DNA from: Micromonospora olivasterospora
GTDB taxonomy: Bacteria > Actinomycetota > Actinomycetes > Mycobacteriales > Micromonosporaceae
Direction: 5' to 3'
Length of the DNA stretch: 64,000 nucleotides
Assembly (NCBI RefSeq): GCF_007830265.1
Contig: NZ_VLKE01000001.1
Span: forward strand, 1,488,001-1,552,000
A program made the position numbers and the translations under genes. The notes beneath the pieces were generated by a model, which ran no database searches, was not told the DNA's origin, and saw only the letters and a list, made by a program, of their open reading frames with translations. Each line of letters begins with the position of its first letter. The stretch's first letter is position 1. Positions 1 through 64,000 of this stretch are shown in pieces.

Positions 1-91
1 CGGCGGCGTGTCCGCGCACAGCGCCGTGGCCAGCAACGGCGCGCTGCACGGCGACATCCTGGCGATGCTGGGCCGGCCGGCCGAGCGGTGA
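1..91 (+). CDS. C-terminal fragment of an unidentified protein
   Basis: The window opens inside a gene. The frame read from base 2 gives 29 residues (GGVSAHSAVASNGALHGDIL, then nine more) and ends at TGA 89-91. The start and most of the protein lie outside the window, and I do not recognise a family from this tail. The next gene begins 27 bases later on the same strand. Confidence 0.5.
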   Translation, partial: GGVSAHSAVASNGALHGDILAMLGRPAER

Positions 92-118
92 TCGGGTAGC
101 AGCCTCTATCCTCGCCAG

Positions 119-1018
119 GTGGTGTCCTCCGGCTGGTGCTTCCTCGCGGCGATGATCGTCGCGTACGGCATCGCCAACCTACTCCAGTCCGTGGCCGCGG
201 CCCGGACCACGCTGCACCACACGTTCGACCCGGGGCTGCTGCTGCGGCTGGCCAGCCACCGCACGTACCTGGTCGGGCTGGGCTGCCAGGTGGGCGGGTT
301 CGTGCTGGCCTTCCTGGCGCGCCGGGACCTGCCGCTGTTCCTCGTCCAGGCGAGTGTGGCGGCCGGGCTGGGGGTGACCGCCATCCTCGGTGTGCTGGTG
401 CTCAAGTGGCGGCTGCCGGCCGCCGAGGTGGCGCTGCTGGTGCTGCTCTTCGCCGGCATCACGGGCCTGGTGCTGTCAGCGCAGCCGGCACCGTCCCGGC
501 AGCTGGGCACCGCCGGCATGGCCGCCCTGGCGGTGGCGCTGGCCCTGATCGCCGCGCTCGGCTTCTTCGCGGTACGGCTGCACGGCGCGCCCGGCTCGGT
601 GGCGCTCGGCTCGCTGGCCGGGCTGGCCTTCTCCGCCGCCGCGGTGGCCGCCCGCCCGCTTGCCTCCGCGTCGACCGCCGAGGCGCTCGTCCGGGATCCG
701 CTGCTCTACCTGCTGGTGGCCCACTCGGTCGTCGGGCAGCTGCTGCTCGGGCTGGCGATGCAGCGCGGATCGACCACGGCGGCCGTGGCCGCCATGGACG
801 CCGCCGGCGCGGTGCCGGCGGCGATCGTCGGGCTGCTGCTGCTGGGCGACAGGATCTGGCCCGGCCGGGAGTGGCTGGCCGCCCTCGGCTTCCTGGTCAC
901 GCTGGCGGCGGTGATCGGGCTGACGAGGTACGCCGAGCCGCAGCACCACCACGAGGTCGCCCGGGAGCGCGACCGCGGCATGGTGCCCGCCGGTCTCCCG
1001 CTCCGCCCCGCCGCTGAC
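119..1018 (+). CDS. DMT/EamA-type multi-spanning membrane transporter
   Basis: About 300 residues made of some ten hydrophobic segments separated by short polar turns, the usual size and pattern of drug/metabolite transporter (EamA-like) permeases of the cytoplasmic membrane. The substrate cannot be inferred. GTG 119 lies 7 nt after a TATCCT hexamer (107-112), suggesting a leaderless transcript. The frame has no stop where the hydrophobic protein ends (near 1000). It stays open to 2257, across the oppositely oriented glycosyltransferase gene. A stop at 1015-1017 exists in a neighbouring frame, so a small indel near the 3' end is possible. The end given here marks the credible coding part, not a stop codon. 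Confidence 0.6.
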
Positions 1019-1066
1019 CCCTCTCGCCGCCCCGCACCACGCGCCGCCGCGCCGCCCCGCTTACGC

Positions 1067-2269
1067 CTAGGCCGCCTCGACCGGCCTGCGGCGGCGGACC
1101 ACCCGCTCGTAGAGCCGCTCCAGCGCGCCGGCCGTCCGCTCCCAGGTGTAGCTGCACCGCACCCGATCCACCGCCGCGTGCCCGTACGCGAAGCGCCCCG
1201 CGCTGTCGCCGAGCAGCCGGCGCAGGGTGAGCCCCAGGGCGCGTACGTCGCCCGGCGGCACCAGCTTCCCGGTGACCTCGTCGACCACGGCGTCGGCGAT
1301 GCCACCCATGGCGTACCCGACGACGGGCACGCCGCAGGCCATCGCCTCCAGCGAGACGCGCCCGGCGGAGGAGTAGTGCGGGGTGCAGGCGACCACGTCG
1401 GCCGAGCGGTACCAGGTGGCCATCTGGTCGTGCGGCACCGCGCCGACCAGCGTCACCTGCTCGGCCACGCCGACGCGCTCGGCCAGCTCGCGCAGGCGGC
1501 GGGCCTCCGCGTGGCCGGCGAGCTGCTCGGCCGGCGGCCCGCCCGCGATGATCAGCTCGGCGTCGCCGACCAGTCGCATCGCCCGGATCAGGTCGTCCTG
1601 CCCGTGCCCGGCCGAGAGCCCGCCGACGGAGAGGACGCGGGCGCGCTGGTCGCGCGGGGCGGCCTCCCCGTCGGGGTGGAACCGCTCCACGTCCACCCCG
1701 GCCGGCACCATCGCCACCGAGGCGCGTTGCAGGCCCATCCGGGTCAGCTCGTCGACCTCGTCGTTGCACTGCGCGACCGCGACGTCCACCGCGCGCGTCA
1801 GCGCCCGCTCCAGCGGGATGCGGGCGCCGGGGCCGTCGTATCCGGGGCCGAGGTGTCGCAGCTGCTCGACGCCGAGGGAGTGGAAGGTCTGCACGACCGG
1901 GATGTCCGTCTCCCGGACGGCGTGCGCGGCGGCCAGCCCGCCGACCCAGTAGTGCCCGTGCACCACCTCCGGGGTCCACTCCCCCGCCCACCGGTCGGCC
2001 AGCCAGCGGCCGAACTCGGGCACGTACGGGACCAGCTCGGCGGTCGGCGTCGGGGCGGGCGGGCCGACCGGAACCCGCTCCGCCCGGTACCCGTCGATCT
2101 CGACCGTGGCGGGCAGGCCGGGATCGTCCCGGCGCTCGTAGAGGTGTACCTCGTGGCCTCGGGCTGCCAGCTCGGCGGCGACCCGCGTGATGTGCTCGCG
2201 CGTGCCGACGGGTGGACCGTCGGCGGGCCTCGACGGGCCGGAGTGCGCGCACACTAGGCCGACGCGCAT
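1067..2269 (-). CDS. glycosyltransferase family 4 (GT-B fold)
   Basis: A 400-residue protein with the two-domain layout of GT4 retaining glycosyltransferases. The N-terminal acceptor domain opens with MRVGLVCAHSGPSRP and contains VVHGHYWVGG. The linker carries VPAGVDVERFHPDG, and the nucleotide-sugar domain has LSVGGLSAGHGQDDLI and the EAMACGVPVVGY motif (about residues 305-320), where the first Glu belongs to the E-X7-E donor-binding signature. Donor and acceptor are not predictable. It probably acts at the inner face of the membrane or in the cytoplasm. ATG start at 2269. It is divergent from the dehydrogenase gene at 2429 and convergent with the upstream transporter. Confidence 0.85.
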   Translation of the reverse strand: MRVGLVCAHSGPSRPADGPPVGTREHITRVAAELAARGHEVHLYERRDDPGLPATVEIDGYRAERVPVGPPAPTPTAELVPYVPEFGRWLADRWAGEWTPEVVHGHYWVGGLAAAHAVRETDIPVVQTFHSLGVEQLRHLGPGYDGPGARIPLERALTRAVDVAVAQCNDEVDELTRMGLQRASVAMVPAGVDVERFHPDGEAAPRDQRARVLSVGGLSAGHGQDDLIRAMRLVGDAELIIAGGPPAEQLAGHAEARRLRELAERVGVAEQVTLVGAVPHDQMATWYRSADVVACTPHYSSAGRVSLEAMACGVPVVGYAMGGIADAVVDEVTGKLVPPGDVRALGLTLRRLLGDSAGRFAYGHAAVDRVRCSYTWERTAGALERLYERVVRRRRPVEAA

Positions 2270-2428
2270 GGGTCACCTCCATGCGTTTCTCGAGCTGGTG
2301 GTCCTCCCGGTCAGAGGGTCCCATTAACCGCGCCCCCACGAGCCGAAACCTGGCAAGTCGGAAACGTACGACCCGGGAATCGGGAACTCCGCCGGCATGA
2401 GCGGCGCGGACGGGGGTACCGGCGAGAA

Positions 2429-3421
2429 ATGCCTCTCACCCGCAGCCTCGACGACGCCGCGATCGTGCTCACCGGCGCCTCCAGTGGCATCGGCACGGCG
2501 ACCGCGTACGCGCTGGCCCGCCGGGGCGCGGCGGTGGTACTGGCGGCGCGCAGCGAGCAGGCGTTGGAGCGGGTGGCGGCGCGGTGCCGGGAGCTGGGTG
2601 GGCGCGCCCTGGCCGTGCCGACGGACGTCACCGATCCGGCCGCGGTGCAGCGCCTCGCCGCCCACGCGGCCGACGAGTTCGGCCACATCGACGCCTGGAT
2701 CAACAACGCGGCGGTCAGCGCGGTGGGGTTGTTCGACGAGATTCCGGTGCGGGAGTTCCGCCGGGTGCTGGAGGTCAACCTGCTGGGCGTCGCGTACGGG
2801 ATGAAGGCCGCCCTGCCGTACCTCGACGCGGCCGGGGGCGGGGTGCTGGTCAACAACGCCTCCGTGCTGGCCGAGGTGGCGATGCCCTACCAGTCGGCGT
2901 ACAACGCCACGAAGCACGGCATCCGGGGACTCTCCGACACGGTCCGGCAGGAGCTGCGGGTCACCGGGCGGACCCACGTCTCCGTCTGCACGGTGCTGCC
3001 GGCGACCATCGACACCCCGTTCTTCCGGCACGCCGCCAACCACACGGGCCACGAACTGGTGCCGCCGGCCCCGGTGTACCCGCCGGAGATCGTCGCCGAG
3101 ACGATCGTCCGGGTCCTGCGCCGGCCGCGCCGCGAGGCGTACGCCGGGGGCGTCGCCCGGCTGCTCGGCGCGCAGTGGCGGCTGGCCCCGGCGCTGGCCG
3201 AGCGCGGCCTCGGCTGGTACGGCCGCCGCTTCCAGTTCGGGCCGGCGCACCGGCCCGACAGCACCGGCAACGTCTTCACCCCGGACGCGACGGGCGACCG
3301 GGAGGGCGGCTGGCCCGGGCGGCGCCGGCGGCTGCTGCGGCTGACCGCCGCGTTCGGGCTCGCTGCGGCGGGTACGGCCGTGGGGACGGCGATGGCCAGG
3401 AGAGCACGGATGGAGGCCTGA
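2429..3421 (+). CDS. short-chain dehydrogenase/reductase (SDR), NAD(P)-dependent
   Basis: A 330-residue protein with a classical SDR Rossmann domain: TGASSGIG (residues 15-22) binds the cofactor, INNAA follows, then the catalytic set NNAS (Ser near 144) and YNATK (Tyr near 158, Lys four residues later). The C-terminal third is longer than in minimal SDRs and ends in a basic stretch plus a hydrophobic segment (LLRLTAAFGLAAAGTAVGTA), so it may attach to the membrane. The substrate is unknown. The stop overlaps the next ATG as TGATG at 3419-3423, pointing to translational coupling with the STAS/ATPase regulator. Confidence 0.85.
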   Translation: MPLTRSLDDAAIVLTGASSGIGTATAYALARRGAAVVLAARSEQALERVAARCRELGGRALAVPTDVTDPAAVQRLAAHAADEFGHIDAWINNAAVSAVGLFDEIPVREFRRVLEVNLLGVAYGMKAALPYLDAAGGGVLVNNASVLAEVAMPYQSAYNATKHGIRGLSDTVRQELRVTGRTHVSVCTVLPATIDTPFFRHAANHTGHELVPPAPVYPPEIVAETIVRVLRRPRREAYAGGVARLLGAQWRLAPALAERGLGWYGRRFQFGPAHRPDSTGNVFTPDATGDREGGWPGRRRRLLRLTAAFGLAAAGTAVGTAMARRARMEA

Positions 3422-4203
3422 TGAGCGGGGTCCACCGGCCGGATGCGAGTCCCGTAGCCGATCTGCACAATAGGATGATCATGCCGACGGATCCGCGCTG
3501 CCTGGTGGAGACCGACGAGTCGTCCGGCGTGCTCCGGCTCACCGGCGTGCTGGACGTCGCCGCCACCGGCACCGTACGGGACGCGCTGCTCGCGTGGCTC
3601 TGCCGGCGCCCCGGCCCCGTGGTGGTGGACCTGTCCGGGGCACGGATCAGCGACTCCGCCGCCCGCCGGACGCTCGCCGAGGTGCGCCGGGAGATCGCCG
3701 ACTGGCCGGCGGCGGACCTGCTGGTCGTCGACCCGAGCGGGGAGACGGCCGGCGACGGGCTGTCGGTCTGGCCGACCCTCGACGAGGCGACCGTCGCGCT
3801 GGCGGCGTCGCCGATGGCCGCGGCCGCCACGAGGGAGCTGCCGCCGGACGTCGGCGCGGCGCGGGAGGCGCGGGCGCTGGTCCTGGAGGGCTGCGCCCGC
3901 TGGGGGATCGACGAGCTGGCCGAGGCGGGCTGCATCGCGGTGACCGAGATGGTCAACAACGTGGTGGCGCACGCGGGCACCCCGATGACCGTCCGGCTGG
4001 CGCCGTGGCACGACACCCTGCGCATCGGGGTACGCGACCACTCTGCGCTACAGCCGACGTACGCCGGGCTGGCCCCGCCGGACACGGCCGGCGGCCGGGG
4101 CCTGCTACTCATCGACACGGTCGCCCGCCGCTGGGGCAGCACCCCGCTGCCCGACGGCAAGCTGGTCTGGGCGATCCTGCACACCGAAGACGAGCGCCCC
4201 TGA
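3421..4203 (+). CDS. STAS domain fused to HATPase_c domain (anti-sigma/antagonist type regulator)
   Basis: A 260-residue protein. Its N-terminal half resembles SpoIIAA-like STAS antagonists (VVVDLSGARISDSAARRTL), where a Ser in the ISDS segment sits at the usual phosphorylation position. The C-terminal half is a GHKL ATPase of the anti-sigma kinase type: an N-box EMVNNVVAHAG and a glycine-rich lid GGRGLLLIDTVARRWG. Such fusions act in partner-switching control of alternative sigma factors, but the sigma partner is not visible here. Start ATG 3421 overlaps the preceding SDR stop. In-frame ATGs at 3475 and 3481 are alternatives that would still keep the STAS domain. Confidence 0.75.
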   Translation: MSGVHRPDASPVADLHNRMIMPTDPRCLVETDESSGVLRLTGVLDVAATGTVRDALLAWLCRRPGPVVVDLSGARISDSAARRTLAEVRREIADWPAADLLVVDPSGETAGDGLSVWPTLDEATVALAASPMAAAATRELPPDVGAAREARALVLEGCARWGIDELAEAGCIAVTEMVNNVVAHAGTPMTVRLAPWHDTLRIGVRDHSALQPTYAGLAPPDTAGGRGLLLIDTVARRWGSTPLPDGKLVWAILHTEDERP

Positions 4204-4216
4204 CCCCCTCTCCCCC

Positions 4217-4287
4217 GCGATCTTGCACTCGCTGCCCGGGAAAACCGCACATAAGCCCCGAATCGTGGGCACAAACTGCAAGATCGC
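4217..4287. repeat. 71-bp imperfect palindromic element, GATCTTGCA type
   Basis: Outer arms GCGATCTTGCA (4217-4227) and TGCAAGATCGC (4277-4287) are perfectly inverted around a 49-bp centre with the more A/T-rich stretch ATAAGCCCCGAATCGTGGGC. It lies between two same-strand genes and is not obviously coding. I see one copy in the window. Its shape is that of a REP- or MITE-like intergenic element. Confidence 0.6.
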
Positions 4288-4356
4288 CGCGGCGTCGTTA
4301 GGTCCGCGCCCGGTCCATGTCGGTTACCTGTGGTGGGCAGTGGGTAGTGCTCAGCC

Positions 4357-4929
4357 ATGCGCGACGACCAGTACCCGACCCCCATCTCGGATCCCGAGGC
4401 GGAGGGGCTGCCCCACACCGCCGACGACGACTCGACGGCCGACGACGACACCTTCACCGGGCGCGAGGCGGACGGCCCGGAGCCGGCCCTACTGCCCTCG
4501 GACCGCACGCCGGTCGCCGTGGACCGGTACGGCACCACCGCCGAGGAGCAGCTCGACGGCGAGTCGCTGGACTACAAGCTGGGGCGGGAGGTCTACGAAC
4601 GCCCCGCCGACGACCCGCTGGCCGCCTCCGTCGACCCGGGCATCGCGGCCGAGGCGGACAGCCCGGCGGCGGCCGCCCAGGCGCAGCTCGACGCGGACGT
4701 CATCGAACCCGGCCCCACCTCCGACCCGGCCTCCCCGGTCTCGCTCTACGACCACGGCCAACTCGGCACCGTCGCCGACGCCTCGGTCGGCCGGCTCGTG
4801 GAACCGGACGAGGGGGCCCACAGCGACCTGGAGACCGACAGCGTCGCGTACGACGCGGGCTCGGCCGGCGGCGGGGCGTCCGCCGAGGAGCTGGCGATCC
4901 ACGAGACCCGGCCGCCCGAGGCGCGCTGA
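4357..4929 (+). CDS. DUF5709 family protein
   Basis: A 190-residue acidic, soluble protein without a signal peptide or membrane segment. It is rich in Asp, Glu and Ala, probably largely disordered at the N-terminus, and carries the family signature near the C-terminus (SLYDHGQLGTVADASVGRLV, then EPDEGAHSDLETDSVAYD and EELAIHETRPPEAR). The family is actinobacterial and of unknown function. ATG start at 4357, and it converges with the response regulator at 4955. The family call is from pattern memory. Confidence 0.75.
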   Translation: MRDDQYPTPISDPEAEGLPHTADDDSTADDDTFTGREADGPEPALLPSDRTPVAVDRYGTTAEEQLDGESLDYKLGREVYERPADDPLAASVDPGIAAEADSPAAAAQAQLDADVIEPGPTSDPASPVSLYDHGQLGTVADASVGRLVEPDEGAHSDLETDSVAYDAGSAGGGASAEELAIHETRPPEAR

Positions 4930-4954
4930 CGAGCCCGCCCGGGCCGGGGACCGC

Positions 4955-5668
4955 TCAGTCGTCGAGGCCGCGCTCGATCGCGTACCGGGTCAACTCGACC
5001 CGGTTGTGCAGTTGCAGCTTGCCCAGCGTGTTCTGCACGTGGTTCTGCACGGTCCGGTGGGACAGCCCGAGCCGCTCGGCGATCTGCTTGTACGACATCC
5101 CCTTGGCCACCAGCCGCAGCACCTCGGTCTCCCGTTCGGTCAGCCGGGGCGCGGCGTCGTCCCGCCCCGCCGGCCCGGCTGCCGGACCGCCACCTCGCCG
5201 CCCCGCGCCCTCGCCGGCGGACGAGGCCGCGAGGCGGCGGAACTCCCCCAGCACGAGCCCGGCCAGGCCGGGCGTGAAGACCGGCTCGCCCGCGGCCGTG
5301 CGCCGCACCGCGTCCAGGAACTCGGCCGGCGCGGCCGACTTGACCAGATATCCGGTGGCCCCGGCCTTGACCGCGTCCAGGACGCTCTGCTGCTCCCCGC
5401 TGGCCGAGAGCATCAGCACGCGCACCCCGGGCAGCGCCGAGCGCAGCCCCCGGATCACCTCCACCCCGGAGATGTCCGGCAGTTGCAGGTCGAGGACGAC
5501 CACGTCGGGACGGGCGGCGGCGGCCACCCGTACCGCCTGGCGCCCCTCGCCGCTGGTGGCGACCACCACGTGGCCCGCCTCGGTGAGGTCGCGGGCCACC
5601 CCCTCGCGCCACATTGGGTGGTCGTCCACCACCATCACCCGCACACCGGCGTTCCCCGACGTGCTCAC
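4955..5668 (-). CDS. LuxR/NarL-type response regulator (MacR-like)
   Basis: A 237-residue response regulator. The receiver domain (residues about 9-125) has the acidic pair in VMVVDDHP, phosphoacceptor Asp in VVLDLQLPDISG, the Thr/Ser position in MLSASGE and Lys in YLVKSAAP. A Gly/Ala-rich linker leads to a LuxR helix-turn-helix (LTERETEVLRLVAKGMSYKQ to the end). GTG 5668 overlaps the kinase stop by four bases (GTGA), so the pair is translationally coupled and the kinase is its evident partner. Longer upstream starts in this frame would run into the kinase gene and are rejected. Confidence 0.9.
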   Translation of the reverse strand: MSTSGNAGVRVMVVDDHPMWREGVARDLTEAGHVVVATSGEGRQAVRVAAAARPDVVVLDLQLPDISGVEVIRGLRSALPGVRVLMLSASGEQQSVLDAVKAGATGYLVKSAAPAEFLDAVRRTAAGEPVFTPGLAGLVLGEFRRLAASSAGEGAGRRGGGPAAGPAGRDDAAPRLTERETEVLRLVAKGMSYKQIAERLGLSHRTVQNHVQNTLGKLQLHNRVELTRYAIERGLDD

Positions 5669-6804
5669 CCCGCCGCCCTCGGCACGATCAGCTCCACCTC
5701 GGTGCCCGCGCCGGGCGCGGACGTGATGGTCACCGTCCCGCCGATGTCGGCCATGCGGCCGCGGATCGACTGCGCCACCCCGAGCCGGCCCTGCCGGGCG
5801 GCCTCGTCGAGCCGGCCGGCGGCGATGCCCGGGCCCTCGTCGCGTACCGAGACTGTCACCGTCTCCCCCTCGTCCTCGATCAGCACCCACGCCCGCCCGC
5901 CCGCGTGCCGGGTCACGTTGTCCAGCGCCGCCCCGGTCGCGGCGGCCACTTCCCGAGCCACCCCGGCGGGCAGCGGGACCCCGCCGGCCGGCGCCGACAG
6001 CGAGACCGCCGCCGAGGCGTACCGGCCGAGCAGGGCCCGCAGGTCCAGGGCGCCCGAATCCGCATCCGCGCCGTCGGGCGGCGGCGTACCGGCGATCAGG
6101 GCGCGCAGCGCCGCCTCCTGCTCCCCCGCCATCCGGGCCAGCTCGCCGGCTTCCCCGCCCAGGTGGGCGCCCCGCCGCTGCACCATGGCCAGCACCTGGA
6201 GCACCGAGTCGTGGATGCCCCGGGCCAGCCGTTCCCGCTCCCGGGTCGCCGCCTCCAGCTCGACCGCCCGTTGCAGCCGCTCCTCGGCGGTCACCGCGAG
6301 CCGGGCGACGTGCCCGACCACGACTCCGGCGAGCAGCAGCAGGATCGCCCCGGTGAAGGTGGCCTGGCCGATCCGCTCCCGGGTGGCCAGGTCCGCCGCG
6401 CCGAGCGCCAGCGCGGCCACCGCGCCCCGGCGGCGTCCGCCGGAGACGGCCCAGGCCAGCACCGGCCCGGCCAGCCAGACCACGCCCAGGCTCGGTACGC
6501 CGGTCGCGAGCGCCGCCCGCCCGATCACCCACGGGCTGGCCAGCAGGACCGCGAGTACCGCCGCGAGGTCGGCCGCCAGCAGCGGCCAGCCCCGCAGCTC
6601 GGGGCGGGCGTAGCCGAGGGCCGTGGTCACCGTCCAGCCGAGCATCGCCAGCAGGACGAGCCCGGCGACCAGCGGGTGGGCGTACCGGTGGGCGTCACGC
6701 AGGGCCAGCACGCCGACGTACGCGAGCGCGGCGAACCGGAACACCGCGACGGCCCGCCAGAGCGGGACCTCGAAACCACCGGTCGGCGACGGCACGCCCG
6801 ACAC
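5665..6804 (-). CDS. membrane sensor histidine kinase (HisKA_3 type, MacS-like)
   Basis: A 379-residue kinase. About five N-terminal membrane segments (residues 15-165) with very short loops are followed by a dimerisation/phosphoacceptor helix, RERLARGIHDSVLQVLAM (His is the phosphoacceptor), and a HATPase_c domain with N-box ATGAALDNVTRHAGG and G-box VRDEGPGIAAGR. This layout, coupled to a LuxR-type regulator, matches the MacRS systems described in Streptomyces; naming it MacS is inference. GTG 6804 was chosen because upstream codons fall in the divergent ATPase gene. The signal is unknown. Confidence 0.85.
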   Translation of the reverse strand: MSGVPSPTGGFEVPLWRAVAVFRFAALAYVGVLALRDAHRYAHPLVAGLVLLAMLGWTVTTALGYARPELRGWPLLAADLAAVLAVLLASPWVIGRAALATGVPSLGVVWLAGPVLAWAVSGGRRRGAVAALALGAADLATRERIGQATFTGAILLLLAGVVVGHVARLAVTAEERLQRAVELEAATRERERLARGIHDSVLQVLAMVQRRGAHLGGEAGELARMAGEQEAALRALIAGTPPPDGADADSGALDLRALLGRYASAAVSLSAPAGGVPLPAGVAREVAAATGAALDNVTRHAGGRAWVLIEDEGETVTVSVRDEGPGIAAGRLDEAARQGRLGVAQSIRGRMADIGGTVTITSAPGAGTEVELIVPRAAG

Positions 6805-6850
6805 GATGCCACAGCCCGTCGGCGCGGAATCCCTGGCACGGCGTACGGTG

Positions 6851-7261
6851 GTGTCCATCGACACCTCCCTCCTGATCGCCGAGGCCTTCGAGCAGGCCCA
6901 GGTGACCGAGCTGCGCCACGCGGTCACCTCCTGCGCCCACGCGGCGGGCCTGGACGGGCAACGCCTCGACGACTTCGTGCTGGCGGTCAACGAGCTGCTC
7001 AGCAACGCGGTCCGGCACGGCGGAGGCCAGGGGTGGCTCCGGCTCTGGCGCGAGCCGGGGCGGGTGGTCTGTGAGGTCGCCGACCACGGGCGGGGCATCA
7101 GCGCGGGCCGGCTCGGCCAGCGCGGCCGCCCGGCGGCCGACGTCCCCGGGGGCTGGGGGCTGTGGCTGGCCCGGGAGCTGAGCGACACCATGGAGGTCGA
7201 CACCGGCCCGGCCGGCACGACGGTCCGGATCAGCGCGGCCGCCGGGCCCGGTAGCGCTTGA
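6851..7261 (+). CDS. ATP-binding anti-sigma/serine-kinase-like protein (HATPase_c_2)
   Basis: A 136-residue single-domain GHKL ATPase. The N-box is FVLAVNELLSNAVRHGGGQG, the G1 box EVADHGRGISAG, and the lid VPGGWGLWLARELSD. Proteins of this size and type act as anti-sigma factors or kinases of STAS antagonists. Start choice is uncertain: GTG 6851 (or 6848) lies just after a TACGGT hexamer, leaving 46 bases to the divergent kinase, while in-frame ATG 6806 would leave only one base. It may work with the STAS/ATPase protein at 3421, but nothing in the sequence proves it. Confidence 0.8.
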   Translation: MSIDTSLLIAEAFEQAQVTELRHAVTSCAHAAGLDGQRLDDFVLAVNELLSNAVRHGGGQGWLRLWREPGRVVCEVADHGRGISAGRLGQRGRPAADVPGGWGLWLARELSDTMEVDTGPAGTTVRISAAAGPGSA

Positions 7262-7309
7262 CCCGGTCAGGTCGGCGACTTGGCGGGGTCGGAGCGGTAG
7301 CGATCCCGC

Positions 7310-7324
7310 CATGTCGCCGACATG
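7310..7324. repeat. short palindrome CATGTCGCCGACATG, copy 1
   Basis: A perfect 7-bp inverted pair around one base, between the anti-sigma-type gene and prs. A decayed related stretch (GTCGGCGACTTGGCGGGGTC) sits just upstream at 7271-7290. The same core recurs at 22166, 22208, 52012 and 52054 with CCCGCC/GGCGGG-type flanks. Confidence 0.7.
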
Positions 7325-7354
7325 GTGTCGAACCCGCTCCGGCCGCCGGTCCGC

Positions 7355-8299
7355 TCAGCCGAACAGTGCGCTGACCGACTCTCCGTTGTGGATCCGGCGC
7401 ATGGCCTCGGCCAGGGCCGGCGCGACGGAGAGCACCTCCAGCTTGGGCACCCGCTTCTCGGCCGGGATCGGCACGGTGTTGGTGCAGACGATCTCCAGCA
7501 CGCCGGGCTGCTCGCTGAGCCGCTCCAGCGCGCCGCTGGAGAAGAGGCCGTGGGTGCAGGCCAGCCGGATCGAGCGCACCTTCAGCTCGCGCAGGTGGGC
7601 CATCAGCTCGATCACCGTGCTGCCCTTGGCGATCTCGTCGTCCAGCACGATCACGTCCCGGTCCGCCACGTCGCCGATCACCGTGCTGATCTTGACCCGG
7701 TCGTCGCTGAACCGCTGCTTCGCCCCGGCGGCGACCGGGGTGCCGAGCATCCGGGCGAAGGCGGCGGCCTCCTTGGCGTTGCCGAGGTCGGGCGAGACCA
7801 CCACGGTGTTGCCCAGGTCGTACCCGCGGAAGTGGCCGGCCAGCTCGCGCAGCGCGTGCAGGTGGTCCACCGGGACGCTGAAGAAGCCGTGCACCTGCGG
7901 GGAGTGCAGGGTCATCGCCAGCACCCGGTCCGCGCCGGCCGAGGTGAGCAGGTCCGCCACCAGCCGGCCGCCGATCGAGATGCGCGGCGCGTCCTTCTTG
8001 TCCGACCGGGCGTACGCGTAGTGCGGCAGCACCACCGTGATCCGGCCGGCGGACGCGCCCCGGGCCGCGTCGAGCATGAGCAGCAGCTCGACCAGGTTCT
8101 CCTGCACCGGCGGCACCAGCGGCTGGATCAGGAAGACGTCCCGCTCGCGGCAGTTCGCCTGCAACTGCACCTCAAGGCAGTCGTTGGCGAACCGGGACAC
8201 CCGCACCGGGTGCAACGGCACCCCGAGGTGGGCGCAGATCTCGGCGGCGAGGTCGGGATGGGCGGTTCCACTGAAGACGGCGATGTCACGCACGTTCAC
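7355..8299 (-). CDS. prs: ribose-phosphate pyrophosphokinase paralogue
   Basis: A 314-residue protein of normal length for PRPP synthetase, which makes PRPP from ribose 5-phosphate and ATP for nucleotide, His and Trp synthesis. It keeps the ATP-binding region ([20 protein letters not shown]), the HSPQVHGFF segment and [17 protein letters not shown]. The PRPP-binding loop is atypical: [14 protein letters not shown] (near residue 216) instead of the usual VDDxIDTxGT pattern. It may therefore be a secondary or altered-specificity paralogue. GTG 8299 is chosen; the frame continues upstream only into glpK. Divergent from glpK. Confidence 0.8.
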
Positions 8300-8344
8300 A
8301 GATCGTACGGCCGTCGGCGGTCGGCGGATCGACGGCGGTACGGG

Positions 8345-8350
8345 TACGGT
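8345..8350 (+). promoter_or_regulatory. -10 hexamer TACGGT of glpK
   Basis: TACGGT ends 6 bases before the GTG start at 8357, the spacing expected for a leaderless actinobacterial transcript. No convincing -35 was seen. Confidence 0.45.
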
Positions 8351-8356
8351 GCTGCC

Positions 8357-9841
8357 GTGACCGGACAGTACGTCGCCGCCATCGACCAGGGCACCACCTC
8401 GTCGCGGTGCATCGTCTTCGACCGGGCCGGCGAGATCGTCGCCGTCGCCCAGCGCGAGCACCGGCAGCTCTTCCCCCAGCCGGGCTGGGTCGAGCACGAC
8501 GCCGAGGAGATCTGGGCGAACGTCCAGCTCGTGGTGCGGGAGGCGCTGGCCGCCGCCGGCACCGGCCCGGAGGGGCTGGCGGCGGTCGGGATCACCAACC
8601 AGCGGGAGACCACGGTGGTCTGGGACCGGGCGACCGGCCGGCCGGTCGCGCCGGCGATCGTCTGGCAGGACACCCGCACCGGGCCGCTGCTGCGCGAGCT
8701 GGCCGAGGCGTACGGGGAGGAGCGGCTGCGGGCCCGCACCGGGCTGACCCTGGCCACGTACTTCGCCGGGCCGAAGCTGTGCTGGCTGCTGGACAACGTG
8801 GACGGGCTGCGCGAGCGCGCCGAGCGCGGCGAGGTGCTGTTCGGCACGATGGACAGCTGGCTGATCTGGAAGCTGACCGGCCGGCACGTCACCGACGTGA
8901 CCAACGCCAGCCGGACCATGCTGATGGGCCTGGAGACGCTGGACTGGGACCCGGAGCTGCTGGACGCGCTCCGCGTGCCGGCCGCGATGCTCCCCGAGAT
9001 CCGCAGCTCCGCCGAGGTCTACGGCACCGCCGAGGGGGTGCTCTCCGGGGTGCCGGTGGCCAGCGCCCTCGGCGACCAGCAGGCCGCCCTGTTCGGGCAG
9101 ACCTGCTTCCAGCCCGGCGAGGCGAAGTGCACCTACGGCACGGGCAGCTTCCTCCTGCTCAACACCGGCGCCAGCCCGGTCACCTCGGCGCACGGCCTGC
9201 TGACCACGGTGGCGTACCGGATCGACGGCCAGCCGGCGGTGTACGCCCTCGAAGGCGCGATCGCCGTCACCGGCTCGCTGGTGCAGTGGCTGCGGGACAA
9301 CCTCGGGCTGATCGCCACGGCCCCCGAGGTCGAGGACCTGGCCCGCACCGTGGACGACAACGGCGGCTGCTACGTGGTGCCGGCCTTCTCCGGGCTGTTC
9401 GCGCCGCACTGGCGCAGCGACGCGCGCGGGGTGGTCGCCGGGCTCACCGGCTACATCACCAAGGGCCACCTGGCCCGGGCGGTGCTGGAGGCGTCGGCCT
9501 GGCAGACCCGCGAGGTGGTCGACGCGATGAACGCCGACTCCGACGTGGCGCTGCGCCGGCTGCGGGTGGACGGCGGGATGACCGGGAACGCGTTGCTCAT
9601 GCAGTTCCTCGCCGACGTGCTGGACGTGCCGGTGGTCCGCTCCCGGATCACCGAGACCACCTGCCTCGGCGCGGCGTACGCCGCCGGGCTCGCCGTCGGC
9701 TTCTGGCCGGACCTGGCCACCCTGCGCGCCCAGTGGCGCTCCGACGCGCAGTGGACGTCGACGATGACGCCGGAGCACCGCGAGCGGGAGCTGCGCAACT
9801 GGCGCAAGGCCGTCCAGCGCACCCTCGACTGGGTGGACTGA
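8357..9841 (+). CDS. glpK: glycerol kinase
   Basis: A 494-residue FGGY-family kinase that phosphorylates glycerol to sn-glycerol 3-phosphate in the cytoplasm. Clear signatures: [16 protein letters not shown] (phosphate 1 loop), [58 protein letters not shown] and [20 protein letters not shown] (adenosine loop). Length and motif order are those of bacterial GlpK and nothing is missing. It stands alone; no glpF or glpD is adjacent. GTG start; a long hairpin terminator follows at once. Confidence 0.97.
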
Positions 9842-9853
9842 GCCGTTCCGTGA

Positions 9854-9891
9854 TCGTCTGATGCTCGGTCCTCTCCCCGAGCATCAGACGA
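9854..9891. terminator. bidirectional hairpin terminator between glpK and the DUF397 gene
   Basis: A perfect 15-bp stem (9854-9868 with 9877-9891) around an 8-base loop, located between convergent genes. It lacks a U-tract, as is common in this phylum. Confidence 0.7.
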
Positions 9892-9902
9892 CCATGCGGG
9901 CC

Positions 9903-10094
9903 TCAGCCCGCCCTGACCAGCGCGACGAAGGAGCTCCAGGCGGCGGGGGCGAAGGTCGGGGTGCCGCCGTCGCGGTCCTTCGAGTCGCGCACCAGCACCC
10001 GGCCGGGCAGGTTGTCGGCGACCTCCACGCAGGTGTCGCCTCCGTTGCCGGACCGGCTCGACAGCCGCCAGCGAGGGGTGGGGGCAGCGTTCAC
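9903..10094 (-). CDS. DUF397 family protein
   Basis: A 63-residue protein with the DUF397 pattern: WRLSSRSGNGGDTCVEVADN, then VLVRDSKDRDGGTPTFAPAAWSSFVAL. DUF397 proteins are usually encoded just after an XRE/DUF5753 regulator and are thought to form regulator/partner pairs (Scr1/BldB-type systems). Here the upstream regulator is broken (10091-10613), so this gene appears orphaned. GTG 10094 overlaps the end of the pseudogene by four bases. Confidence 0.85.
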   Translation of the reverse strand: MNAAPTPRWRLSSRSGNGGDTCVEVADNLPGRVLVRDSKDRDGGTPTFAPAAWSSFVALVRAG

Positions 10095-10613
10095 AGCTCG
10101 CTCCCCAGGTTTCCGGTCAGCTCCAGCGAGGCGCCCTCGGGCAGGGCCTCGCTGAGCGGCCTGTCCCACATCGACCGGATCGTATCCACCGCGTCCGGCC
10201 GGTCCATCACCTGACCGAAGACGCCGTCCGAGTAGACCACCTCGTCGCCGTCGGGCAGGGTGGCCAGCACGAAGCCGCCGGCCAGCCCGGGTGCGCGCCG
10301 ACCCCGGCCGGGACGACGTAGAGCCGGACGTGCGGCAAGGCCGCCAACGTGATCAGCCGCTCCAGTTGGGCCCGCTGGACCTCCCGGTCGCCGACCACCC
10401 GGCGCAGGGCGGCCTCGTCCACGATCGCGGTGAACCGCTTCGGAATGCTGACCGCGCAGGGCGTCCACACCCCGGAGGAGGTGGAGCATCTCGTCGCCGG
10501 GCGGATGGCCCGCCAGGAGCTGATCACCGGGCCGGCTCGGCGAGCGCCTCCTGCGAGACGCCCGCACTCGCCCGGGCCGCCTTGAGGGCCCGGATCCACA
10601 TGCCGAGATTCAC
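10091..10613 (-). pseudogene. decayed XRE/DUF5753 regulator with internal inversion
   Basis: Remnants of one DUF5753 regulator lie in order but in three minus-strand frames. From GTG 10613 comes the start of an HTH (MWIRALKAARASAGVSQEAL), ending at a stop where most of the HTH is missing. Then KRFTAIVDEAALRRVVGDRE with LPHVRLYVVPAGVGAHPG follows in a second frame, and GGFVLATLPDGDEVVYSDG to the C-terminus in a third. The missing family segment is on the plus strand at 10445-10540 (MLTAQGVHTPEEVEHL, then VAGRMARQELITGPAR), inverted relative to the rest. This means deletion, small inversion and at least one frameshift; no working protein is expected. Confidence 0.8.
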
Positions 10614-10691
10614 CCGAGCCTCCCGTGGATTCGCTCGGACACGAAGGGCAACAGGTGATCATCGACGCTCACGCTCGCGCCCACGTCCGCA

Positions 10692-10750
10692 CAACTTCAG
10701 GGAAACTGTCGCCTCCGGCGCGGGCCGAGGCCACAACTTCCCGGAAGTTG
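10692..10750. repeat. CAACTTC...GAAGTTG palindromic element, intact copy
   Basis: Starts CAACTTCAGGGAAA and ends CACAACTTCCCGGAAGTTG; the right part alone is a near-perfect hairpin. A second copy at 19785 is split by the IS66 element. It lies between purC and the DUF5753 pseudogene. Confidence 0.65.
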
Positions 10751-10796
10751 CGGCCTCACCGCGCCGCGGCCGGGCGGGCGGGCGACATGAGCGGCG

Positions 10797-11630
10797 TCAG
10801 GGCCAGGGGTTGCCCGTCAGTTTCTCGTAGACGTCGACGTAGCGGGCGCGGGTCGCCTCGATCACCTCGGCGGGCACCTCAGGGGCGGGCGGCCGCTTGT
10901 CCCAGCCGCTGCCGGTCGCCCAGTCACGGACGTACTGCTTGTCGTACGAGAACTGGACCCGGCCCGGCTGGTACGACTCCGCCGGCCAGAACCGCGACGA
11001 GTCGGACGTCAGCACCTCGTCGCCGAGAACCAGGCTGCCGTCCGGCGCCCAGCCCAGCTCGATCTTGGTGTCGGCGACCAGGATGCCCCGCTCGGCGGCG
11101 ATCTCCGCGCCGCGCCGGTAGACGTCGATGGTGATCTGCCGCAGCCGTTCCGCGGTGTCGCCGCCCAGCTTGTCCACCACCTGCTGGTAGCTGATCGGCT
11201 CGTCGTGTTCGCCCTTCGGGGCCTTCGTCGACGGGGTGAAGATCGGCTCCGACAGGATGGACGCCTCCACCAGCCCGCGGGGCAGCTCGACCCCGGACAC
11301 CGCGCCGGTGCGCTGGTATTCGGCGAGGCCCCCACCGGTCAGGTAGCCGCGGGCCACGCACTCGACCGGGACCATCTCCAGCCGCCGGCAGCGGATCGCC
11401 CGCCCGGCGAACTCGGCCGGCACGTCCGTGGCGGAGATCACGTGGTTCGGCACGATGTCGGACAGTTGCTCGAACCACCACAGCGAGAGCGCGGTGAGCA
11501 GCCGCCCCTTGTCGGGCACCGGCGTCGGCAGCACCACGTCGTAGATCGACAGCCGGTCCGAGGCGACCAGGATCAGGTCGTCGCCGTCGGCGTAGACGTC
11601 CCTGACCTTGCCGGAGTGCAGAAGTTCCAC
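10797..11630 (-). CDS. purC: phosphoribosylaminoimidazole-succinocarboxamide synthase (SAICAR synthetase)
   Basis: A 277-residue enzyme that condenses CAIR with aspartate using ATP in purine synthesis. The N-terminal GKVRDVY motif (residues 7-13) and LILVASDRLSIYDVVLPTPV belong to the nucleotide-binding lobe. PVECVARGYLTGGG and ILVADTKIELGW (metal and substrate residues), then LTSDSSRFWPAESY, complete the family pattern. Length is slightly above the bacterial norm. GTG start at 11630. It is divergent from the solute-binding protein gene and not in an operon with other pur genes. Confidence 0.95.
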   Translation of the reverse strand: MELLHSGKVRDVYADGDDLILVASDRLSIYDVVLPTPVPDKGRLLTALSLWWFEQLSDIVPNHVISATDVPAEFAGRAIRCRRLEMVPVECVARGYLTGGGLAEYQRTGAVSGVELPRGLVEASILSEPIFTPSTKAPKGEHDEPISYQQVVDKLGGDTAERLRQITIDVYRRGAEIAAERGILVADTKIELGWAPDGSLVLGDEVLTSDSSRFWPAESYQPGRVQFSYDKQYVRDWATGSGWDKRPPAPEVPAEVIEATRARYVDVYEKLTGNPWP

Positions 11631-11733
11631 CGACCAAGTACACCACGCGCCGGTCGACCGCCCGGACGGCCACCGGGACCGTCCCGGGCCGCGCCGGACC
11701 GCCGCCGGCCGGCCGAGCCGGCCCGTACGGCCG

Positions 11734-11762
11734 TTGACACCCGCGCGCGCCGGCTGTGTAAA
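11734..11762 (+). promoter_or_regulatory. sigma-70-type promoter of the solute-binding protein gene
   Basis: TTGACA (11734-11739), a 17-bp spacer, then TGTAAA (11757-11762). An AGGAG ribosome site at 11787-11791 and GTG 11797 follow at ideal distances. Confidence 0.6.
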
Positions 11763-11882
11763 TGATCAGACCCCCACCGGACGCCCAGGAGTAGCCGTGC
11801 GCGCCGCCCGTTCCCCGCTCTTCCGCCCCGGCGCCGCCCTCAGCGAGGAGGGCAACCCGCAGCGGACCCGGGCCGCCGACGG

Positions 11883-13154
11883 TTGCTGCGGGCACTGCTC
11901 GGGGCGCCGCTCGCCGTGACCGGCCTGGCCGGCTGCGGCGACGACGAGGACACGCCGGTCGAGACCAGCCCGATCGAGCTCTCCGTCTTCTGGTACGGCG
12001 GGAGGGAGCGAGCCGAGCTGACCGAGCGGGCGCTCAGGCTTTACGTGGCCCGGAACCCCCGGGTCGGCTTCCGGGTCACCTGGCACGACCGCGTCGGCTA
12101 CTACGAACGGTTGGCCACCCAGGCGGCCGGAGGCAACGCGCCAGACCTGTTCCAGCTCGACGACACGGTCCTCACCGAGTACGCCGAGCGCAAGATCCTG
12201 CTCGACCTCGGCGGGTACGTCGCCGACCGCCGGATCGACCTCAGCGAGCTGCCCCCGGGCCTGGTCCGGTACGGGGAGGTCGACGACCGGACCATGGCCG
12301 TCGCCGCGGCCCAGACCAGCGCCGCGCTCGTCTACAACCGGAGCCTGCTGCGCCGGCTGCGGGTGCCGGAGCCGCACACCGGCATGTCCTGGCAGGAGTA
12401 CGTCAGCTGGGCGCAGCGGGTCTCCCGCGCGGCCGGCGGCCGGGTGGCCGGCACGATGGACCCGTCCGGGGACGACCGGGCGCTCTGGCTGTGGCTGCGC
12501 GCGAAGGGCAGCGAGCTGTACCAGGGCCGGCGGCTCGGCTTCACGGCGGGCGAGCTGGTCAACTGGTTCGAGCTGTGGCGGCGGGCCCGGGCCGACGGGG
12601 CGCCCCCCGGGGCAGCCCTGGTGGAGCGGGCCGAGGGCGGTGAGGCGGCCCGGCAGCTCGTGGTCACCGGGCACGCCGCGGCCTCGTTCGCCTGGGCGCA
12701 TCATCTTCCCGAACTCCAGCGGCACACCCGCGACGAGCTGGCGCTGGCCGGGTTCCCCGGACCGCCGGGCGCCCAGTGGGCGAGGGCCTCCGTGTACTGG
12801 GCCGCCTACCGGGGCACCCGCCACCCCGACACCGTGGCGGACGTCATCAACTTCCTCACCAACAACATGGAGGCGGGTGCGTCCCTCGGCAACGAGCGGG
12901 GGGTGAACCCCGCCCTGGGCATCCGCCGGTACGTGCGGGCGAACCTGACCGACCCGGTGCAGCATCGGGCCGCCTCGCTCGCCGAGACGCTGACCAACCA
13001 GCTGGGGCCGGCGCCGGCCCCGCCCCCGATGGGGCATGCCCGGGTCCGTGCCCTGCTGGTCACCACCGCGAGGAGCGTCCGCTCGGGCCGGATGGGCGTG
13101 CGCACGGCAGCCTCCCGCTTCATGGCCCAGGCCGACGCCGCACTGGCCGGCTGA
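11883..13154 (+). CDS. extracellular solute-binding lipoprotein (ABC uptake, family 1 type)
   Basis: About 423 residues. A signal peptide with lipobox LAVTGLAGC (Cys near residue 18) predicts a membrane-anchored lipoprotein. The mature part looks like a sugar-type solute-binding protein: IELSVFWYGGRERAELTERA, GNAPDLFQLDD, and a C-terminal FLTNNMEAGASLGNERGVNP. No permease or ATPase genes are adjacent, so the substrate is unknown. The start is problematic: this frame opens only with TTG 11883 without a ribosome site, while a strong AGGAG plus GTG at 11797 sits in a neighbouring frame that dies at 11919. A one-base indel between 11797 and 11883 is likely, either a real mutation or an assembly error. 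Confidence 0.75.
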   Translation: MLRALLGAPLAVTGLAGCGDDEDTPVETSPIELSVFWYGGRERAELTERALRLYVARNPRVGFRVTWHDRVGYYERLATQAAGGNAPDLFQLDDTVLTEYAERKILLDLGGYVADRRIDLSELPPGLVRYGEVDDRTMAVAAAQTSAALVYNRSLLRRLRVPEPHTGMSWQEYVSWAQRVSRAAGGRVAGTMDPSGDDRALWLWLRAKGSELYQGRRLGFTAGELVNWFELWRRARADGAPPGAALVERAEGGEAARQLVVTGHAAASFAWAHHLPELQRHTRDELALAGFPGPPGAQWARASVYWAAYRGTRHPDTVADVINFLTNNMEAGASLGNERGVNPALGIRRYVRANLTDPVQHRAASLAETLTNQLGPAPAPPPMGHARVRALLVTTARSVRSGRMGVRTAASRFMAQADAALAG

Positions 13155-13274
13155 CCCGGGACAACGGCCAGGGCCCGGCGCCGCAGCACGGGCCGCAGGC
13201 TCGGCGGCGCCGCAGGCTCGGCCCGCGCCGCAGGCTCCGGCACGGGCCGCAGGTGCCGGGGTGGCCCGGTCGGG

Positions 13275-13514
13275 TCAGCGCCGGCGGTTGCGCCGGTTGG
13301 TGAGCAGCACGACCAACAGAACGATCACGCCGACCACGACCAGGCAGCACAACAGGCCGACGAGGCCGACGCCCCGCGACCGCCGCTTGGCGGCCTCGAC
13401 CACCAACTCGCCGGTGCCGCTGGACGCCCACGCCGCGACCGGCACGAAGATCGACAGCACGACGGTGCCGAGGACCGCGCCGAGCCGGCCCCACCACTTG
13501 CTCCACGAAGACAT
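13275..13514 (-). CDS. small two-span membrane protein
   Basis: A 79-residue protein with two hydrophobic segments (LGAVLGTVVLSIFVPVAAWA near residues 11-30 and a Val/Leu-rich stretch near 50-70), a basic linker (AAKRRSRG) and an Arg-rich tail. The first segment could be an uncleaved signal anchor. No family recognised. ATG start at 13514. It converges with the solute-binding protein gene, and 13155-13274 between them is GC-rich repeat-like sequence with no gene. Confidence 0.55.
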   Translation of the reverse strand: MSSWSKWWGRLGAVLGTVVLSIFVPVAAWASSGTGELVVEAAKRRSRGVGLVGLLCCLVVVGVIVLLVVLLTNRRNRRR

Positions 13515-13696
13515 GCCCCCATCCTCGCCGAGCAGCGCAAGGGCGGCATGCCGGACGCCGGCGTTCCCAGGAAGCGGCAGCGGGAAAGCGGCGGCGGGAA
13601 GGCGATGGGCGGGAGGCGGTGGCGCCGGGAAGCGGCCGACGGGAAGACGGCGGACGAGAAGGCGGCGGACGAGAAGGCGGCGGCGCCGGGAAAAGC

Positions 13697-13728
13697 GGAA
13701 GGGCCCGGAGTTTCCTCCGGGCCCTTCC
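13697..13728 (-). terminator. terminator of the first tRNA-fMet gene
   Basis: A 14-bp stem (13697-13710 with 13715-13728) with a 4-base loop; on the minus strand it is followed by a TTTT run. Confidence 0.75.
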
Positions 13729-13735
13729 GCACTCG

Positions 13736-13809
13736 TAGCGGGGACAGGATTTGAACCTGCGACCTCTGGGTTATGAGCCCAGCGAGCTACCGAGCTGCTC
13801 CACCCCGCG
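13736..13809 (-). tRNA. initiator tRNA-fMet (CAT), copy 1
   Basis: A 74-nt cloverleaf read on the minus strand from CGCGGGGTGG. Anticodon loop CTCATAA; T-loop TTCAAAT. Initiator traits are present: a non-pairing 1-72 position (C opposite T), three G-C pairs next to the anticodon loop (GGG/CCC) and an A11-T24 pair. CCA is not encoded. Identical to the copy at 14069-14142. Confidence 0.93.
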
Positions 13810-13903
13810 TCGGCCTGTACAGCCTATCGCATCCATCCGGCGGAGGTCGCCCGGGTCCCCGATCCTCCTTCGCCGCGCGCGGAGGAGTCGCCGAGGCGTC
13901 GTT

Positions 13904-13957
13904 GACCAAGAGGTTCGCGTCGGCGGATCACCGGATCCTGACGCAAACTTCTTGATC
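13904..13957. repeat. GATCAAG...CTTGATC palindromic element, copy 1
   Basis: Left arm GACCAAGAGGTTCGCGTC and right arm GACGCAAACTTCTTGATC match inversely at 15 of 18 positions around an 18-bp centre. It lies between the two initiator tRNA genes. A second copy with an identical right arm is at 47756-47810. Confidence 0.7.
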
Positions 13958-14030
13958 ATCGAGGGCGGGCGGCGCGCCGGGGAGAGACCGGGGAGAGACC
14001 GGGGAAGAAAGACGTGCCAATACGACGCAG

Positions 14031-14061
14031 AGAGGCCCCGGAGTGGACTCCGGGGCCTCTT
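14031..14061 (-). terminator. terminator of the second tRNA-fMet gene
   Basis: An inverted pair AGAGGCCCCGGAG/CTCCGGGGCCTCT immediately downstream of the tRNA on the minus strand. Confidence 0.65.
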
Positions 14062-14068
14062 CGAGGAG

Positions 14069-14142
14069 TAGCGGGGACAGGATTTGAACCTGCGACCTCT
14101 GGGTTATGAGCCCAGCGAGCTACCGAGCTGCTCCACCCCGCG
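14069..14142 (-). tRNA. initiator tRNA-fMet (CAT), copy 2
   Basis: Same 74-nt sequence as the gene at 13736-13809, with the same initiator features and no encoded CCA. The two genes are 259 bases apart, each followed by its own hairpin, so they look like a tandem duplication with separate terminators. Confidence 0.93.
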
Positions 14143-14198
14143 TCGGCCTGTTAACCATAGCGCACCGACCCGGGAGGGCGCAAAACGCGGCCGGCCGC

Positions 14199-17174
14199 TC
14201 AGCCGCCCGGCGCCGTCGAGGGCGTCGGCGAGGGACTGCCGCTCGGCGGCGCCGACGCGGCCGGCGACGCCGGGGTGGCGGCCTTCTGCGCCTGCTGGAA
14301 CGCGGTCATCGCCTCGTCCAGCGCCTTGAGCGCCCGGCCGTACCGCTCGAAGTCGCCGGATGCCTGCGCCGCCTTGACCTCGTCGATCGCCGTCTGCACC
14401 TGGCCCGCCGCCGCGGCCAGCTCGCCGGTCAGCGCTGGCGAATTGTTCCCGCCGTTGGGCGGCGGCGGGGTGCCCTCGGCCGGGGGCGGATTGCCCTGGG
14501 TGGCCTGCTTGCCCTGCTCGACGAGCTGCTTGATGCCGTCGGCCAGGGTGTCGGCCATCGCAACGTACGACCCGTCGCCGTAGGAAACCAGCACCTTCTG
14601 CAGCAGCGGCAGGAACGCGTCCTGGAGGTTGCTCTTGACGAAGACCGGCTCGACGTAGAGCATGCCGTCGCCGAACGGCAACGACAGCAGGTTGCCGTAC
14701 TGCACCTGGGCCTGGTTCGACGAGAGCAGGTTCAGCTGCTGCCGGATGCTGGCATTGTTGGTCATCTGCTGGTGCACCTGCACCGGCCCGGCAACCCGGG
14801 TCTGGTCCGGCAGCTCCAGCACCTCCAGCCTCGGCTGCCCGTCGACGTACGACCCGGAGATCAGCGCGGCAAGGTTCTGCCGGCCGTTCGGGGTGACCGC
14901 GGAGGTGAGCTGGAACCGCGGCGCGTCCTGCCCGGGGAACTGCGTCCACAGGTAGTACGGCGGCTGCTTCTGGCCGCTGTCCGGCGCGTCCGGCACGTTC
15001 GGCACCTGCCAGAAGTCCTGTGCCGAGTAGAAGTCGCCCGGGTCGGTCACGTGGAACTTGGTCAGCAGGTTGCGCTGCACCTTGAACATGTCGGCCGGGT
15101 AGCGGAAGTGCTCGCGCAGCTCCGCCGGGATGTCGTTCTTCGGCAGGATCAGGTCACCGCCGAACGCCTTGTTCCATGCCTTCAGCACCGGGTCGGTGTC
15201 GTCGAACTGGTAGAGCCGCACCGTGCCGTCGTACGCGTCGACCGTCGCCTTCACCGAGTTGCGTATGTAGTTGACGTTCTCCCGGGCCAGCTGGAAGGTG
15301 CCCCGGTTGGTCAGCTCGTCGGTGGTCTCGGCCTGGAGGTTGATCCGCTCCGCGTACGGGTAGGTCGCGGCCGTGGTGTAGCCGTCGACGATCCACTGCA
15401 CCCGGCCGCCGACCACCGCCGGATACGGGTCACCGTCGAGGGTGAGGAACGGCGCGACCTTCTCCACCCGGTCCCGCGGGTTGCGCACGTACAGCAGCTT
15501 CGAGTTCTCGTTGACCGCCTCGGAGAGCAGGAAGTTCGACTCCTGCTCCTTGATGGCGTAGAGCAGCCGGCGGGTGAACGAGCCGATCTCGACGCCGCCC
15601 TCGCCGGTGTAGGTGTAGTACTGCTCGCCGCCGGTCTGGCTGGGCCGGTCGAACTCGGCGTTGCGCTTCGGGTCGGACTGCCCGACGATCGCGTAGTCGC
15701 CGGCACCCATCCGCTCGCCGTAGTAGATCCGCGGCTGGGTGGCCGGGATCTGCTCGCTCGTCGAGGAGCACGCCTCCTGGGACTTCTCGCCGCCGAGGAA
15801 GCCGGAGACGAAGTACGGCTGGCCGCTGCAGACCTGGTTGGCCGGCGCGGCCACCAGGCCGTAGCCGTGGGTGTAGACGGTGTGCCGGTTGATCCAGGTG
15901 TTCTGCTGGTCGGTCAGCTCGGTGTAGTTGATCTCCCGGACGCCGACCACGTAGTCGGAGGTCTTGCCGCCCACCGAGTACCGGTCGATGTCCAGCTTCG
16001 GCCCGAAGTCGTAGAAGCCGCGCACCTGCTGGAGCTGGGTGTACGTCTCGGAGACCAGCTGCGGGTCGAGCAGCCGCACGTTCGGCACCACGGACGTGTC
16101 CGTGGCCAGGCTCGCCGGCGGGACGAAGTTGTTCGCCGCGTACGCCTGGTTCTTCGTGTCGGCGAGCCCGAACGCGGCCCTGGTGGCCTCGATGCTGCGC
16201 TGGATGTACGGCGCCTCCTTGTCCTTGGCGCTCGGCTTGACCTCGAACGTCTGCACCGCCCACGGGTAGATGCCGCCGATGGCGACGGCGGAGACGCCGA
16301 GCAGGGCCAGCGAGATGCCCGGCCAGACCAGGTTCCGCATCACCGCGTTGGAGAAGACGATGATCGCGATGGCCACCACGACGGAGATGTAGGCGAGGAT
16401 CTCCTTGGCCGGCAGCAGCGCGTTCACGTCCGCGTACCCGGCGCCGTAGAGCTTCGCGCCCTCGTTGTACTCCAGCAGCATCGCCCGCCGGTCCAGCACG
16501 TACGCGACCGCCTTGAGCAGGACGAAGACCGCGACCAGCGTGCTCAGGTGGGCGCGCGCGGCGCCGGTCATCCGGTCCCCCACGCCCTGCAGCCGCACGC
16601 CGCCGAAGACGTAGTGCACGGCCAGCGCGCCCAGCAGGGCGAGCACGACCGCGGTGAAGCCGACGCCGAGCACGTAGCGCCAGAACGGCAGTTGGAAGAC
16701 GTAGAACCCGACGTCGACGCCGAACTCCGGGTCCTTCACGCCGAAGTCCCCGCCGTTGCGGAACAGCAGCCACTGGCCCCACCGGCTCTGCGCGGAGAGC
16801 CCGGCGAAGATCCCGACCACCAGCGCGGCCAGGCTGATCCACAGGCCGAGCCGCGGCTCCAGCACCATCCGGTACCGCTCCAGGGTGGCCTGCTCCAGCG
16901 AGTGCGGGCGCATCCGGGGGCGCAGCCGGTGGGCGAGCCAGAGGTTGCCGCCGACGACCAGCGCCAGGCCCAGGCCGACCACGAGGAAGAGCAGCAGCCG
17001 GGTGGCCAGCACCCCGGTGAAGACCTGGGTGTAGCGCACCTCGTCGAACCAGAGCCAGTCCGTCCACGCCTGCACGCCCCAGCCGAGGAGGGTGAACAGC
17101 ACGAACACCCCCACCAAGACGCCGATCGTGACGCGTCCGCGTCGGCTCATCCTCGGCAGGGGGCTGCTACGCAT
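14199..17174 (-). CDS. UPF0182 family large membrane protein
   Basis: A 991-residue protein of unknown biochemical role. Seven or so membrane segments fill the first third (for example IGVLVGVFVLFTLLGWGV and RLLLFLVVGLGLALVVGG). The family signature WLWFDEVRYTQVF is near residue 45. A long presumably extracytoplasmic domain contains YTHGYGLVAAPANQV and DNASIRQQLNLL-like family blocks, and the tail is Pro/Ala/Ser-rich and low-complexity. Length fits the family. ATG 17174 was chosen because it precedes the basic MSRRGR region. It is the M. tuberculosis Rv3193c counterpart by position next to the PDZ protease. Confidence 0.9.
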   Translation of the reverse strand: MRSSPLPRMSRRGRVTIGVLVGVFVLFTLLGWGVQAWTDWLWFDEVRYTQVFTGVLATRLLLFLVVGLGLALVVGGNLWLAHRLRPRMRPHSLEQATLERYRMVLEPRLGLWISLAALVVGIFAGLSAQSRWGQWLLFRNGGDFGVKDPEFGVDVGFYVFQLPFWRYVLGVGFTAVVLALLGALAVHYVFGGVRLQGVGDRMTGAARAHLSTLVAVFVLLKAVAYVLDRRAMLLEYNEGAKLYGAGYADVNALLPAKEILAYISVVVAIAIIVFSNAVMRNLVWPGISLALLGVSAVAIGGIYPWAVQTFEVKPSAKDKEAPYIQRSIEATRAAFGLADTKNQAYAANNFVPPASLATDTSVVPNVRLLDPQLVSETYTQLQQVRGFYDFGPKLDIDRYSVGGKTSDYVVGVREINYTELTDQQNTWINRHTVYTHGYGLVAAPANQVCSGQPYFVSGFLGGEKSQEACSSTSEQIPATQPRIYYGERMGAGDYAIVGQSDPKRNAEFDRPSQTGGEQYYTYTGEGGVEIGSFTRRLLYAIKEQESNFLLSEAVNENSKLLYVRNPRDRVEKVAPFLTLDGDPYPAVVGGRVQWIVDGYTTAATYPYAERINLQAETTDELTNRGTFQLARENVNYIRNSVKATVDAYDGTVRLYQFDDTDPVLKAWNKAFGGDLILPKNDIPAELREHFRYPADMFKVQRNLLTKFHVTDPGDFYSAQDFWQVPNVPDAPDSGQKQPPYYLWTQFPGQDAPRFQLTSAVTPNGRQNLAALISGSYVDGQPRLEVLELPDQTRVAGPVQVHQQMTNNASIRQQLNLLSSNQAQVQYGNLLSLPFGDGMLYVEPVFVKSNLQDAFLPLLQKVLVSYGDGSYVAMADTLADGIKQLVEQGKQATQGNPPPAEGTPPPPNGGNNSPALTGELAAAAGQVQTAIDEVKAAQASGDFERYGRALKALDEAMTAFQQAQKAATPASPAASAPPSGSPSPTPSTAPGG

Positions 17175-17285
17175 GACCACTGTTGGCTCCGCACGCTCGA
17201 TGTGATCGGCTCCGACCAGGCACCCAGAGTACGGGGTGTTCCTGAACGCGTCGCCCACGGTCACGCCGGGCGGCGCCCGCGACGG

Positions 17286-18299
17286 TCAGCAGCGGGTGGG
17301 CTCGCCCCCCGCGCGCAGCGTCTCCAGGGCCTTCAGCGCCTCGTCGAGGGAGCCCACCTTGAGCAGCGGGAGGTCGGGCTGCGGGTTGCGGACGGCCTCG
17401 GCGCAGTTGCCCTCCGGCACCAGGAACACCTTCGCCCCGGCGTCCTTCGCACCGACCAGCTTCTGGGCGATCCCGCCGATCGGGCCGACCCGACCCTCGT
17501 CGTCGATCGTGCCGGTGCCGGCGATGATCTTCCCACCGGTCAGGTCCGCCGGTTCCAGCTTGTCCACGATCCCCAGGGCGAACATCAGGCCGGCGCTGGG
17601 GCCGCCGATGTCGTTCAGGTCGATGGTGACGGTGAACGGGTGGGGCTGCTGCTGGTCGATCTCGATCCCGATCCGCGGCCGGCCGTCCTGCTCCCGGCTG
17701 GTGACCTGGGCCGTGGCGGCGGCGCCGGCGCGGGTGTAGCCGACGGTCAGCGTGCTGCCGGCCGGCCGGGCGCGGATCAGCTCGGTGAGCCGGCCGGCGC
17801 TGGTGACCTGCTGGCCGTCGACGGAGGTGACGACGTCGCCGGGCTTGAGCACCGCGGCCGACGGGCCGTCCGCCGCGACGGTCTTCACCAGCACCTGCAC
17901 CGGGTATCCCAGCTTGCGCAGCGCCGCCGTCTCGGCGCTGGTCTGCGAGGCGCGGAAGTCCTCCTCGTTGCGCTGGTCCACCTGCTGGCGGCTCTCCCCC
18001 GGCGGGTAGACCAGCTCGCGCGGCACGACCGCCTCGTCCGGAGAGAACCAGCCGGCCAGCGCGGAGCGCAGCCGCACGGTGGGCTGCACCCCGACCGTGG
18101 TCATCCGGAGCTGGCCGGCCGAGGTCGACGTCGCCCGCCCGCTCACCTGGATGACCTCCTTGCCGTCCGAGGTGCCCAGCGTGTTCACCGTGAGCCCGGG
18201 GCCGAGCACCACGTACGGGATGGGGACGCTGAGCACGCCGTAGCTGAGCAGGGCGGTCAGCAGGGCACCCAACAGGACGGTCAGGCCGCGACGTCTCAT
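17286..18299 (-). CDS. PDZ domain Lon-like (S16) membrane protease
   Basis: A 337-residue YlbL-type protein. There is one N-terminal membrane anchor (RGLTVLLGALLTALLSYGVL), then a PDZ domain near residues 125-200 (AAVLKPGDVVTSVDGQQV), then a Lon-like proteolytic domain with catalytic Ser in DIGGPSAGLMFALG and Lys in GPIGGIAQKLVGAKDAGA. It has no AAA+ module, as in other members, so it probably processes proteins at the outer face of the membrane. ATG start at 18299. Same strand as and upstream of the UPF0182 gene; divergent from the DUF2342 gene. Confidence 0.9.
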   Translation of the reverse strand: MRRRGLTVLLGALLTALLSYGVLSVPIPYVVLGPGLTVNTLGTSDGKEVIQVSGRATSTSAGQLRMTTVGVQPTVRLRSALAGWFSPDEAVVPRELVYPPGESRQQVDQRNEEDFRASQTSAETAALRKLGYPVQVLVKTVAADGPSAAVLKPGDVVTSVDGQQVTSAGRLTELIRARPAGSTLTVGYTRAGAAATAQVTSREQDGRPRIGIEIDQQQPHPFTVTIDLNDIGGPSAGLMFALGIVDKLEPADLTGGKIIAGTGTIDDEGRVGPIGGIAQKLVGAKDAGAKVFLVPEGNCAEAVRNPQPDLPLLKVGSLDEALKALETLRAGGEPTRC

Positions 18300-18412
18300 G
18301 GCGCAGAGCGTACCGACCGGCCGTACGGGGATCGGGGCCCTGACCGCGACTTCGCCCTCAGCGCAACGCCGGTGGCGACGACCTGGGGCGCCGCCCGCGT
18401 ACCGTAGACGCC

Positions 18413-19702
18413 GTGCCTGATATTCCGTTCGGCTTCCAGCTCCCGGGTGGGCAACCGCCCGACCCCAACGATCCCGCGCAGATGCAGCAGTTCATGTCGC
18501 AGTTGCAGCACCTGCTCTCCGCGCCGGGCAGCGGGCCGGTCAACTGGGACCTGGCCCGGCAGGTGGCCGCCAGCCAGCTGGCCGCCGCGGGCGACCCGGC
18601 GGTCTCGCCGTCCGAGCGCACCGCCGTGACGGAGGCGCTGCGCCTGGCCGACCTGTGGCTGGAGCCCGCCACCTCCTGGCCGACTGGCATCCGCACCGCG
18701 TCGGCGTGGAACCGCAACGAGTGGATCTACAAGACCCTCGACGTCTGGCGCAAGCTCTGCGATCCGGTGGCCGCCCGGATGGTCGGCGCGATGGGTGATC
18801 TCGTGCCGCCGGAGGCCCGGGCCCAGCTCGGCCCGATGCAGTCGATGGTCGCCACGCTCGGCGGCGCGCTCTTCGGCGGGCAGCTCGGGCAGGCCCTCGG
18901 CTCGCTCGCCGCGGAGGTGCTCTCCGCCGGCGACATCGGGCTCCCGCTCGGCCCGGCCGGCACGGCCGCGCTGGTCCCGGCCAACATCAGGGCGTACGGC
19001 GAGGGCCTGGAGCTGCCCGAGGATGAGGTACGCCTCTACGTCGCCCTGCGCGAGGCGGCCCACCAGCGGCTCTTCGAGCACGTACCGTGGCTGCGCGGGC
19101 ACGTCCTCACCGCCGTCGAGACGTACGCCTCGGGCATCCGGGTCAACCGGGAGGCGATCGAGGAGGCGATGGGCCGGCTCGACCCGACCGACCCGGAGTC
19201 GATGCAGGCAATCGCGCTGGAGGGCATCTTCACCCCCGAGGACACCCCCGCGCAGAAGGCGTCGCTGGCCCGGCTGGAGACCGTCCTCGCGCTGGTCGAG
19301 GGCTGGGTCTGCCACGTGGTGGACAGCGCCGTCGGGGAGCGGCTGCCGAACGTGGTGCGCCTCGCGGAGGCGTTCCGCCGCCGGCGGGCCGCCGGCGGGC
19401 CGGCCGAACAGACCTTCGCGGCCCTGGTCGGGCTGGAGCTGCGTCCGCGCCGGCTGCGGGAGGCCGCCGCGCTGTGGGCGGCGCTGACGGAGCACCGGGG
19501 CATCGCCGGTCGGGACGCCGTCTGGGGTCACCCCGACCTGCTGCCGTCCGACGACGACTTCGCCGACCCGGTGGCGTTCGCCACGGCAGCCCGGGCCGAC
19601 CTGGACGACGAGCTGGCCAACTTCGACTTCAGCGCGCCAGGTGCCCCGGAGGAGCAGGCCCCCGGCTCCCCCCGCCGGGAGGGCGACACCGAGGAGTCCT
19701 GA
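18413..19702 (+). CDS. zinc-dependent metalloprotease-like protein (DUF2342)
   Basis: A 429-residue protein of the actinobacterial DUF2342/F420-associated putative metalloprotease family. The family core contains GGALFGGQLGQALGSLAAEV and the metal-binding helix REAAHQRLFEHVPWLRGH, where the spaced His and Glu residues replace a strict HEXXH. The N-terminus is Pro/Gln-rich (PGGQPPDPNDPAQMQQFM) and the end acidic. The substrate is unknown. GTG start at 18413. In M. tuberculosis the counterpart (Rv3195) is also divergent from the PDZ protease gene. Confidence 0.85.
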   Translation: MPDIPFGFQLPGGQPPDPNDPAQMQQFMSQLQHLLSAPGSGPVNWDLARQVAASQLAAAGDPAVSPSERTAVTEALRLADLWLEPATSWPTGIRTASAWNRNEWIYKTLDVWRKLCDPVAARMVGAMGDLVPPEARAQLGPMQSMVATLGGALFGGQLGQALGSLAAEVLSAGDIGLPLGPAGTAALVPANIRAYGEGLELPEDEVRLYVALREAAHQRLFEHVPWLRGHVLTAVETYASGIRVNREAIEEAMGRLDPTDPESMQAIALEGIFTPEDTPAQKASLARLETVLALVEGWVCHVVDSAVGERLPNVVRLAEAFRRRRAAGGPAEQTFAALVGLELRPRRLREAAALWAALTEHRGIAGRDAVWGHPDLLPSDDDFADPVAFATAARADLDDELANFDFSAPGAPEEQAPGSPRREGDTEES

Positions 19703-19716
19703 GACCCCCCGCCACA

Positions 19717-19747
19717 CGGCCGCCGTCGCCCCGCGCGACGGCGGCCG
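19717..19747 (+). terminator. terminator after the DUF2342 gene
   Basis: A perfect 13-bp GC stem (19717-19729 with 19735-19747) with a 5-base loop, 15 bases past the stop codon, no U-tract. Confidence 0.65.
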
Positions 19748-19784
19748 TCGCCGTCCTCGGGCTGCCACAAGGTTGCTCAGGCGT

Positions 19785-19839
19785 CAACTTCAGGGAAATA
19801 GCTCCCTCAGCGCCGCCCGACACAACTACTTCACCGAAG
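19785..19839. repeat. CAACTTC element, left part, interrupted by IS66
   Basis: CAACTTCAGGGAAA...CACAACTACTTCACCGAAG lines up with the intact element at 10692-10750. Its missing last bases (TTG) are found at 21349-21351 after the IS. Removing the IS and one copy of the target duplication restores the ...GAAGTTGCG end. Confidence 0.65.
19832..19839. repeat. IS66 target-site duplication, left
   Basis: CACCGAAG directly abuts the left IS end and is repeated exactly at 21341-21348. Eight-bp duplications are typical of IS66. Confidence 0.85.
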
Positions 19840-21340
19840 GTAACTATTCAGGTAGGGCGGGGAGCCAGGGGCTGCCGGTGAGGGCGTCGCGGAGGGCGGT
19901 GATGGCCGGGATGCCGTGTTTGCCGGCGGTGGAGATGTAGGAGCGCAGGCGTAGCCAGGCGCGGGCGCCTTGGGTGGTGCGCCAGCCGCCGGAGATCTTG
20001 ATTTGGATCTTGGTCATGCGGATGTCGCGTTCGGCTTGGTTGTTGTCGAACGGCACGGTGAAGTCGTGGGCGAAGCGCCAGATCTCGCGGGTGAAGCCGC
20101 GCATGCGGTTGAGCAGGGCGGGGATGAGGTTGGCGCCGAGGCCTGTGGGTTTGGTCGCCGGGGGCGGGTTGGCCTGGTAGCCGGCGTCGACCGCGGCCTG
20201 CCAGCGCTGGAGCAGGTCGTCGAGGGTCTGCTGGTCGAGCCGGTCGGCGCCGGCGGTGACGGCCTGGCCGACGAGCCGGTGACCTTCGCGCAGCAGCGCG
20301 GCGAGGTCGGCGGCGAAGGCGTAGCGGGTCGGGTCCCGTTCGGCCCAGCCGTCCAGTTCACGCAGGTGGTGGGCGTTGCACAGGGCGTGGTCGACGCTGG
20401 CGTAGGCGGGTGTGAAGTAGGGCATCCAGCCGTCGTGAACGGCGACCTGCGGCGCGCGTAGTGCGGGCAGCACGCCCATCGCGTCGAGCGCGGTCGCGCC
20501 TCGTTTGTCGTCGAGGTGGTAGACGGTCAGCAGCGGGGTGCAGGCCACGTGCAGCCACCGGTTACGGCCGGTGACCCGCAGCCCGGTCTCGTCCAGGTGC
20601 ACCACCGGCGCGGCCTTGACCGCCGTGTCGAGGCGCTCGGCGAACCCGGTCAGGACTGTCGCCGTGCGTTCGGGCAGGCCGGCGACCCAGCCGGTGGACA
20701 CCGGCGCGCCGAGCAGGTCGGCCAGGATCCGCGCCGTCCGCGCCACCGGGATGTGATGGGCGACCAGCAGATACACCGCCACCGCCGCGACCGACGTGCC
20801 GTACTGCACCGGCGCGGCCACCTGCGCCGGCGCGGCCGCGGTGGTGACCTGTCCACACCCGGCGCACCGGCACGACACCAGACGATGCTCGAGCACCCGC
20901 AGCCGGATCTGCGGCAACTCGAACACCTGCCGGCGTACCTGCCCGACCATCTCGGCGGCAGCAAGAGCCGCCCCACAGCCACCACAGCCGGCCGGACGAT
21001 GCTCCACCACCTCGTCCGGATCGTCCACCAGCGACAACGCCGCACCCGGCGCACCCGGCTGCTTGCCCGGCCCGGCCCCAGACGACCGCCGAGACGAACG
21101 CGGTGGCGGCTTCGCGAGACCATCCGACGACGGCGGCTTCGACGAATTCCGCGAGTTCAGCCCCAACCGCCGCTCAAGCTCAGCCACCCGCGCCTGCAAC
21201 AACTCGATCTGCCGCTGCTGCTGCACCACCAACGCCGCAAGCTCGTCATAGCTCGGCCGGCCAGCAACCTCCACAACCGGACACCCTGCCCGAAACCCCG
21301 CAGACGATCAAGCCCTTCACCCCGCCACCTGAACAGTTAC
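19840..21340. mobile_element. IS66-family insertion sequence (1501 bp, single transposase gene)
   Basis: Bounded by terminal inverted repeats starting GTAACT (left GTAACTATTCAGGTAG, right inverted GTAACTGTTCAGGTGG; 14 of 16 match) and flanked by the 8-bp duplication CACCGAAG. It contains one intact transposase gene and no tnpA/tnpB accessory genes, as in the single-gene (ISBst12-like) branch of IS66. Intact ends, duplication and reading frame indicate a fairly recent insertion. Confidence 0.92.
19844..21274 (-). CDS. IS66 family DDE transposase
   Basis: A 476-residue transposase with the full IS66 layout: N-terminal leucine-zipper-like coiled coil (VQQQRQIELLQARVAELERR), the conserved LNSRNSSKPPSSDG motif, and a zinc-finger-like cluster (AGCGGCGAAL and SCRCAGCGQV). 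The catalytic region carries VVHLDETGLRVTGRNRWLHV (first Asp), VAVHDGWMPYF (second) and VPFDNNQAERDIRMTKIQIK (Glu region). No stop or frameshift. ATG start at 21274, 66 bases inside the right end of the element. Confidence 0.95.
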   Translation of the reverse strand: MEVAGRPSYDELAALVVQQQRQIELLQARVAELERRLGLNSRNSSKPPSSDGLAKPPPRSSRRSSGAGPGKQPGAPGAALSLVDDPDEVVEHRPAGCGGCGAALAAAEMVGQVRRQVFELPQIRLRVLEHRLVSCRCAGCGQVTTAAAPAQVAAPVQYGTSVAAVAVYLLVAHHIPVARTARILADLLGAPVSTGWVAGLPERTATVLTGFAERLDTAVKAAPVVHLDETGLRVTGRNRWLHVACTPLLTVYHLDDKRGATALDAMGVLPALRAPQVAVHDGWMPYFTPAYASVDHALCNAHHLRELDGWAERDPTRYAFAADLAALLREGHRLVGQAVTAGADRLDQQTLDDLLQRWQAAVDAGYQANPPPATKPTGLGANLIPALLNRMRGFTREIWRFAHDFTVPFDNNQAERDIRMTKIQIKISGGWRTTQGARAWLRLRSYISTAGKHGIPAITALRDALTGSPWLPALPE

Positions 21341-21348
21341 CACCGAAG
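21341..21348. repeat. IS66 target-site duplication, right
   Basis: CACCGAAG, exact partner of 19832-19839, followed by the remaining bases of the interrupted repeat element. Confidence 0.85.
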
Positions 21349-21370
21349 TTGCGCGGATCTTGGCGCGAGC

Positions 21371-21450
21371 GGGCGCGAGCGCGGGCAGGCGGGCGCGAGC
21401 GCGGGCAGGCGGGCGCGAGCGCGGGCAGGCGGGCGCGAGCGCGGGCAGGC
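21371..21450. repeat. four perfect 20-bp tandem repeats
   Basis: GGGCGCGAGCGCGGGCAGGC is present four times without a mismatch, with partial units on both sides (from 21361 and to about 21458). It lies between the IS66 insertion site and the end of the next minus-strand gene, overlapping no supported gene. Confidence 0.9.
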
Positions 21451-21461
21451 GGGGCAGGGCG

Positions 21462-22061
21462 TCAGGGGTGGCCGGAGAGGAGGGCGCGGGTGGCGTCCCA
21501 GCCCTCGATTGCCGGGTCGAGGGTGGCCAGGTCGGCCGGGCCGCGTACCCGCCGCCAGGCGGCGGTGACCGCGACGTCGCCGGGGTGCGGGGCGGCCCGG
21601 CGCAGGTCGGCCGGGAACGCGGCGTCCAGGTCGATCTCGGGCAGCCAGTCCGGTACGGGCAGCCGGGACGCGACGCCGAGCAGGCCGGGACCGGCGCCCT
21701 CGGCCGGGGCGACCGCCACCGGCCGGGTGGTCAGCGGGCGGAGCAGCTTGCCGACGGTCAGCCCGGGCAGATCGGGGGCGTCGGCGGCGACGACGGCCGC
21801 CTGGTCGTACCCGGTCAGCCCGGCCAGGACCGCGGTGGCCGTCGGGACGGGCACCTCGTGCACGGGCGTGCCGGGCCAGACGACGGCCTCCGCGAGCGCC
21901 CGGTCGGCCGGGGTCACCGCGACCGCGGTCTCCACCTCCTGGAGCGTGGCGAGCAGGTCCACCACGTCCTCGGCGAGGGCCGCCCGCCACCGTCCCGGGT
22001 CGACGCCCGGCGGCGCCCAGGCCACCGGTCCGAGCAACGCCACCACCACACGTCGGGCCAC
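21462..22061 (-). CDS. putative nucleotidyltransferase-like protein (DUF2064/CofC-like fold)
   Basis: A 199-residue soluble protein. The order RRVVVALLGPVAWAPPGVDP near the N-terminus, a central GYDQAAVVAADAPDLPGL block and PVAVAPAEGAGPGLLGVA resembles molybdopterin/lactate-type guanylyltransferases and DUF2064 proteins, where an Asp-containing loop after a hydrophobic strand binds nucleotide and metal. Similarity is pattern-level only. No neighbour suggests a pathway. ATG start at 22061, with a short repeat-rich intergenic stretch upstream. Confidence 0.45.
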   Translation of the reverse strand: MARRVVVALLGPVAWAPPGVDPGRWRAALAEDVVDLLATLQEVETAVAVTPADRALAEAVVWPGTPVHEVPVPTATAVLAGLTGYDQAAVVAADAPDLPGLTVGKLLRPLTTRPVAVAPAEGAGPGLLGVASRLPVPDWLPEIDLDAAFPADLRRAAPHPGDVAVTAAWRRVRGPADLATLDPAIEGWDATRALLSGHP

Positions 22062-22165
22062 GCCCCGACCCTAGGCCGTCGCCCGGACCGCCGCGACAGG
22101 TGGCGGCCATGCCGCCGACGCGGACCTGTCCCGCGCGGACCTGTCCCGCGCGGGCCGGACCCGCC

Positions 22166-22222
22166 CATGTCGCCGACATGGCGGGGTCCAGGAGAGCCCG
22201 ACCCGCCTATGTCGCCGACATG
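22166..22222. repeat. CATGTCGCCGACATG palindromes, copies 2 and 3
   Basis: CATGTCGCCGACATG at 22166-22180 and TATGTCGCCGACATG at 22208-22222, 42 bases apart, each within CCCGCC...GGC(G/A)G flanks. They fill the 22062-22259 gap with GC-rich repeats; no gene is seen there. Confidence 0.75.
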
Positions 22223-22259
22223 GCAGAGCGCGGGAGAGGGCGGGAGAGGGCGGGGCGGG

Positions 22260-22790
22260 TCAGTCGCCGAGGGGACCGGCGGAGGCGGCGGCGACCCCCT
22301 CCAGGTAGCCCCGGGCCCGCTCGGCCTTCGGGTACCGCCCGACCAGCGCCCAGAACCGGGCGTTGTGGCTGGGCACGATGAGGTGGGCCAGCTCGTGGAG
22401 CAGGACGTAGTCGATCACCCATTCCGGCATGTCCTGGAGCCGGTGCGAGATCCGGATCGTGCGGTCAGCGGGGGTGCAGGAGCCCCAGCGGCCGTTCTGG
22501 TTGGTCACCCAGCGGACGCTGACCGGCACGGCCGCGGCGGCGTGGTCGGGCAGGTAGAGGGCGATCAGCCGGGTGGCCCGGCCCAGCAGTTCCTCGTCGG
22601 AGCGGGCGAGCCGCCCCTCCCGCGCCTCCAGCCGGGCCAGCATCCGGTCGACCCACTCGCTCTCCTCGGCCCGGGAGAACTGGTCGGGAATGAGGACCAC
22701 GACCCGTTCGCCGTCGCGGTAGGCGGACACCGTGCGTCGCCGGCGCTGGCTGCGCCGTACTTCGACAACCGGCTTCCGCGCGCCTGCCAT
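22260..22790 (-). CDS. YgjP-like M48-related metallopeptidase (DUF45)
   Basis: A 176-residue protein with the zinc site VLLHELAHLIVPSHNARFW (HELAH plus downstream His), preceded by the family blocks VSVRWVTNQNGRWGSCTPAD and IRISHRLQDMPEWVIDYVL. The basic N-terminus (VEVRRSQRRRRTVSAYRDG) matches the usual start of the family. Substrates are unknown; relatives sit near restriction or repair genes in many bacteria, but here the setting is not informative. ATG 22790 was chosen; the longer upstream frame adds only low-quality sequence. A candidate promoter is TTGACT at 22866-22861 on this strand. Confidence 0.85.
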   Translation of the reverse strand: MAGARKPVVEVRRSQRRRRTVSAYRDGERVVVLIPDQFSRAEESEWVDRMLARLEAREGRLARSDEELLGRATRLIALYLPDHAAAAVPVSVRWVTNQNGRWGSCTPADRTIRISHRLQDMPEWVIDYVLLHELAHLIVPSHNARFWALVGRYPKAERARGYLEGVAAASAGPLGD

Positions 22791-23292
22791 CAGCGGACCG
22801 CGCGGCCTCGGAATGCTGCCACGAGGGAAAGCTAATGGGTACTGACCAGGGGTCCGCAAGAGTCAACAGCACGACACGCGCCCAGAAAGTCATGGTTGGT
22901 GACCAGGAGTCCCGAAAAAAATCCTTGCGGACCGTCACCATGGGGGCTCCGCGCCCCCCGCGCGGCGGTGGTCCGCACCCACACCACCGTAGGTGATCAC
23001 GTCGCCGGCCGCGCTCCGGGGGCCGCTCCACGGGGCATCTGTAAGGGTTCACCCGGCGTGTCCCCGCCAAACTGACTTATCCGACCTAATTCGGCATGCA
23101 CACTCTCGACGTCGACTTGCTCACAGTGGCGAAGCACAGCTGACATGGAACCCCCCACACCTGGGTAGGGTCCGCGGACCAGCGGTCACGAGGGTGGCCG
23201 CGGAGAAGACCCAGCGCCGGCGCCCGCGTGGCCCGCCGCCGGGCGACCCCGCCGGTACCGGATTGACCGGCGGAAGACACGAGGAGGGCACC
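22791..23292. other. 502-bp intergenic region, divergent promoters, no gene seen
   Basis: It contains a perfect 10-bp inverted repeat, GGTCCGCAAG (22851-22860) and CTTGCGGACC (22924-22933), a CGAAAAAAATCC A-run at 22913-22923, and a TAGGGT hexamer at 23166-23171 that could serve the DUF5679 gene. No ORF with convincing coding character was found on either strand. Confidence 0.5.
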
Positions 23293-23460
23293 GTGGCCGA
23301 CCAGGCCCAGACCTACAACGGTTACTGCGTCAAGTGCAAGGAGAAGCGGGACTTCGAGGGCCGCATCGAGGTCTCGAAGACCGGGATGAACATGGCCAAG
23401 GGCAAGTGTCCGGTGTGCGGCACAACAGTGAACCGCATCCTGGGCAAGGCGAAGGTCTGA
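23293..23460 (+). CDS. DUF5679 family small zinc-ribbon protein
   Basis: A 55-residue protein built around two Cys pairs, NGYCVKCKEKRDFEG and GKCPVCGTTVNRILG, which would bind one zinc ion. The actinobacterial DUF5679 family has this exact size and spacing; its role is unknown (some members are annotated as ribosome-associated or DNA-binding without proof). A strong GAGGAGG ribosome site (23281-23287) sets the GTG 23293 start. Confidence 0.85.
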   Translation: MADQAQTYNGYCVKCKEKRDFEGRIEVSKTGMNMAKGKCPVCGTTVNRILGKAKV

Positions 23461-23566
23461 TCCGTACCGGTCCGGGGAGGGCGGCGACGGCCGCCCTCCC
23501 CGTGGCGCCGTCGCCCCGCGAGTGTCCGGGCCGGGTGTCGGCTACCCGACACGGTTACCGGCCGGT

Positions 23567-23628
23567 TGTGGATAACCCGGCATTTCCTGTGGACGGCCCT
23601 GGACAGGGCGGTGCGCACCTGTGGACAA
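23567..23628. promoter_or_regulatory. cluster of DnaA-box-like nonamers
   Basis: TGTGGATAA (23567-23575) is the complement of the consensus TTATCCACA. TGTGGACAA (23620-23628) is the complement of the high-GC variant TTGTCCACA. A partial TGTGGACGG lies between at 23588. All have the same orientation, just upstream of the ThiF-like gene and its TACGGT hexamer (23648-23653). No dnaA/dnaN or AT-rich unwinding region is nearby, so this is not oriC. Confidence 0.45.
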
Positions 23629-23668
23629 CGATCGACGGACAGCATGGGTACGGTCACGATTCGTCGTC

Positions 23669-24721
23669 ATGAGCCCTGCCGCGCTGCCCCGCCCGACTCT
23701 GCTTCCCGGCCTGACCCGCCTCTGGCGGAACCGGCACACCCTCCAGCTCGGGCTGGCACCGGGCCGCGCCGTCCTCGTCGAGGTGGCCCATCCCCGCGCG
23801 GTGCGGGTGCTCGACCTGCTGGACGGCACCCGCAGCGAGCGCGTCGTCCTGGCGCACGCCGCCGGGGTCGACGTACCTCCCGACGAGGCACGCGGGCTGC
23901 TCGACGCGCTGCGCGGCGCCGGGCTGGTCGTACCCGCGCACACCCTGCTCCCCCGCGACCTGGCCGGCCCGGCGCGGAGCCGGCTCACCGCGGAGGCCCG
24001 GGCGCTCGCCCTGGCCGCGCCCGCCCTGCCCGGCACGCCCGCCCAGGTGCTGCGGCGGCGCCGCGCCGCCCGCGTGCTGGTCACCGGCGGCGGCCGGCTC
24101 GGCGCGCCGGTCGCCGTCGCGCTCGCCCAGGCCGGGCTCGGCCACGTCGACCCGGACCTGTCCGGGCCGGTGCGCCCGGCGGACCTGGTCGGCACGGGCC
24201 TGGCCGCCGCCGACCTGGGTCACCCGCTGGCCCCGGCGGTCCGCGCCGCGGTGCACCGGGCCGCCCCCGGCGCCGCCACCCACCCGCTGCGACGGGCCCG
24301 CCCCGACCTGGTGGTCCAGCTGGGCGTCGACCGTCCGGCGGCGCTGCTCGCGGCCGGGTTCGCCCGGCGCCGCCAGCCGCACCTGCTCCTGGGGCTGCGG
24401 GAGGGGGTACCGGTGGTCGGCCCGCTGGTGCGCCCGCCGGCCGGCCCCTGCCTGAACTGCGTGGACCTGCACCGCGCGGATCGGGACCCGGACTGGCCCA
24501 CGCTCGCCGCCCAGCTCGCGACCGACACCGGGGACCAGCCGTGCGGCACGGCCACCCTGCTCGCCGCGGTCGCGTACGCCACCGCGGAGGCCCTGGCCCA
24601 CCTCGACGGCGGCGCGCCGGAGACGCTGGGCTGCGCGGTGGACGTCACCGGCCCGGGGCGGCTGCGCCGACGCGCCTGGCCGCCCCACCCGTCCTGCCGC
24701 TGCGCGGGCCGGCGTCCGTGA
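23669..24721 (+). CDS. ThiF/E1-like protein (YcaO/TOMM-partner-like fold), function unknown
   Basis: A 350-residue protein. It has a winged-helix-like N-terminal part (RTLLP-type start, VRVLDLLDGTRSERVVLAHA), then a Rossmann-like block RVLVTGGGRLGAPVAVALAQ and GLGHVDPDLSGPV reminiscent of ThiF/MoeB adenylyltransferases. Two Cys pairs (CLNCVDLHR and SCRCAG) could bind zinc. The glycine loop is degenerate and no catalytic Cys is evident, so adenylation is doubtful. Its place before the ABC1 kinase matches Rv3196 of M. tuberculosis. ATG 23669 was chosen, about 15 bases after TACGGT. Confidence 0.6.
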   Translation: MSPAALPRPTLLPGLTRLWRNRHTLQLGLAPGRAVLVEVAHPRAVRVLDLLDGTRSERVVLAHAAGVDVPPDEARGLLDALRGAGLVVPAHTLLPRDLAGPARSRLTAEARALALAAPALPGTPAQVLRRRRAARVLVTGGGRLGAPVAVALAQAGLGHVDPDLSGPVRPADLVGTGLAAADLGHPLAPAVRAAVHRAAPGAATHPLRRARPDLVVQLGVDRPAALLAAGFARRRQPHLLLGLREGVPVVGPLVRPPAGPCLNCVDLHRADRDPDWPTLAAQLATDTGDQPCGTATLLAAVAYATAEALAHLDGGAPETLGCAVDVTGPGRLRRRAWPPHPSCRCAGRRP

Positions 24722-24799
24722 CGGCCCCGATCGCGCGTCCGGCGGGCCCAGCCAGGCCGCCGAGCAGCCGCGGGGCCCCGAGTCGGTAACAATGGCCGG

Positions 24800-26128
24800 G
24801 TGACCGACATCCCGCGCCGGGCCGTCTCCCGGACCGCCAAGCTCGCCGCTCTGCCGCTCGGCTTCGCCGGTCGGACCGTCCTCGGCATGGGTAAGCGCGT
24901 CACCGGGCTCGCCTCCGACGTGATCTCCGCCGAGATCCAGCAGCGCACGGCCGAGCAGCTGTTCAGCGTGCTGGGCCAGCTCAAGGGCGGGGCGATGAAG
25001 TTCGGCCAGGCGCTGTCGGTCTTCGAGGCGGCCCTGCCGGAGGAGGTCGCGGCCCCCTACCGGCAGGCCCTCACCAAGCTCCAGGAGGCCGCCCCGCCGC
25101 TGCCCGCCGCCACCGTGCACAAGGTGCTCGCCGAGCAGCTCGGCCCGGACTGGCGGGGCTTCTTCGTCACCTTCGACGACAAACCGGCCGCCGCGGCCAG
25201 CATCGGACAGGTGCACCGGGCGGTGTGGCGGGACCCGGAGGGCATCCCACGCGACGCGGCGGTCAAGATCCAGTACCCGGGCGCGGGCGACGCCCTGCTC
25301 GCCGACCTGAAGCAGCTCTCCCGGCTCGGCGGCATGTTCCGGGCGTTCCAGCCCGGGCTGGACGTCAAGCCGCTCCTGGCCGAGCTGCGGGAACGGATCA
25401 CCGAGGAGCTGGACTACGAGCTGGAGGCCGAGTCGCAGCGCGCCTTCGGCGCGGCGTACGCGGACGACCCGGAGATCTTCGTCCCGGCGGTGCTCGCGGC
25501 GACCCCCCGGGTGCTGGTCACCGAGTGGGTCGAGGGGATTCCGCTGGCCGACATCATCCGCGAGGGCGCCGAGGAGCAGCGCGACGAGGCCGGCCGGCTG
25601 ATGGCGATCCTGCACCTGTCGGCGCCCATGCGCGCCGGCCTGCTGCACGCCGACCCGCACCCGGGCAACTTCCGGCTGCTGCCCGACGGGCGGCTCGGCG
25701 TGATCGACTTCGGCGCGGTGGCGCGAATGCCCGAGGGCACGCCCGAGCCGATCGGCCGGCTGGCCGGGATGGCGCTGCGCGGCGAGGCGGACGCGGTCGT
25801 GGCGGGGCTGCGGGAGGAGGGCTTCGTCAGCGGGACGGAGCCGATCGACGCGCAGGCCGTGCTGGACTACGTCCGGCCGATGCTCGACCCGGTTGCCACC
25901 GAGGAGTTCCGGTTCACCCGGTCCTGGCTGCGGAGTGAGGCGGCGAGGCTGGCCAGCCCACGCTCGCCGGCGTACCAGTTGGGCCGGCAGCTCAACCTGC
26001 CCCCGTCGTACCTGCTGATCCACCGGGTGACGCTCGGCTCGATCGGGGTGCTCTGCCAGCTGAACGCCAAGGCGCCGTACCGCGCGATCCTGGAGCGCTG
26101 GCTGCCGGGGTTCGCCCCGGTGGGCTGA
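24800..26128 (+). CDS. ABC1/UbiB (AarF) family atypical kinase
   Basis: A 442-residue member of the ABC1 atypical kinase family. The family N-terminal KxGQ motif is present as GGAMKFGQALSVFEAALPEE, then AAAASIGQVHRAVW (Ala-rich loop replacing the glycine loop), VKIQYPGAGDAL (Lys), EELDYELEAESQ, HADPHPGNFRLLPDGRLGVI (catalytic) and DFGAVARMPEG (metal). Family roles involve isoprenoid/quinone lipid homeostasis. GTG start at 24800. It is followed by a hairpin and converges with the whiB7 transcript, as Rv3197 does in M. tuberculosis. Confidence 0.92.
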   Translation: MTDIPRRAVSRTAKLAALPLGFAGRTVLGMGKRVTGLASDVISAEIQQRTAEQLFSVLGQLKGGAMKFGQALSVFEAALPEEVAAPYRQALTKLQEAAPPLPAATVHKVLAEQLGPDWRGFFVTFDDKPAAAASIGQVHRAVWRDPEGIPRDAAVKIQYPGAGDALLADLKQLSRLGGMFRAFQPGLDVKPLLAELRERITEELDYELEAESQRAFGAAYADDPEIFVPAVLAATPRVLVTEWVEGIPLADIIREGAEEQRDEAGRLMAILHLSAPMRAGLLHADPHPGNFRLLPDGRLGVIDFGAVARMPEGTPEPIGRLAGMALRGEADAVVAGLREEGFVSGTEPIDAQAVLDYVRPMLDPVATEEFRFTRSWLRSEAARLASPRSPAYQLGRQLNLPPSYLLIHRVTLGSIGVLCQLNAKAPYRAILERWLPGFAPVG

Positions 26129-26153
26129 CCGACCCGGCGATCTCCGGGAACGA

Positions 26154-26191
26154 CGAGGGGCGCGCCGGCCGGTCGGCCGGCGCGCCCCTCG
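26154..26191. terminator. terminator between the ABC1 gene and the whiB7 transcript
   Basis: A 17-bp perfect GC stem (26154-26170 with 26175-26191) with a 4-base loop, between convergent transcription units. Confidence 0.7.
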
Positions 26192-26207
26192 CGCGTGTCG
26201 TGATCGG

Positions 26208-26354
26208 TTACAGGGCGCCCAGGTCGCGGGCGGCTCGGTTGCGGCCGCTCGCGGCTACGGTACGGGCGGATCGGGTTGCCTCAGTGCTCGTGGTGGTGCC
26301 GGCCTGAGGCCGGGGCATTCGGGCCCGGGACAACGCTTCGTTGAGTAGTTGCAT
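26208..26354 (-). CDS. small basic protein gene downstream of whiB7
   Basis: A 48-residue frame (MQLLNEALSRARMPRPQAGT, then Thr/Ser/Ala/Arg-rich, ending in RDLGAL) with a GGAG ribosome site spaced 7 bases from ATG 26354 and a TAA stop, rare in this genome. In-frame ATG 26381 would give 57 residues. It lies 87 bases after the whiB7 stop on the same strand, so probably shares that transcript and could be induced with it. No family recognised. Confidence 0.45.
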   Translation of the reverse strand: MQLLNEALSRARMPRPQAGTTTSTEATRSARTVAASGRNRAARDLGAL

Positions 26355-26441
26355 CTCGACGGCTCCATTGGGCAGGTGCATCGTTCTCAGCTTTCTCGCG
26401 GCCGGTGTGGCACCGGCGGGATCGTGCGGATCGGGGTCTTG

Positions 26442-26807
26442 TCAGGCAGCCAGCCGGACCGCGTTGCGCTTCTGGGACAGCCCACTGGCCGCCAGGCGCG
26501 CCTCGGCCTCGACCTTCAGCGCGGCGTCACGCGCGACGTCCTCCTTGCGCGGGCGGCCACGGGGCCGCTTGCGCGGAACGACCGCGCCACGCTCGAAGAT
26601 TTCGCCGCCCCAGACGCCCCAGGGCTCGGCCCGCTCGACCGCGCCCGCGAGGCACTCGACGCGCAGCGGACAGTCCCCGCAGAGCGACTTGGCCAGCTCG
26701 AGCTCGGTGGGCGAGTCGGAGAACCACAGGTCGGGGTCGAACTTCCGGCAGGGCAGGTTCGCCTCCAGCTCGACAGTCACGTCGAGGGGGGCCAACGCCA
26801 GACTCAT
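26442..26807 (-). CDS. whiB7: WhiB7-type iron-sulfur transcription factor
   Basis: A 121-residue Wbl protein. Four Cys ligands for a [4Fe-4S] cluster are seen in LPCRKFDPDLWF, AKSLCGDCPLRVECLAGA, followed by the sigma-binding GVWGG turn (residues about 64-68). The C-terminal AT-hook RKRPRGRPRKEDVARD (RGRP core) is specific to WhiB7/WblC. The protein activates intrinsic antibiotic-resistance and redox genes with the primary sigma factor. ATG 26807 lies about 465 nt after the predicted transcription start; the leader holds a small ORF and an intrinsic terminator (see separate entries). Position between the ABC1 kinase and uvrD2 confirms orthology. Confidence 0.95.
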   Translation of the reverse strand: MSLALAPLDVTVELEANLPCRKFDPDLWFSDSPTELELAKSLCGDCPLRVECLAGAVERAEPWGVWGGEIFERGAVVPRKRPRGRPRKEDVARDAALKVEAEARLAASGLSQKRNAVRLAA

Positions 26808-26871
26808 CTCCCGGTCACCTCTCTCTCACTTCGATCTCGTGGATCGGATTTCCGACGTACTTCGGCGGGAC

Positions 26872-26914
26872 AAAAACTGAGGCCGCGGATCCCGGTTACG
26901 GGTTCCGCGGCCTC
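26872..26914 (-). terminator. intrinsic terminator in the whiB7 leader (attenuator)
   Basis: On the minus strand the stem GAGGCCGCGGA...TCCGCGGCCTC (26914-26879) is followed by a TTTTT tract (26876-26872), 65 bases before the whiB7 ATG. It is the only strong hairpin-plus-T-tract terminator inside a leader in this window. Confidence 0.85.
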
Positions 26915-26971
26915 GAGGTGAGCCGGTGGTCTGGTGATCAGACCGGTCTACCTCGAGGTGGAACGCCGCGG
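26905..26971 (-). promoter_or_regulatory. candidate antiterminator pairing in the whiB7 leader
   Basis: CCTCGAGG and CCGCGG occur twice. CCTCGAGG is at 26911-26918 and 26951-26958; CCGCGG is at 26905-26910 and 26966-26971. Both are self-complementary, so the upstream set (inside the leader ORF) can pair with the downstream set, which contains the first arm of the terminator. The two structures are mutually exclusive. The leader ORF stop lies in the loop. Confidence 0.6.
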
Positions 26972-27189
26972 ACATCCGTGCGCTTGTTGGCGCCGCCGAT
27001 GCCCATGCCCGTGAAGCCACTGGTCCCCTCGATTCCGGTTGGCGCGGTCGCGAGGATCAGCTCGGCCTGAGCCTGGACCTGGTGCACCTGCGGAACCGAC
27101 GGTCGAGCGACAAGGGCCACCCGGACAGCCGACAGCGGAGCGCAGACGGCAGGCAGCGCCGCCGGACGCTCATAGGTGAAGATCTCCAT
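26938..27189 (-). CDS. whiB7 leader ORF (uORF)
   Basis: An 83-residue frame in the whiB7 leader, starting MEIFTYERPAALPAVCAPLS and ending TDVRGVPPRGRPV, with a strong GAGGGGGG ribosome site. Its stop lies 24 bases before the terminator stem, and its last third overlaps the antiterminator strand. This geometry fits ribosome-mediated attenuation: slow or stalled translation changes leader folding and lets RNA polymerase reach whiB7. Leader ORFs with terminators are known for wblC/whiB7 of Streptomyces and mycobacteria. The peptide itself may have no function. Confidence 0.65.
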   Translation of the reverse strand: MEIFTYERPAALPAVCAPLSAVRVALVARPSVPQVHQVQAQAELILATAPTGIEGTSGFTGMGIGGANKRTDVRGVPPRGRPV

Positions 27190-27275
27190 CGGTGCCACCC
27201 CCCTCACGTTCCTCGAAGTCGACTGGGCCGCCCCCGTGAGCAGCGCGAATGACGCCGCTCGCGAGGTGTGTCCTG

Positions 27276-27305
27276 AGGCTATTCCTCGCCCGGGGGCGAG
27301 GGCAA
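27276..27305 (-). promoter_or_regulatory. whiB7: whiB7 promoter with upstream A/T patch
   Basis: On the minus strand TTGCCC (27305-27300), 18-bp spacer, TAGCCT (27281-27276). Directly upstream is an A/T-rich patch (GTAAATTCGT, 27314-27305) at the end of uvrD2. WhiB7-activated promoters have an A/T stretch just upstream of -35 for the AT-hook, so autoregulation is expected. Confidence 0.55.
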
Positions 27306-27311
27306 ACGAAT

Positions 27312-29477
27312 TTACGGCTCGATTTCGAAAGTTTTCTCCGGGCAGACGTCGTCGACCGTCGCGCCCCCCACGAGGGCGAGCACCGGCTCGCCGTACAGGC
27401 CGAGCTTGCGGGGCCCGATCCCGGCGATCGCGATCAGCTCCTCGGGGCGGGCCGGCCGCCGTTCCGCCAGCGCGGTGATGGTGGCGTCGGTGAAGACCAC
27501 GTACGCCGGGACCTTCTGCGCGCCGGCCACCCGGGCCCGCCACTCGCGCAGCCGCTCGTACAGGTCCTGGTCGATGTCGGACGGGCAGGTGGGGCAGCGG
27601 CCGAGCTTGCGGTCCGGGCCGGCGAGCAGGGTGGCGCCGCAGATCCGGCAGGAGACGACCTGCGGGCGGCGGCGCTCCGCGCGCCGGGCGACCGCCGCCG
27701 CGCCGGCCCGCTCCGTCCCGCCGCCGGAGCGGTCGAGCTGGGGCAGGAACCGGGAGGGCCGCCGGGCGCGCCCGCCCGGAGAGCGGGCCACCGCGTACGA
27801 CAGCCAGAGCCACTCCCGGGCCCGGGTGATCCCGACGTAGAGCAGCCGGCGCTCCTCCTCGACCTGGTCGGGCGTGCGCGCGTACGAGGTGGGCAGAGTC
27901 CCCTCGGAGAGGCCGACGAGGAACACGGCGTCCCACTCCAGGCCCTTCGCGGAGTGCAGGGACGCCAGGGTCACCCCCTCGACCGTCGGCACGTGCTGCG
28001 CGGCGGCCCGCCGGGCCAGTTCCTCGTTGAAGTCGGCCAGCGTCACCGGGCGCTCCACCGCGGCGGCCTCGCCGATCGGCAGCACCGGCGGCGTCGCCGC
28101 GTACTCCTCGGCGAGCTGGACCAGGGCTGCCAGAGCCTCCCAGCGTTCCCGGGCCGCGCCGCCGGCCGGGGCGGCGTCCGGCGCCCAGCCGACCGCCGAC
28201 AGTCCCTCAACCACGGCGTCCCGCAGCGGCGTCTCCCCGGGGATGGCGCGGGTCGCGGCCCGCAGCGCCACCATCGCCTGGCGCACCTCGACCCGCTCGA
28301 AGAACCGCTCGGCCCCCTGCACCACGTACGGCACCTCGGCCTCGGTGAGCGCCTTCTCGTACGCCTCGGACTGCGCGTTGGTGCGGAACAGCACGGCGAT
28401 CTCCCGGGCCGGGGTGCCGCCTGCGACCAGGGCCCGGCAGCGGGCCGCCACGGCGGCGGCCTCGGCCGGCTCGTCGGTGAAGATCCGCAGCTCGGGCTCC
28501 GGGCCGGGCGGGCGCTGGCCGCGCAGCTCCAGCCGCAGCCGCGCCTCGGTGCCCCGGGCCTGGGAGATCACCGCGTTGGCCAGCCCGACCACCTGCGGCG
28601 TGGACCGGTAGTCGCGAACCAGCCGGACCACCGTCGCGTTCCGGTGCCGGCGGGGGAAGTCGATCAGGTACGCCGAGGTGGCGCCGGTGAACGAGTAGAT
28701 GGTCTGGCTGGCGTCGCCGACGACGGTCAGGTCGTCCCGGCCGCCCAGCCACGCCTCCAGCAGCCGCTGCTGGAGCGGGTTGACGTCCTGGTACTCGTCG
28801 ACCACGAAGTGCCGGTACTGGGCCCTGACCTGCTCGGCGACGTCCGGGTGCTCCTCGATGCCCCACACCGCCGCGCGCAGCATGTCCTCGAAGTCGATCA
28901 CTCCGTTGGCCCGCTTGAGCCGCTCGTACGCCACGAAGACCTCGGCCACCTTCGCCGGCTCGTGCGGGGTCTCGCGCAGCGCCTTGGCCGCCGCGACGAC
29001 GTACTCCCCCGGCTCGACCAGGGACGACTTGGCCCACTCGATCTCGCCGGCCAGGTCCCGTGCGGCGGCCCGGTCGGTCCGCAGCCCGGCGCGGGCGGCG
29101 GCCAGGGTGACCAGGCGGACCTTGCTGTCCAGCAGCTCCGGCATGGCCCGCCCCTGGAGCAGGCGCGGGGCGAAGTAGCGCACCTGGCGCAGCGCGGCGG
29201 CGTGAAACGTGCGTGCCTGCACCCCGGTCACCCCGAGCACGGTGAGCCGGCTGCGCATCTCGGCGGCGGCCCGGGCGGTGAACGTCACCGCGAGCACGTG
29301 CCCGGGGGACACCTGGCCGGTGAGCGCCCGGTGGGCGATCCGCGAGGTGACGGCCCGGGTCTTGCCGGTGCCGGCGCCGGCCAGGATGCACACCGGGCCG
29401 GCCGGGGCGGTCACCGCGGAGCGCTGCTCCGGGTCGAGCCCGGCGAGCACCCGCTCCGCCGCTGAGTGAACCCCCAC
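27312..29477 (-). CDS. uvrD2: ATP-dependent DNA helicase UvrD2
   Basis: A 721-residue SF1A helicase with a 3'-5' motor: Walker A AGAGTGKTRAV (near residue 35), TFTARAAAEMRSRL, motif II VVDEYQDVNPLQQ, GDASQTIYSFTGA, and motifs V-VI TLASLHSAKGLEWDAVF and LLYVGITRAREWL. The UvrD2 hallmark, a tetracysteine module (CRICGATLL...GRCPTC, near 609-630), links the motor to a C-terminal HRDC domain (RPEELIAIAGIGPRKLGLYG). GTG start at 29477. The 3' end overlaps the whiB7 promoter region. Divergent from mycoredoxin, as in M. tuberculosis. Confidence 0.95.
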   Translation of the reverse strand: MGVHSAAERVLAGLDPEQRSAVTAPAGPVCILAGAGTGKTRAVTSRIAHRALTGQVSPGHVLAVTFTARAAAEMRSRLTVLGVTGVQARTFHAAALRQVRYFAPRLLQGRAMPELLDSKVRLVTLAAARAGLRTDRAAARDLAGEIEWAKSSLVEPGEYVVAAAKALRETPHEPAKVAEVFVAYERLKRANGVIDFEDMLRAAVWGIEEHPDVAEQVRAQYRHFVVDEYQDVNPLQQRLLEAWLGGRDDLTVVGDASQTIYSFTGATSAYLIDFPRRHRNATVVRLVRDYRSTPQVVGLANAVISQARGTEARLRLELRGQRPPGPEPELRIFTDEPAEAAAVAARCRALVAGGTPAREIAVLFRTNAQSEAYEKALTEAEVPYVVQGAERFFERVEVRQAMVALRAATRAIPGETPLRDAVVEGLSAVGWAPDAAPAGGAARERWEALAALVQLAEEYAATPPVLPIGEAAAVERPVTLADFNEELARRAAAQHVPTVEGVTLASLHSAKGLEWDAVFLVGLSEGTLPTSYARTPDQVEEERRLLYVGITRAREWLWLSYAVARSPGGRARRPSRFLPQLDRSGGGTERAGAAAVARRAERRRPQVVSCRICGATLLAGPDRKLGRCPTCPSDIDQDLYERLREWRARVAGAQKVPAYVVFTDATITALAERRPARPEELIAIAGIGPRKLGLYGEPVLALVGGATVDDVCPEKTFEIEP

Positions 29478-29565
29478 AGCGTGGAATCATCTCAGCTCCG
29501 GCCGATGTTGCAGCGGTTAGCCTGGCCTGACTGGCCGGGCCGTACGGATCTTGGAGGACCAGACC

Positions 29566-29808
29566 ATGTTGACGATGTATTCCACGCCGTGGTGCGGCTA
29601 CTGCCACCGGCTCAAGTCGCAGCTCGACCGGGAGGGCATCGCGTACGAGGTGGTCGACATCGAGCAGGACTCGAAGGCGGCGGAGTTCGTGATGAGCGTC
29701 AACGGCGGCAACCAGACCGTCCCGACGCTGCGCTTCGCCGACGGGAGCGCCCTGACGAACCCGTCCATCACCCAGGTCAAGCAGCACCTCGCGACCCTCA
29801 CGAGCTGA
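29566..29808 (+). CDS. mrx1: mycoredoxin (glutaredoxin-like, mycothiol-dependent)
   Basis: An 80-residue thioredoxin-fold protein with active site TPWCGYCHRLKSQL (CGYC), the cis-Pro loop QTVPTLRF and the C-terminal LTNPSITQVKQHL helix. Mycoredoxin-1 reduces mixed disulfides with mycothiol. Length and motif match Mrx1, and the gene sits next to uvrD2 as Rv3198A does. A GGAGG ribosome site (29553-29557) favours ATG 29566 over the in-frame TTG at 29551. Confidence 0.9.
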   Translation: MLTMYSTPWCGYCHRLKSQLDREGIAYEVVDIEQDSKAAEFVMSVNGGNQTVPTLRFADGSALTNPSITQVKQHLATLTS

Positions 29809-29866
29809 CCCCCGCGCCTCGTTCCGGGCGCGCGCCCTGTCGCCGCGCACGTGCGGTTTCACACAC

Positions 29867-29903
29867 AAAGAGTGGCCATTCCGCCCGGGATGGCCACTCT
29901 TTT
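29867..29903 (+). terminator. intrinsic terminator after mrx1
   Basis: A 12-bp stem with arms AAAGAGTGGCCA and TGGCCACTCTTT, preceded by A and followed by T residues, so it could work in both directions. Confidence 0.85.
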
Positions 29904-30069
29904 CCGTGTATCCGCAGGGAGAGTGCGGGACGGGGTGGGGCGGGGCTGGGCGGCGCGCGTCGGGGCAGGTCACGGCGCGGCACGGCTCCTCTTTTCTCCG
30001 AGACACACCCCCGCCGGGGCTTCCGGCGTCGGCCGCAACGTCCATACTGACCGCGGGGGGCGAATTTCA

Positions 30070-30097
30070 TACAGTTACCGTCGCGTTTGGCGACGGT
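30070..30097 (+). promoter_or_regulatory. promoter and operator-like palindrome of the DUF5753 regulator
   Basis: TACAGT (30070-30075) is a plausible -10. Immediately downstream, at the expected transcription start, is a perfect 8-bp inverted repeat ACCGTCGC-N5-GCGACGGT (30077-30097), a natural site for autoregulation by the encoded HTH protein. Confidence 0.45.
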
Positions 30098-30116
30098 CGA
30101 CGGAGAAGAGGACACC

Positions 30117-31094
30117 GTGCCTCCTACCGGACCGAGCCCGATCCTGCGTCGCCGCAGGTTGGGCACCGAGCTGCGCCGACTGCGCGAGACCGCCGGTCTC
30201 ACCGGGGAACAGGTCATCGAGCGGATCGGCTGGGCCTCCGCATCCAAACTGTCGCGGCTGGAGAACGGCCGCAGCCGACCCGACCCGGACGACGTGGCCA
30301 CCCTGCTCGACCTGTACGGCGCCCCCGCGGAGCTGCGCGCGGAGCTGCTCGGCATCACCCGGGACGCCGGGGACATGCGCGGCTGGCTGAGGCGTTACCC
30401 GGTGATGACCCAGCAGCAGCGCAGCTTCGCCGAACTGGAGGCGGGTTGCGCGGAGATCCGGGAGTACAACCCGGTCCTGGTCCCCGGCCTGTTGCAGACC
30501 CCGGGGTACGCCCGGCTGCGGATCGTCTCCGCCCACCTGGTGGAGTCCGGCGCGGGCGACGCGGAGCCCGGCGAGGCCCCGGAGACCGAGGTGGCCGCCC
30601 GGCTGGCCCGCCAGTCGCTGCTGACCCACCCCGACGCGCCGCGCTACACGGCCGTGCTGGAGGAGGCGGCGCTGGGCCGGCGGGCCGGCCCGCCGGAGGT
30701 GCTCCGGGAGCAGTTGGTGCAACTGTGCGAGCTGGCCATGCTGCCGAACGTCACCCTGCACCTGCTGCCGTGGGACACCCCGATCGGCGAGTGGTACCTC
30801 CCGCCGACGGCGTTCTCGCTCTACCGGTTCGCCGACCCCCTCGACCCGGAGACGTTGGCCATCGAGGGCGGCTTCACCAACGCCATGTCAACCGAGGCAA
30901 ACGCCCTAAATAGCTATAAAGTGGTGTTCGAGTGGCTATGCTCGGCGGCGCTCTCCGCATCGGACACCCTCTCCTGGCTCATCGAGGCGACGGGGCGGCT
31001 GCCCGGGGCGGCAGGCCCGTCCACGGTGGTCCACGGGCCGGCAACGGCTCCTGTCCAGCGCCGCCGGCCCTCCGGACGCCTGACGGATCGGTGA
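30117..31094 (+). CDS. XRE-family HTH regulator with DUF5753 domain
   Basis: A 325-residue protein. The XRE helix-turn-helix is near residues 12-70 (GTELRRLRETAGLTGEQVIE, SKLSRLENGRSRPDPDDV). DUF5753 follows: EYNPVLVPGLLQTPGYARLR, VAARLARQSLLTHPDAPRYT, VLEEAALGRRAG, LCELAMLPNVTLHLLPWDTP. Such regulators (Scr1/BldB-associated) are paired with a DUF397 protein, here at 31171. GTG 30117 was chosen for its GGAGAAGAGG ribosome site; TTG 30087 lies inside the operator-like palindrome. Near 30900-30930 the codons turn unusually A/T-rich. Confidence 0.88.
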   Translation: MPPTGPSPILRRRRLGTELRRLRETAGLTGEQVIERIGWASASKLSRLENGRSRPDPDDVATLLDLYGAPAELRAELLGITRDAGDMRGWLRRYPVMTQQQRSFAELEAGCAEIREYNPVLVPGLLQTPGYARLRIVSAHLVESGAGDAEPGEAPETEVAARLARQSLLTHPDAPRYTAVLEEAALGRRAGPPEVLREQLVQLCELAMLPNVTLHLLPWDTPIGEWYLPPTAFSLYRFADPLDPETLAIEGGFTNAMSTEANALNSYKVVFEWLCSAALSASDTLSWLIEATGRLPGAAGPSTVVHGPATAPVQRRRPSGRLTDR

Positions 31095-31170
31095 TCCGAC
31101 CCCGGGACACCCGCCCGGCGGGCGTACGGCGCCACTCGTCCATCGGAAGAGTTCCAGTCAGGAGCAGACC

Positions 31171-31410
31171 ATGAACGAGATCCGCAACATGCCGTCCGTC
31201 CTCGCCCGGCAACTCGCCGACGCTCCGTGGCGGACGAGCACCCACAGCCAGACCTCCAACTGCGTGGAGGTGTCCCCGCTGCGCGACGGCCCCGCCGCGG
31301 TCGCCCTGCGCGACAGCAAGGACCGCGGCGGCCCGGTGCTGCTGTTCGACCGCGCCGGCTGGCGGGGCTTCATCGCCGGCACGAAGGCTGGGCAGTTCGA
31401 CCTGAGCTGA
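31171..31410 (+). CDS. DUF397 family protein
   Basis: A 79-residue protein with the family blocks WRTSTHSQTSNCVEVSPL, VALRDSKDRGGPVLLFDRAG and WRGFIAG. The N-terminal extension (MNEIRNMPSVLARQLADA) is longer than in the other two DUF397 proteins of this window. It lies 76 bases after the DUF5753 regulator on the same strand with its own AGGAGC ribosome site. The pair probably forms a small regulatory module of the Scr1/BldB kind; the target is unknown. Confidence 0.88.
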   Translation: MNEIRNMPSVLARQLADAPWRTSTHSQTSNCVEVSPLRDGPAAVALRDSKDRGGPVLLFDRAGWRGFIAGTKAGQFDLS

Positions 31411-31430
31411 TCCCTGACCCGGCACGGGGG

Positions 31431-31458
31431 GGGGCCGTCGGCGATCGCCGGCGGCCCC
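31431..31458 (+). terminator. terminator after the DUF397 gene
   Basis: GGGGCCG...CGGCCCC hairpin 20 bases after the stop, directly following a nine-G run (31426-31434). Confidence 0.55.
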
Positions 31459-31630
31459 GTCGCGTGTCCGGATCGCGACACCGATGACCAGGCATCATCC
31501 GATCAGGCGTGCCTGCGAATCGATCGTCGCGGTTCACTTGCTGGGGCGACCACGGGGCGTAACATGTCGAAAGAGTGACGTGGAACTTCCACTGAGTACC
31601 CGTCCGCCACGATCGCATCCGGAGACACCC

Positions 31631-31897
31631 ATGCGGTTCCTGATCGTTCGTACCGACATCCGCGCCGCCGCCGACGTCGACCTCGCGGCAGCCTGGGCCG
31701 GCGGCGGCCGGCTGCGGGACGAGACGACCGCGCCGGAGCCGCGCCGCCAGGTCGTCCACGCCGAGGACCGGGAGGCCGCCCTGATCCTGGCCCGCGCGCT
31801 GGCCACGGTGGGCGCCGTCCGCCGCGGCCGGCAGCGGGTCAAGGTGCTCCCGCTGCACGACCCCACCGAGGACGGCCCGGACACGACCACCGGCTGA
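31631..31897 (+). CDS. small conserved-looking hypothetical protein
   Basis: An 88-residue soluble protein, MRFLIVRTDIRAAADVDLAA at the start and RRQVVHAEDREAALILARAL in the middle, consistent with a small alpha/beta fold. Codon third positions are strongly G/C, supporting coding. ATG 31631 was chosen over upstream in-frame starts because the protein begins with a beta-strand-like MRFLIVRT. No family recognised, and it stands alone between two hairpin-rich gaps. Confidence 0.55.
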   Translation: MRFLIVRTDIRAAADVDLAAAWAGGGRLRDETTAPEPRRQVVHAEDREAALILARALATVGAVRRGRQRVKVLPLHDPTEDGPDTTTG

Positions 31898-32234
31898 CCC
31901 GACCGACGCCGCCGGAAGGCCCACCGGCACGATCCCAGCCACCGCGCCGGAAGCCCACCGGCGACTGATCCTTCAGAAGAACGTCCGTCCTGCCCGGACC
32001 GGCTCCCCCGCCGCGCAGTTCGCCACATCCGGTCAGGACGGCCCGTGTTCCCGGCCCGGGACCGTCGCGGCAACGGCGGTTCCGGGCCGGGGCCGCGTCC
32101 CCCGGAGGGCCGGCCGGGGCCCGCGTCCCCGGGGGGCCCGGCCGGGGCCGCCACCGGAGGGGGCCGGCCACCGCCCCGACCGCTCGCCCGGCCGGCTCAG
32201 CCCTCCGGGCCGGCCGCTCACCCGGCCTGCGCGC
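31898..32234. other. 337-bp intergenic region, GC-rich, no gene seen
   Basis: Contains a near-duplicate CCGGAAGGCCCACCGGC (31911-31927) and CCGGAAGCCCACCGGC (31948-31963), and a very GC-rich stretch of CCCCGG/GGCCGG blocks at 32090-32160 that could fold as terminators between the convergent genes. No credible ORF. Confidence 0.45.
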
Positions 32235-33193
32235 TCAGTGCGCCCAGGGCTCCATCCAGCCGTCCAGCCAGCGGTGCACCAGGAAGAGGGCGATCGAGGA
32301 CGGCGGCGGCAGGACCAACGCGTCGCCCGCCCCGACGTCCACCGCCCGCCCCGCCAGCGCCGTGCCGATCTCGCGGCGGGTGAACCACCGGGCGTGCGCG
32401 ATCTCCGTCGGGTCGACGCGTACCGGGTGCTCCGGGTCTGCCTCGGCGAGGAAGCCGAGCATCAGCGAGCCCGGGAAGGGCCAGGACTGGCTGCCGGCGT
32501 AGACGAGCCGCTCGACCGGCACGCCGACCTCCTCGCGGACCTCGCGGAGCACGGCGGCCTCCGCCGACTCCCCGGCTCGACGTAGCCGGCCAGGCAGGAG
32601 TAGCGGCGCCGGCCCGGGTCGCTCGGCCAGGCGGCGTTGTTGCCGAGCAGGCATCGACCGTCCGCGCCGGCCACCCCGTCGTGCACGAGCACGATCATCG
32701 CCGGGTCGGTCCGCGGCCACATCCGGTGCCCGCCCGGGGCCACCCGCGACCATCCACCCTCGTCCATCCGGGTGGGCTCGCCGGTGACCGGGGAGTACGC
32801 GTGCCCGCCGTGCCAGTTGCCCAGCGCCAGCGCGCTGGTGAAGATCCCGGCATCCCGGTCGGGCAGCAGGTGGCCGACGTCGCGCAGGCTCACCGCCCGG
32901 GTGCCCGGCAGCTCCGGCAGCGGGGCGTCCACCGCGAAGACCGGCACGTCGCCGGCCTCGACGCCGAGGAACATCGGCACCGAGCGGGGCTCCTCGGGCA
33001 GGTCGCCGGGGCCGACCAGCACCAACTCCGGCCGGGCGCCGGCCCGGACGAGGGCCCGGCCCTCACTGGCCGAGTCGAGCACCAGCACCCGGGCCCGCTG
33101 CCAGGCCTCGGCCAGCCAGCCCGGGTCGGTACGCCGGTGGGCCGCCCGGTCCAGGGTCGACCGGGCCAGCGGCGGGGTGGTCTCCCCGCTCAT
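32235..33193 (-). pseudogene. nudC: NudC-like NADH pyrophosphatase, frameshifted
   Basis: Reading from ATG 33193 gives MSGETTPPLARSTLDRAAHR through [14 protein letters not shown]; the Nudix box then continues only in another frame ([17 protein letters not shown], then [33 protein letters not shown] and a stop at 32235). Inserting one G in the GGGG run at 32570-32573 restores a 319-residue protein. SQxWPFPxS is the NADH-diphosphatase signature. The usual four-Cys zinc ribbon is absent. The ATG overlaps the M16 gene stop by four bases, so it is third in that operon. It may be a real pseudogene or a homopolymer error. Confidence 0.8.
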
Positions 33194-34536
33194 TCCGCCC
33201 CGTCCGGCTCGGTGCGCACCGGGGTGAGGGCGGACAGGGCGGGCCCGACCCGCTCGGCATCGCCCAGGATCACGGTGACGGCCCGCGCCGGGGCGAGGTA
33301 GCGCTGCGCCACCTCGGCCACCTCGTCGACGCTGATCTTCGCCAGCCGGGCGGCGTACTCGGCGAGGAAGTCCAGGCGCAGCCCGTTGCCGGCGTACGCG
33401 CTGACCAGCGACGCCAGCCCGGCCTGGGTGGACATGCCGAGCTGGAGGGTGCCGAGGGCGTACTGCCGGGCCTGCTCCAGCTCGTCCGGCTTCGGCGGCA
33501 GCGACGCGAGCCGGCCCAGCTCGTACGTCGTCTCCAGCAGCGCCGGCGCGGTGACCTCGGTGGCCACCTCGGCGGCGGCGACCAGCACCGACCCGGCCAC
33601 CGAGTGCTCGATCAGCGAGTGGGGCCCGTAGGTGTACCCCTTGTCCTCGCGGATGTTCTCCACCCAGCGGGACGAGAAGTAGCCGCCGAAGACCAGGTTG
33701 GCCAGTTGCAGCGCCGCGTGGTCGGGGTGGGTGCGGGGCACCGCCGGCAGCGCGATCCGCAGCGACGACTGCACCGAGCCGGGCCGGTCGACCAGCAGCA
33801 GCGGGCCCGGCTCCAGCGGCGGGGCGGGCGGCAGCTCGCCGCTGTGACCGCCCCCGTTCCAGGCGGCGAGGGCCTTCTCGGCGGCGTCCAGCGCCCGCTC
33901 CGGCTGCACGTCGCCGACCAGCACCAGCACGGCCTCGGCCGGGTGTACCCGCTCGGCGTGCAGCCGGCGCAGCGCCGCCGGCCGCACCGCGCGGACGTGA
34001 TCCGGCTCGGGCGTCTGCACCGCGTACGGGTGCCGGCCGTAGACCCGCCTGAGCAGGGCGGTGCGGGCGAGGTGCGCCGGCTGGCTCTGCGCCACCTGGA
34101 TCCGGTCGACCAGCCTGTCCCGCTCGGTGCCCACCTCCTTGCCCGGGTACGTGGCCCCGGTCAGCACCTCGGCCAGGATCTCCAGCATCCGGTCCAGGCC
34201 GGTGACCAGGCCGGCGCCGGAGAGCATCAGCCGGTCCGGGTCGATGCCGGCGGAGAGCCCGCCGCCGACCGCCTGCAACTCGGCGGCGATCTGCACGCTG
34301 GTCATGGTCTCCGTGCCCGAGAGCATGGTCTGCGCGAGCATCGCGCCCCGGGCCAGGTTGGTCCGGCCCGCCGGCATCCACAGCCGCAGCTCGACCAGGG
34401 GGATCGCCGGGCGGCGCACCGCGATGACCGTGAGCCCGTTGGCGAGGGTCCGCTCGGCCTGCTTCGGCAGCTTCAGCCTGCGGTTCGGCCCGAGCGGCGG
34501 CAGCGGCCGCGGCGAGGGCGGGGCGGTTGCCGTCAT
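33190..34536 (-). CDS. M16 family peptidase-like subunit, apparently inactive
   Basis: A 448-residue M16 fold protein: RTLANGLTVIAVRRPAIPLV, then at the usual zinc site GRTNLARGAMLAQTMLSGTE, which lacks HxxEH. The C-terminal half has the SSRWVENIREDKGYTYGPHS block with Arg and Tyr typical of M16 substrate-binding halves. Such chains partner with an active M16 subunit, as in mitochondrial processing peptidase. It overlaps the upstream active gene by four bases (ATGA) and the downstream nudC start by four bases, indicating tight operon coupling. Confidence 0.88.
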   Translation of the reverse strand: MTATAPPSPRPLPPLGPNRRLKLPKQAERTLANGLTVIAVRRPAIPLVELRLWMPAGRTNLARGAMLAQTMLSGTETMTSVQIAAELQAVGGGLSAGIDPDRLMLSGAGLVTGLDRMLEILAEVLTGATYPGKEVGTERDRLVDRIQVAQSQPAHLARTALLRRVYGRHPYAVQTPEPDHVRAVRPAALRRLHAERVHPAEAVLVLVGDVQPERALDAAEKALAAWNGGGHSGELPPAPPLEPGPLLLVDRPGSVQSSLRIALPAVPRTHPDHAALQLANLVFGGYFSSRWVENIREDKGYTYGPHSLIEHSVAGSVLVAAAEVATEVTAPALLETTYELGRLASLPPKPDELEQARQYALGTLQLGMSTQAGLASLVSAYAGNGLRLDFLAEYAARLAKISVDEVAEVAQRYLAPARAVTVILGDAERVGPALSALTPVRTEPDGAE

Positions 34537-35843
34537 TTGGCCCCTCCGGCGATGACCTCGATGGACGCGCGGCGCTCGGGCCGCAGGGTGGCGGCGGCGG
34601 CGCGTACCCGCTCCTCGGTGACCTCCCCGACGAGCCGGGGCAGGTCGTTGAGCAGGCCCGGCTCGCCGCGTTGCTGCTCCAGCACGGCCATCCGCAGCGC
34701 CCGGCCGAGCACCGCGTCGGTGTCGCGCAGCAGGTGGGTGGCCATCCTGGCCTGGGTGCGCGCCAGTTCGCCGGCGGCCAGGCCGTCGGTGACGAGCCGG
34801 TCCAACTCCTCGTCGATCGTGCGCAGCACCTTGTCCACGTCGCCGCCCGGCGGCAGGTGCGCCTGGAGCAGCAGCGCGGTCGGATCGCGCACGTCGAACG
34901 GGTCGCCCATGAAGCCGACGTACCCGCCGAGGCTGGTCACCGAGCGGTCCCGCCGGACCAGCCGCTCGACCAGCCGGGACGCGTCACCGTCGGTGAGCAC
35001 CTCGGCGAGCACCACGTACGGCAGGTAGCCGGCGAAGTCGGTGATCGGGTCGGGCACCCGCCAGGCCGAGGCCACCGCGGGCAGCGGGGCCAGCGCGTCG
35101 GTGTACGCCTGACGGCGCTCGGCGGTCAGGTCCGGCTCGCCGAAGTCGGGCCGCTCTGGCGCGGGCCGGGCGGGCACGTCACCGAAGTGCCGCCCGATCA
35201 GCTCGGTCGCCTCGGCCACGTCGATGTCCCCACTGACGGCGAGGACGGCGTTGCCGCTGGCGTAGTAGCGGCGGAAGAAGTCCGCGGCGTCGGCGACGGT
35301 GGCCGACTCCAGGTCGTCGAAGGAGCCGTAGCCGTCGTGCGCGTTCGGGAAGGTGTCGAACATGACCGGCGGCAGGGTCAGCCAGGGAAACCCGCCGTAC
35401 GGCCGGTTCAGCACGTTGACCCGGATCTCCTCCTTGACCACGTCGACCTGGTTGCGCAGGTTCTCCTCGGTCAGCCGGGGGCCGCGCATCCGGTCGGCCT
35501 CCAGGAACAGCGCCCGCTCCAGCGCGTTCGCCGGCAGGGTCTCGAAGTAGTCGGTGTAGTCGTGGTGGGTGGAGCCGTTGAACGTGCCGCCGGCCCCCTG
35601 CACGTGCCGGAAGTGGGCCAGCTTCTCCAGGTTTTCCGAGCCCTGGAACATCAGGTGCTCGAAGAGGTGGGCGAAGCCGGTGCGGCCCTCCGGCTCGGAG
35701 CGGATGCCGACGTCGTAGACCACGGCGACCCCGATCACCGGGGCGCTGCGGTCGGGGGTGAGCACGACCCGCAGGCCGTTGTCGAGGGTGAACCGCTCGA
35801 CGGGGTACTTCGTCGCTGGAATTCTCGATCTCCGCGCCGCCAC
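34533..35843 (-). CDS. M16 family zinc metallopeptidase, catalytic subunit
   Basis: A 436-residue peptidase with the inverted zinc motif TGFAHLFEHLMFQGSE (HxxEH) near residue 60 and the third ligand region VDVVKEEIRVNVLNRPYGGF. The N-terminal KYPVERFTLDNGLRVVLTPD is typical of pitrilysin/processing-peptidase relatives. No signal peptide is visible, so it is probably cytoplasmic. GTG 35843 was chosen as the start nearest the family N-terminus; upstream codons run into the palindrome at 35929. First gene of the M16-M16-nudC operon. Confidence 0.9.
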   Translation of the reverse strand: MAARRSRIPATKYPVERFTLDNGLRVVLTPDRSAPVIGVAVVYDVGIRSEPEGRTGFAHLFEHLMFQGSENLEKLAHFRHVQGAGGTFNGSTHHDYTDYFETLPANALERALFLEADRMRGPRLTEENLRNQVDVVKEEIRVNVLNRPYGGFPWLTLPPVMFDTFPNAHDGYGSFDDLESATVADAADFFRRYYASGNAVLAVSGDIDVAEATELIGRHFGDVPARPAPERPDFGEPDLTAERRQAYTDALAPLPAVASAWRVPDPITDFAGYLPYVVLAEVLTDGDASRLVERLVRRDRSVTSLGGYVGFMGDPFDVRDPTALLLQAHLPPGGDVDKVLRTIDEELDRLVTDGLAAGELARTQARMATHLLRDTDAVLGRALRMAVLEQQRGEPGLLNDLPRLVGEVTEERVRAAAATLRPERRASIEVIAGGAK

Positions 35844-35928
35844 GGAACGACAGTAGCGCGTCGGCACCGCCGGCACCGGGGACCTGTCGCAGGCTGCGGC
35901 GGCGGCACCCGCCGAGGGGCCGGATACA

Positions 35929-35945
35929 CCTATCAAAAAGGTAGG
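35929..35945. promoter_or_regulatory. operator-like palindrome CCTA-N9-TAGG, site 1
   Basis: CCTA (35929-35932) and TAGG (35942-35945) with nine bases between, followed by AAAA. Same architecture as the site at 36021. It lies between the divergent M16 and sulfonate operons. Confidence 0.5.
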
Positions 35946-36020
35946 AAAACCCGGAATAATCGGGAGCCCGCGTCCCGGCATGTGGATGGGCCTTGACGCC
36001 GCCCGCGCCCTGCCCCACTC

Positions 36021-36041
36021 TTCCTACCAACTAAGTAGGAA
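36021..36041. promoter_or_regulatory. operator-like palindrome TTCCTAC-N7-GTAGGAA, site 2
   Basis: Perfect 7-bp arms (CCTA-N9-TAGG core at 36023-36039), 22 bases before the ATG of the sulfonate-binding protein. The position would block transcription or initiation. The Rrf2 regulator at the end of this operon is the obvious candidate ligand. Confidence 0.6.
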
Positions 36042-36063
36042 TACTGTGGATTGGACGAACGAC

Positions 36064-37125
36064 ATGAGACGGCTCCCCTTCCGTCGACTGGTCTCCCTGG
36101 CCACGCTCGCCGTGGTGGGTGCGGCGACCCTGGGCGCCACCGCCGCGTGCGGCGGCGACGACGCGGCCTCGGGCGGCTCGGGCCCGGTGACGCTGCGGCT
36201 CGGCTACTTCCCCAACATCACCCACGCCCCCGCCGTGGTCGGCGTGGAGAAGGGCATCTTCGCCGAGAAGCTCGGCAGCGGCGTCAAGCTGGAGACGAAG
36301 ACCTTCAACGCCGGTCCGGCGGCCATCGAGGCGGTCTTCTCCGGCGCGCTCGACGCCACGTACATCGGTCCGAACCCGACGGTGAACGCCTACTCGAAGT
36401 CCAAGGGCGAGGCGGTCCGGGTCGTCGCCGGCGCCGCGTCCGGCGGCGTCGCGCTGGTGGTCAAGCCCGACATCACCTCGGTCGAGCAGCTGCGCGGCAA
36501 GAAGATCGCCACCCCGCAGCTCGGCAACACCCAGGACGTCGCCCTGCGCTACTGGCTCAAGGAGAAGGGCCTGACCACCACCAAGGAGGGCGGCGGCGAC
36601 GTCAAGGTGGTCCCGCAGGAGAACGCCCAGAGCGTGGAGACGTTCAACAGCGGCGCGATCGACGGCGCGTGGGTGCCCGAGCCGTTCGTCTCCCGGCTGG
36701 TCAACGCCGGCGGCAAGGTGCTGGTCGACGAGCGGGACCTCTGGCCGGACAAGAAGTTCGTCATCACCAACCTGATCGTCTCCACCAAGTTCCTCAAGGC
36801 CCACCCCGACGTGGTCAAGAAGCTGGTCGAGGGGCAGGTCGCGGCGAACGAGTTCGTCAACACCAAGCCGGACGAGGCCCAGCAGGCCATCTCCGACCAC
36901 ATCGGCAAGATCACCGGCAAGCCGCTGGACGTGAAGCTGATCAAGCAGGCGTGGCCGACGCTGGAGTTCACCAACGACCCGATCGCCTCGTCGCTGAAGA
37001 CCGGCCTGGACCACGCGGTCGCCGTCGGCCTGACCCAGCCGGTCAGCCTCGACGGGCTCTACGACCTGACGTACCTCAACGAGGTGCTCAAGGCCCAGGG
37101 CAAGGCCGAGGTCGCGCAACCATGA
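36064..37125 (+). CDS. ssuA: aliphatic sulfonate/taurine-type ABC transporter substrate-binding lipoprotein
   Basis: A 353-residue NMT1/SsuA-like protein. The signal peptide and lipobox (VVGAATLGATAAC, Cys near 29) predict a lipoprotein on the outer face of the membrane. The mature start VTLRLGYFPNITHAPAVVGV, the block SGALDATYIGPNPTVNAYSK, and KKIATPQLGNTQDVALRYWL are typical of the sulfonate/nitrate/taurine group. ATG 36064 follows palindrome site 2. Its stop overlaps the ATPase ATG as ATGA. The substrate is assigned from family and operon layout only; no sulfonate monooxygenase is present. Confidence 0.85.
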   Translation: MRRLPFRRLVSLATLAVVGAATLGATAACGGDDAASGGSGPVTLRLGYFPNITHAPAVVGVEKGIFAEKLGSGVKLETKTFNAGPAAIEAVFSGALDATYIGPNPTVNAYSKSKGEAVRVVAGAASGGVALVVKPDITSVEQLRGKKIATPQLGNTQDVALRYWLKEKGLTTTKEGGGDVKVVPQENAQSVETFNSGAIDGAWVPEPFVSRLVNAGGKVLVDERDLWPDKKFVITNLIVSTKFLKAHPDVVKKLVEGQVAANEFVNTKPDEAQQAISDHIGKITGKPLDVKLIKQAWPTLEFTNDPIASSLKTGLDHAVAVGLTQPVSLDGLYDLTYLNEVLKAQGKAEVAQP

Positions 37126-37901
37126 CGTCGACCACGACGGCGCCGCGCGGCGCGACCGGCTCGGTCGCGCTGCGCGGCGTGACCAAGGTGTACGGGCAGG
37201 GCGGCAACGCCGTCCTCGCCCTGGACCGGGTCTCCCTCGACGTCGAGCCGGGCGAGTTCGTCTGCCTCGTCGGCGCGTCCGGCTGCGGCAAGAGCACCCT
37301 GCTCAACCTGGTCGCCGGCCTGGACCGGCCGAGCGGCGGGCAGATCGAGCTGGGCGAGGGGGTGGACCCGGGGCTGATGTTCCAGGAGGCCGCGCTGTTC
37401 CCGTGGCTGACCGTCGAGGGCAACGTCGACGTGCCGCTGAAGCTGCGCCGGCTGCCCCGCGCCGCGCGCCGCGAGCGGGTCGCCGAACTGCTGCGTACGG
37501 TGCACCTGTCCGACTTCGGCCGCAAGCGACCGCACCAGCTCTCCGGCGGCATGCGGCAGCGGGTCGCGCTGGCCCGCACCCTCGCCCTGGACACCCCGGT
37601 CCTGCTGATGGACGAGCCGTTCGGCGCGCTCGACGCGATGACCCGGGACATCCTGCACGACGAGTTGGAGCGGATCTGGTCCGAGCGGCAGCTCACCGTG
37701 CTCTTCGTGACCCACAACGTCCGCGAGGCCGCCCGGCTCGCCGACCGGATCGTCCTGCTCTCCAGCCGCCCCGGCCGGATCATCTACTCCACCCGGGTCG
37801 ACGTGCCCCGGCCGCGACGCATCGACTCCCCGGAGATCGCCGCCATCGCCGCCGAGGTCACCGACCGGCTGCGTACGGAGGTGGGCCGCCATGGCCAGTG
37901 A
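37122..37901 (+). CDS. ssuB: ABC transporter ATP-binding protein (SsuB/TauB type)
   Basis: A 259-residue ATPase with Walker A VGASGCGKSTLLNLVAGL, Q-loop LMFQEAALFPWLTV, signature HQLSGGMRQRVALARTLA, Walker B VLLMDEPFGALDAMTRD and H-loop VLFVTHNVREA. Full length with all catalytic residues. Energises import together with the binding protein and permease. Overlaps the upstream gene by 4 bases and the permease by 11, so the three genes form one coupled unit. Confidence 0.93.
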   Translation: MTSTTTAPRGATGSVALRGVTKVYGQGGNAVLALDRVSLDVEPGEFVCLVGASGCGKSTLLNLVAGLDRPSGGQIELGEGVDPGLMFQEAALFPWLTVEGNVDVPLKLRRLPRAARRERVAELLRTVHLSDFGRKRPHQLSGGMRQRVALARTLALDTPVLLMDEPFGALDAMTRDILHDELERIWSERQLTVLFVTHNVREAARLADRIVLLSSRPGRIIYSTRVDVPRPRRIDSPEIAAIAAEVTDRLRTEVGRHGQ

Positions 37902-38775
37902 CACCCTCACCGGCGCCCCGCGCGCCGACGCCGAGATCTCCGGGCTCGACGCGCTGGAGATCGCCGGCCGCCAGAAGACGACCTCCCGGACCGCCACGAT
38001 CTGGGCGGTGACCTGGCCCAAGCTGGCGGCGCTCGCCATCGCCGTCGCGGCCTGGCAGGCGGTGGTCTGGGCCGAGATCTGGCCGCCGTACTCGCTGCCC
38101 GGGCCGGTCGCCGTCGGGCAGGAGCTGCTCCGCCAGGCCGGTACGCCGCAGCTCTGGGAGGGCATGGCCACCACCCTGCGCCGCGCCGCGGTCGGGTACG
38201 TCTTCTCGGTCGGCGTCGGCCTGCTCGTCGGGCTCGCCGTCGCCCGGTCCCGGGTGCTGCGGGCGGCCATCGGCTCGATGATCACCGCGTTGCAGACCAT
38301 GCCCTCGATCGCCTGGTTCCCGCTGGCCATCCTGCTGTTCGAGCTGAGCGAGAAGGCCATCTTCTTCGTCGTGGTGCTCGGCGCGGCCCCGTCCATCGCC
38401 AACGGGGTGATCAGCGGCGTCGACTACGTACCGCCGCTGCTGCTGCGCGCCGGACGCAACCTCGGCGCCCGTGGCCTGGGCCTCTACCGGTACGTCATCG
38501 CCCCGGCGGCGCTGCCCGCCATCGTGGCCGGGCTCAAGCAGGGCTGGGCCTTCTCCTGGCGCAGCCTGATGGCCGGCGAGCTGATCGTGGTCGGCATCTC
38601 CAGCACCTCGCTGGGCGCGCAGCTGACGTACTCGCGGGAGCTGTCGGACGCGCCCTGGCTGCTCTCCACAATGATCGTGATCCTCACGGTGGGCCTGCTC
38701 GTCGACGCCGCCTTCGGGGCGGCCGACCAGGCGATCCGGCGCCGCTGGGGCGTGCTGGACCAGGCCGGGCAGTGA
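37891..38775 (+). CDS. ssuC: ABC transporter permease (SsuC/TauC type)
   Basis: A 294-residue inner-membrane permease with about six spans (LAALAIAVAAWQAVVWA, VGYVFSVGVGLLVGLAVA, MPSIAWFPLAILLF and others). The cytoplasmic EAA-type coupling loop is NLGARGLGLYRYVIAPAALP. LPGPVAVGQELLRQAG near the N-terminus is typical for SsuC. ATG 37891 lies inside the end of ssuB. The final gene of the operon, the Rrf2 regulator, starts five bases after the stop. Confidence 0.9.
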   Translation: MASDTLTGAPRADAEISGLDALEIAGRQKTTSRTATIWAVTWPKLAALAIAVAAWQAVVWAEIWPPYSLPGPVAVGQELLRQAGTPQLWEGMATTLRRAAVGYVFSVGVGLLVGLAVARSRVLRAAIGSMITALQTMPSIAWFPLAILLFELSEKAIFFVVVLGAAPSIANGVISGVDYVPPLLLRAGRNLGARGLGLYRYVIAPAALPAIVAGLKQGWAFSWRSLMAGELIVVGISSTSLGAQLTYSRELSDAPWLLSTMIVILTVGLLVDAAFGAADQAIRRRWGVLDQAGQ

Positions 38776-38779
38776 CGCC

Positions 38780-39298
38780 GTGTACGTCTCCGCGCGCAGC
38801 GACTACGCGCTCCGGGCCATGCTCGCCGTCGCCGCCGCCTCGGCCGGGGACGGCGGGCCCGTCCGTGCGGTGGGCGACGGCGGCCGGCGGGCCGGCGACG
38901 GACCGCCGGCCCGGGAGGCGGGCGGCGAGCTGGTGAAGGCGGCGGCCCTGGCGGAGAGCCAGGACATCCCGCTGACCTTCCTCCAGGGCATCCTGCTCGA
39001 CCTGCGCCGGGCCGGGCTGCTGCACAGCCACCGGGGCAACGAGGGCGGCTACGCCCTGGCCCGCCCGGCCGACCAGATCAGCGTCGGCGACGTGCTCCGC
39101 TCGGTCAGCGGGACGCTCACATCGGTACGCGGCCAGCCGCCGGAGTCCGCCGGCTACCACGGGGCGGCGGCCGGCCTGCGCGACGTCTGGCTGGCCGTGG
39201 ACGGGGCGATCGCCCTGGTGGTCGACCGCACCACGCTGGCCGACCTGCTGGCCGGGCACTCGGTCGCCCGGCCGGTGGGGCGACCCGCCCGGCACTGA
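38780..39298 (+). CDS. Rrf2 family transcriptional regulator without cysteines
   Basis: A 172-residue Rrf2 protein: N-terminal MYVSARSDYALRAMLAVAAA, the recognition region AESQDIPLTFLQGILLDLRR and the wing AGLLHSHRGNEGGYALARPA. It contains no Cys at all, so it cannot bind the Fe-S cluster of IscR/NsrR types; CymR-like control of sulfur genes is a closer model. A Gly/Arg/Pro-rich insertion of about 35 residues (GDGGPVRAVGDGGRRAGDGP and on) interrupts the winged helix between its first helices. GTG start five bases after ssuC, so it is co-transcribed and probably controls this operon. Confidence 0.85.
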   Translation: MYVSARSDYALRAMLAVAAASAGDGGPVRAVGDGGRRAGDGPPAREAGGELVKAAALAESQDIPLTFLQGILLDLRRAGLLHSHRGNEGGYALARPADQISVGDVLRSVSGTLTSVRGQPPESAGYHGAAAGLRDVWLAVDGAIALVVDRTTLADLLAGHSVARPVGRPARH

Positions 39299-39332
39299 CC
39301 GGCCGCCCCACCGGCCGGTGCCGGCGGTCGGC

Positions 39333-39533
39333 TCAGCCCGCGGTCAACTCGGTCACGGCGGCCTGCCCCTCGTCGGGACCGTGCAGCTCGACCAGGCTGG
39401 CCGGGGCGGCACGCCCCGGCCAGGGGTGCCAGGGCGCCAACGCCGCCACCAGAGCGAGCAACAGGCCGATGCCGGCGACCGCCACCACCATCAGCAGCTC
39501 ACGCACCGCCCCCGACTCGGCCTCGCCCACCAT
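39333..39533 (-). CDS. small single-span membrane protein
   Basis: A 66-residue protein with one hydrophobic span (ELLMVVAVAGIGLLLALVAA, residues 11-30) flanked by an acidic N-terminus and a Trp/Pro-rich turn (PWHPWPGRAA). The C-terminus is mildly acidic. ATG 39533 has a GGGAGGGG ribosome site. No family recognised; it converges with the Rrf2 gene. Confidence 0.5.
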   Translation of the reverse strand: MVGEAESGAVRELLMVVAVAGIGLLLALVAALAPWHPWPGRAAPASLVELHGPDEGQAAVTELTAG

Positions 39534-39864
39534 GGCCACCCCTCCCGCGCGGCCGGCCCCCGCCGGCCGATGCTCCCCCACGGCGAGCATCGATCACGAC
39601 CACGACCCGAACCAGTCGTCGATCGGACCCTATTCGCGCCTGATTTCCGACTCGACCGGACGGAGCGGGCAGGGCCTTACGCCGCCGGGCTGCCGAAACC
39701 GGGCGCTGCGCGGACGGCGCGGACCGCGCGGCCGGGAGGACCGGTGGCCGCCACCCGAACCGAGGGGGACACGCAAAGCCGGCCCGCCGCGTTGCGGGCG
39801 GGCCGGCCGGTCGCCGCGCCCGAACGGGCGCGGCGGGTGTCACAGCGGACGGGTGTCCGGAGGT
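39534..39864. other. 331-bp intergenic region with the cspA terminator
   Basis: Apart from the ribosome site of the small membrane gene, I see no ORF. A GCCGGCCCGC/GCGGGCCGGC hairpin at 39778-39807 lies downstream of cspA and is its likely terminator. The A/T-richer stretch CCCTATTCGCGCCTGATTTC is at 39629-39648. Confidence 0.5.
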
Positions 39865-40068
39865 TCAGAGCGGGCGGATGTTCTCCGCCTGCGGGCCCTT
39901 CTGCCCCTGGGTCACGTCGAACTCGACCCGCTGGTTCTCGTCCAGGCTCCGGTAGCCGGAGGACTGGATCGCCGAGAAGTGGGCGAAGACGTCGGCGCCG
40001 CCGCCGTCCGGGGTGATGAAGCCGAAGCCCTTGTCAGCGTTGAACCACTTGACGGTGCCAATTGCCAT
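39865..40068 (-). CDS. cspA: cold shock protein (CspA family)
   Basis: A 67-residue single OB-fold nucleic-acid chaperone. RNP1 is KGFGFITPD and RNP2 VFAHFSAI; the start [14 protein letters not shown] and end [16 protein letters not shown] tail are canonical, with a C-terminal PL. Binds single-stranded RNA/DNA and melts secondary structure. ATG 40068 follows an AAGGAGA ribosome site. The 5' region is long and structured, as is usual for csp genes. Confidence 0.96.
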
Positions 40069-40196
40069 GTGTGTCTCGTCTCCTTGACGGAACGTTCGGA
40101 CCCACACCTGTTGCGGGCCGAAGAGGAGCGTGCCGCGCGCGGCACGCCTGTCGCTGTTGGTCGCCCCGCCCGGAGAAACTCCGGACACAACAAAGG
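40069..40196 (-). promoter_or_regulatory. cspA leader/promoter region
   Basis: Non-coding stretch between the adnB terminator and cspA. It contains a perfect palindrome GTGCCGCGCGCGGCAC (40129-40144) that would form a leader hairpin. No clear -10/-35 pair was identified. Confidence 0.4.
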
Positions 40197-40224
40197 GCGC
40201 CTGGGGCCATAATCCACCAGGCGC
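40197..40224 (-). terminator. terminator after adnB
   Basis: GCGCCTGG (40197-40204) and CCAGGCGC (40217-40224) form an 8-bp stem; on the minus strand the sequence CCTTTGTTGT follows. It separates adnB from cspA. Confidence 0.65.
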
Positions 40225-40267
40225 ACACGAAGTCACTGGGAACCACAACTGCAACCCGCACAGCCTA

Positions 40268-43200
40268 TCACGGCTCCTGCCGGATCGGCAGCCTCGCCGG
40301 GGCCTCCGGGACCCCGGTGATCAATCTGGTCAGCCCGTCCACGTCGAGCAGGTCCGCCGGCCGGACGGTCACCCCGTCCCGTACGTAGTGGAACGCCGCC
40401 CCGACCCGGTCCACCGGTACCCCGGCCAGCTCGGCCCACGCCAGCCGGTAGACGGCGAGCTGCACGGCCGCCGCCTCGGCCCGCTCCCCGGCCGGCTGCC
40501 GCCCGGTCTTCCAGTCGACCACGTCGAACCGCCCCCCGGGCCGGGCGAAGACGGCGTCCATGCGGCCGCGCACGACGACCCCGGCGAGCACCGTGGCGAA
40601 CGGCACCTCCACCTCCACCGGCACCCGGTCGGCCCACTCGCTGGCCAGGAAACGCGCCTGGAGCTCGGCCAGCTCCTCGTCCGGTGCGGCGTCGGCGTCG
40701 GCCGCCCCGGGCAACTCGTCCACGTCGAGCAGCCGGTCCGCGCCGAAGCGCTGCTCCAGCCAGGTGTGGAACGCCGTGCCCCGCCGGGCGTACGGGCTGG
40801 GCTCCGTCGGCATCGGGCGGCGCAGCGCGCCGGCCAGCTCCTCCGGGTCGCGGCGCAGCGCCACCAGCTGGGTCACCGACAGCTGGCCGGGCAGCGCCAC
40901 CTCGACCGCGCCCGCCCCGGCGGCCAGCTCTGCCCGCTCGGCGAGCAGCAGGTCGGCCTCCCGCCGCCACCGCGCCACCTCCGGGTCCGCCGCCGCGGGG
41001 TCGGCCACCTCCGGCCCCGCCGCCTCCGGGTCCGCCGCCGCGGGATCCGCCGTGTCGGCGCCGGCCTCGCCGGGTAGGGGCGCGCGGGCGGCGTCCGGGC
41101 CCTCGGCGAGGAACCGGCGGACCAGCGCGGCCGCCTCGGCCAGCGCCGGGCGGCGCGCGCCCAGCGGGTCGGCCGGCCACTCCGCGCGCAGCACCACCTC
41201 GGTGGTCGGGTTCGTCGCGTCCCCGGCCGGCTCCGGCGCCCAGTGGTCGACCAGGTGCCCGTCGCCGTCGTCGAGGCAGGCGTCGTGCACCTCGCGCAGG
41301 AACACCGACGGGCCGCGCGGGCGCTTCGTCCCCTCGCCCCACCAGTGGCCGGAGCAGAGCAGCAGCCGCCGGGGCCGGGTCACCGCGACGTACGCCAGCC
41401 GGCGCTCCTCCCGCTCGTCGTGCGCCCGCCACGCGTCGGTGAAGTCGGCCAGCGCCCGGGCCACCCCGCGCTGGTCGACGGCCTCGGCCAGGCCCAGCTC
41501 GGGCAGGCCGTCGGCGTCGCCGCGCAGCGGGAACGGCAGCACCCCCAACCCGCCGAGCCAGTGGTCGGAGTTGCGCACCGGGCCCGGCCACACCCCCCGG
41601 CTCAGGCCGGCGACCGCGACCACGTCCCATTCGAGGCCCTTGGCGGCGTGCGCCGTGAGGATCTGGACCGCGCCCTCCACCACCTCCACCTCGCCGGGGG
41701 CGAGGCCACGCTCCTCGTCCTCGGCGGCGGCGAGGTAGGCCAGGAAGCCCGACAGGGTGGCGCCCGGGGACTCGCCCGTGAACCGGGCCGCCACGTCCCC
41801 GAGGGCGTCCAGGTGACCCCGGGCCAGTCCGGCGTCGCCGGTGCCGTCCCGGCCCGCCCGCACGGCGACCTCCACGTCCAGGCCGATGGTGCGTTCCACG
41901 TCCGCGATCAGTTCCGGCAGCGTCTGGTCCAGCCGGTGGCGCAGCAGCGCCAACTCCTCGGCGTACGCGCGCAGCCGCGCGTACCCCTCGGCCGAGTACG
42001 CCTGCGCCGGCCCGAGGTCGGCCAGCGCCTCGACCAGGGTGGCCTCGTCGAGCAGGTCCACGGCGATCTCCGGCCCGCCGCCGGCGGCGAACTGCCGGCG
42101 GTTGCCGGCGAGCGCGCGGGCGCGCCGGTGCAGGGCCACCAGGTCGCGCGGCCCGATCCGCCAGCGCGCCCCGGTGAGCAGCCGCAGCAGCGCCGCCCCG
42201 TCCGTCGGGTCGGCCAGCACCCGCAGGGTGCACACGACGTCGCGCACCTCGGGGGTGTCCAGCAGGCCGCCCAGCCCGACCACCTCGACCGGCAGGCCCC
42301 GGGCGCGCAGCGCCGCCGCGATCGGCGGGATCTGGCTGCGCAGCCGGACCAGCACCGCCGTGGTGGGCCGCTGCGGCACCGGGATGCGCTCCGGTAACGC
42401 CCCCGGCATCCGGGCCGCGCCCCGCCAGGCGGCGAGCACGCCGTCGGCGATCCAGTCCGCCTCGTCGGCGTACGTCGGCAGCAGCGCGCAGTGGACGGTC
42501 CCGGCGGCCAGGCCGCCCGGGGTGCGGTGCGGGATCGGGTCCTTGACGCTCAACGCGGCGCGCAGCTCCGGCACCCGGGCGCCGGCCGCCCGCAGCGGGG
42601 TGGCCAGGGCGTTCGCCACCCCCAGGATCTCCGGGCGGTTGCGCCAGCTCGTGGTGAGGCTCAGCACCTCGGCCGGCGCGCCGCCGGCGCGGGCGAACTC
42701 GGCGGGAAACCGCTCCAGGGTGCCGGCGCTGGCCCCGCGCCAGCCGTAGATGGACTGGCAGGGGTCGCCGACCGCGGTCACCGGGTGGCCGCCGCCGAAG
42801 AGGGCGTTGAGCAGCACCACCTGGGCGTGGCTGGTGTCCTGGTACTCGTCGAGCAGCACCACCCGGAACCGGTCCCGCTCGATCGCGCCGACCGCCGGGT
42901 GGTCCCGGGCCACCCGGGCCGCCCGGGCGAGCTGGTCGGCGAAGTCCATCGCCTCGAAGTCCTCCTTGCGCCGGGTGTACGCGCGCACCAGCGGGAGCAG
43001 CTTCAGCCGGGTCTGCTGGAGCTGCAGCGCCTTTCGCACGTCGGCGTAGACCCGGCCGGGCCGGGCCTGCACCTCGGCGAAGAACCGGCCCGTCCAGGCG
43101 GCCAGCCCGTCGGGGTCGACCAGGTGCTCGTCCAGCTCGCCGGCCAGGGCCAGCACGGCGTCGGTGATCGTGCTGGGCATCCGGTCCACGCCCGACATGT

Positions 43201-43726
43201 CGCCGTCGTAGTTGCGCACCAGCAGGTCCACGAGCTGCCAGCGGGACGCCTCGGTGAGCAGCCGGGTCGACGGCTCGTACCCGGCGCGCAGGCCGTGCTC
43301 GGTGACGATCCGCCCCGCGTACGAGTGGTAGGTGGAGACGGTCGGCTCGCCCGCGAACGGGTCGTCGCGCGGATCCCGCCCGCGCCGCCCCAGCCGGCGC
43401 ACCAACTGGTCCAGCCGGGTACGCACCCGGTGCGCCAGCTCGCCGGCCGCCTTGCGGGTGAACGTGAGCCCGAGGACCTGCTCGGGCCGGACGTACGCGT
43501 TGGCGACCAGCCAGACCACCCGGGCGGCCATCGTCTCGGTCTTGCCGGACCCGGCGCCCGCCACGACCAGCAGCGGCTCCACCGGCGCGGCGATGATCGC
43601 GGCCTGCTCCCGGGTCGGCGCCGGCAGCCGGAGCAGCCTGGCCAGCTCGACCGGGGTGTACCGGGGGCCGGAGTCGGCCGTCCGGGGCGCCGGGGTCGAG
43701 GTGCCGAACAGGGCGGGCTGGGTCAT
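40268..43726 (-). CDS. adnB: AdnB-type helicase-nuclease subunit
   Basis: A 1152-residue UvrD-like motor fused to a C-terminal RecB-like nuclease. Walker [21 protein letters not shown] (near residue 55), [18 protein letters not shown], motif [38 protein letters not shown] and late motif [20 protein letters not shown] are all canonical. The nuclease core is [13 protein letters not shown]...[15 protein letters not shown] (near 1055-1072). AdnAB resects double-strand breaks in actinobacteria, and AdnB supplies the main motor. An Ala/Asp/Pro-rich repeat ([20 protein letters not shown]) lies before the nuclease domain. It follows adnA by 31 bases. Confidence 0.92.
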
Positions 43727-43757
43727 GCCTCGCGCTCGCGGGAACGCTCCGGACTGG

Positions 43758-46700
43758 TCACGGGTCCTCCGGGCTGCGGGTGGTCGGCGGCTCGACGACC
43801 TGGCGCCCCTGCCCGGACACCGGGCAGCTCGTGCGTACCGGGCAGACCCGGCACTTGGAGTTGGCGACCGCGGCGAAGGTGGCGGCGGCCATCGTATCGG
43901 CGGTGCGGCGGACCAGCGCCGTCGCCCAGCCCGCCTCCGGCCCCTGCCCGGCCGCCGGCTGGCTCTGCTCCTTCGCGTCCCTCGCCGCCGTGCCGAGCTG
44001 CACCAGGGCCGCGCCGCCGGACTCCTCCCCGAACTCGGTGAACGCCCCCGCCTCCACCGCCGCCTGGTACGCCCCGAGCTGCGGATGCTCGGCCACCTCG
44101 GGCTCGGTGACCGCCGTGGACCGGCCCGTCTTCAGGTCGACCACCACCAGCCGCCCGTCGGCGTCCACCTCCAGCCGGTCCACCCGTCCGGCCAGCTCGA
44201 CGGGTCGGTGCGGGTCGTCCAGGCGTACGGCGAACTCGTGCTCGATGGCGAGCAGCCGGCGCGGGTTGGCGGCCAGCCAGCGCAGCAGCTTGTCCACCAT
44301 GGTCTCGGCGCGGGCCCGCTCGGGGCCGACCATCCACCGGGCGGCCAGCTCGATCGCGTCGAACCGGGCCGCCACGTACTCCAGCAGGGCCGAGCGGTCG
44401 GCGCTGGCACCCTCCGCGAGCATCGCGGCGGCGTGCACCAGGTTGCCCACCCCCTGCGCGGCGCTGGCCGGCGCACTGCCGCCGTGCCGCTCCAGCAGCC
44501 AGCGCAGGCTGCACCGCAGCGCGCTCTCCATCGCCGACGGGGTGACCCGGACCGGCTCCCCCTCGTCGACCAGCGGCCGGTCGTCCGAGAGGGTCCGCAG
44601 CCCCCACCAGTCGTCGGGATGCGCACCGGGAACCCCGGCGGCGGCGAGGCGGGCCAGCTCGGCCGCCGCCGCGTGCCGCCGGTGGTGCGGCGCCGCCGGG
44701 TCGGCCACCACGGTACGCAGCTCGGCGACCAGCGCCGGCAGGGTCAGCGCCCGGGGCGCCCCGGCCACCGGCAGGGTGACCGGTCCACGCCCGGTCCCGT
44801 CCCCGGGCCCTCCGCCCGCCGGCCCTCCGCCCGCCGGATGCTCGTCGCCTGGTGCTCCCGGGTCGCCGCGCCCGCTCGGGCCGCCGCCACCGCTCGGGCC
44901 ATCGCCACCGCTCGGGCCATCGCCACCGCTCGGGCCATCGTCTTCGCTCGGTCCGCCGCCTCCGGTCGGGTCGTCGCCACCGCTCGGGCCATCGCCACCG
45001 CTCGGGCCGCCGTCTCCGGTCGGGCCATCTCCACCGCTCGGGCCATCGTCTCCGGTCGGTCCGCCGCCTCCGGTCGGGTCGTCGCCTCCGGTCGTGGCCG
45101 GCGGCTCCGTGGGGTCGAGCTCGTAGAGGAACCGGCTGGGCTGCTCCTCGTGGTCGTCGCCGCCGACCGCCGCCGAGGCGACCGCGCTGACCAGCAGCCG
45201 TCGGCGGGCGCGGGTCACCGCGACGTGGAAGAGCCGCCGCTCCTCGTCCAGCAGGGCGGAGGTCTGCCCGACCAGGACGGCCCGCCCGGCGTCACCCTCC
45301 GCCCGACCCGCGAGCACGTCGACCAGCCGCTCGGAGCCGAGCAGGCTGCCGCGCAGCCGCAGGTCCGGCCAGACGCCCTCCTGCACCCCCGCGACGGCCA
45401 CCAGGTCCCACTCCAGCCCCTTCGCGGCGTGGGCGGTGAGCAGGCGTACCGCCTGGCCCCGGTCCGCCGCGGCGGCCAGCGTGTCCGCCGGCAGTTCCTG
45501 GCCGAGCACGTGGTCGAGGAAGACCTCGGTACGCGCCCCGGGGAGCCGGTCGGCGAACCGGGCCGCGGCGTCGAAGAGCACCAGCACCGCGTCCAGGTCC
45601 CGGTCGGCGGCCTCCGCCCGCCAGCGCCGCGCGATCTCGTGCTCGCCCGTCGCCGTCCGGCCCCGGGTGATCGCCCCGGCCCAGCGCTCGGCCAGACCGC
45701 TGGCCCGCCACACCGCCCACAGCACATCCTCGACCGTGGCCCCCGGGCGGGCGGCGGCCTCCCGGGCCGTTGCCAGCAGGCCCGCCACGGTCTGCGCCGG
45801 CTCGGCCCAGCGCCGGTCGATGCCCGCCAGCTCCGCCGGGTCGCTCAGCGCCTCGACGATCAGCTCCCCGGAGGGGCGGCGGTCCCCGGCGGCCAGGGCG
45901 AGGGCCCGCAGGCCCTGGCGCAGCCGCCGCTCGGCAAGCGGGTCGGCCCCGCCGAGCGGCGAGTGCAGCAGGGCGACCGCCGCCTCCTCGTCGAGCCGCT
46001 CCGGCTCCAGCGCGCAGCGCAGCAGGAGCAGCAGCGGGGCCACCGCCGGCTGCAGGTGCAGTGGCAGGTCCTCGCCGTGCACCACGGTCGGCACGCCGGC
46101 GGTGTGCAGCGCCCGACGCAGCGACGGAAGCTGCCGGTTGGTGGACCGGACCAGCACCGCCATCCGCGACCACGGCACGCCGTCGAGCAGGTGCGCCGCC
46201 CGCAGCGCCTGCGCCAGCCAGACGGCCTCGCTGGTGGCCGAGCGGAAGGTGCGCACCTCGACCGAGCCGGGCGGGGCGTCGGGCAGCGGGCGCAGCCGCC
46301 GGTGGGCGCCGGGGCCGCGCAGCCGCGCGGTGAGCCGCCGGGTCGCGGCCAGCATCCCCGCCCCCGCCCGGTACGAGGTGGTCAGCACGACCTGGGCGGA
46401 CGGCGCGCCGGAGGCGGTGCGGAACCGGTGCGGGAACGCGGCGACCCCGGCCGGGTCGGCGCCCCGGAACGCGTACGTGGAGGAGTCCGGGTCCGCGAAC
46501 GCGACCAGTGACTTGCCGCCGCCGGCCACCGCGGCGAGCAGGTCGAGCTGGGCGGGGTCGGTGTCGGCCAACTCGTCGACGTAGACGTGGGCGAGGCGGC
46601 GGCGCTCGGCGTCCAGCAGCGCCGGGTCGTCGAGCAGCAGCCCGGTGGCGGTGCGGACCAGCTCCGCCGGGTCGTACGCGATCGAGCCGCGGTTGCTCAC

Positions 46701-47573
46701 GTCACGCAGCGCCAGCACGGCGACGTACTCGCGGAGGAAGCGGGCGGCGGCCGGCCAGTCGGCGCGGCCCAGCTTCTCGCCGAGCCGGGCCAGCTCCACC
46801 GGCCCCACACCGCGCTCCGCGGCCCGCATCAGCAGGTCGCGCAACTGCTGCGCGAACGCCCGGGTACGCAGGGCGGGGCGCAGGTCGTCCGGCCAGCCGA
46901 CCGGGTCGTCCTCCGGCTCCTCGCCGACCACGTCGAGCAGCTCGCGGATGATCAGATCCTGCTCGGGACCGGTGAGCAGCCGCGGGGACGGCTCACCCCG
47001 CTCGGCGGCGGCCCGGCGCAGCAGGCCGAACGCGTACGCCGGAAAGGTGCGCACCAGCGGCTCGCGCAGCACCCGGTGCCCGTCGCCGGCCACCCGGGCC
47101 TCGATCCGGCGGCGCAGCTCGGTCGCGCCCCGGCGGGCGAACGTGAGCACCAGGATGCGCTCCGGGTCGACGCCCTCGGCCACCCGCGCCGCCACCGCCT
47201 CGACCAGGACGCTGGTCTTGCCGGTGCCCGGGCCGCCGAGCACCAGCATCGGCCCGTCGGTGTGCGCGACGACCTCGGCCTGCACCAGATCCGCCCGCCA
47301 CCCGTCAGGGCACGCCAGCCCCTTCCGCGCCAAGCCCTCCCGCGGCTGATCGGGCGGCTGGCCCTCCGCCGGCTGATCGGGCGGCGGCTGGCCCTCCCGC
47401 CGCTGATCCGGCGGCGGCTGGCCCTCCCGCCGCTGATCGGGCGGCGGCCGATCGGGCTGCGCGGCATCGCCGCCGACCCCGTCGGGCCGCCGCTCCCCCC
47501 ACGCCGGCTCCCCGGATCGGCGGTCCCCCCGGGCCGCCTCGGCGGGCCGGCGCACCAGCCGGTACGCCTGCAT
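43758..47573 (-). CDS. adnA: AdnA-type helicase-nuclease subunit with low-complexity linkers
   Basis: A 1271-residue partner of AdnB. Walker A LVLGGPGTGKTSVLVEAVAA (near 110) is intact, but motif II reads VYVDELADTDP and motif III FADPDSSTYAFRGAD, less canonical than in AdnB, as expected for the weaker motor. The C-terminal nuclease has RVDRLEVDADGRLVVVDLKT. Four Cys (LRCSLRWLL near 1021 and KCRVCPVRTSC near 1241) form a probable Fe-S staple. Unusual: PPPDQRREGQ repeats near 45-80 and a Gly/Asp/Ser/Pro linker at about 826-914 between motor and nuclease. ATG 47573 was chosen; upstream codons are low-complexity. Confidence 0.9.
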   Translation of the reverse strand: MQAYRLVRRPAEAARGDRRSGEPAWGERRPDGVGGDAAQPDRPPPDQRREGQPPPDQRREGQPPPDQPAEGQPPDQPREGLARKGLACPDGWRADLVQAEVVAHTDGPMLVLGGPGTGKTSVLVEAVAARVAEGVDPERILVLTFARRGATELRRRIEARVAGDGHRVLREPLVRTFPAYAFGLLRRAAAERGEPSPRLLTGPEQDLIIRELLDVVGEEPEDDPVGWPDDLRPALRTRAFAQQLRDLLMRAAERGVGPVELARLGEKLGRADWPAAARFLREYVAVLALRDVSNRGSIAYDPAELVRTATGLLLDDPALLDAERRRLAHVYVDELADTDPAQLDLLAAVAGGGKSLVAFADPDSSTYAFRGADPAGVAAFPHRFRTASGAPSAQVVLTTSYRAGAGMLAATRRLTARLRGPGAHRRLRPLPDAPPGSVEVRTFRSATSEAVWLAQALRAAHLLDGVPWSRMAVLVRSTNRQLPSLRRALHTAGVPTVVHGEDLPLHLQPAVAPLLLLLRCALEPERLDEEAAVALLHSPLGGADPLAERRLRQGLRALALAAGDRRPSGELIVEALSDPAELAGIDRRWAEPAQTVAGLLATAREAAARPGATVEDVLWAVWRASGLAERWAGAITRGRTATGEHEIARRWRAEAADRDLDAVLVLFDAAARFADRLPGARTEVFLDHVLGQELPADTLAAAADRGQAVRLLTAHAAKGLEWDLVAVAGVQEGVWPDLRLRGSLLGSERLVDVLAGRAEGDAGRAVLVGQTSALLDEERRLFHVAVTRARRRLLVSAVASAAVGGDDHEEQPSRFLYELDPTEPPATTGGDDPTGGGGPTGDDGPSGGDGPTGDGGPSGGDGPSGGDDPTGGGGPSEDDGPSGGDGPSGGDGPSGGGGPSGRGDPGAPGDEHPAGGGPAGGGPGDGTGRGPVTLPVAGAPRALTLPALVAELRTVVADPAAPHHRRHAAAAELARLAAAGVPGAHPDDWWGLRTLSDDRPLVDEGEPVRVTPSAMESALRCSLRWLLERHGGSAPASAAQGVGNLVHAAAMLAEGASADRSALLEYVAARFDAIELAARWMVGPERARAETMVDKLLRWLAANPRRLLAIEHEFAVRLDDPHRPVELAGRVDRLEVDADGRLVVVDLKTGRSTAVTEPEVAEHPQLGAYQAAVEAGAFTEFGEESGGAALVQLGTAARDAKEQSQPAAGQGPEAGWATALVRRTADTMAAATFAAVANSKCRVCPVRTSCPVSGQGRQVVEPPTTRSPEDP
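44877..45092. repeat. 18-bp-period repeats inside adnA
   Basis: Variants of CCACCGCTCGGGCCATCG and CCTCCGGTCGGGTCGTCG repeat about a dozen times and encode the GGDGPS/GGDDPT linker. The reading frame is kept because the unit is a multiple of three. Confidence 0.8.
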
Positions 47574-47755
47574 CACTCCATCCCACCACGCCCCTCCGAC
47601 ACCCATCCGCCCCCACCCCACCCGGCCCGCAGCCTCCCCCGTACTCCCGGCCGTCCCGCCCGTCCCGCCCGTCCCCGCCCGGCAACGGCCGTCCCCGCCC
47701 GGCAACGGCCGCCCTGCCGGCCGTCGGGACGCACTGGACCGCCCATGGGGCCGCC

Positions 47756-47810
47756 GATCAAGAGATTTGTGTCCCAGCCGGGCGCGATCCCCGACGCAAA
47801 CTTCTTGATC
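47756..47810. repeat. GATCAAG...CTTGATC palindromic element, copy 2
   Basis: Left arm GATCAAGAGATTTGTGTC (47756-47773) and right arm GACGCAAACTTCTTGATC (47793-47810). The right arm is identical to copy 1 at 13940-13957. It lies upstream of adnA in a gene-free stretch. Confidence 0.75.
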
Positions 47811-47840
47811 GCCGGGGCCGGGGAGGGGCCGGGCGGGGCC

Positions 47841-47970
47841 GGGCCGGGCCAGGCCGGGCCAGGCCGGGCCGGGCCGGGCCAGGCCGGGCCAGGCCGGGCC
47901 AGGCCGGGCCAGGCCGGGCCAGGCCGGGCCAGGCCGGGCCAGGCCGGGCCAGGCCGGGCCAGGCCGGCCA
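47841..47970. repeat. 10-bp GC tandem array AGGCCGGGCC
   Basis: Ten exact AGGCCGGGCC units and two GGGCCGGGCC variants in the twelve 10-bp positions 47841-47960, then a shortened unit. The 47574-48027 gap between adnA and the LOG gene holds only this array, the palindrome above and the G-tract region. Confidence 0.92.
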
Positions 47971-47990
47971 GGCCGGGCCGGGGGCGGGCC

Positions 47991-48027
47991 GGTGGGGTGG
48001 GGTGGGGTGGGGTGGGTGGGGGCGGGG
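47991..48027 (+). other. G-quadruplex-prone G-tract cluster
   Basis: GGTGGGGTGGGGTGGGGTGG and on: at least six runs of three to five G with single-base loops on the plus strand, ending one base before the LOG gene stop codon (48028-48030 complement). The matching minus-strand transcript 3' end is C-rich. Confidence 0.8.
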
Positions 48028-48573
48028 TCAGGTCAGGTGGGATTCCAGGGTGTCCAGGGCGGCTGGGATCGAGTCGACGACCGTGAGCAGGCTGAGGCCG
48101 GCCGGCTTGAGGAAGTTGCGGTCGGCCAGCGTGGCGAGCCAGTCCAGCAGGGGCCGGTAGAAGCCGTCGGCGTCGACCAGCACCATCGGCTTGGCGTGCA
48201 TGGTGAGGGTGGCGGTGGTCCACACCTCGAACAGCTCGTCGAGCGTGCCGAGCCCGCCGGGCAGCGTGAGGAACGCGTCCGACTTGTCGATCATCAGCGT
48301 CTTGCGGTCGGCCATCCCGGCGGTGACCAGCAAGTCGTCCGAGGCGAGGTCGGCCACCTCCAGGTCGACCAGCGCCTGCGGGATCACCCCGAGGGTCGGA
48401 CCGCCGGCCGTCCGCGCCCCGTCCGCCACGGCGCCCATCATCCCGACGCAGCCGCCCCCGCTGACCAGCGTGTGGCCGCGGCGGGCGATCTCCGCGCCCG
48501 CCTCGGCGGCGAGGTCCAGCCAGCGCTGGTCGAGCGTACGGGAAGACGCGCAGAACACGCAGATCGCCGCCAC
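48028..48573 (-). CDS. LOG family protein (nucleotide phosphoribohydrolase type)
   Basis: A 181-residue LOG-fold protein. GGGCVGMMGAVADGA binds nucleotide, and the family motif PGGLGTLDELFEVWTTATLT carries catalytic Glu and Arg-pocket residues; MADRKTLMI supplies the conserved Arg. LOG enzymes cleave cytokinin-type or purine nucleoside monophosphates to base and ribose 5-phosphate, and some act on other nucleotides. Length matches the short LOG type. GTG 48573 lies four bases after the second LOG gene stop, so the two are in one transcript. Confidence 0.9.
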   Translation of the reverse strand: MAAICVFCASSRTLDQRWLDLAAEAGAEIARRGHTLVSGGGCVGMMGAVADGARTAGGPTLGVIPQALVDLEVADLASDDLLVTAGMADRKTLMIDKSDAFLTLPGGLGTLDELFEVWTTATLTMHAKPMVLVDADGFYRPLLDWLATLADRNFLKPAGLSLLTVVDSIPAALDTLESHLT

Positions 48574-48577
48574 CGGA

Positions 48578-49429
48578 TCAGCCCTCCCCGCCCTGCTCGG
48601 CGGCGGCCCGCTGGTCCGCCTCGGTACGCGCCACGGCCTCCTCGCGGATCGCCTCCTGCTCGGCGGAGAGCGCCGCCTCGGCCGCCACGATGTGCCGTAC
48701 CGCCGCGTCGACGTCGTCGGTGAGGCGGATCAGCTCCAGGTCGACCGGCCCGATCTTCCCGTCGACGGCCATCGTGTCGCGCAGCCAGTCGAGCAGGCCG
48801 CGCCAGTAGTCGACGCCCATCAGCACCACCGGGAACCGGGTGACCTTGCCGGTCTGCACCAGGGTCAGCGCCTCGAACAGCTCGTCCATCGTGCCGAAGC
48901 CACCGGGCAGCACGACGAACGCCTGGGCGTACTTGACGAACATGGTCTTGCGGGCGAAGAAGTAGCGGAAGTCGATGGCCAGGTCGACCCAGTCGTTGAG
49001 CCCCTGCTCGAACGGCAGCTCGATGCCGAGCCCCACGGAGAGCCCGCCGGCCTCGCTGGCGCCCCGGTTGGCCGCCTCCATCACTCCCGGCCCGCCGCCG
49101 GTGATCACCGCGTACCCGGCCCGGGCCAGGGCCGCGCCCACCTGCTCGGCCAGCCGGCACTCCGGGCTGTCCGGCATGCTCCGGGCGGAGCCGAAGACGC
49201 TGACCGCGGGCGGCAGGTCGGCCAGGGTGTCGAACCCCTCCACGAACTCCGACAGGATGCGCAGCGCCCGCCAGGCGTCCCTGGTCTTCCAGTCGCCGCG
49301 GCCCCGGGAGTCCAGCAGCCGCTGGTCGGCGGTGCTGCTCGGGATGGCGCCGCGGCGCAGCGTGACGGCGCCCCGGTGCCGCGTCCGGCCGGGATCACGG
49401 CCCGGCGCCCGACCGTTGCTGTCGCTCAT
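48578..49429 (-). CDS. LOG family protein, long form
   Basis: A 283-residue LOG-type protein with an N-terminal extension (DSNGRAPGRDPGRTRHRGAV, then a DWKTRDAWRALRILSEFVEG helix) and a charged C-terminal helix. The core has VSVFGSARSMPDSPECRLAE, VITGGGPGVMEAANRGASEA and VVLPGGFGTMDELFEALTLV. The long form is widespread beside dapE in actinobacteria. It is not established whether it uses the same substrates as the short form. ATG 49429 was chosen over in-frame upstream codons as it opens the Ser/Arg-rich tail seen in relatives. Confidence 0.88.
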   Translation of the reverse strand: MSDSNGRAPGRDPGRTRHRGAVTLRRGAIPSSTADQRLLDSRGRGDWKTRDAWRALRILSEFVEGFDTLADLPPAVSVFGSARSMPDSPECRLAEQVGAALARAGYAVITGGGPGVMEAANRGASEAGGLSVGLGIELPFEQGLNDWVDLAIDFRYFFARKTMFVKYAQAFVVLPGGFGTMDELFEALTLVQTGKVTRFPVVLMGVDYWRGLLDWLRDTMAVDGKIGPVDLELIRLTDDVDAAVRHIVAAEAALSAEQEAIREEAVARTEADQRAAAEQGGEG

Positions 49430-49540
49430 GGGAGTCAACCGTAGTGGAGGGCCGCCAGCCCGGCCCGGCACCGGCGCGACGCGGCCGCACTGAAGAAATT
49501 TCCGGGGAGCGGGGCAACTAATTCGGTCGCACGTGCGTCT

Positions 49541-49562
49541 TAGAATTCACATACCGGGTATG
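49541..49562 (+). promoter_or_regulatory. TAGAAT -10 followed by CATACCGGGTATG palindrome
   Basis: TAGAAT (49541-49546) then CATACCGGGTATG (49550-49562) at the expected start site, upstream of the 54-residue gene. The same arrangement is found at 57316-57336. Confidence 0.55.
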
Positions 49563-49594
49563 CCCCGGGGTGCGCCTTCGGGGGAGGAGCAAGC

Positions 49595-49759
49595 GTGATC
49601 AGCAACAGCGAGATGATCCGGATCCGTCGCCAGATGCAGCGGCGGATCCGCGACGTGGTGGCCGAGCGCCGCCGCGCCCGGCAGGAGGCCGAGATTCACG
49701 GCCACACCGGCGACCCGGCCGACGCCCGTGCCGATTCGTCCCTGACCACCACCGCCTGA
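49595..49759 (+). CDS. 54-residue charged small protein
   Basis: Starts MISNSEMIRIRRQMQRRIRD, continues VVAERRRARQEAEIHG and ends in an acidic/Thr tail. Mostly one amphipathic, strongly basic helix; it could bind nucleic acid or a protein partner, but no family is recognised. A clear GGAGGAG ribosome site sits 5 bases before GTG 49595, and a promoter with a palindromic operator lies 35 bases upstream. The terminator at 49850 follows. I consider it a real gene despite its size. Confidence 0.6.
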   Translation: MISNSEMIRIRRQMQRRIRDVVAERRRARQEAEIHGHTGDPADARADSSLTTTA

Positions 49760-49849
49760 CGGCACCGCCCGTGGGGCCTGACGGCCCGCGGACCTGCGAG
49801 CGACGGCGATCCTGGCGGCTCTGGCCACCCGTTGCAGCGGCAGAGACGG

Positions 49850-49884
49850 AGGCCCGCGTCACCGACCGCCGGCGACGCGGGCCT
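49850..49884. terminator. bidirectional terminator between the small gene and dapE
   Basis: An 11-bp stem AGGCCCGCGTC/GACGCGGGCCT (49850-49860 with 49874-49884) between convergent genes. Confidence 0.6.
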
Positions 49885-49925
49885 TCGCCGTCGCGGGGAG
49901 GGGCCCCGCCGCGTACGCCGACGGC

Positions 49926-50999
49926 TCAGGCGGGGGCGAGCCAGCGGTGCAGGGTGGCGGCACCGTCGCGGATCTTGCTGATCTCGACGTGCTCGTCGGG
50001 GTGGTGGGCCAGGTTGGGGTCGCCCGGGCCGAAGTTCAGGGCGGGAATGCCCATCGCGGCGAACCGGGCCACGTCCGTCCAGCCCAGCTTGCCGATCGGC
50101 GCGGCGCCGACCGCCGCCAGGAACTCCCGCGCCGGGGCCGCCTCCAGCCCGGGCGCCGCCCCGGCCGCCATGTCCGTCACCGTCAGGTCGAAGCCGGCGA
50201 AGACCTCCCGCAGGTGCGCCTCGGCCTCGGCCGGGCTCCGGTCCGGCGCGAACCGGTAGTTCACCTCGATCTCGCACCGGTCCGGCACCACGTTGCCGGC
50301 GACGCCGCCGTGGATCCGGACCGCGTTCATGCCCTCGCGGTACTCGCAGCCGTCGATGGTGACCCGGCGCGCCTCGTACGCCGTCAGGCGGCGCAGCACC
50401 TCACCGGCGGCGTGGATGGCGTTCACGCCGTGCCAGGAACGCGCCGAGTGGGCGCGGACGCCCGTGGTGGTCACCATGGCGCGCATGGTGCCCTGGCAGC
50501 CGGCCTCCACGATCCCGTACGTCGGCTCGAGCAGCACGGCGAAGTCGGCCTGGAGCCACTCCGGGTGCGCCTCGGCGACGAGGAACAGACCGTTGTACTT
50601 CGACTCGATCTCCTCGGCCTCGTAGAAGAAGTACGTCACGTCGTACCTCGGCTCGGGCAGGGTCACCGCCAGGTGCAGCGCGTACGCCACCCCGGACTTC
50701 ATGTCCGAGGTGCCGCAGCCGTACATCAGGTCCCCGCGCATCGTCGACGGGAAGTTGTTGTTCAGCGGGACGGTGTCGAGGTGCCCGGCGAGCACCACCC
50801 GCGTGGCCCGCCCGAGGTTGGTACGCGCCATGACGGTGTTGCCGTACCGGTAGGTGGTCAGGTGCGGTACCCGGCGCAGCACCTCCTCCACGCAGTCGGC
50901 GATCGCCTTCTCGTCGAGGGAGACGGACTCAATGTCGACGAGCGCGCGGGTCAGTGCCACCGGATCGGCCAGGACCTCGGGGGTCAGCGGGTTCTCCAT
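49926..50999 (-). CDS. dapE: succinyl-diaminopimelate desuccinylase
   Basis: A 357-residue M20 metallohydrolase that removes succinate from N-succinyl-LL-DAP in lysine/DAP synthesis. Zinc-site blocks: VVLAGHLDTVPLNNNFP (His, Asp), LMYGCGTSDMKSGVAYAL (Asp), FYEAEEIESKYNGLFLV (catalytic and metal Glu), and C-terminal GDPNLAHHPDEHVEISKI (His). Full length. ATG 50999 was preferred to GTG 51008 because 51008 falls inside the shared -10 palindrome. Divergent from dapD, the enzyme two steps earlier, an arrangement that coordinates the pathway. Confidence 0.95.
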   Translation of the reverse strand: MENPLTPEVLADPVALTRALVDIESVSLDEKAIADCVEEVLRRVPHLTTYRYGNTVMARTNLGRATRVVLAGHLDTVPLNNNFPSTMRGDLMYGCGTSDMKSGVAYALHLAVTLPEPRYDVTYFFYEAEEIESKYNGLFLVAEAHPEWLQADFAVLLEPTYGIVEAGCQGTMRAMVTTTGVRAHSARSWHGVNAIHAAGEVLRRLTAYEARRVTIDGCEYREGMNAVRIHGGVAGNVVPDRCEIEVNYRFAPDRSPAEAEAHLREVFAGFDLTVTDMAAGAAPGLEAAPAREFLAAVGAAPIGKLGWTDVARFAAMGIPALNFGPGDPNLAHHPDEHVEISKIRDGAATLHRWLAPA

Positions 51000-51006
51000 G
51001 ATTCGC

Positions 51007-51016
51007 ACGGTACCGT
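51007..51016. promoter_or_regulatory. shared divergent -10 palindrome ACGGTACCGT
   Basis: The 10-bp palindrome gives TACCGT on the plus strand (51011-51016, 6 bases before dapD GTG 51023) and TACCGT on the minus strand (51013-51008, 8 bases before dapE ATG 50999). Both transcripts would be leaderless and their polymerases would compete for overlapping DNA. Confidence 0.5.
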
Positions 51017-51022
51017 TTTGAC

Positions 51023-51979
51023 GTGACGACCGAATCTGCCTGGGGCATCGGCCTGGCCACCGTTACCGCTGACGACCAGGTGCTCGACACCTGGTACCCG
51101 ACCGGGAAGCTCGGCCTCGGCGCGCTGCCGCTGGTGCCCGGCGAGGACCAGGCCGACGTACTCGACCTGCCGCCCGGCGCGATCGGCGAGCGGGCGCTGC
51201 CCGGTCTGCGTACGGCGGTGGTGGTGACCGAGATCGGCTCGCTGGCCGACCCGATCAAGGACGCGACCGACGCGTACCTGCGGTTGCACCTGCTGTCCCA
51301 CCGCCTGGTGCGGCCCAACGAGCTGAACCTCGACGGCATCTTCGGCAAGCTGGCGAACGTGGCCTGGACGTCGGCCGGACCGTGCCCGCCGGAGCGGGTG
51401 GACGAGCTGCGGGTGATCGAGCGGGCCGCGGGCCGCCACCTTGCCGTGTACGGGGTCGACAAGTTCCCCCGGATGACCGACTACGTGGTCCCGTCCGGGG
51501 TGCGGATCGCGGACGCGGACCGGGTCCGGCTCGGCGCGCACCTGGCCGCCGGCACCACCGTGATGCACGAGGGCTTCGTCAACTTCAACGCCGGCACCCT
51601 CGGCACCTCGATGGTCGAGGGCCGGATCGTGCAGGGTGTGGTGGTCGGCGACGGCTCCGACATCGGCGGCGGCGCGTCGATCATGGGCACCCTGTCCGGC
51701 GGCGGCACCGAGCGGGTCAGCATCGGCCAGCGGAGCCTGATCGGCGCGAACGCCGGCGTCGGCATCTCCCTCGGCGACGACTGCGTGGTCGAGGCCGGCT
51801 GCTACATCACCGCCGCGTCCAAGATCAGCCTGCCGGACGGGCGGGTGGTGAAGGCCCGCGACCTCTCCGGCGTGGACGGCCTGCTGTTCTGGCGCAACTC
51901 GGTGACCGGCGCCCTGGAGGCCCGCCCCCGCACGGGCCGGGGCATCGAACTCAACGCAGCCCTGCACGCCAACGACTGA
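51023..51979 (+). CDS. dapD: 2,3,4,5-tetrahydropyridine-2,6-dicarboxylate N-succinyltransferase
   Basis: A 318-residue actinobacterial-type DapD that adds succinate to tetrahydrodipicolinate. The C-terminal left-handed beta-helix shows hexapeptide repeats ([60 protein letters not shown]). [16 protein letters not shown] and [17 protein letters not shown] are family blocks near the active site. Trimeric, cytoplasmic. GTG start after the shared palindrome. Followed by two tandem repeats and a good terminator. Confidence 0.95.
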
Positions 51980-51990
51980 CCGGCGGGCGG

Positions 51991-52074
51991 TCCGGTCGGC
52001 GTTGACCCCGCCACGTCGCCGACATCGCGGGGTCCGGTCGGCAATGACCCCGCCATGTCGCCGACATCGCGGAG
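51991..52074. repeat. 42-bp tandem duplication with CATGTCGCCGACATG-type cores (copies 4 and 5)
   Basis: Units 51991-52032 and 52033-52074 differ at four positions. Each carries a palindrome core, CACGTCGCCGACATC (52012) and CATGTCGCCGACATC (52054), with one decayed arm end. They lie between dapD and its terminator. Confidence 0.8.
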
Positions 52075-52101
52075 TCCGGCCGGCTCTGCCCGGGTACGGC
52101 A

Positions 52102-52130
52102 GAAGCCCTCAGCAGCTCGCTGAGGGCTTC
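52102..52130. terminator. bidirectional terminator between dapD and the DUF397 gene
   Basis: A 12-bp stem GAAGCCCTCAGC/GCTGAGGGCTTC with a 5-base loop, flanked by A on the left and TT on the right. Confidence 0.85.
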
Positions 52131-52140
52131 TTCGTTCGGC

Positions 52141-52329
52141 TCAGGACTGTTTCGCGAACTCCAGGAACGAGCGCCAGGTCTGCGGGGCGAAGGTGAGCAC
52201 CGGGCCGGCCGGGTCCTTGCTGTCGCGGACGGCCACCACGTCGCGCAGGTTGTCGGCCACCTCGACGCAGTCGCCACCGCTGGTGCCGCTGCGGGTGGAC
52301 TTCTTCCACTTCGCGCTACTGAGGTCCAT
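52141..52329 (-). CDS. DUF397 family protein
   Basis: A 62-residue protein with the typical blocks AKWKKSTRSGTSGGDCVEVA, VVAVRDSKDPAGPVLTFAPQ and TWRSFLEFAK. The Lys-rich N-terminal part differs from the two other DUF397 proteins in the window. ATG 52329 lies inside the end of the DUF5753 regulator (14-base overlap), so translation is coupled. It is the third DUF397 gene in 64 kb, all next to a DUF5753 gene or its remains. Confidence 0.9.
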   Translation of the reverse strand: MDLSSAKWKKSTRSGTSGGDCVEVADNLRDVVAVRDSKDPAGPVLTFAPQTWRSFLEFAKQS

Positions 52330-53110
52330 GCTGGCTCTCAACTTCCTTCATCAGAGCAACCGACAGGTTCTGCGGCAAGGCTACGCCCCGCACGCTCTCC
52401 CACCGAGCCAGGAGCGTAGCCATGCCATCCTCGCCATCCACGACGAGGCCGGAAAGCTGGTTCTCCAGGTGCCCTACCCAGCCGCCGTCCACGGAACGGG
52501 CCAAGGCCAGCGGACCCGACAGTCCGACATGCAAGCCGGCATCGAGCGGAATGACATGAATGTGGATGTGGGGCAGTTCGGCCATCCGCAGTAGGTGCGC
52601 GAGCTGTTCAGCCATGATCGCGTCGCGGCGGCGCAGAGCGGTTTCATCGATAACGGCAATAACCTGGGGTGGTCGCTCACGGCTCAGAATCTCCTGCCGT
52701 TCCAGACGGGAGGCGACCTGCTTCTCCACCTCCTCTTCGGGCCGGGTGTCGTCGAAGCGCAGTACCGCGCGGGCGTAGTTGGCCGTCTGGAGCAGGCCGG
52801 GAACCAGGGTGGGATTGAAGTACCGGAGTTGCTTGGCCGCCCGTTCAGCTTCCAGCCAGGGCTTGAACCAGGAGGGTTCCCGATCCCGTTCGGCCATCTT
52901 CAGCAGAGCCGTGAAAAGGCCGCCCGTCTTCAGCACCTCGTCAACCCGGCCGAGGAGCGCACGATCGAGCGGTCGTGAGCCGGTCTCGACGGCAGACACC
53001 ATCGAGGCCGAGTAGTGGACCAGGCGGCCGAACTCTTCCTGACTCAGGCCGGCGTTGGTACGCATCCGGCGAAGCTGAGCACGAATCAAATCGACGGTCG
53101 ACTCTTCCAC
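52316..53110 (-). CDS. XRE-family HTH regulator with DUF5753 domain
   Basis: A 264-residue regulator. HTH near residues 7-60 (LIRAQLRRMRTNAGLSQEEF, SASMVSAVETGSRPLDRALL), then DUF5753 (RYFNPTLVPGLLQTANYARA, EEEVEKQVASRLERQEILSR, VIDETALRRRD, LPHIHIHVIPLDAGLHVGLS). It is a useful intact reference for the broken copy at 10091-10613. The gene and its upstream region (to about 53150) are visibly less GC-rich than neighbours, which suggests acquisition. GTG start at 53110; upstream GTAAAGCTCACAAAATTAC (about 53116-53135) is a loose palindrome. Confidence 0.9.
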   Translation of the reverse strand: MEESTVDLIRAQLRRMRTNAGLSQEEFGRLVHYSASMVSAVETGSRPLDRALLGRVDEVLKTGGLFTALLKMAERDREPSWFKPWLEAERAAKQLRYFNPTLVPGLLQTANYARAVLRFDDTRPEEEVEKQVASRLERQEILSRERPPQVIAVIDETALRRRDAIMAEQLAHLLRMAELPHIHIHVIPLDAGLHVGLSGPLALARSVDGGWVGHLENQLSGLVVDGEDGMATLLARWESVRGVALPQNLSVALMKEVESQHGPQ

Positions 53111-53342
53111 AGCAACTCCACAGTAATTTTGTGAGCTTTACTCGCCATTCCTGCACGGCGGCCCACCTTCGACAGCCCGCCGTGACCAGGCTCGATGCCT
53201 TCCGACAGTAGTGGTGTCCTCACAAGACTGTCACGCAGGCAGGCTCGCTCCACGCCGAGATGGACCGGGGCGGGCTTCAGCCGGGGTCGCCCCGTCTCTC
53301 CCCGTGCGGGGCGGCCCCTTCCAACCACCCGAGGAGGTCGTT

Positions 53343-53525
53343 GTGCGTATCCGCTGGTTCCGATGTCGTACCGAGGCCCCGCCGTCGCTGCCCAGACGGC
53401 AGCGCGGCAGGTGTCTGCCGGACTGGATGACGCAGTCGACCGACGTCTTCCCGGCCTGCGACCCCGGCCGCGCCGGCCGGCTCACCCCGGCCCAGGAGTG
53501 GCGGGCGAACCGGGGGCGCTGGTGA
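53343..53525 (+). CDS. 60-residue small protein, first of three overlapping microgenes
   Basis: Starts MRIRWFRCRTEAPPSLPRRQ; the C-terminal half DWMTQSTDVFPACDPGRAGR with LTPAQEWRANRGRW looks like a conserved actinobacterial motif (TDVFP and GRxGRLTPAQ pattern, from memory). Contains three Cys. A GAGGAGG ribosome site precedes GTG 53343. Its TGA overlaps the next GTG as GTGA. Function unknown. Confidence 0.6.
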   Translation: MRIRWFRCRTEAPPSLPRRQRGRCLPDWMTQSTDVFPACDPGRAGRLTPAQEWRANRGRW

Positions 53526-53605
53526 AGATCGTCAAGCGGTTCCTGTGGTTCCTGCCCCTCACCGACTCCGACGCGCGGGCGACGGCGCTGAGGCTGCGAC
53601 GATGA
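53522..53605 (+). CDS. 27-residue microprotein, second of three overlapping microgenes
   Basis: VKIVKRFLWFLPLTDSDARA followed by TALRLRR. Overlaps the preceding stop (GTGA, 53522-53525) and the next start (ATGA, 53602-53605). An aromatic/aliphatic N-terminal helix suggests membrane or partner contact. The double overlap supports translation, but such a short frame could also be a spacer for coupling. Confidence 0.4.
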   Translation: MKIVKRFLWFLPLTDSDARATALRLRR

Positions 53606-53847
53606 GACCGTCCCGTCCGCATCTCCCGATGCGCCCGCTGTGGCGGTGTCGCAACTGCGGCGCGGAGTGGCCCTGTCAACCGGCTCGGCTGTCCCTGCTC
53701 AGCGAGTACCAGGGCAACCGGACATCCCTGCTGATCTACCTCAGTGGGCTGATGGCCGAGGCGCGCGACCAGCTCGCCAAGCTCAACTCCCACCACGTCC
53801 CCGACCTCACGGACCGGTTCATCACCTGGGCCAGGACCCGAAACTGA
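53602..53847 (+). CDS. 81-residue small Cys-containing protein
   Basis: Starts MRPSRPHLPMRPLWRCRNCG, followed by AEWPCQPARLSLLSEYQGNR and a helical, mildly hydrophobic middle (TSLLIYLSGLMAEARDQLAK). The WxCRxCGxxWPC cluster could bind zinc. Similar short actinobacterial proteins are often labelled flavin reductase in databases, in my view without support from the sequence. ATG 53602 overlaps the preceding microgene stop (ATGA). Converges with the S8 peptidase gene. Confidence 0.65.
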   Translation: MRPSRPHLPMRPLWRCRNCGAEWPCQPARLSLLSEYQGNRTSLLIYLSGLMAEARDQLAKLNSHHVPDLTDRFITWARTRN

Positions 53848-53906
53848 GCCCGGGTGCGGGGATGTCCGGGCCCGGCGGGAGCGCCCCGCCGGGCCCGGGC
53901 GCCGGG

Positions 53907-56900
53907 TCACCGCAGGCGGTACGCCTGGATGATCCGCGTGGTGACGGTGTTGCCGGCGGTGTCCTTCGCGGTGGCCCGCAGCGTGACGTGACCGGCGCCG
54001 GCCGGGTGCTGGACAGTTGCCGCCCAGCCGGGGCCCGTCCGGTGCAGCGCCGCCTTGCGCCAGGTCCGGCCGCCGTCGTACGAGACGTCGACGGTCAGTG
54101 CGGCGACCCTGGCCGCCGGCGAGCCGGGCTGCCGCTCGACCGCCACCGGTACGACGAACGTCCGGCCCGCCGGGGCGCTGTTGTCGGCGCGCAGCGGCGG
54201 GGCGAAACGCACCGCCATCGCCGGCTGCGGGACGTAGTCGTCGCCGGCGACGTGCTTGGACCGGAACGTCCAGACGCTGCTGACCTCGGTGCTGAGGTCG
54301 GTGAAGCCACGCTTTGCCGAGACCTCCAGCCGGTAGTTTGCCGCGCCCGGCGGCACCGCGAAGGCGCCGTACCCGGCGTTCGGGCTCTCCCCGACCAGCT
54401 CGCCGTCGCGGTACAGCGCGGTCCGCTCGGAGTCGTTGCGCGACCCGCCCGGGTGTCCCGCCGCGTCGCTGTGCACCGGCAGGTCGACCACGATCGTGTC
54501 GCCAGCGCGGGTGATGCCCTCGTGCCCCCAGCGCCGGACCGGGAAGGACGGCCCGTACGGCGCTGCACCCCACGTCTCGTGGGACCTCCGCCCGGCCCGG
54601 TACGCGGTGAGCGGGCTGAGCAACACGGCCTCCGGCTCCAGCCAGCCGTCGGCGTCCCGGGTGCCGTACACCGTCTCGCTGCTCCACCGCACGCCGGTCG
54701 TGTTGTAGTGCTCCACCCGCCGGCCGGGCGCGGTGGGCAGCACCACGGCGGATCCGCCCGTGTTGTACTCGGGCTCGCCCATCACGGCCCGCTCGGCCTC
54801 CAGCCCGGGGTACGCGTCCCGGAAGGTGTGCACGACCGTGGCGAGGTCCCGGCTGCGGTAGTGCCGCTCGTAGCCGGTCGGCATCCGGCCGGGGAACGCC
54901 TCCAGCAGCGCGTACAGGTAGGGGCTGCTGTCCGCCTCCCGGTCGACCCACTGGCTGCCGATCGTGCTGACGAACGCCTCGGGCGTGCTGTCCGGGCCGA
55001 GCTGGCCGACGGTCAGGCCCTCGAAGCCGTCGTTCCAGAGACCGAACGAGTAGACGCTCTGGTCGGCGCCGTAGAAGACCGAGCTGACGTCGACCAGCAG
55101 CGGGGTCGCGCCGCGTTGCGGCACGGTGGTCACGACCGGCTTGGCGGTGCGGGCGTCCACGGTGAGCCGGAGCGGCCGGTCGACCACCAGCTCGGGCTGG
55201 CTGAGCGCGGTGGCGCCGACGAACTCCCCGGCGTCGAGGTGGAACAGGTAGCTGAACAGCCCGTACCGGCCTTTGGGGACACGGACCGTGGCCGTGCCGT
55301 CGGCGTCGTAGACGTCGTAGGGGAACGCGAAGCCGTCCAGGGCGGCCAGGGTGGTCCCGTAGTCGCCGGTGGGCGAGCCGTTGCGGTCGAGGTGGCTGAT
55401 CGTGATGTCGTAGCTCTCCACCTCACGGTGCACGGCGACCGGGGTGACCGCCACGGCCGTCCCGGACCGGGCCACGATCCGGCCGGTGTAGTAGCCGTCC
55501 GGGCCGTCGACCCGCGTGTCCGCGGTGACCGTGGCCTGCGCCTGGCCGCCCGCCGGGACGGTGACAGTGGACGCGCCGAGCCGGAACGCTCCGGCCGGGG
55601 CGGGCTGGCCGTCCGGCCCGGTCGCCTCCACCGAGAGGTCGAGGGTGACCGGGGCGTCGCCATCGTTGCGCCAGGTGACCGTGCGCGTGATCGGCTCGTC
55701 GTCGCCGTGCGGCCACAGCGCCCGGCCGAACGACACGCTGACCGGATCGCTGGAGACCCGCTGCGTGATCGCCCGGGCCAGGTCGATCCGGCCCGCGCCC
55801 TGCTCGTACGCGGTCTGCCCCGGGTGGGGCTCTGCCGCGCCCATCAGGGTCGCCTTGAGCGCGCCGGCCCGCCAGTCGGGGTGCTGCTGGGCGAGCAGCG
55901 CCACCGCGCCGGCGGCGTGCGGGGTGGCCATGGAGGTGCCGGAGAGCGTCATGTACCGCTCGCCGACCGGTGCGCCGAGGTCGCTGCCGGCCGCCCGGGC
56001 GGCGACGATCTCCACACCCGGGGCGGTGACGTCCGGCTTGAGGGCGTCGTCGCCGACGCGCGGACCCCGGCTGGAGAAGTCGGCGAGTTCGTCGTCCCGG
56101 CCGACGGCACCGACCGCCAGGGCCGCGTCGGCGCTGGCCGGCGAGCTGACCGGAGCGAAGCCGCCGGCGTTGCCGGCGGCGATGACGAAGAGGGCGCCGG
56201 TCTGCTCGGTGAGGGACTGCACCGCCTGCTCCAGCGGGTCCACGTCCGGGGTGTCCGACCCGCCGAGGCTCAGGTTGACCACCCTGGCGCGCTTCTCCAC
56301 GGCGGCCCACTGCATGCCGGCCAGGATGGCCGACTCGGGGCAGCCGTTGACCTCGCACACCTTCCCGGAGAGCAGGGTCGCGTCCGGGGCCACGCCCCGG
56401 TACTTCCCGCCCGACGCCGCTCCGCTGCCGGCGATGATCGAGGCGACGTGGGTGCCGTGCCCGACGATGTCGCCCGGCTCCGCCTCCTCGGTGAAGTTGC
56501 GGGACTCCCCGATCCGGCCGGCGAAGTCGGGGTGGTCGCCGTCGACCCCGGTGTCCAGCACCGCGACCGAGACGCCCCGGCCGGTGAACCCGGCCGAGTG
56601 CGCGGCGGGTGCGCCGATCTGCGGCACGCTGTGGTCGAGCGTGACCTGGCGCCTGCTGTCCAGCCAGAGCCGGTCGACACCCCCCGCCGTGTCGACCCGG
56701 GCCCCCGCCCGGCCGGTGGTCACCGCGCCCCAGACCGCGCCGGCCCGGGCCTTCTCGGCGGCCACGGCCGCGCCGCCGATGGCCGGCAGCTCCCGGGTCA
56801 CCCGGGCGCCGTCGATCGCGGCCACGGCCCGCCGGGCCGCACCCGACCGGTACGACACCAGCAGCGGCAGGATGTCCCGGTGGGCGTCGTCGTAGCCGGC

Positions 56901-57260
56901 CTCGACCAGCCCGGTGACGTCGAACAGCCGCCGGTCCACCCGGCCGGACCGCAGCAGCGGCAGCGCGTCCTGGGGCAGCACGTCGACGCGCCCGGCGGCC
57001 CGCTGGACCAGGAACCGCAGCCCGTCCCGACCGGCGCCGGGGCGGACGCTGACCGCGCCCGAGGCGGTGAGGGTGACCCGGTCGCCGGTGACCAGGGTGA
57101 CGGTGGACGGACGACCGGCCGCGGGCCCCGCCGGGGCGGTGCTGTTCGAACCGGCGGCGGGGACGGCCGGGGACGCGACTGCCGGCACGCTCAGCGGGGC
57201 GGCAAGTAGCAGGCCGAGGACCAGGCCGAGGCCGAGGGGCTTTCTTCCTCTTCGGTGCAA
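53907..57260 (-). CDS. secreted subtilisin-like (S8) serine peptidase, multidomain
   Basis: A 1117-residue exported protease. Signal peptide: basic RRGRK, then a Leu-rich core (PLGLGLVLGLLLAAPLSV) and AVASPA cleavage region. Catalytic triad in SVAVLDTGVDGDHPDFAGRI (Asp), DIVGHGTHVASIIAG (His) and SGTSMATPHAAGAVALLAQQ (Ser); oxyanion Asn in VIAAGNAGG. The rest is beta-rich, with Ig/fibronectin-like domains and a C-terminal VDVSYDGGRTWRKAALHRTG repeat-type domain. The start codon is TTG 57260, but an AGGAGGA ribosome site supports it. Divergent from the acetyltransferase gene; a peptidase inhibitor or partner is not seen. Confidence 0.93.
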   Translation of the reverse strand: MHRRGRKPLGLGLVLGLLLAAPLSVPAVASPAVPAAGSNSTAPAGPAAGRPSTVTLVTGDRVTLTASGAVSVRPGAGRDGLRFLVQRAAGRVDVLPQDALPLLRSGRVDRRLFDVTGLVEAGYDDAHRDILPLLVSYRSGAARRAVAAIDGARVTRELPAIGGAAVAAEKARAGAVWGAVTTGRAGARVDTAGGVDRLWLDSRRQVTLDHSVPQIGAPAAHSAGFTGRGVSVAVLDTGVDGDHPDFAGRIGESRNFTEEAEPGDIVGHGTHVASIIAGSGAASGGKYRGVAPDATLLSGKVCEVNGCPESAILAGMQWAAVEKRARVVNLSLGGSDTPDVDPLEQAVQSLTEQTGALFVIAAGNAGGFAPVSSPASADAALAVGAVGRDDELADFSSRGPRVGDDALKPDVTAPGVEIVAARAAGSDLGAPVGERYMTLSGTSMATPHAAGAVALLAQQHPDWRAGALKATLMGAAEPHPGQTAYEQGAGRIDLARAITQRVSSDPVSVSFGRALWPHGDDEPITRTVTWRNDGDAPVTLDLSVEATGPDGQPAPAGAFRLGASTVTVPAGGQAQATVTADTRVDGPDGYYTGRIVARSGTAVAVTPVAVHREVESYDITISHLDRNGSPTGDYGTTLAALDGFAFPYDVYDADGTATVRVPKGRYGLFSYLFHLDAGEFVGATALSQPELVVDRPLRLTVDARTAKPVVTTVPQRGATPLLVDVSSVFYGADQSVYSFGLWNDGFEGLTVGQLGPDSTPEAFVSTIGSQWVDREADSSPYLYALLEAFPGRMPTGYERHYRSRDLATVVHTFRDAYPGLEAERAVMGEPEYNTGGSAVVLPTAPGRRVEHYNTTGVRWSSETVYGTRDADGWLEPEAVLLSPLTAYRAGRRSHETWGAAPYGPSFPVRRWGHEGITRAGDTIVVDLPVHSDAAGHPGGSRNDSERTALYRDGELVGESPNAGYGAFAVPPGAANYRLEVSAKRGFTDLSTEVSSVWTFRSKHVAGDDYVPQPAMAVRFAPPLRADNSAPAGRTFVVPVAVERQPGSPAARVAALTVDVSYDGGRTWRKAALHRTGPGWAATVQHPAGAGHVTLRATAKDTAGNTVTTRIIQAYRLR

Positions 57261-57315
57261 CGAATCCTCCTAGGTGAGGCGTTATCACTGACGAGAGCCA
57301 CACATTGACGTAGAG

Positions 57316-57336
57316 TAGAATTACATACTCGGTATG
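57316..57336 (+). promoter_or_regulatory. TAGAAT -10 followed by CATACTCGGTATG palindrome
   Basis: TAGAAT (57316-57321) and CATACTCGGTATG (57324-57336) match the promoter at 49541. The palindrome includes an in-frame ATG (57334) for the acetyltransferase. A TTGACG at 57305-57310 is upstream but too close for an ideal -35. Confidence 0.5.
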
Positions 57337-57402
57337 CACGGCGAAACCCCTGAATACGAGAATCTCGTACACAATGGAGAACGGATCGGGCACGATGCTC
57401 CG

Positions 57403-57957
57403 GTGACCTCCATGAAGGACCGGATGCTCGCCGGCGAGCTGTACCGCGACGATCCCGAGCTACGCGCCGAGCTGGACCGGGCCGCCCGGCTCACCGAGGC
57501 GTTCAACCGCGGCTCGGCGGCGGACCCCGAGGGCCGGCTGGCCGTGCTGGGCGAACTGCTCGGCTCGCTCGGCGAGGACACCTGGGTCCGGCCGCCGTTC
57601 CACTGCGACTACGGCTGGAACATCCACCTCGGCCCGCGCGGGTTCGTGAACTTCAACGCGGTCTTCCTCGACGTCGCCCGGATCACCATCGGCGCGGACG
57701 CCCAGATCGGGCCGAACGTGCAGCTGCTGACCGCCACCCACCCGCTCGACCCCGAGCCCCGGCGGCAGAAGTGGGAGGCGGCGAAGCCCATCACCATCGG
57801 GGACAACGTCTGGCTCGGCGGCGGGGTGATCGTCCTCGCCGGGGTCAGCATCGGCGACAACACCGTCGTCGGGGCGGGCGCCGTGGTGACCCGCGACCTG
57901 CCGGCGAACGTGGTCGCGGTGGGCAACCCCGCCCGGGTCGTACGCGACCTGGCCTGA
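57403..57957 (+). CDS. maltose/galactoside O-acetyltransferase-like (hexapeptide repeat) enzyme
   Basis: A 184-residue left-handed beta-helix acetyltransferase. The Mac domain is at the N-terminus (MKDRMLAGELYRDDPELRAE), the active-site region FHCDYGWNIHLGPRGFVNFN and QLLTATHPLDP (catalytic His), and the hexapeptide tail ITIGDNVWLGGGVIVLAGVS, IGDNTVVGAGAVVTRDLPAN. Transfers acetyl from acetyl-CoA to a sugar. GTG 57403 fits the family N-terminus; in-frame ATG 57334 inside the palindromic promoter would add 23 residues of atypical sequence. Confidence 0.9.
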   Translation: MTSMKDRMLAGELYRDDPELRAELDRAARLTEAFNRGSAADPEGRLAVLGELLGSLGEDTWVRPPFHCDYGWNIHLGPRGFVNFNAVFLDVARITIGADAQIGPNVQLLTATHPLDPEPRRQKWEAAKPITIGDNVWLGGGVIVLAGVSIGDNTVVGAGAVVTRDLPANVVAVGNPARVVRDLA

Positions 57958-57965
57958 GAGGCCTG

Positions 57966-58613
57966 TCAGGCCGGCGCGGGCTCGGCCAGCCGGACCACCA
58001 GGTCGGCGCGGCCGGCCGTGCCGGCCACCAGGGTCGCGTTGGCCTCGTCGCTGCCCAGCGCCCAGGCCCGTGCCTGTTCCGGCGTCCGCCCGTACGCCTC
58101 GTGGCGGGCCGCCAGGCGGCTCCGGCGCAGGTCGTCGTCCAGGTCGAGGAACCACGCCTCGTGCAGCAGGGTCCGCACCTCGTCCCAGGGGTACTCCGCC
58201 AGGAGCAGGTAGTTGCCCTCGGTCACCACCAGCCGGACCTCCGGCGGCACCTCGATCGCCCCGGCGACCGGCTCCTCGATGTCCCGGCGGAACTCGGGCG
58301 CCCACACCGAGGTCGGCTCCGGCCGGCGCAACCGGCGCAACAGCGCCACGTACCCGGCGACGTCGAACGTGTCCACGGCGCCCTTGCGGGCGTCCCTGCC
58401 GAGGCGGCACAGCTCGGCCTGGGCCAGGTGGAACCCGTCCATCGGCACCAGCCGGGCGGCCGGCCCCACCGCGGCGACGACGCGCTCGGCCAGCGTCGAC
58501 TTGCCGGCCCCGGGGGCCCCGGCGATCCCGAGCAGTTGGCGGGGGCCGGCCACGGCGAGGGCCCGAGCCCGCGCCACCAGTTCCGCGACGGGCAGCACCC
58601 GGGCGGTGGGCAT
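57966..58613 (-). CDS. P-loop nucleoside/uridine kinase-like protein
   Basis: A 215-residue kinase of the uridine kinase/pantothenate kinase-like group: Walker A LGIAGAPGAGKSTLAERVVA, VPMDGFHLAQAELCRLGRDA (substrate Asp), KGAVDTFDVAGYVALLRRLR, and VTEGNYLLLAEYPWDEVRTL with the lid RRSRLAARHEAYGRTPEQAR. The family is usually annotated nucleoside/nucleotide kinase, and the substrate is unproven. ATG 58613 shares one base with the upstream stop (TGATG), so it is coupled to the SIMPL gene. Confidence 0.88.
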   Translation of the reverse strand: MPTARVLPVAELVARARALAVAGPRQLLGIAGAPGAGKSTLAERVVAAVGPAARLVPMDGFHLAQAELCRLGRDARKGAVDTFDVAGYVALLRRLRRPEPTSVWAPEFRRDIEEPVAGAIEVPPEVRLVVTEGNYLLLAEYPWDEVRTLLHEAWFLDLDDDLRRSRLAARHEAYGRTPEQARAWALGSDEANATLVAGTAGRADLVVRLAEPAPA

Positions 58614-59257
58614 CAGCCGAGAACCGGCGCGGTGATCGAGAAGCGGGCCTCCACCGCCGCCTGCACCGTCTGCGGGCGGGGGTCGAGCTCCAGCTCCGGC
58701 GGCCCGCCGGCCATGGCGCCGCCGCCGTACGCGGCACGCGCCAGCATCGGCTGCGGACCCACCCCGGTGTCGGCCAAACTGAGCAGGGCCGTGACCCGGG
58801 CGCCCAGGGCCTCGGCGTACTCCCGGGCGCGGAGCAGCGCGTCGGCGATCGCGGCGTGCCGCGCCTCCCGGTGCGCCGGGCTGTCCGGGCGCAGCGCCCA
58901 CCAGGGGCCGGCCACCTCGACCTGGTCCTGGTCGGCCAGCCGGAGCATCAACTCGCCCAGCGCGGTGAAGTCGGTGACGGTGACGGTGGTGGCGACGCTG
59001 CCGTGCCAGGCCACGACCCGCTCGCCGGAACGCCGCGTCTGCGGCCACACCCGCAGGTCGCCGGTCTCCCGCCGCTCCACGGCCGGCTCGGCGGAGTCCA
59101 GCAGCACCCGCACGGCGGCGGCCCGCTCGGCGAGCCGGGTCAATGTCGTCTCCCGGTCCCGGTCCCGGGCCGTCGCGGTCACCGTGAACCGGGCCAGCTC
59201 GGGAGGCACCTCCCGGTACGCCTCACCGCGCACCGCCACGACCGGCCCGTCCACCAT
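58613..59257 (-). CDS. SIMPL domain protein (DUF541)
   Basis: A 214-residue protein with the SIMPL pattern: VVAVRGEAYREVPPELARFT near the N-terminus, a central WHGSVATTVTVTDFTALGEL and the conserved HREARHAAIADALLRAREYA helix followed by LGARVTALLSLADTG. No signal peptide, unlike many periplasmic members, so a cytoplasmic location is more likely. Function unknown. ATG start at 59257. Upstream partner of the P-loop kinase. Confidence 0.8.
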   Translation of the reverse strand: MVDGPVVAVRGEAYREVPPELARFTVTATARDRDRETTLTRLAERAAAVRVLLDSAEPAVERRETGDLRVWPQTRRSGERVVAWHGSVATTVTVTDFTALGELMLRLADQDQVEVAGPWWALRPDSPAHREARHAAIADALLRAREYAEALGARVTALLSLADTGVGPQPMLARAAYGGGAMAGGPPELELDPRPQTVQAAVEARFSITAPVLG

Positions 59258-59310
59258 GTCCTCACCCTATCGAGGAGGCCCGCTCGTCAACAGGGTTCCC
59301 TCCGCGCCCG

Positions 59311-60318
59311 TCAGGCCGGAGGGAGGTGCCCGGTGTAGGCGACCTCGCCGTCCGCCACCCGGCACGCCGTCAGGTAGCCGCCGGACGACCCGAGCGACAG
59401 CAGGTACTCCAGCTCGTCGTCGACGTCCGCGCCGAGCGCGAAGCTGCGCGGTGCGGGGCGCGTCGCCCGGTCGAGCAGGGCCAGCCGCAGTCCCTGGGCC
59501 CGGCGGTAGTGCGCCACCAAAGCGGCGGCGTCGTCGGCCCGCAGCGCGGCGGCCAGCTCGTCGAGGAATCCGGTCACCCGGCCCAACTGCGCGAGGACCT
59601 GCTCGCGGTTGTTCAGCAGCATGTCCGCCGTCCGGGTGGCCGGGGTCCCGGCGACCCGGGTGCCGTCGCGGAAGCTGCCGGCGGCCAGCCCCAGCACGGC
59701 GTCCCGGAGGTCGGTGCCGGCCACGGCGCCGGCCAGGCTGCCGGCCAGCAGGTGCGGGATGTGCGAGGCCAGCGCCGCCACCGCGTCGTGCACGTCCGGC
59801 GACATCGGCACGACGCGCGCGGCGAACACGTCGATGATCAGGGCGGCGAGCGTGCGGAAACCCGCCATTCCCGCCGCCGCCGGGCAGAGCACCCACGCCG
59901 CCCCGTCGAAGAGCGTCGGTGCGGCGGCGCCCAGCCCGGCCCGCTCCATGCCCGCCATCGGGTGCCCCGGCACGAACCGGTCGGTCAGCCCGTACGTCGC
60001 CGCGTGAGCGGCGACCGCGCCCTTGGTGCTGCCCACGTCGGTGACCACGCACCCGGGTTTGGTGTGCCGGGTCACGGTGCGCAGCGCCTCCGGCAGGGTG
60101 GACAGCGGGCCGCAGAGGAACACCACGTCCCGGTCGCGGACGGCGTCGGCCAGCTCGTCCGGGAAGCGCAGGCCGCGGGCCCGCCCCTCGGCGCGCGTCG
60201 CGTCGTCCGGGTCCCAGCCGGTGACGTCCGTCCCGTGCTCGTGCAGGCGCAGCAGCACCGAGCCGCCGATGAGCCCGGTGCCCACCACCGCGGCCCGCAG
60301 GGCGCGGCTGTCCACCAT
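59311..60318 (-). CDS. tyrA: prephenate dehydrogenase
   Basis: A 335-residue TyrA that oxidatively decarboxylates prephenate (or arogenate) toward tyrosine. Rossmann motif VVGTGLIGGSVLLRLHEHG, then VVFLCGPLSTLPEALRTVTR, VVTDVGSTKGAVAAHAATYG and FVPGHPMAGMERAGLGAAAP with the catalytic His; C-terminal helical part VAALASHIPHLLAGSLAGAV. No fused ACT or chorismate mutase domain. ATG start at 60318; monocistronic, with a short gap before the SIMPL gene. Confidence 0.93.
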   Translation of the reverse strand: MVDSRALRAAVVGTGLIGGSVLLRLHEHGTDVTGWDPDDATRAEGRARGLRFPDELADAVRDRDVVFLCGPLSTLPEALRTVTRHTKPGCVVTDVGSTKGAVAAHAATYGLTDRFVPGHPMAGMERAGLGAAAPTLFDGAAWVLCPAAAGMAGFRTLAALIIDVFAARVVPMSPDVHDAVAALASHIPHLLAGSLAGAVAGTDLRDAVLGLAAGSFRDGTRVAGTPATRTADMLLNNREQVLAQLGRVTGFLDELAAALRADDAAALVAHYRRAQGLRLALLDRATRPAPRSFALGADVDDELEYLLSLGSSGGYLTACRVADGEVAYTGHLPPA

Positions 60319-60513
60319 CGGCGTACCTCGGCGTCTCGGTCGGCACAGTCGGGACTCCCCCGACCCGGGGACCGAGGATAGCGCCCGCGCCCCCCTGACG
60401 CGGTTGCCCGGCGGCAGGTCCGCCCCGTACGGTCCCTGCCCCGCCCACCAGGTCGGTGGGCGTACGGGGAGGGGGAGGACCCAATGGCCGCCTGCTCAAC
60501 GCCTGACAGACGC

Positions 60514-60543
60514 GGGCGCCCCGACCGGCTGGCCGGGGCGCCC
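60514..60543 (-). terminator. terminator after dapC
   Basis: A 10-bp stem GGGCGCCCCG/CGGGGCGCCC (60514-60523 with 60534-60543) 22 bases past the dapC stop on the minus strand. Confidence 0.65.
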
Positions 60544-60564
60544 GAAGCCGGGCGGCTGGCCGGG

Positions 60565-61680
60565 TCAGGGTTGGGCGAGCCGCCCCGCGACCGCCGCGAT
60601 GTTCGCGTCGGACTCGGTCAGCGCCACCCGGACGTGCTGGGCGCCGCCCGGGCCGTAGAGGGCGCCGGCGGCGGCCAGGATGCCCCGCCGGGCCAGCCAG
60701 TCGACCGTACGCCAGCAGTCCTCGCCCCGGGTCAGCCACAGGTAGAGCCCGGCCTCGGAGTGCTCGACGGTGAAGCCGGCCTCCGTGAACGCGGCCAGCA
60801 GCCGCTCCCGTCGCCCCCGGTAGCGTTCCCGCTGTGCGTCGGCGTGCCCCTCGTCGGCGAGCGCGGCGATCATCGCCGCCTGCACCGGGGCGGGGACGAT
60901 CATGCCGGCGTGCTTGCGCACCTTCAGCAGCTCGGCGACCAGCGCCGGGTCGCCCGCGACGAACCCGGCCCGGTAGCCGGCCAGGTTGGACCGCTTGGAC
61001 AGCGAGTGCACCGCCAGCACCCCGTCGTACGACCCGCCGCAGACCTCCGGGGCGAGCACCGAGACCGGCTGGGCGTCGGGCGACCAGCCCAGCGGCAGGT
61101 AGCACTCGTCGCTGGCCACCACGGCGCCGCGCTCGCGGGCCCAGTCGACCACCTTGCGCATGTGGCCGGCGGGCAGCACCCGGCCGGTCGGGTTGCCGGG
61201 CGAGTTCACCCAGACCAGGCGGACCCGGGGGTCGGGGCCGAGCGCGGTCAGTGAGTCGGTGCGTACGGTGGTGGCGCCGGCGATCCGCGCCCCGTCCTCG
61301 TACGTCGGGTAGCAGACCGACGGCACGACGACGACGTCACCGGGGCCGAGGCCGAGGAGGGTGGGCAGCCAGGCCACCAGCTCCTTGGAGCCGATGGTGG
61401 GCAGCACACCGAGGCCGTCGACGCCCACGCCGCAGGCCCGGGCCACCCAGGCCGCGACGGCGTCCCGCAGGGCGGGCGTGCCGGCGGTCAGCGGGTAGCC
61501 GGGGGCGTCGGACGCCTCGGCCAGCGCCTGCCGGATCACCGGGGGCACCGGGTCGACCGGCGTGCCCATCGAGAGGTTGATGAGACCCGCCGGGTGCGCC
61601 GCGGCCAGGGTGGCCGCGGCGTCCAGGGCGTCCCAGGTGAAGTCGGGCAGCCGTGACGAGACCGGCGCGGGCCGGTTCAG
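60565..61680 (-). CDS. dapC: succinyldiaminopimelate transaminase, CTG start
   Basis: A 371-residue class I aminotransferase: LINLSMGTPVDPVPPVIRQA, GYPLTAGTPALRDAVAAWVA, VWVNSPGNPTGRVLPAGHMR, VVASDECYLPLGW, and the PLP lysine in VLAVHSLSKRSNLAGYRAGF. The DapC/fdxA gene pair is typical of actinobacteria. In this frame no ATG, GTG or TTG lies near the protein start (LNRPAPVSSRLPDF); CTG 61680 overlaps the ferredoxin stop as CTGA, mimicking the usual ATGA/GTGA coupling. Alternatives would add about 40 residues across the ferredoxin gene. Confidence 0.9.
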   Translation of the reverse strand: MNRPAPVSSRLPDFTWDALDAAATLAAAHPAGLINLSMGTPVDPVPPVIRQALAEASDAPGYPLTAGTPALRDAVAAWVARACGVGVDGLGVLPTIGSKELVAWLPTLLGLGPGDVVVVPSVCYPTYEDGARIAGATTVRTDSLTALGPDPRVRLVWVNSPGNPTGRVLPAGHMRKVVDWARERGAVVASDECYLPLGWSPDAQPVSVLAPEVCGGSYDGVLAVHSLSKRSNLAGYRAGFVAGDPALVAELLKVRKHAGMIVPAPVQAAMIAALADEGHADAQRERYRGRRERLLAAFTEAGFTVEHSEAGLYLWLTRGEDCWRTVDWLARRGILAAAGALYGPGGAQHVRVALTESDANIAAVAGRLAQP

Positions 61681-62003
61681 TGGCCCTCTCCGCGCGGCGG
61701 CTGGGCGACGACGAACGCCGCGTCCTTCTCCACCTTGCCGAGCTTCGAGGCGCCGCCGGGCGAGCCCAGGTCCTCGAAGAACTCGTAGTTGGCCCCGGTG
61801 TAGTCCTTCCACTGCTCCGGGACGTCGTCCTCGTAGAAGATCGCCTCGACCGGGCAGACCGGCTCACAGGCACCGCAGTCGACGCACTCGTCGGGGTGGA
61901 TGTAGAGCATCCGGTTTCCCTCGTAGATGCAGTCGACCGGGCACTCCTCGATGCATGCCTTGTCGAGCACATCCACGCAGGGCTCGGCGATGATGTATGT
62001 CAC
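61677..62003 (-). CDS. fdxA: 7Fe ferredoxin (3Fe-4S/4Fe-4S)
   Basis: A 108-residue ferredoxin. The N-terminal cluster region CVDVLDKACIEECPVDC has the spacing of the 3Fe-4S site, and CVDCGACEPVCPVEAIFYED binds the 4Fe-4S cluster. The C-terminal tail EDLGSPGGASKLGKVEKDAA is the FdxA/FdxC extension. An electron carrier, probably for cytochromes P450 or oxidoreductases. GTG 62003 follows GGAGGAG. Its stop overlaps the dapC start. Confidence 0.95.
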   Translation of the reverse strand: MTYIIAEPCVDVLDKACIEECPVDCIYEGNRMLYIHPDECVDCGACEPVCPVEAIFYEDDVPEQWKDYTGANYEFFEDLGSPGGASKLGKVEKDAAFVVAQPPRGEGH

Positions 62004-62083
62004 CGGTCTTCTCCTCCGCAAGACACGTCGCGATCACCCGCGACCGGTAAGAGCCTAGTATCTCGCCGGGGAGGGGGTCGATC

Positions 62084-63040
62084 GTGCTCCGACAGCAGGA
62101 TGTGGGACACCGGATCGTGGTCCGGCGGATTGTGGGGATTCACGAAGGCCGGCCCCTGTTCTCCGACGCGCTCGGCGAACTCGTGGAGCTGAATGATACC
62201 CACGTCACACTCGTGACCGAGCAGGGGCGGCTGCGGGTGCCGGTCGGCGAGGTGCACCGGGCCAAGCGGGTGCCCGCGGCCCGGCGGCCGACGGCGGCCG
62301 CGGTGGTGGCGCTGGAACTCGCCGCCGACGAGGCGTGGCCGGCCCCGAACCGGGGTCGGCTGGGCGACTGGCGGCTGCGCAGCGCCGACGGCTGGACCGG
62401 GCGGGCCAACTCGGCGCTGCCGGTCGGCGACCCGGACCGGCCGCTGCCGGCCGCGCTGGACGCCGTCGAGCGCTGGTACGCCGAGCGCGGGCAGCCCGCC
62501 ATGGTGAACACGCCGCTGCCGCTCGCCGCGCCGGTCGGCGCCGAACTGGACGCGCGCGGCTGGTCGGGCCGGCCGCCGGTGCTGGTGCAGACCGTGGCGC
62601 TGGCCGCGCTCCCGCCCGCCCCGCCGGCCCGCGCCGACCTGCCCCCGGTCGCGCTGGCCGCCGCGCCGTCGGACGACTGGCTCGCGGTCGCCGCCGGCCG
62701 CAAGGGGGGCCTGCCCGACGCCGCCCGGCACGTGCTCACCGCCGTGGACCGGGTCCGCTTCGCCGAGGTGTACGCGGACGGCGAACTGCTCGCCGTCGGC
62801 CGCGGCACCGTCACCGGTGCGGGGCGATGGCTCGGCCTGACCCTGATCGAGGTGCTGCCGCACGCGCGCCGGCAGGGCCTGGCCACCCGGGTCCTGCGTG
62901 CCCTGACGGACTGGGGTGCCGGGCTCGGGGCGACCCACGCCTTCCTCCAGGTCGAGCAGCGCAACACCGCCGCCGTGGCGCTCTACCGGTCGCTGGGCTT
63001 CGCCACCCACCACACGTACGTGACGCGGGTGCGGCCCTGA
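62084..63040 (+). CDS. GNAT N-acetyltransferase with N-terminal SH3-like domain
   Basis: A 318-residue protein. The N-terminal part (HRIVVRRIVGIHEGRPLFSD, LNDTHVTLVTEQGRLRVPVG) looks like the small beta-barrel found in some actinobacterial acetyltransferases. The C-terminal GNAT core has GRWLGLTLIEVLPHARRQGL (acetyl-CoA loop, RRQGLA), FLQVEQRNTAAVALYRSLGF and THHTYVTRVRP. The acceptor is unknown. GTG start at 62084; divergent from ferredoxin with an 80-base gap. Confidence 0.88.
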   Translation: MLRQQDVGHRIVVRRIVGIHEGRPLFSDALGELVELNDTHVTLVTEQGRLRVPVGEVHRAKRVPAARRPTAAAVVALELAADEAWPAPNRGRLGDWRLRSADGWTGRANSALPVGDPDRPLPAALDAVERWYAERGQPAMVNTPLPLAAPVGAELDARGWSGRPPVLVQTVALAALPPAPPARADLPPVALAAAPSDDWLAVAAGRKGGLPDAARHVLTAVDRVRFAEVYADGELLAVGRGTVTGAGRWLGLTLIEVLPHARRQGLATRVLRALTDWGAGLGATHAFLQVEQRNTAAVALYRSLGFATHHTYVTRVRP

Positions 63041-63053
63041 GACGGGCGGGGCG

Positions 63054-63518
63054 TCAGCGGCGGACCGGGCGGCGGGGCTTGGCCGCCTTGATCTCCGCGT
63101 ACCGCTGGAGCTGCACGGAGCGGTGGTCGCGGCCCAGCGCGGTGAGGGTGAGAAAGCCGACCAGGACGCCGGCCCCGGTGGCCGCCAGGTAGAGCCAGAC
63201 CTGGAGGAAGAAGGTGCCCGCGCCGTTGCCGAACGGGTTGGCCCCGACCAGCAGCGGCCCGACGAGGACGGTGAGCAGCAGCGCGATCGCCACGGCGGCC
63301 GCCACGTCACCGGCCCAGCGGGACACGGGGCGGTCCTGCCCCCAGCGGAACGCGGTCACGGCGAGGACCACCCCGATCGCGAGGAACATCGCCCACGTGA
63401 CCCGGTCGGCGGCGCTGTCGTCGCCCTCGAAACCGAGCTTGATGACCACCCGGGCGACCACGTTGACCGCGAACAGCGAACCCGCGAGCACGCCGACCGC
63501 CCGCCACCGACCCTTCAT
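63054..63518 (-). CDS. four-span membrane protein of unknown function
   Basis: A 154-residue protein with four hydrophobic segments: VGVLAGSLFAVNVVARVVI, TWAMFLAIGVVLAVTAF, AGDVAAAVAIALLLTVLVGP and WLYLAATGAGVLVGFLTLTA. The C-terminus is basic (YAEIKAAKPRRPVRR). No family recognised with certainty. ATG start at 63518. Same strand as the next membrane protein, 79 bases downstream of it. Confidence 0.7.
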   Translation of the reverse strand: MKGRWRAVGVLAGSLFAVNVVARVVIKLGFEGDDSAADRVTWAMFLAIGVVLAVTAFRWGQDRPVSRWAGDVAAAVAIALLLTVLVGPLLVGANPFGNGAGTFFLQVWLYLAATGAGVLVGFLTLTALGRDHRSVQLQRYAEIKAAKPRRPVRR

Positions 63519-63597
63519 CGCACGCCTCCCGCCGCACCGCCCGCCCCGCCGACGGGCTCCTGGCAGGAATGTCTACCACCGCGAGCCGAGCGCGTCA

Positions 63598-63972
63598 TCA
63601 CCCGTCGCGACGAACCGGCGGCGGGGCGAGGACCTGTCGGAAACCCATGACCGCGAACGTCATCGCCCCCGCGACGATCATCACCAGGCCGACCCAGTTG
63701 TCCCCGGAGAGCAGCAGATCCCCCTCGCGGGTCCGCACGGCCGCCGCGCCCATGAGCACGAACCACGGCGTCGCGGGCAGCGCCAACGCCCACCGGCGGC
63801 CGACCGCCGCGTGGGCGAACCACGCCAGCGCGACGTTGGCGAGCACGGCCACCGCCACCGACACGCCGATCAGGTGCCCGGCCACCCGGACGGTGGACAG
63901 GATCAGCTCCAGCACGCCGGTGACCGTTGCGGCGGCCACGGCCACCACCCCGCCGGCCACCCGCAGGGCCAC
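63598..63972 (-). CDS. four-span membrane protein near the window end
   Basis: A 124-residue hydrophobic protein (GGVVAVAAATVTGVLELILS, VSVAVAVLANVALAWFAHAA, LALPATPWFVLMGAAAVRT, WVGLVMIVAGAMTFAVMGFR) with a short basic tail. GTG 63972 is the start visible here; the true start could lie beyond the window edge. No family recognised. The segments around the Trp-Pro turn resemble small actinobacterial integral proteins only in a general way. Confidence 0.6.
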   Translation of the reverse strand: MALRVAGGVVAVAAATVTGVLELILSTVRVAGHLIGVSVAVAVLANVALAWFAHAAVGRRWALALPATPWFVLMGAAAVRTREGDLLLSGDNWVGLVMIVAGAMTFAVMGFRQVLAPPPVRRDG

Positions 63973-64000
63973 GTCCAGCAGCCGCCGGTGCCCGCCCGGC

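Follow-up and report, generated by a model that had tools for sequence, protein, structure and literature searches.

The leader of the whiB7 gene of Micromonospora olivasterospora is very probably a ribosome-gated transcription attenuator, in which the end of an upstream open reading frame (uORF) would pair with the first arm of an intrinsic terminator. Such a switch in front of whiB7, the master gene of the antibiotic response, has precedents among bacteria related to this soil actinomycete, and the leader described here is a well-conserved Micromonosporaceae version of it. The following features were annotated in the window, which is the whole stretch of 64,000 nucleotides that was analysed:

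26442–26807, minus strand: whiB7, 121 aa, with WhiB domain (Pfam PF02467, 51.6 bits)
26872–26914, minus strand: predicted intrinsic terminator, stem 26914–26904 / 26889–26879 (sequence and fold)
26904–26918, minus strand: segment 3, CCTCGAGGCCGCGGA, putative 3' arm of the antiterminator and arm 1 of the terminator (contains a word conserved in the family)
26923–26946, minus strand: apical hairpin CCGGTCTG-ATCAC-CAGACC-ACCGG (folds; helix 3 of the class-wide covariation test)
26938–27189, minus strand: uORF of 83 codons, MEIFTYERP...DVRGVPPRGRPV, stop TGA (kept in the family)
26951–26958, minus strand: segment 2, CCTCGAGG, putative 5' block of the antiterminator inside the uORF (conservation, covariation, folding)
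26966–26972, minus strand: TCCGCGG of the uORF, putative outer arm of the antiterminator (minimum-energy fold of the window; not conserved family-wide)
27198–27204, minus strand: purine-rich ribosome-binding site AGGGGGG of the uORF (sequence and relatives)
27276–27281, minus strand: -10 element TAGCCT (promoter pattern of family leaders)
27300–27305, minus strand: -35 element TTGCCC of the whiB7 promoter (same pattern)
27309–27314, minus strand: AT-rich TAAATT, candidate WhiB7 autoregulatory site (position, exactly 3 nt 5' of the -35 element)

Anatomy of the leader

Judged by its sequence, the gene downstream of the leader is whiB7. The closest PDB sequence match of its product is WhiB7 (7kif, E 7.2e-34; best other WhiB protein E 1.8e-7), and the protein features the sequence RGRPRK, which we take to be an AT-hook-like motif. 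A search of the protein against NCBIfam matched no family. The omega value of whiB7 is 0.096, and a helicase gene precedes it in 76 of 77 Micromonosporaceae loci.

Comparisons within the family are based on 78 leaders, namely the window and 77 loci that were left after removal of the Pseudonocardia loci L084–L086 from a set of 80. A promoter pattern (TTG-N3, 16–19 nt, TANNNT, at most 175 nt 5' of the uORF start) was found in 72 of these leaders, some of the other six being truncated. From this pattern, transcription would start near 27269–27270, which gives a leader of about 462 nt and is in line with the length of about 465 nt proposed in an earlier sequence-only reading. TAAATT shares bases with the stop codon of the helicase gene that lies upstream. 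An AT-rich stretch occupies this position in most of the 78 leaders, the letters varying. In Streptomyces coelicolor, WblC binds GAAAWY located 3 nt 5' of the -35 element (PMC7157823), and by analogy of position the box may serve WhiB7 autoregulation.

The items named in the same reading are all found at the positions it gives. The 83-codon uORF with its own ribosome site is among them, with the ATG at 27189, the TGA at 26940–26938 and the ribosome site at 27204–27198, which reads GGAGG in most relatives. In all 78 leaders, an open frame terminates over the antiterminator block, its length ranging from 68 to 157 codons (median 87.5). The uORF of each leader was chosen as the frame reading through this block; taking the longest open frame instead picked the wrong one in a small number of leaders (L023, L027, L029, L035, L070). 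The uORF body has an omega of 0.56 in two groups (39 and 21 of the 78 leaders), a weak coding constraint that would fit a frame which needs to be translated while its peptide is only loosely constrained. Ribosome site, omega below 1 and presence in 78/78 leaders point to a translated uORF ending just 5' of the terminator. The peptide matched no family in Pfam or NCBIfam.

The terminator stem is formed by GAGGCCGCGGA and TCCGCGGCCTC with an inner stem CCCG/CGGG, followed by a T5 tract at 26876–26872. The tract stands 64 nt 5' of the whiB7 ATG. A generic consensus scan returned no terminator (0.3 in shuffles) and no promoter at the leader; in our reading, the A/A mismatch of the stem and a promoter unlike that of E. 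coli fall outside the rules of the scan. Sequence and predicted folds nevertheless argue for an intrinsic terminator 5' of whiB7.

Segment 2 is located 11–18 nt 5' of the uORF stop codon, which itself lies inside the apical hairpin. The block CCTCGAGG occurs twice, in the uORF (26958–26951) and in terminator arm 1 (26918–26911). CCGCGG occurs three times rather than twice, in the uORF (26971–26966) and in both terminator arms. The outer arm has an alternative partner, GTTCC (26964–26960), and the outer helix differs in form between clades. GTTCC:GGAAC, which we initially preferred over CCGCGG as the outer pairing, does not form the outer helix of lowest energy in the window. It does so in some relatives; neither outer pairing is found family-wide.

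Conservation and covariation

GGCCGCGGA, the word in the terminator arm, is kept in 78/78 Micromonosporaceae leaders, as are the uORF and its core CCTCGA. Of 75 aligned uORFs, 48 have the Arg codon CGC of the uORF copy of CCGCGG, and 22, mainly in the Actinoplanes group, have Ser instead. Thus, of the two duplicated blocks described from sequence, CCTCGAGG holds across the family, whereas the uORF copy of CCGCGG does not. Conserved peptide patches are QVHQ..QAEL, GTSGF and the C-terminal GVPPRGRPV (75/78 uORFs aligned; L077, L081 and L082 omitted), the nonapeptide being near-invariant within the family.

Across the class, a terminator and a uORF ending nearby were found for 121 of 130 whiB7 genes, a figure in which the mere presence of some open frame has no chance control. 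Of the 130 rows, 10 were removed because no terminator was present or the uORF scored below 5. Among the remaining 120, a 7-bp core helix with at least 6/7 pairs was present in 32 at one fixed register and in 36 at the next, compared to 1, 1, 2, 4 and 1 at five control registers.

The class alignment comprises 51 rows. With families f5, f26, f28 and f33 (15 rows) omitted, each family contributed no more than three rows that were dissimilar to one another (60 references); the set was then reduced by the order mates (family f2, seven rows) and L089, L096 and L150, and completed by the window; because of this selection, the covariation count speaks for lineages sharing the helix. The pairing of the two blocks covaries in this alignment, with a score of 0.230 compared to 0.180 for shuffles, none of 500 shuffles being as high. 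Paired cells amount to 71.1% at register 0, and to 54.2% and 45.6% after sliding by one. The number of double-change pairs is not above that of shuffles (132/500), and a slide of -1 yields 50 double-change cells and 33 further pair types, equal to the structure's own 49 and 34. In the apical hairpin (helix 3), 79.0% of cells are paired and both sides changed in 4/6 pairs.

Other tests were weaker. In segment pairing, own partners had no advantage over foreign ones in 8 of 33 families, and the leaders that did better than 95% of shuffles numbered only 47 of 120. RNAalifold returned no consensus structure for the class-wide alignment, which we think is caused by a 1-nt slip of the helix between clades. 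On balance, the alignments support a covarying antiterminator that would pair the uORF end with terminator arm 1. The uORF features, the arm word and the class-wide covariation, judged by sequence comparison, are together beyond chance.

The earlier proposal of a self-complementary duplicate is true for the palindromic CCTCGAGG of the window, but self-complementarity is not required, as many other families use a non-palindromic block such as CCTGGAG/CTCCAGG. Model R1 matched none of the eight order-mate loci given to it (L116–L123), and therefore a different version exists there; these order mates use another helix, e.g. GTCCGTGG/CCACGGAC in L116.

Predicted folds and the proposed switch

A first measure, at least eight pairs between segments 2 and 3 in the minimum-energy fold, was reached by 32/78 leaders; it ignored the outer arm and was replaced by expected pairs in a longer transcript, with a threshold of at least 6 bp. 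By this measure, segments 2 and 3 pair in 77/78 leaders, as anticipated for the uORF block and terminator arm 1. With the same threshold, pairing of segment 2 with upstream sequence, as in a trp-type anti-antiterminator, was found in 0/78 leaders. Ribosome masking was run on four of the 78 leaders. With the P-site 0–9 codons 5' of the stop, at most 1.6 bp were left, while at 26–28 positions at least 11 codons 5' of it, at least 7.4 bp remained, with one exception (3.2 bp). According to these models, the antiterminator would be blocked only while a ribosome occupies the final ~10 codons of the uORF.

The minimum-energy fold includes the terminator in 78/78 leaders, with a median equilibrium advantage of 8.9 kcal/mol. 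Since the terminator is always the equilibrium winner, the modelled switch must be kinetic. The predicted barrier has a median of 6.7 kcal/mol (range 1.3–17.0), and in leaders with a low barrier antitermination would need other help. The apical half of the antiterminator is compatible with the complete terminator. The two folds had been called mutually exclusive; this applies to the full antiterminator but not to its apical half, and exclusivity would be only partial.

We propose that synthesis of the leader by RNA polymerase proceeds at the same time as translation of the uORF by a ribosome. A ribosome keeping pace to the last ~10 codons or the stop would cover segment 2, leaving segment 3 free for segment 4; the terminator would form and whiB7 would be off. 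If the ribosome stalls earlier, lags behind or is absent, segments 2 and 3 would already be paired when segment 4 emerges, the polymerase would run past the U tract and whiB7 would be transcribed, after which WhiB7 would stimulate its own promoter. As no upstream competitor for segment 2 was found, the leader should be ON in the absence of translation. What the switch would sense is whether translation is completed, and not a single codon or a single drug.

Instead, the exact uORF peptide, or runs such as Q-V-H-Q-V-Q-x-Q, might stall ribosomes on particular drugs or amino acids. The conserved patches, the Pro-rich last codons across the class and a mycobacterial uORF reported to sense alanine starvation are consistent with such an arrest peptide or regulatory codon, but the body omega and the wide range of uORF lengths argue against one fixed peptide and the predicted folds require no specific stall site, so that we consider it unlikely. 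Still less probable is constant low read-through at the terminator with induction mostly by WhiB7 at its own promoter: the terminator in every equilibrium fold and the conserved promoter with its AT-rich box would suit it, yet the covariation of antiterminator and apical hairpin and their register to the uORF stop would then lack a reason for retention. That the uORF C-terminus or the terminated RNA of ~400 nt acts in trans, as a small protein or sRNA, is very improbable. The near-invariant nonapeptide could be read this way, but its stretch largely coincides with the antiterminator pairing, and the uORF body is weakly constrained and belongs to no Pfam or NCBIfam family.

As a tentative and rather doubtful extension of the attenuator reading, the proline motif ending actinomycete whiB7 uORFs (xPPV-stop, PPRGRPV-stop) might be selected as peptide besides RNA, slowing the ribosome at the stop and parking it on the antiterminator 5' arm until the terminator has formed. 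If true, the unstressed OFF state would be locked by programmed slow termination, and the switch would be a kinetic timer. Pro is found at codon -2 in 82 and at codon -3 in 59 of 120 uORFs, with all four codons used at each, and makes up 26.8% of the last six residues compared to 6.1% of the body, the counted rows being related to one another. Codon -3 is Pro in 24 of the 31 leaders (of 120) in which both its first bases are predicted to be mostly unpaired. For the remaining 89 leaders, the predictions have one or both of these bases mostly paired, so that much of the Pro can be accounted for by RNA pairing. Micromonosporaceae uORFs have Arg at codon -3.

Relation to known attenuators

In Streptomyces and mycobacteria, uORF attenuation of whiB7/wblC is a published mechanism (Lee, Lee and Roe 2022, Mol Microbiol 117:179, as cited in PMC11550727, PMC9618640 and PMC13236596). 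As the mechanism is cited there, the orthologous regulator, the uORF, the Rho-independent terminator and an antiterminator upon failed uORF translation are common to both, whereas the Micromonosporaceae version differs by the palindromic CCTCGAGG core, the uORF ending GVPPRGRPV and the stop in the apical hairpin. The idea that ribosome position over the uORF end selects the fold is supported by conservation, covariation and folding and agrees with that mechanism. The mycobacterial leader likewise has a uORF with Shine-Dalgarno site, a terminator at its 3' end and a transcription start ~350 nt upstream (PMC4128351).

Compared to the trp and ilv types, the whiB7 leader has no upstream competitor for segment 2, is predicted to be ON when untranslated and needs no single regulatory codon. 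In the trp attenuator, ribosome position on a leader ORF selects between two RNA folds. The selection of the fold by ribosome position is also shared with the ilv type (ilvB1, PMC13236596). The ARE ABCF attenuators tiaA and are5sc have in common an antibiotic-responsive uORF with terminator and antiterminator, such a response being presumed for the whiB7 leader in its Micromonospora host; the uORFs of tiaA and are5sc have 3 and 9 residues and stall at the start codon (PMC12421871), compared to the 83 codons found here.

Rfam identified only two tRNAs in the whole window and, on the leader at E ≤ 1, three microRNA-family matches on the opposite strand, far under the cut-offs. No second copy of the element was found in the genome: the best other model match (E 0.018; 150 of 11886 candidates scored) lies inside an ABC transporter gene, and the remaining eight listed matches have E values of 0.9–8.8. 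Listings of open-licence papers yielded no published account of the whiB7 leader of a Micromonospora.

The leader is hence a covarying RNA element without matching family in the Rfam release searched. Two points are made testable: a leader that is ON by default without translation, and a kinetic instead of thermodynamic choice. The whiB7 translation-stress switch of model actinomycetes would thus occur widely, with its structure conserved, in a family noted for its antibiotic producers.

Locus, promoter and upstream reading frame

The window belongs to a 7.07-Mb genome, and the nearest relatives of its whiB7 gene are all from Micromonospora. The best solved relative of the protein is WhiB7 7kif (E 7.2e-34), while the best other WhiB reached E 1.8e-7. 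On the minus strand the order is helicase gene, leader, whiB7, with the following features.

29477-27312, minus strand: gene for a UvrD/PcrA-like helicase whose C-terminal part is RecQ-like (matches under curated cut-offs)
27305-27276, minus strand: whiB7 promoter TTGCCC-18 nt-TAGCCT (sequence pattern)
27189 (ATG) to 26938 (TGA), minus strand: uORF, 83 codons
26958-26951, minus strand: segment 2, CCTCGAGG, within the uORF
26918-26904, minus strand: segment 3, CCTCGAGGCCGCGGA
26889-26879, minus strand: segment 4, TCCGCGGCCTC
26807-26442, minus strand: whiB7, WhiB domain in the protein
24800-26128, plus strand: ABC1-kinase-like protein gene, convergent with whiB7
13735-13809 and 14068-14142, minus strand: two tRNA-Met genes (equal Rfam scores, starts 333 bases apart)

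A helicase gene match was found upstream of whiB7 at 76 of 77 Micromonosporaceae loci and, across the class, at 27 of 29 (flanks up to 1.5 kb). Relatives of the ABC1-kinase-like gene lie on the opposite strand at 65 of the 77 family loci and near whiB7 at 16 of the 29 class loci (same flanks). The best NCBIfam model for this protein is macrolide-binding ATPase MABP-1, although the 511 bits fall short of that model's cut-off (800).

The AT-rich box of the promoter overlaps the stop codon of the helicase gene. TAAATT precedes the -35 element by exactly 3 nt, and 72 of 78 family leaders have TTG-N3/TANNNT with a spacing of 16-19 nt before the uORF. For S. coelicolor, PMC7157823 places GAAAWY, bound by WblC, 3 nt upstream of -35. 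Given this matching position, autoregulation of the promoter by WhiB7 is likely. Transcription should start near 27269, which would make the leader about 462 nt long.

The family sample comprised 78 leaders, the window plus L007-L083 from the 80 loci retrieved. In all 78, the block CCNCCTCGA is spanned by an open frame that stops shortly after it. With starts picked by ribosome-site score, the median length is 87.5 codons (range 68-157), L077 being cut by a contig end and the starts of L081 and L082 being uncertain. The C-terminal nine residues GVPPRGRPV are near-invariant across 75 aligned uORFs, whereas conservation of the body is limited to patches. With tree and kappa held fixed, omega of the body was 0.56 both for 39 Micromonospora/Salinispora sequences (log-likelihood -2785.8 versus -2803.0 at omega 1) and for 21 Actinoplanes-type sequences (-2802.0 versus -2818.5), compared to 0.096 for the whiB7 coding sequence. 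These values indicate that selection keeps the uORF readable while the peptide is loosely constrained. In Paractinoplanes durhamensis (L060) TGG replaces the usual stop codon and the frame closes with TAA one codon later, so there is some freedom in where the stop lies. A Gln/His-rich patch, QVHQVQ.QAEL (27058-27090, minus strand, codons 34-44), is kept across most of the family; it may represent a site of codon-specific stalling or a peptide patch alone.

Alternative folds and ribosome position

In predicted folds, segment 3 pairs either with segment 2 (antiterminator, closed by an apical hairpin holding the uORF stop codon) or with segment 4 (terminator). When transcripts up to segment 3 were folded, 77 of 78 family leaders (all but L071) gave an expected 2:3 pairing of 6 bp or more, and in none of the 78 did the pairing of segment 2 with upstream sequence reach 6 bp. 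A 30-nt ribosome mask was applied to four of these leaders (window, L008, L052 and L074). The 2:3 pairing was then no more than 1.6 bp when the P site lay 0-9 codons upstream of the uORF stop, and 4.3-5.0 bp when it lay 10 codons upstream. From 11 codons onward (26-28 positions per leader) it was 7.4 bp or more, with a single lower value of 3.2 bp in L008 at 30 codons. These values suggest that a ribosome finishing the uORF would favour the terminator, and that one stalled earlier, or absent, would favour the antiterminator. The leader element is real and well conserved, and the switch by ribosome position over the uORF end proposed in the sequence-only reading is right in outline.

Folded in full, the region has a minimum-energy structure with at least seven segment 3-4 pairs in 78/78 family leaders, and the terminator fold beats the antiterminator fold by a median of 8.9 kcal/mol (6.3-14.8), with a predicted barrier of 6.7 kcal/mol (median; 1.3-17.0). 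With the terminator as equilibrium winner throughout, the choice between folds must, according to these models, happen during transcription. The folds had also been called mutually exclusive; all three folds inspected (window, L052, L074) keep a shortened antiterminator hairpin next to the terminator, so the exclusivity is partial.

Conservation of the pairing

The self-complementary block CCTCGAGG, emphasised in the sequence-only reading, is indeed fixed in 75/75 aligned family uORFs (codons CCT, CGA, GGN; L077, outside this alignment, differs), and a few other families have it too. The uORF copy of CCGCGG is typical of Micromonospora and untypical of the Actinoplanes group; its Arg codon is CGC in 48 of the 75 uORFs, with Ser in 22. 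Many other families have CCTGGAG/CTCCAGG or similar cores, which argues that the conserved feature is pairing and not palindromic duplication.

A whiB7 match with E no higher than 1e-18 was present in 130 of 148 genomes sampled class-wide, and all 130 leaders were used (own window included). A hairpin-plus-T filter found a terminator in 121. All 121 have an ORF of at least 15 codons ending near it, a count of presence alone without chance control, so recurring C-termini and pairing are stronger signs. The start-site score (ribosome site, start codon, length) was passed by 120 uORFs with a median of 75 codons. Some of the nine terminator-less leaders are filter misses, since the RNA model of the leader element (R1) matches L165, L169, L181 and L195. 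Model R1 did not match the whiB7 leaders of the order mates L116-L123, several of which carry a GGCCACGG arm with simple pairing, e.g. GTCCGTGG/CCACGGAC in L116.

With the register fixed from the uORF stop and the arm word GGCC, a 7-bp core helix with at least 6 pairs occurred in 32/120 leaders, and in 36/120 at the next register, versus 1, 1, 2, 4 and 1 at five control registers. When 51 diverse leaders were aligned with plain MAFFT, the named structure exceeded 500 shuffles in cells paired (71.1% versus 67.7), covariation score (0.230 versus 0.180), cells with double changes (49 versus 29.7) and further pair types (34 versus 27.9), each equalled in 0/500. Related sequences can exceed such shuffles even when unstructured, so slide and register controls weigh more. 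Moving the structure by one position reduced both the paired cells (54.2% and 45.6%) and the score (0.185 and 0.103); at -1, the counts of cells with double changes and of further pair types, 50 and 33, stayed level with the named structure. Pairs with double changes were no more numerous than in shuffles (132/500), and RNAalifold predicted no structure on this alignment. Own-segment pairing beats the mean foreign partner in 94/120 leaders and 25/33 families, not in the remainder, and 95% of mononucleotide shuffles in 47/120.

Proline-rich uORF end and standing of the switch

Proline accounts for 26.8% of the six C-terminal residues of class uORFs versus 6.1% of the body, with all four codons used; it occupies codon -2 in 82/120 and codon -3 in 59/120. 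In 31/120 leaders the first two bases of codon -3 are both predicted to be mostly unpaired, and here this codon is proline in 24/31, spread over 13 of 18 families. In the other 89, RNA pairing could account for these bases. C-terminal proline may slow translation termination. A slow stop might park the ribosome on segment 2 and firm the OFF state, a hypothesis to which we assign a low probability.

No Rfam family matched the leader at its cut-offs, and model R1 found no convincing second copy in the genome among the 150 of 11886 first-look candidates scored. The primary paper on the whiB7/wblC mechanism is reportedly that of Lee, Lee and Roe (2022). PMC11550727, PMC9618640, PMC13236596 and PMC12421871 state that complete uORF translation favours the terminator and disturbed translation the antiterminator; PMC4128351 describes uORF, terminator and attenuation for mycobacterial whiB7. 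The leader belongs to this known kind of switch, with details corrected, and two predictions become sharper: default ON without translation, and a kinetic choice.
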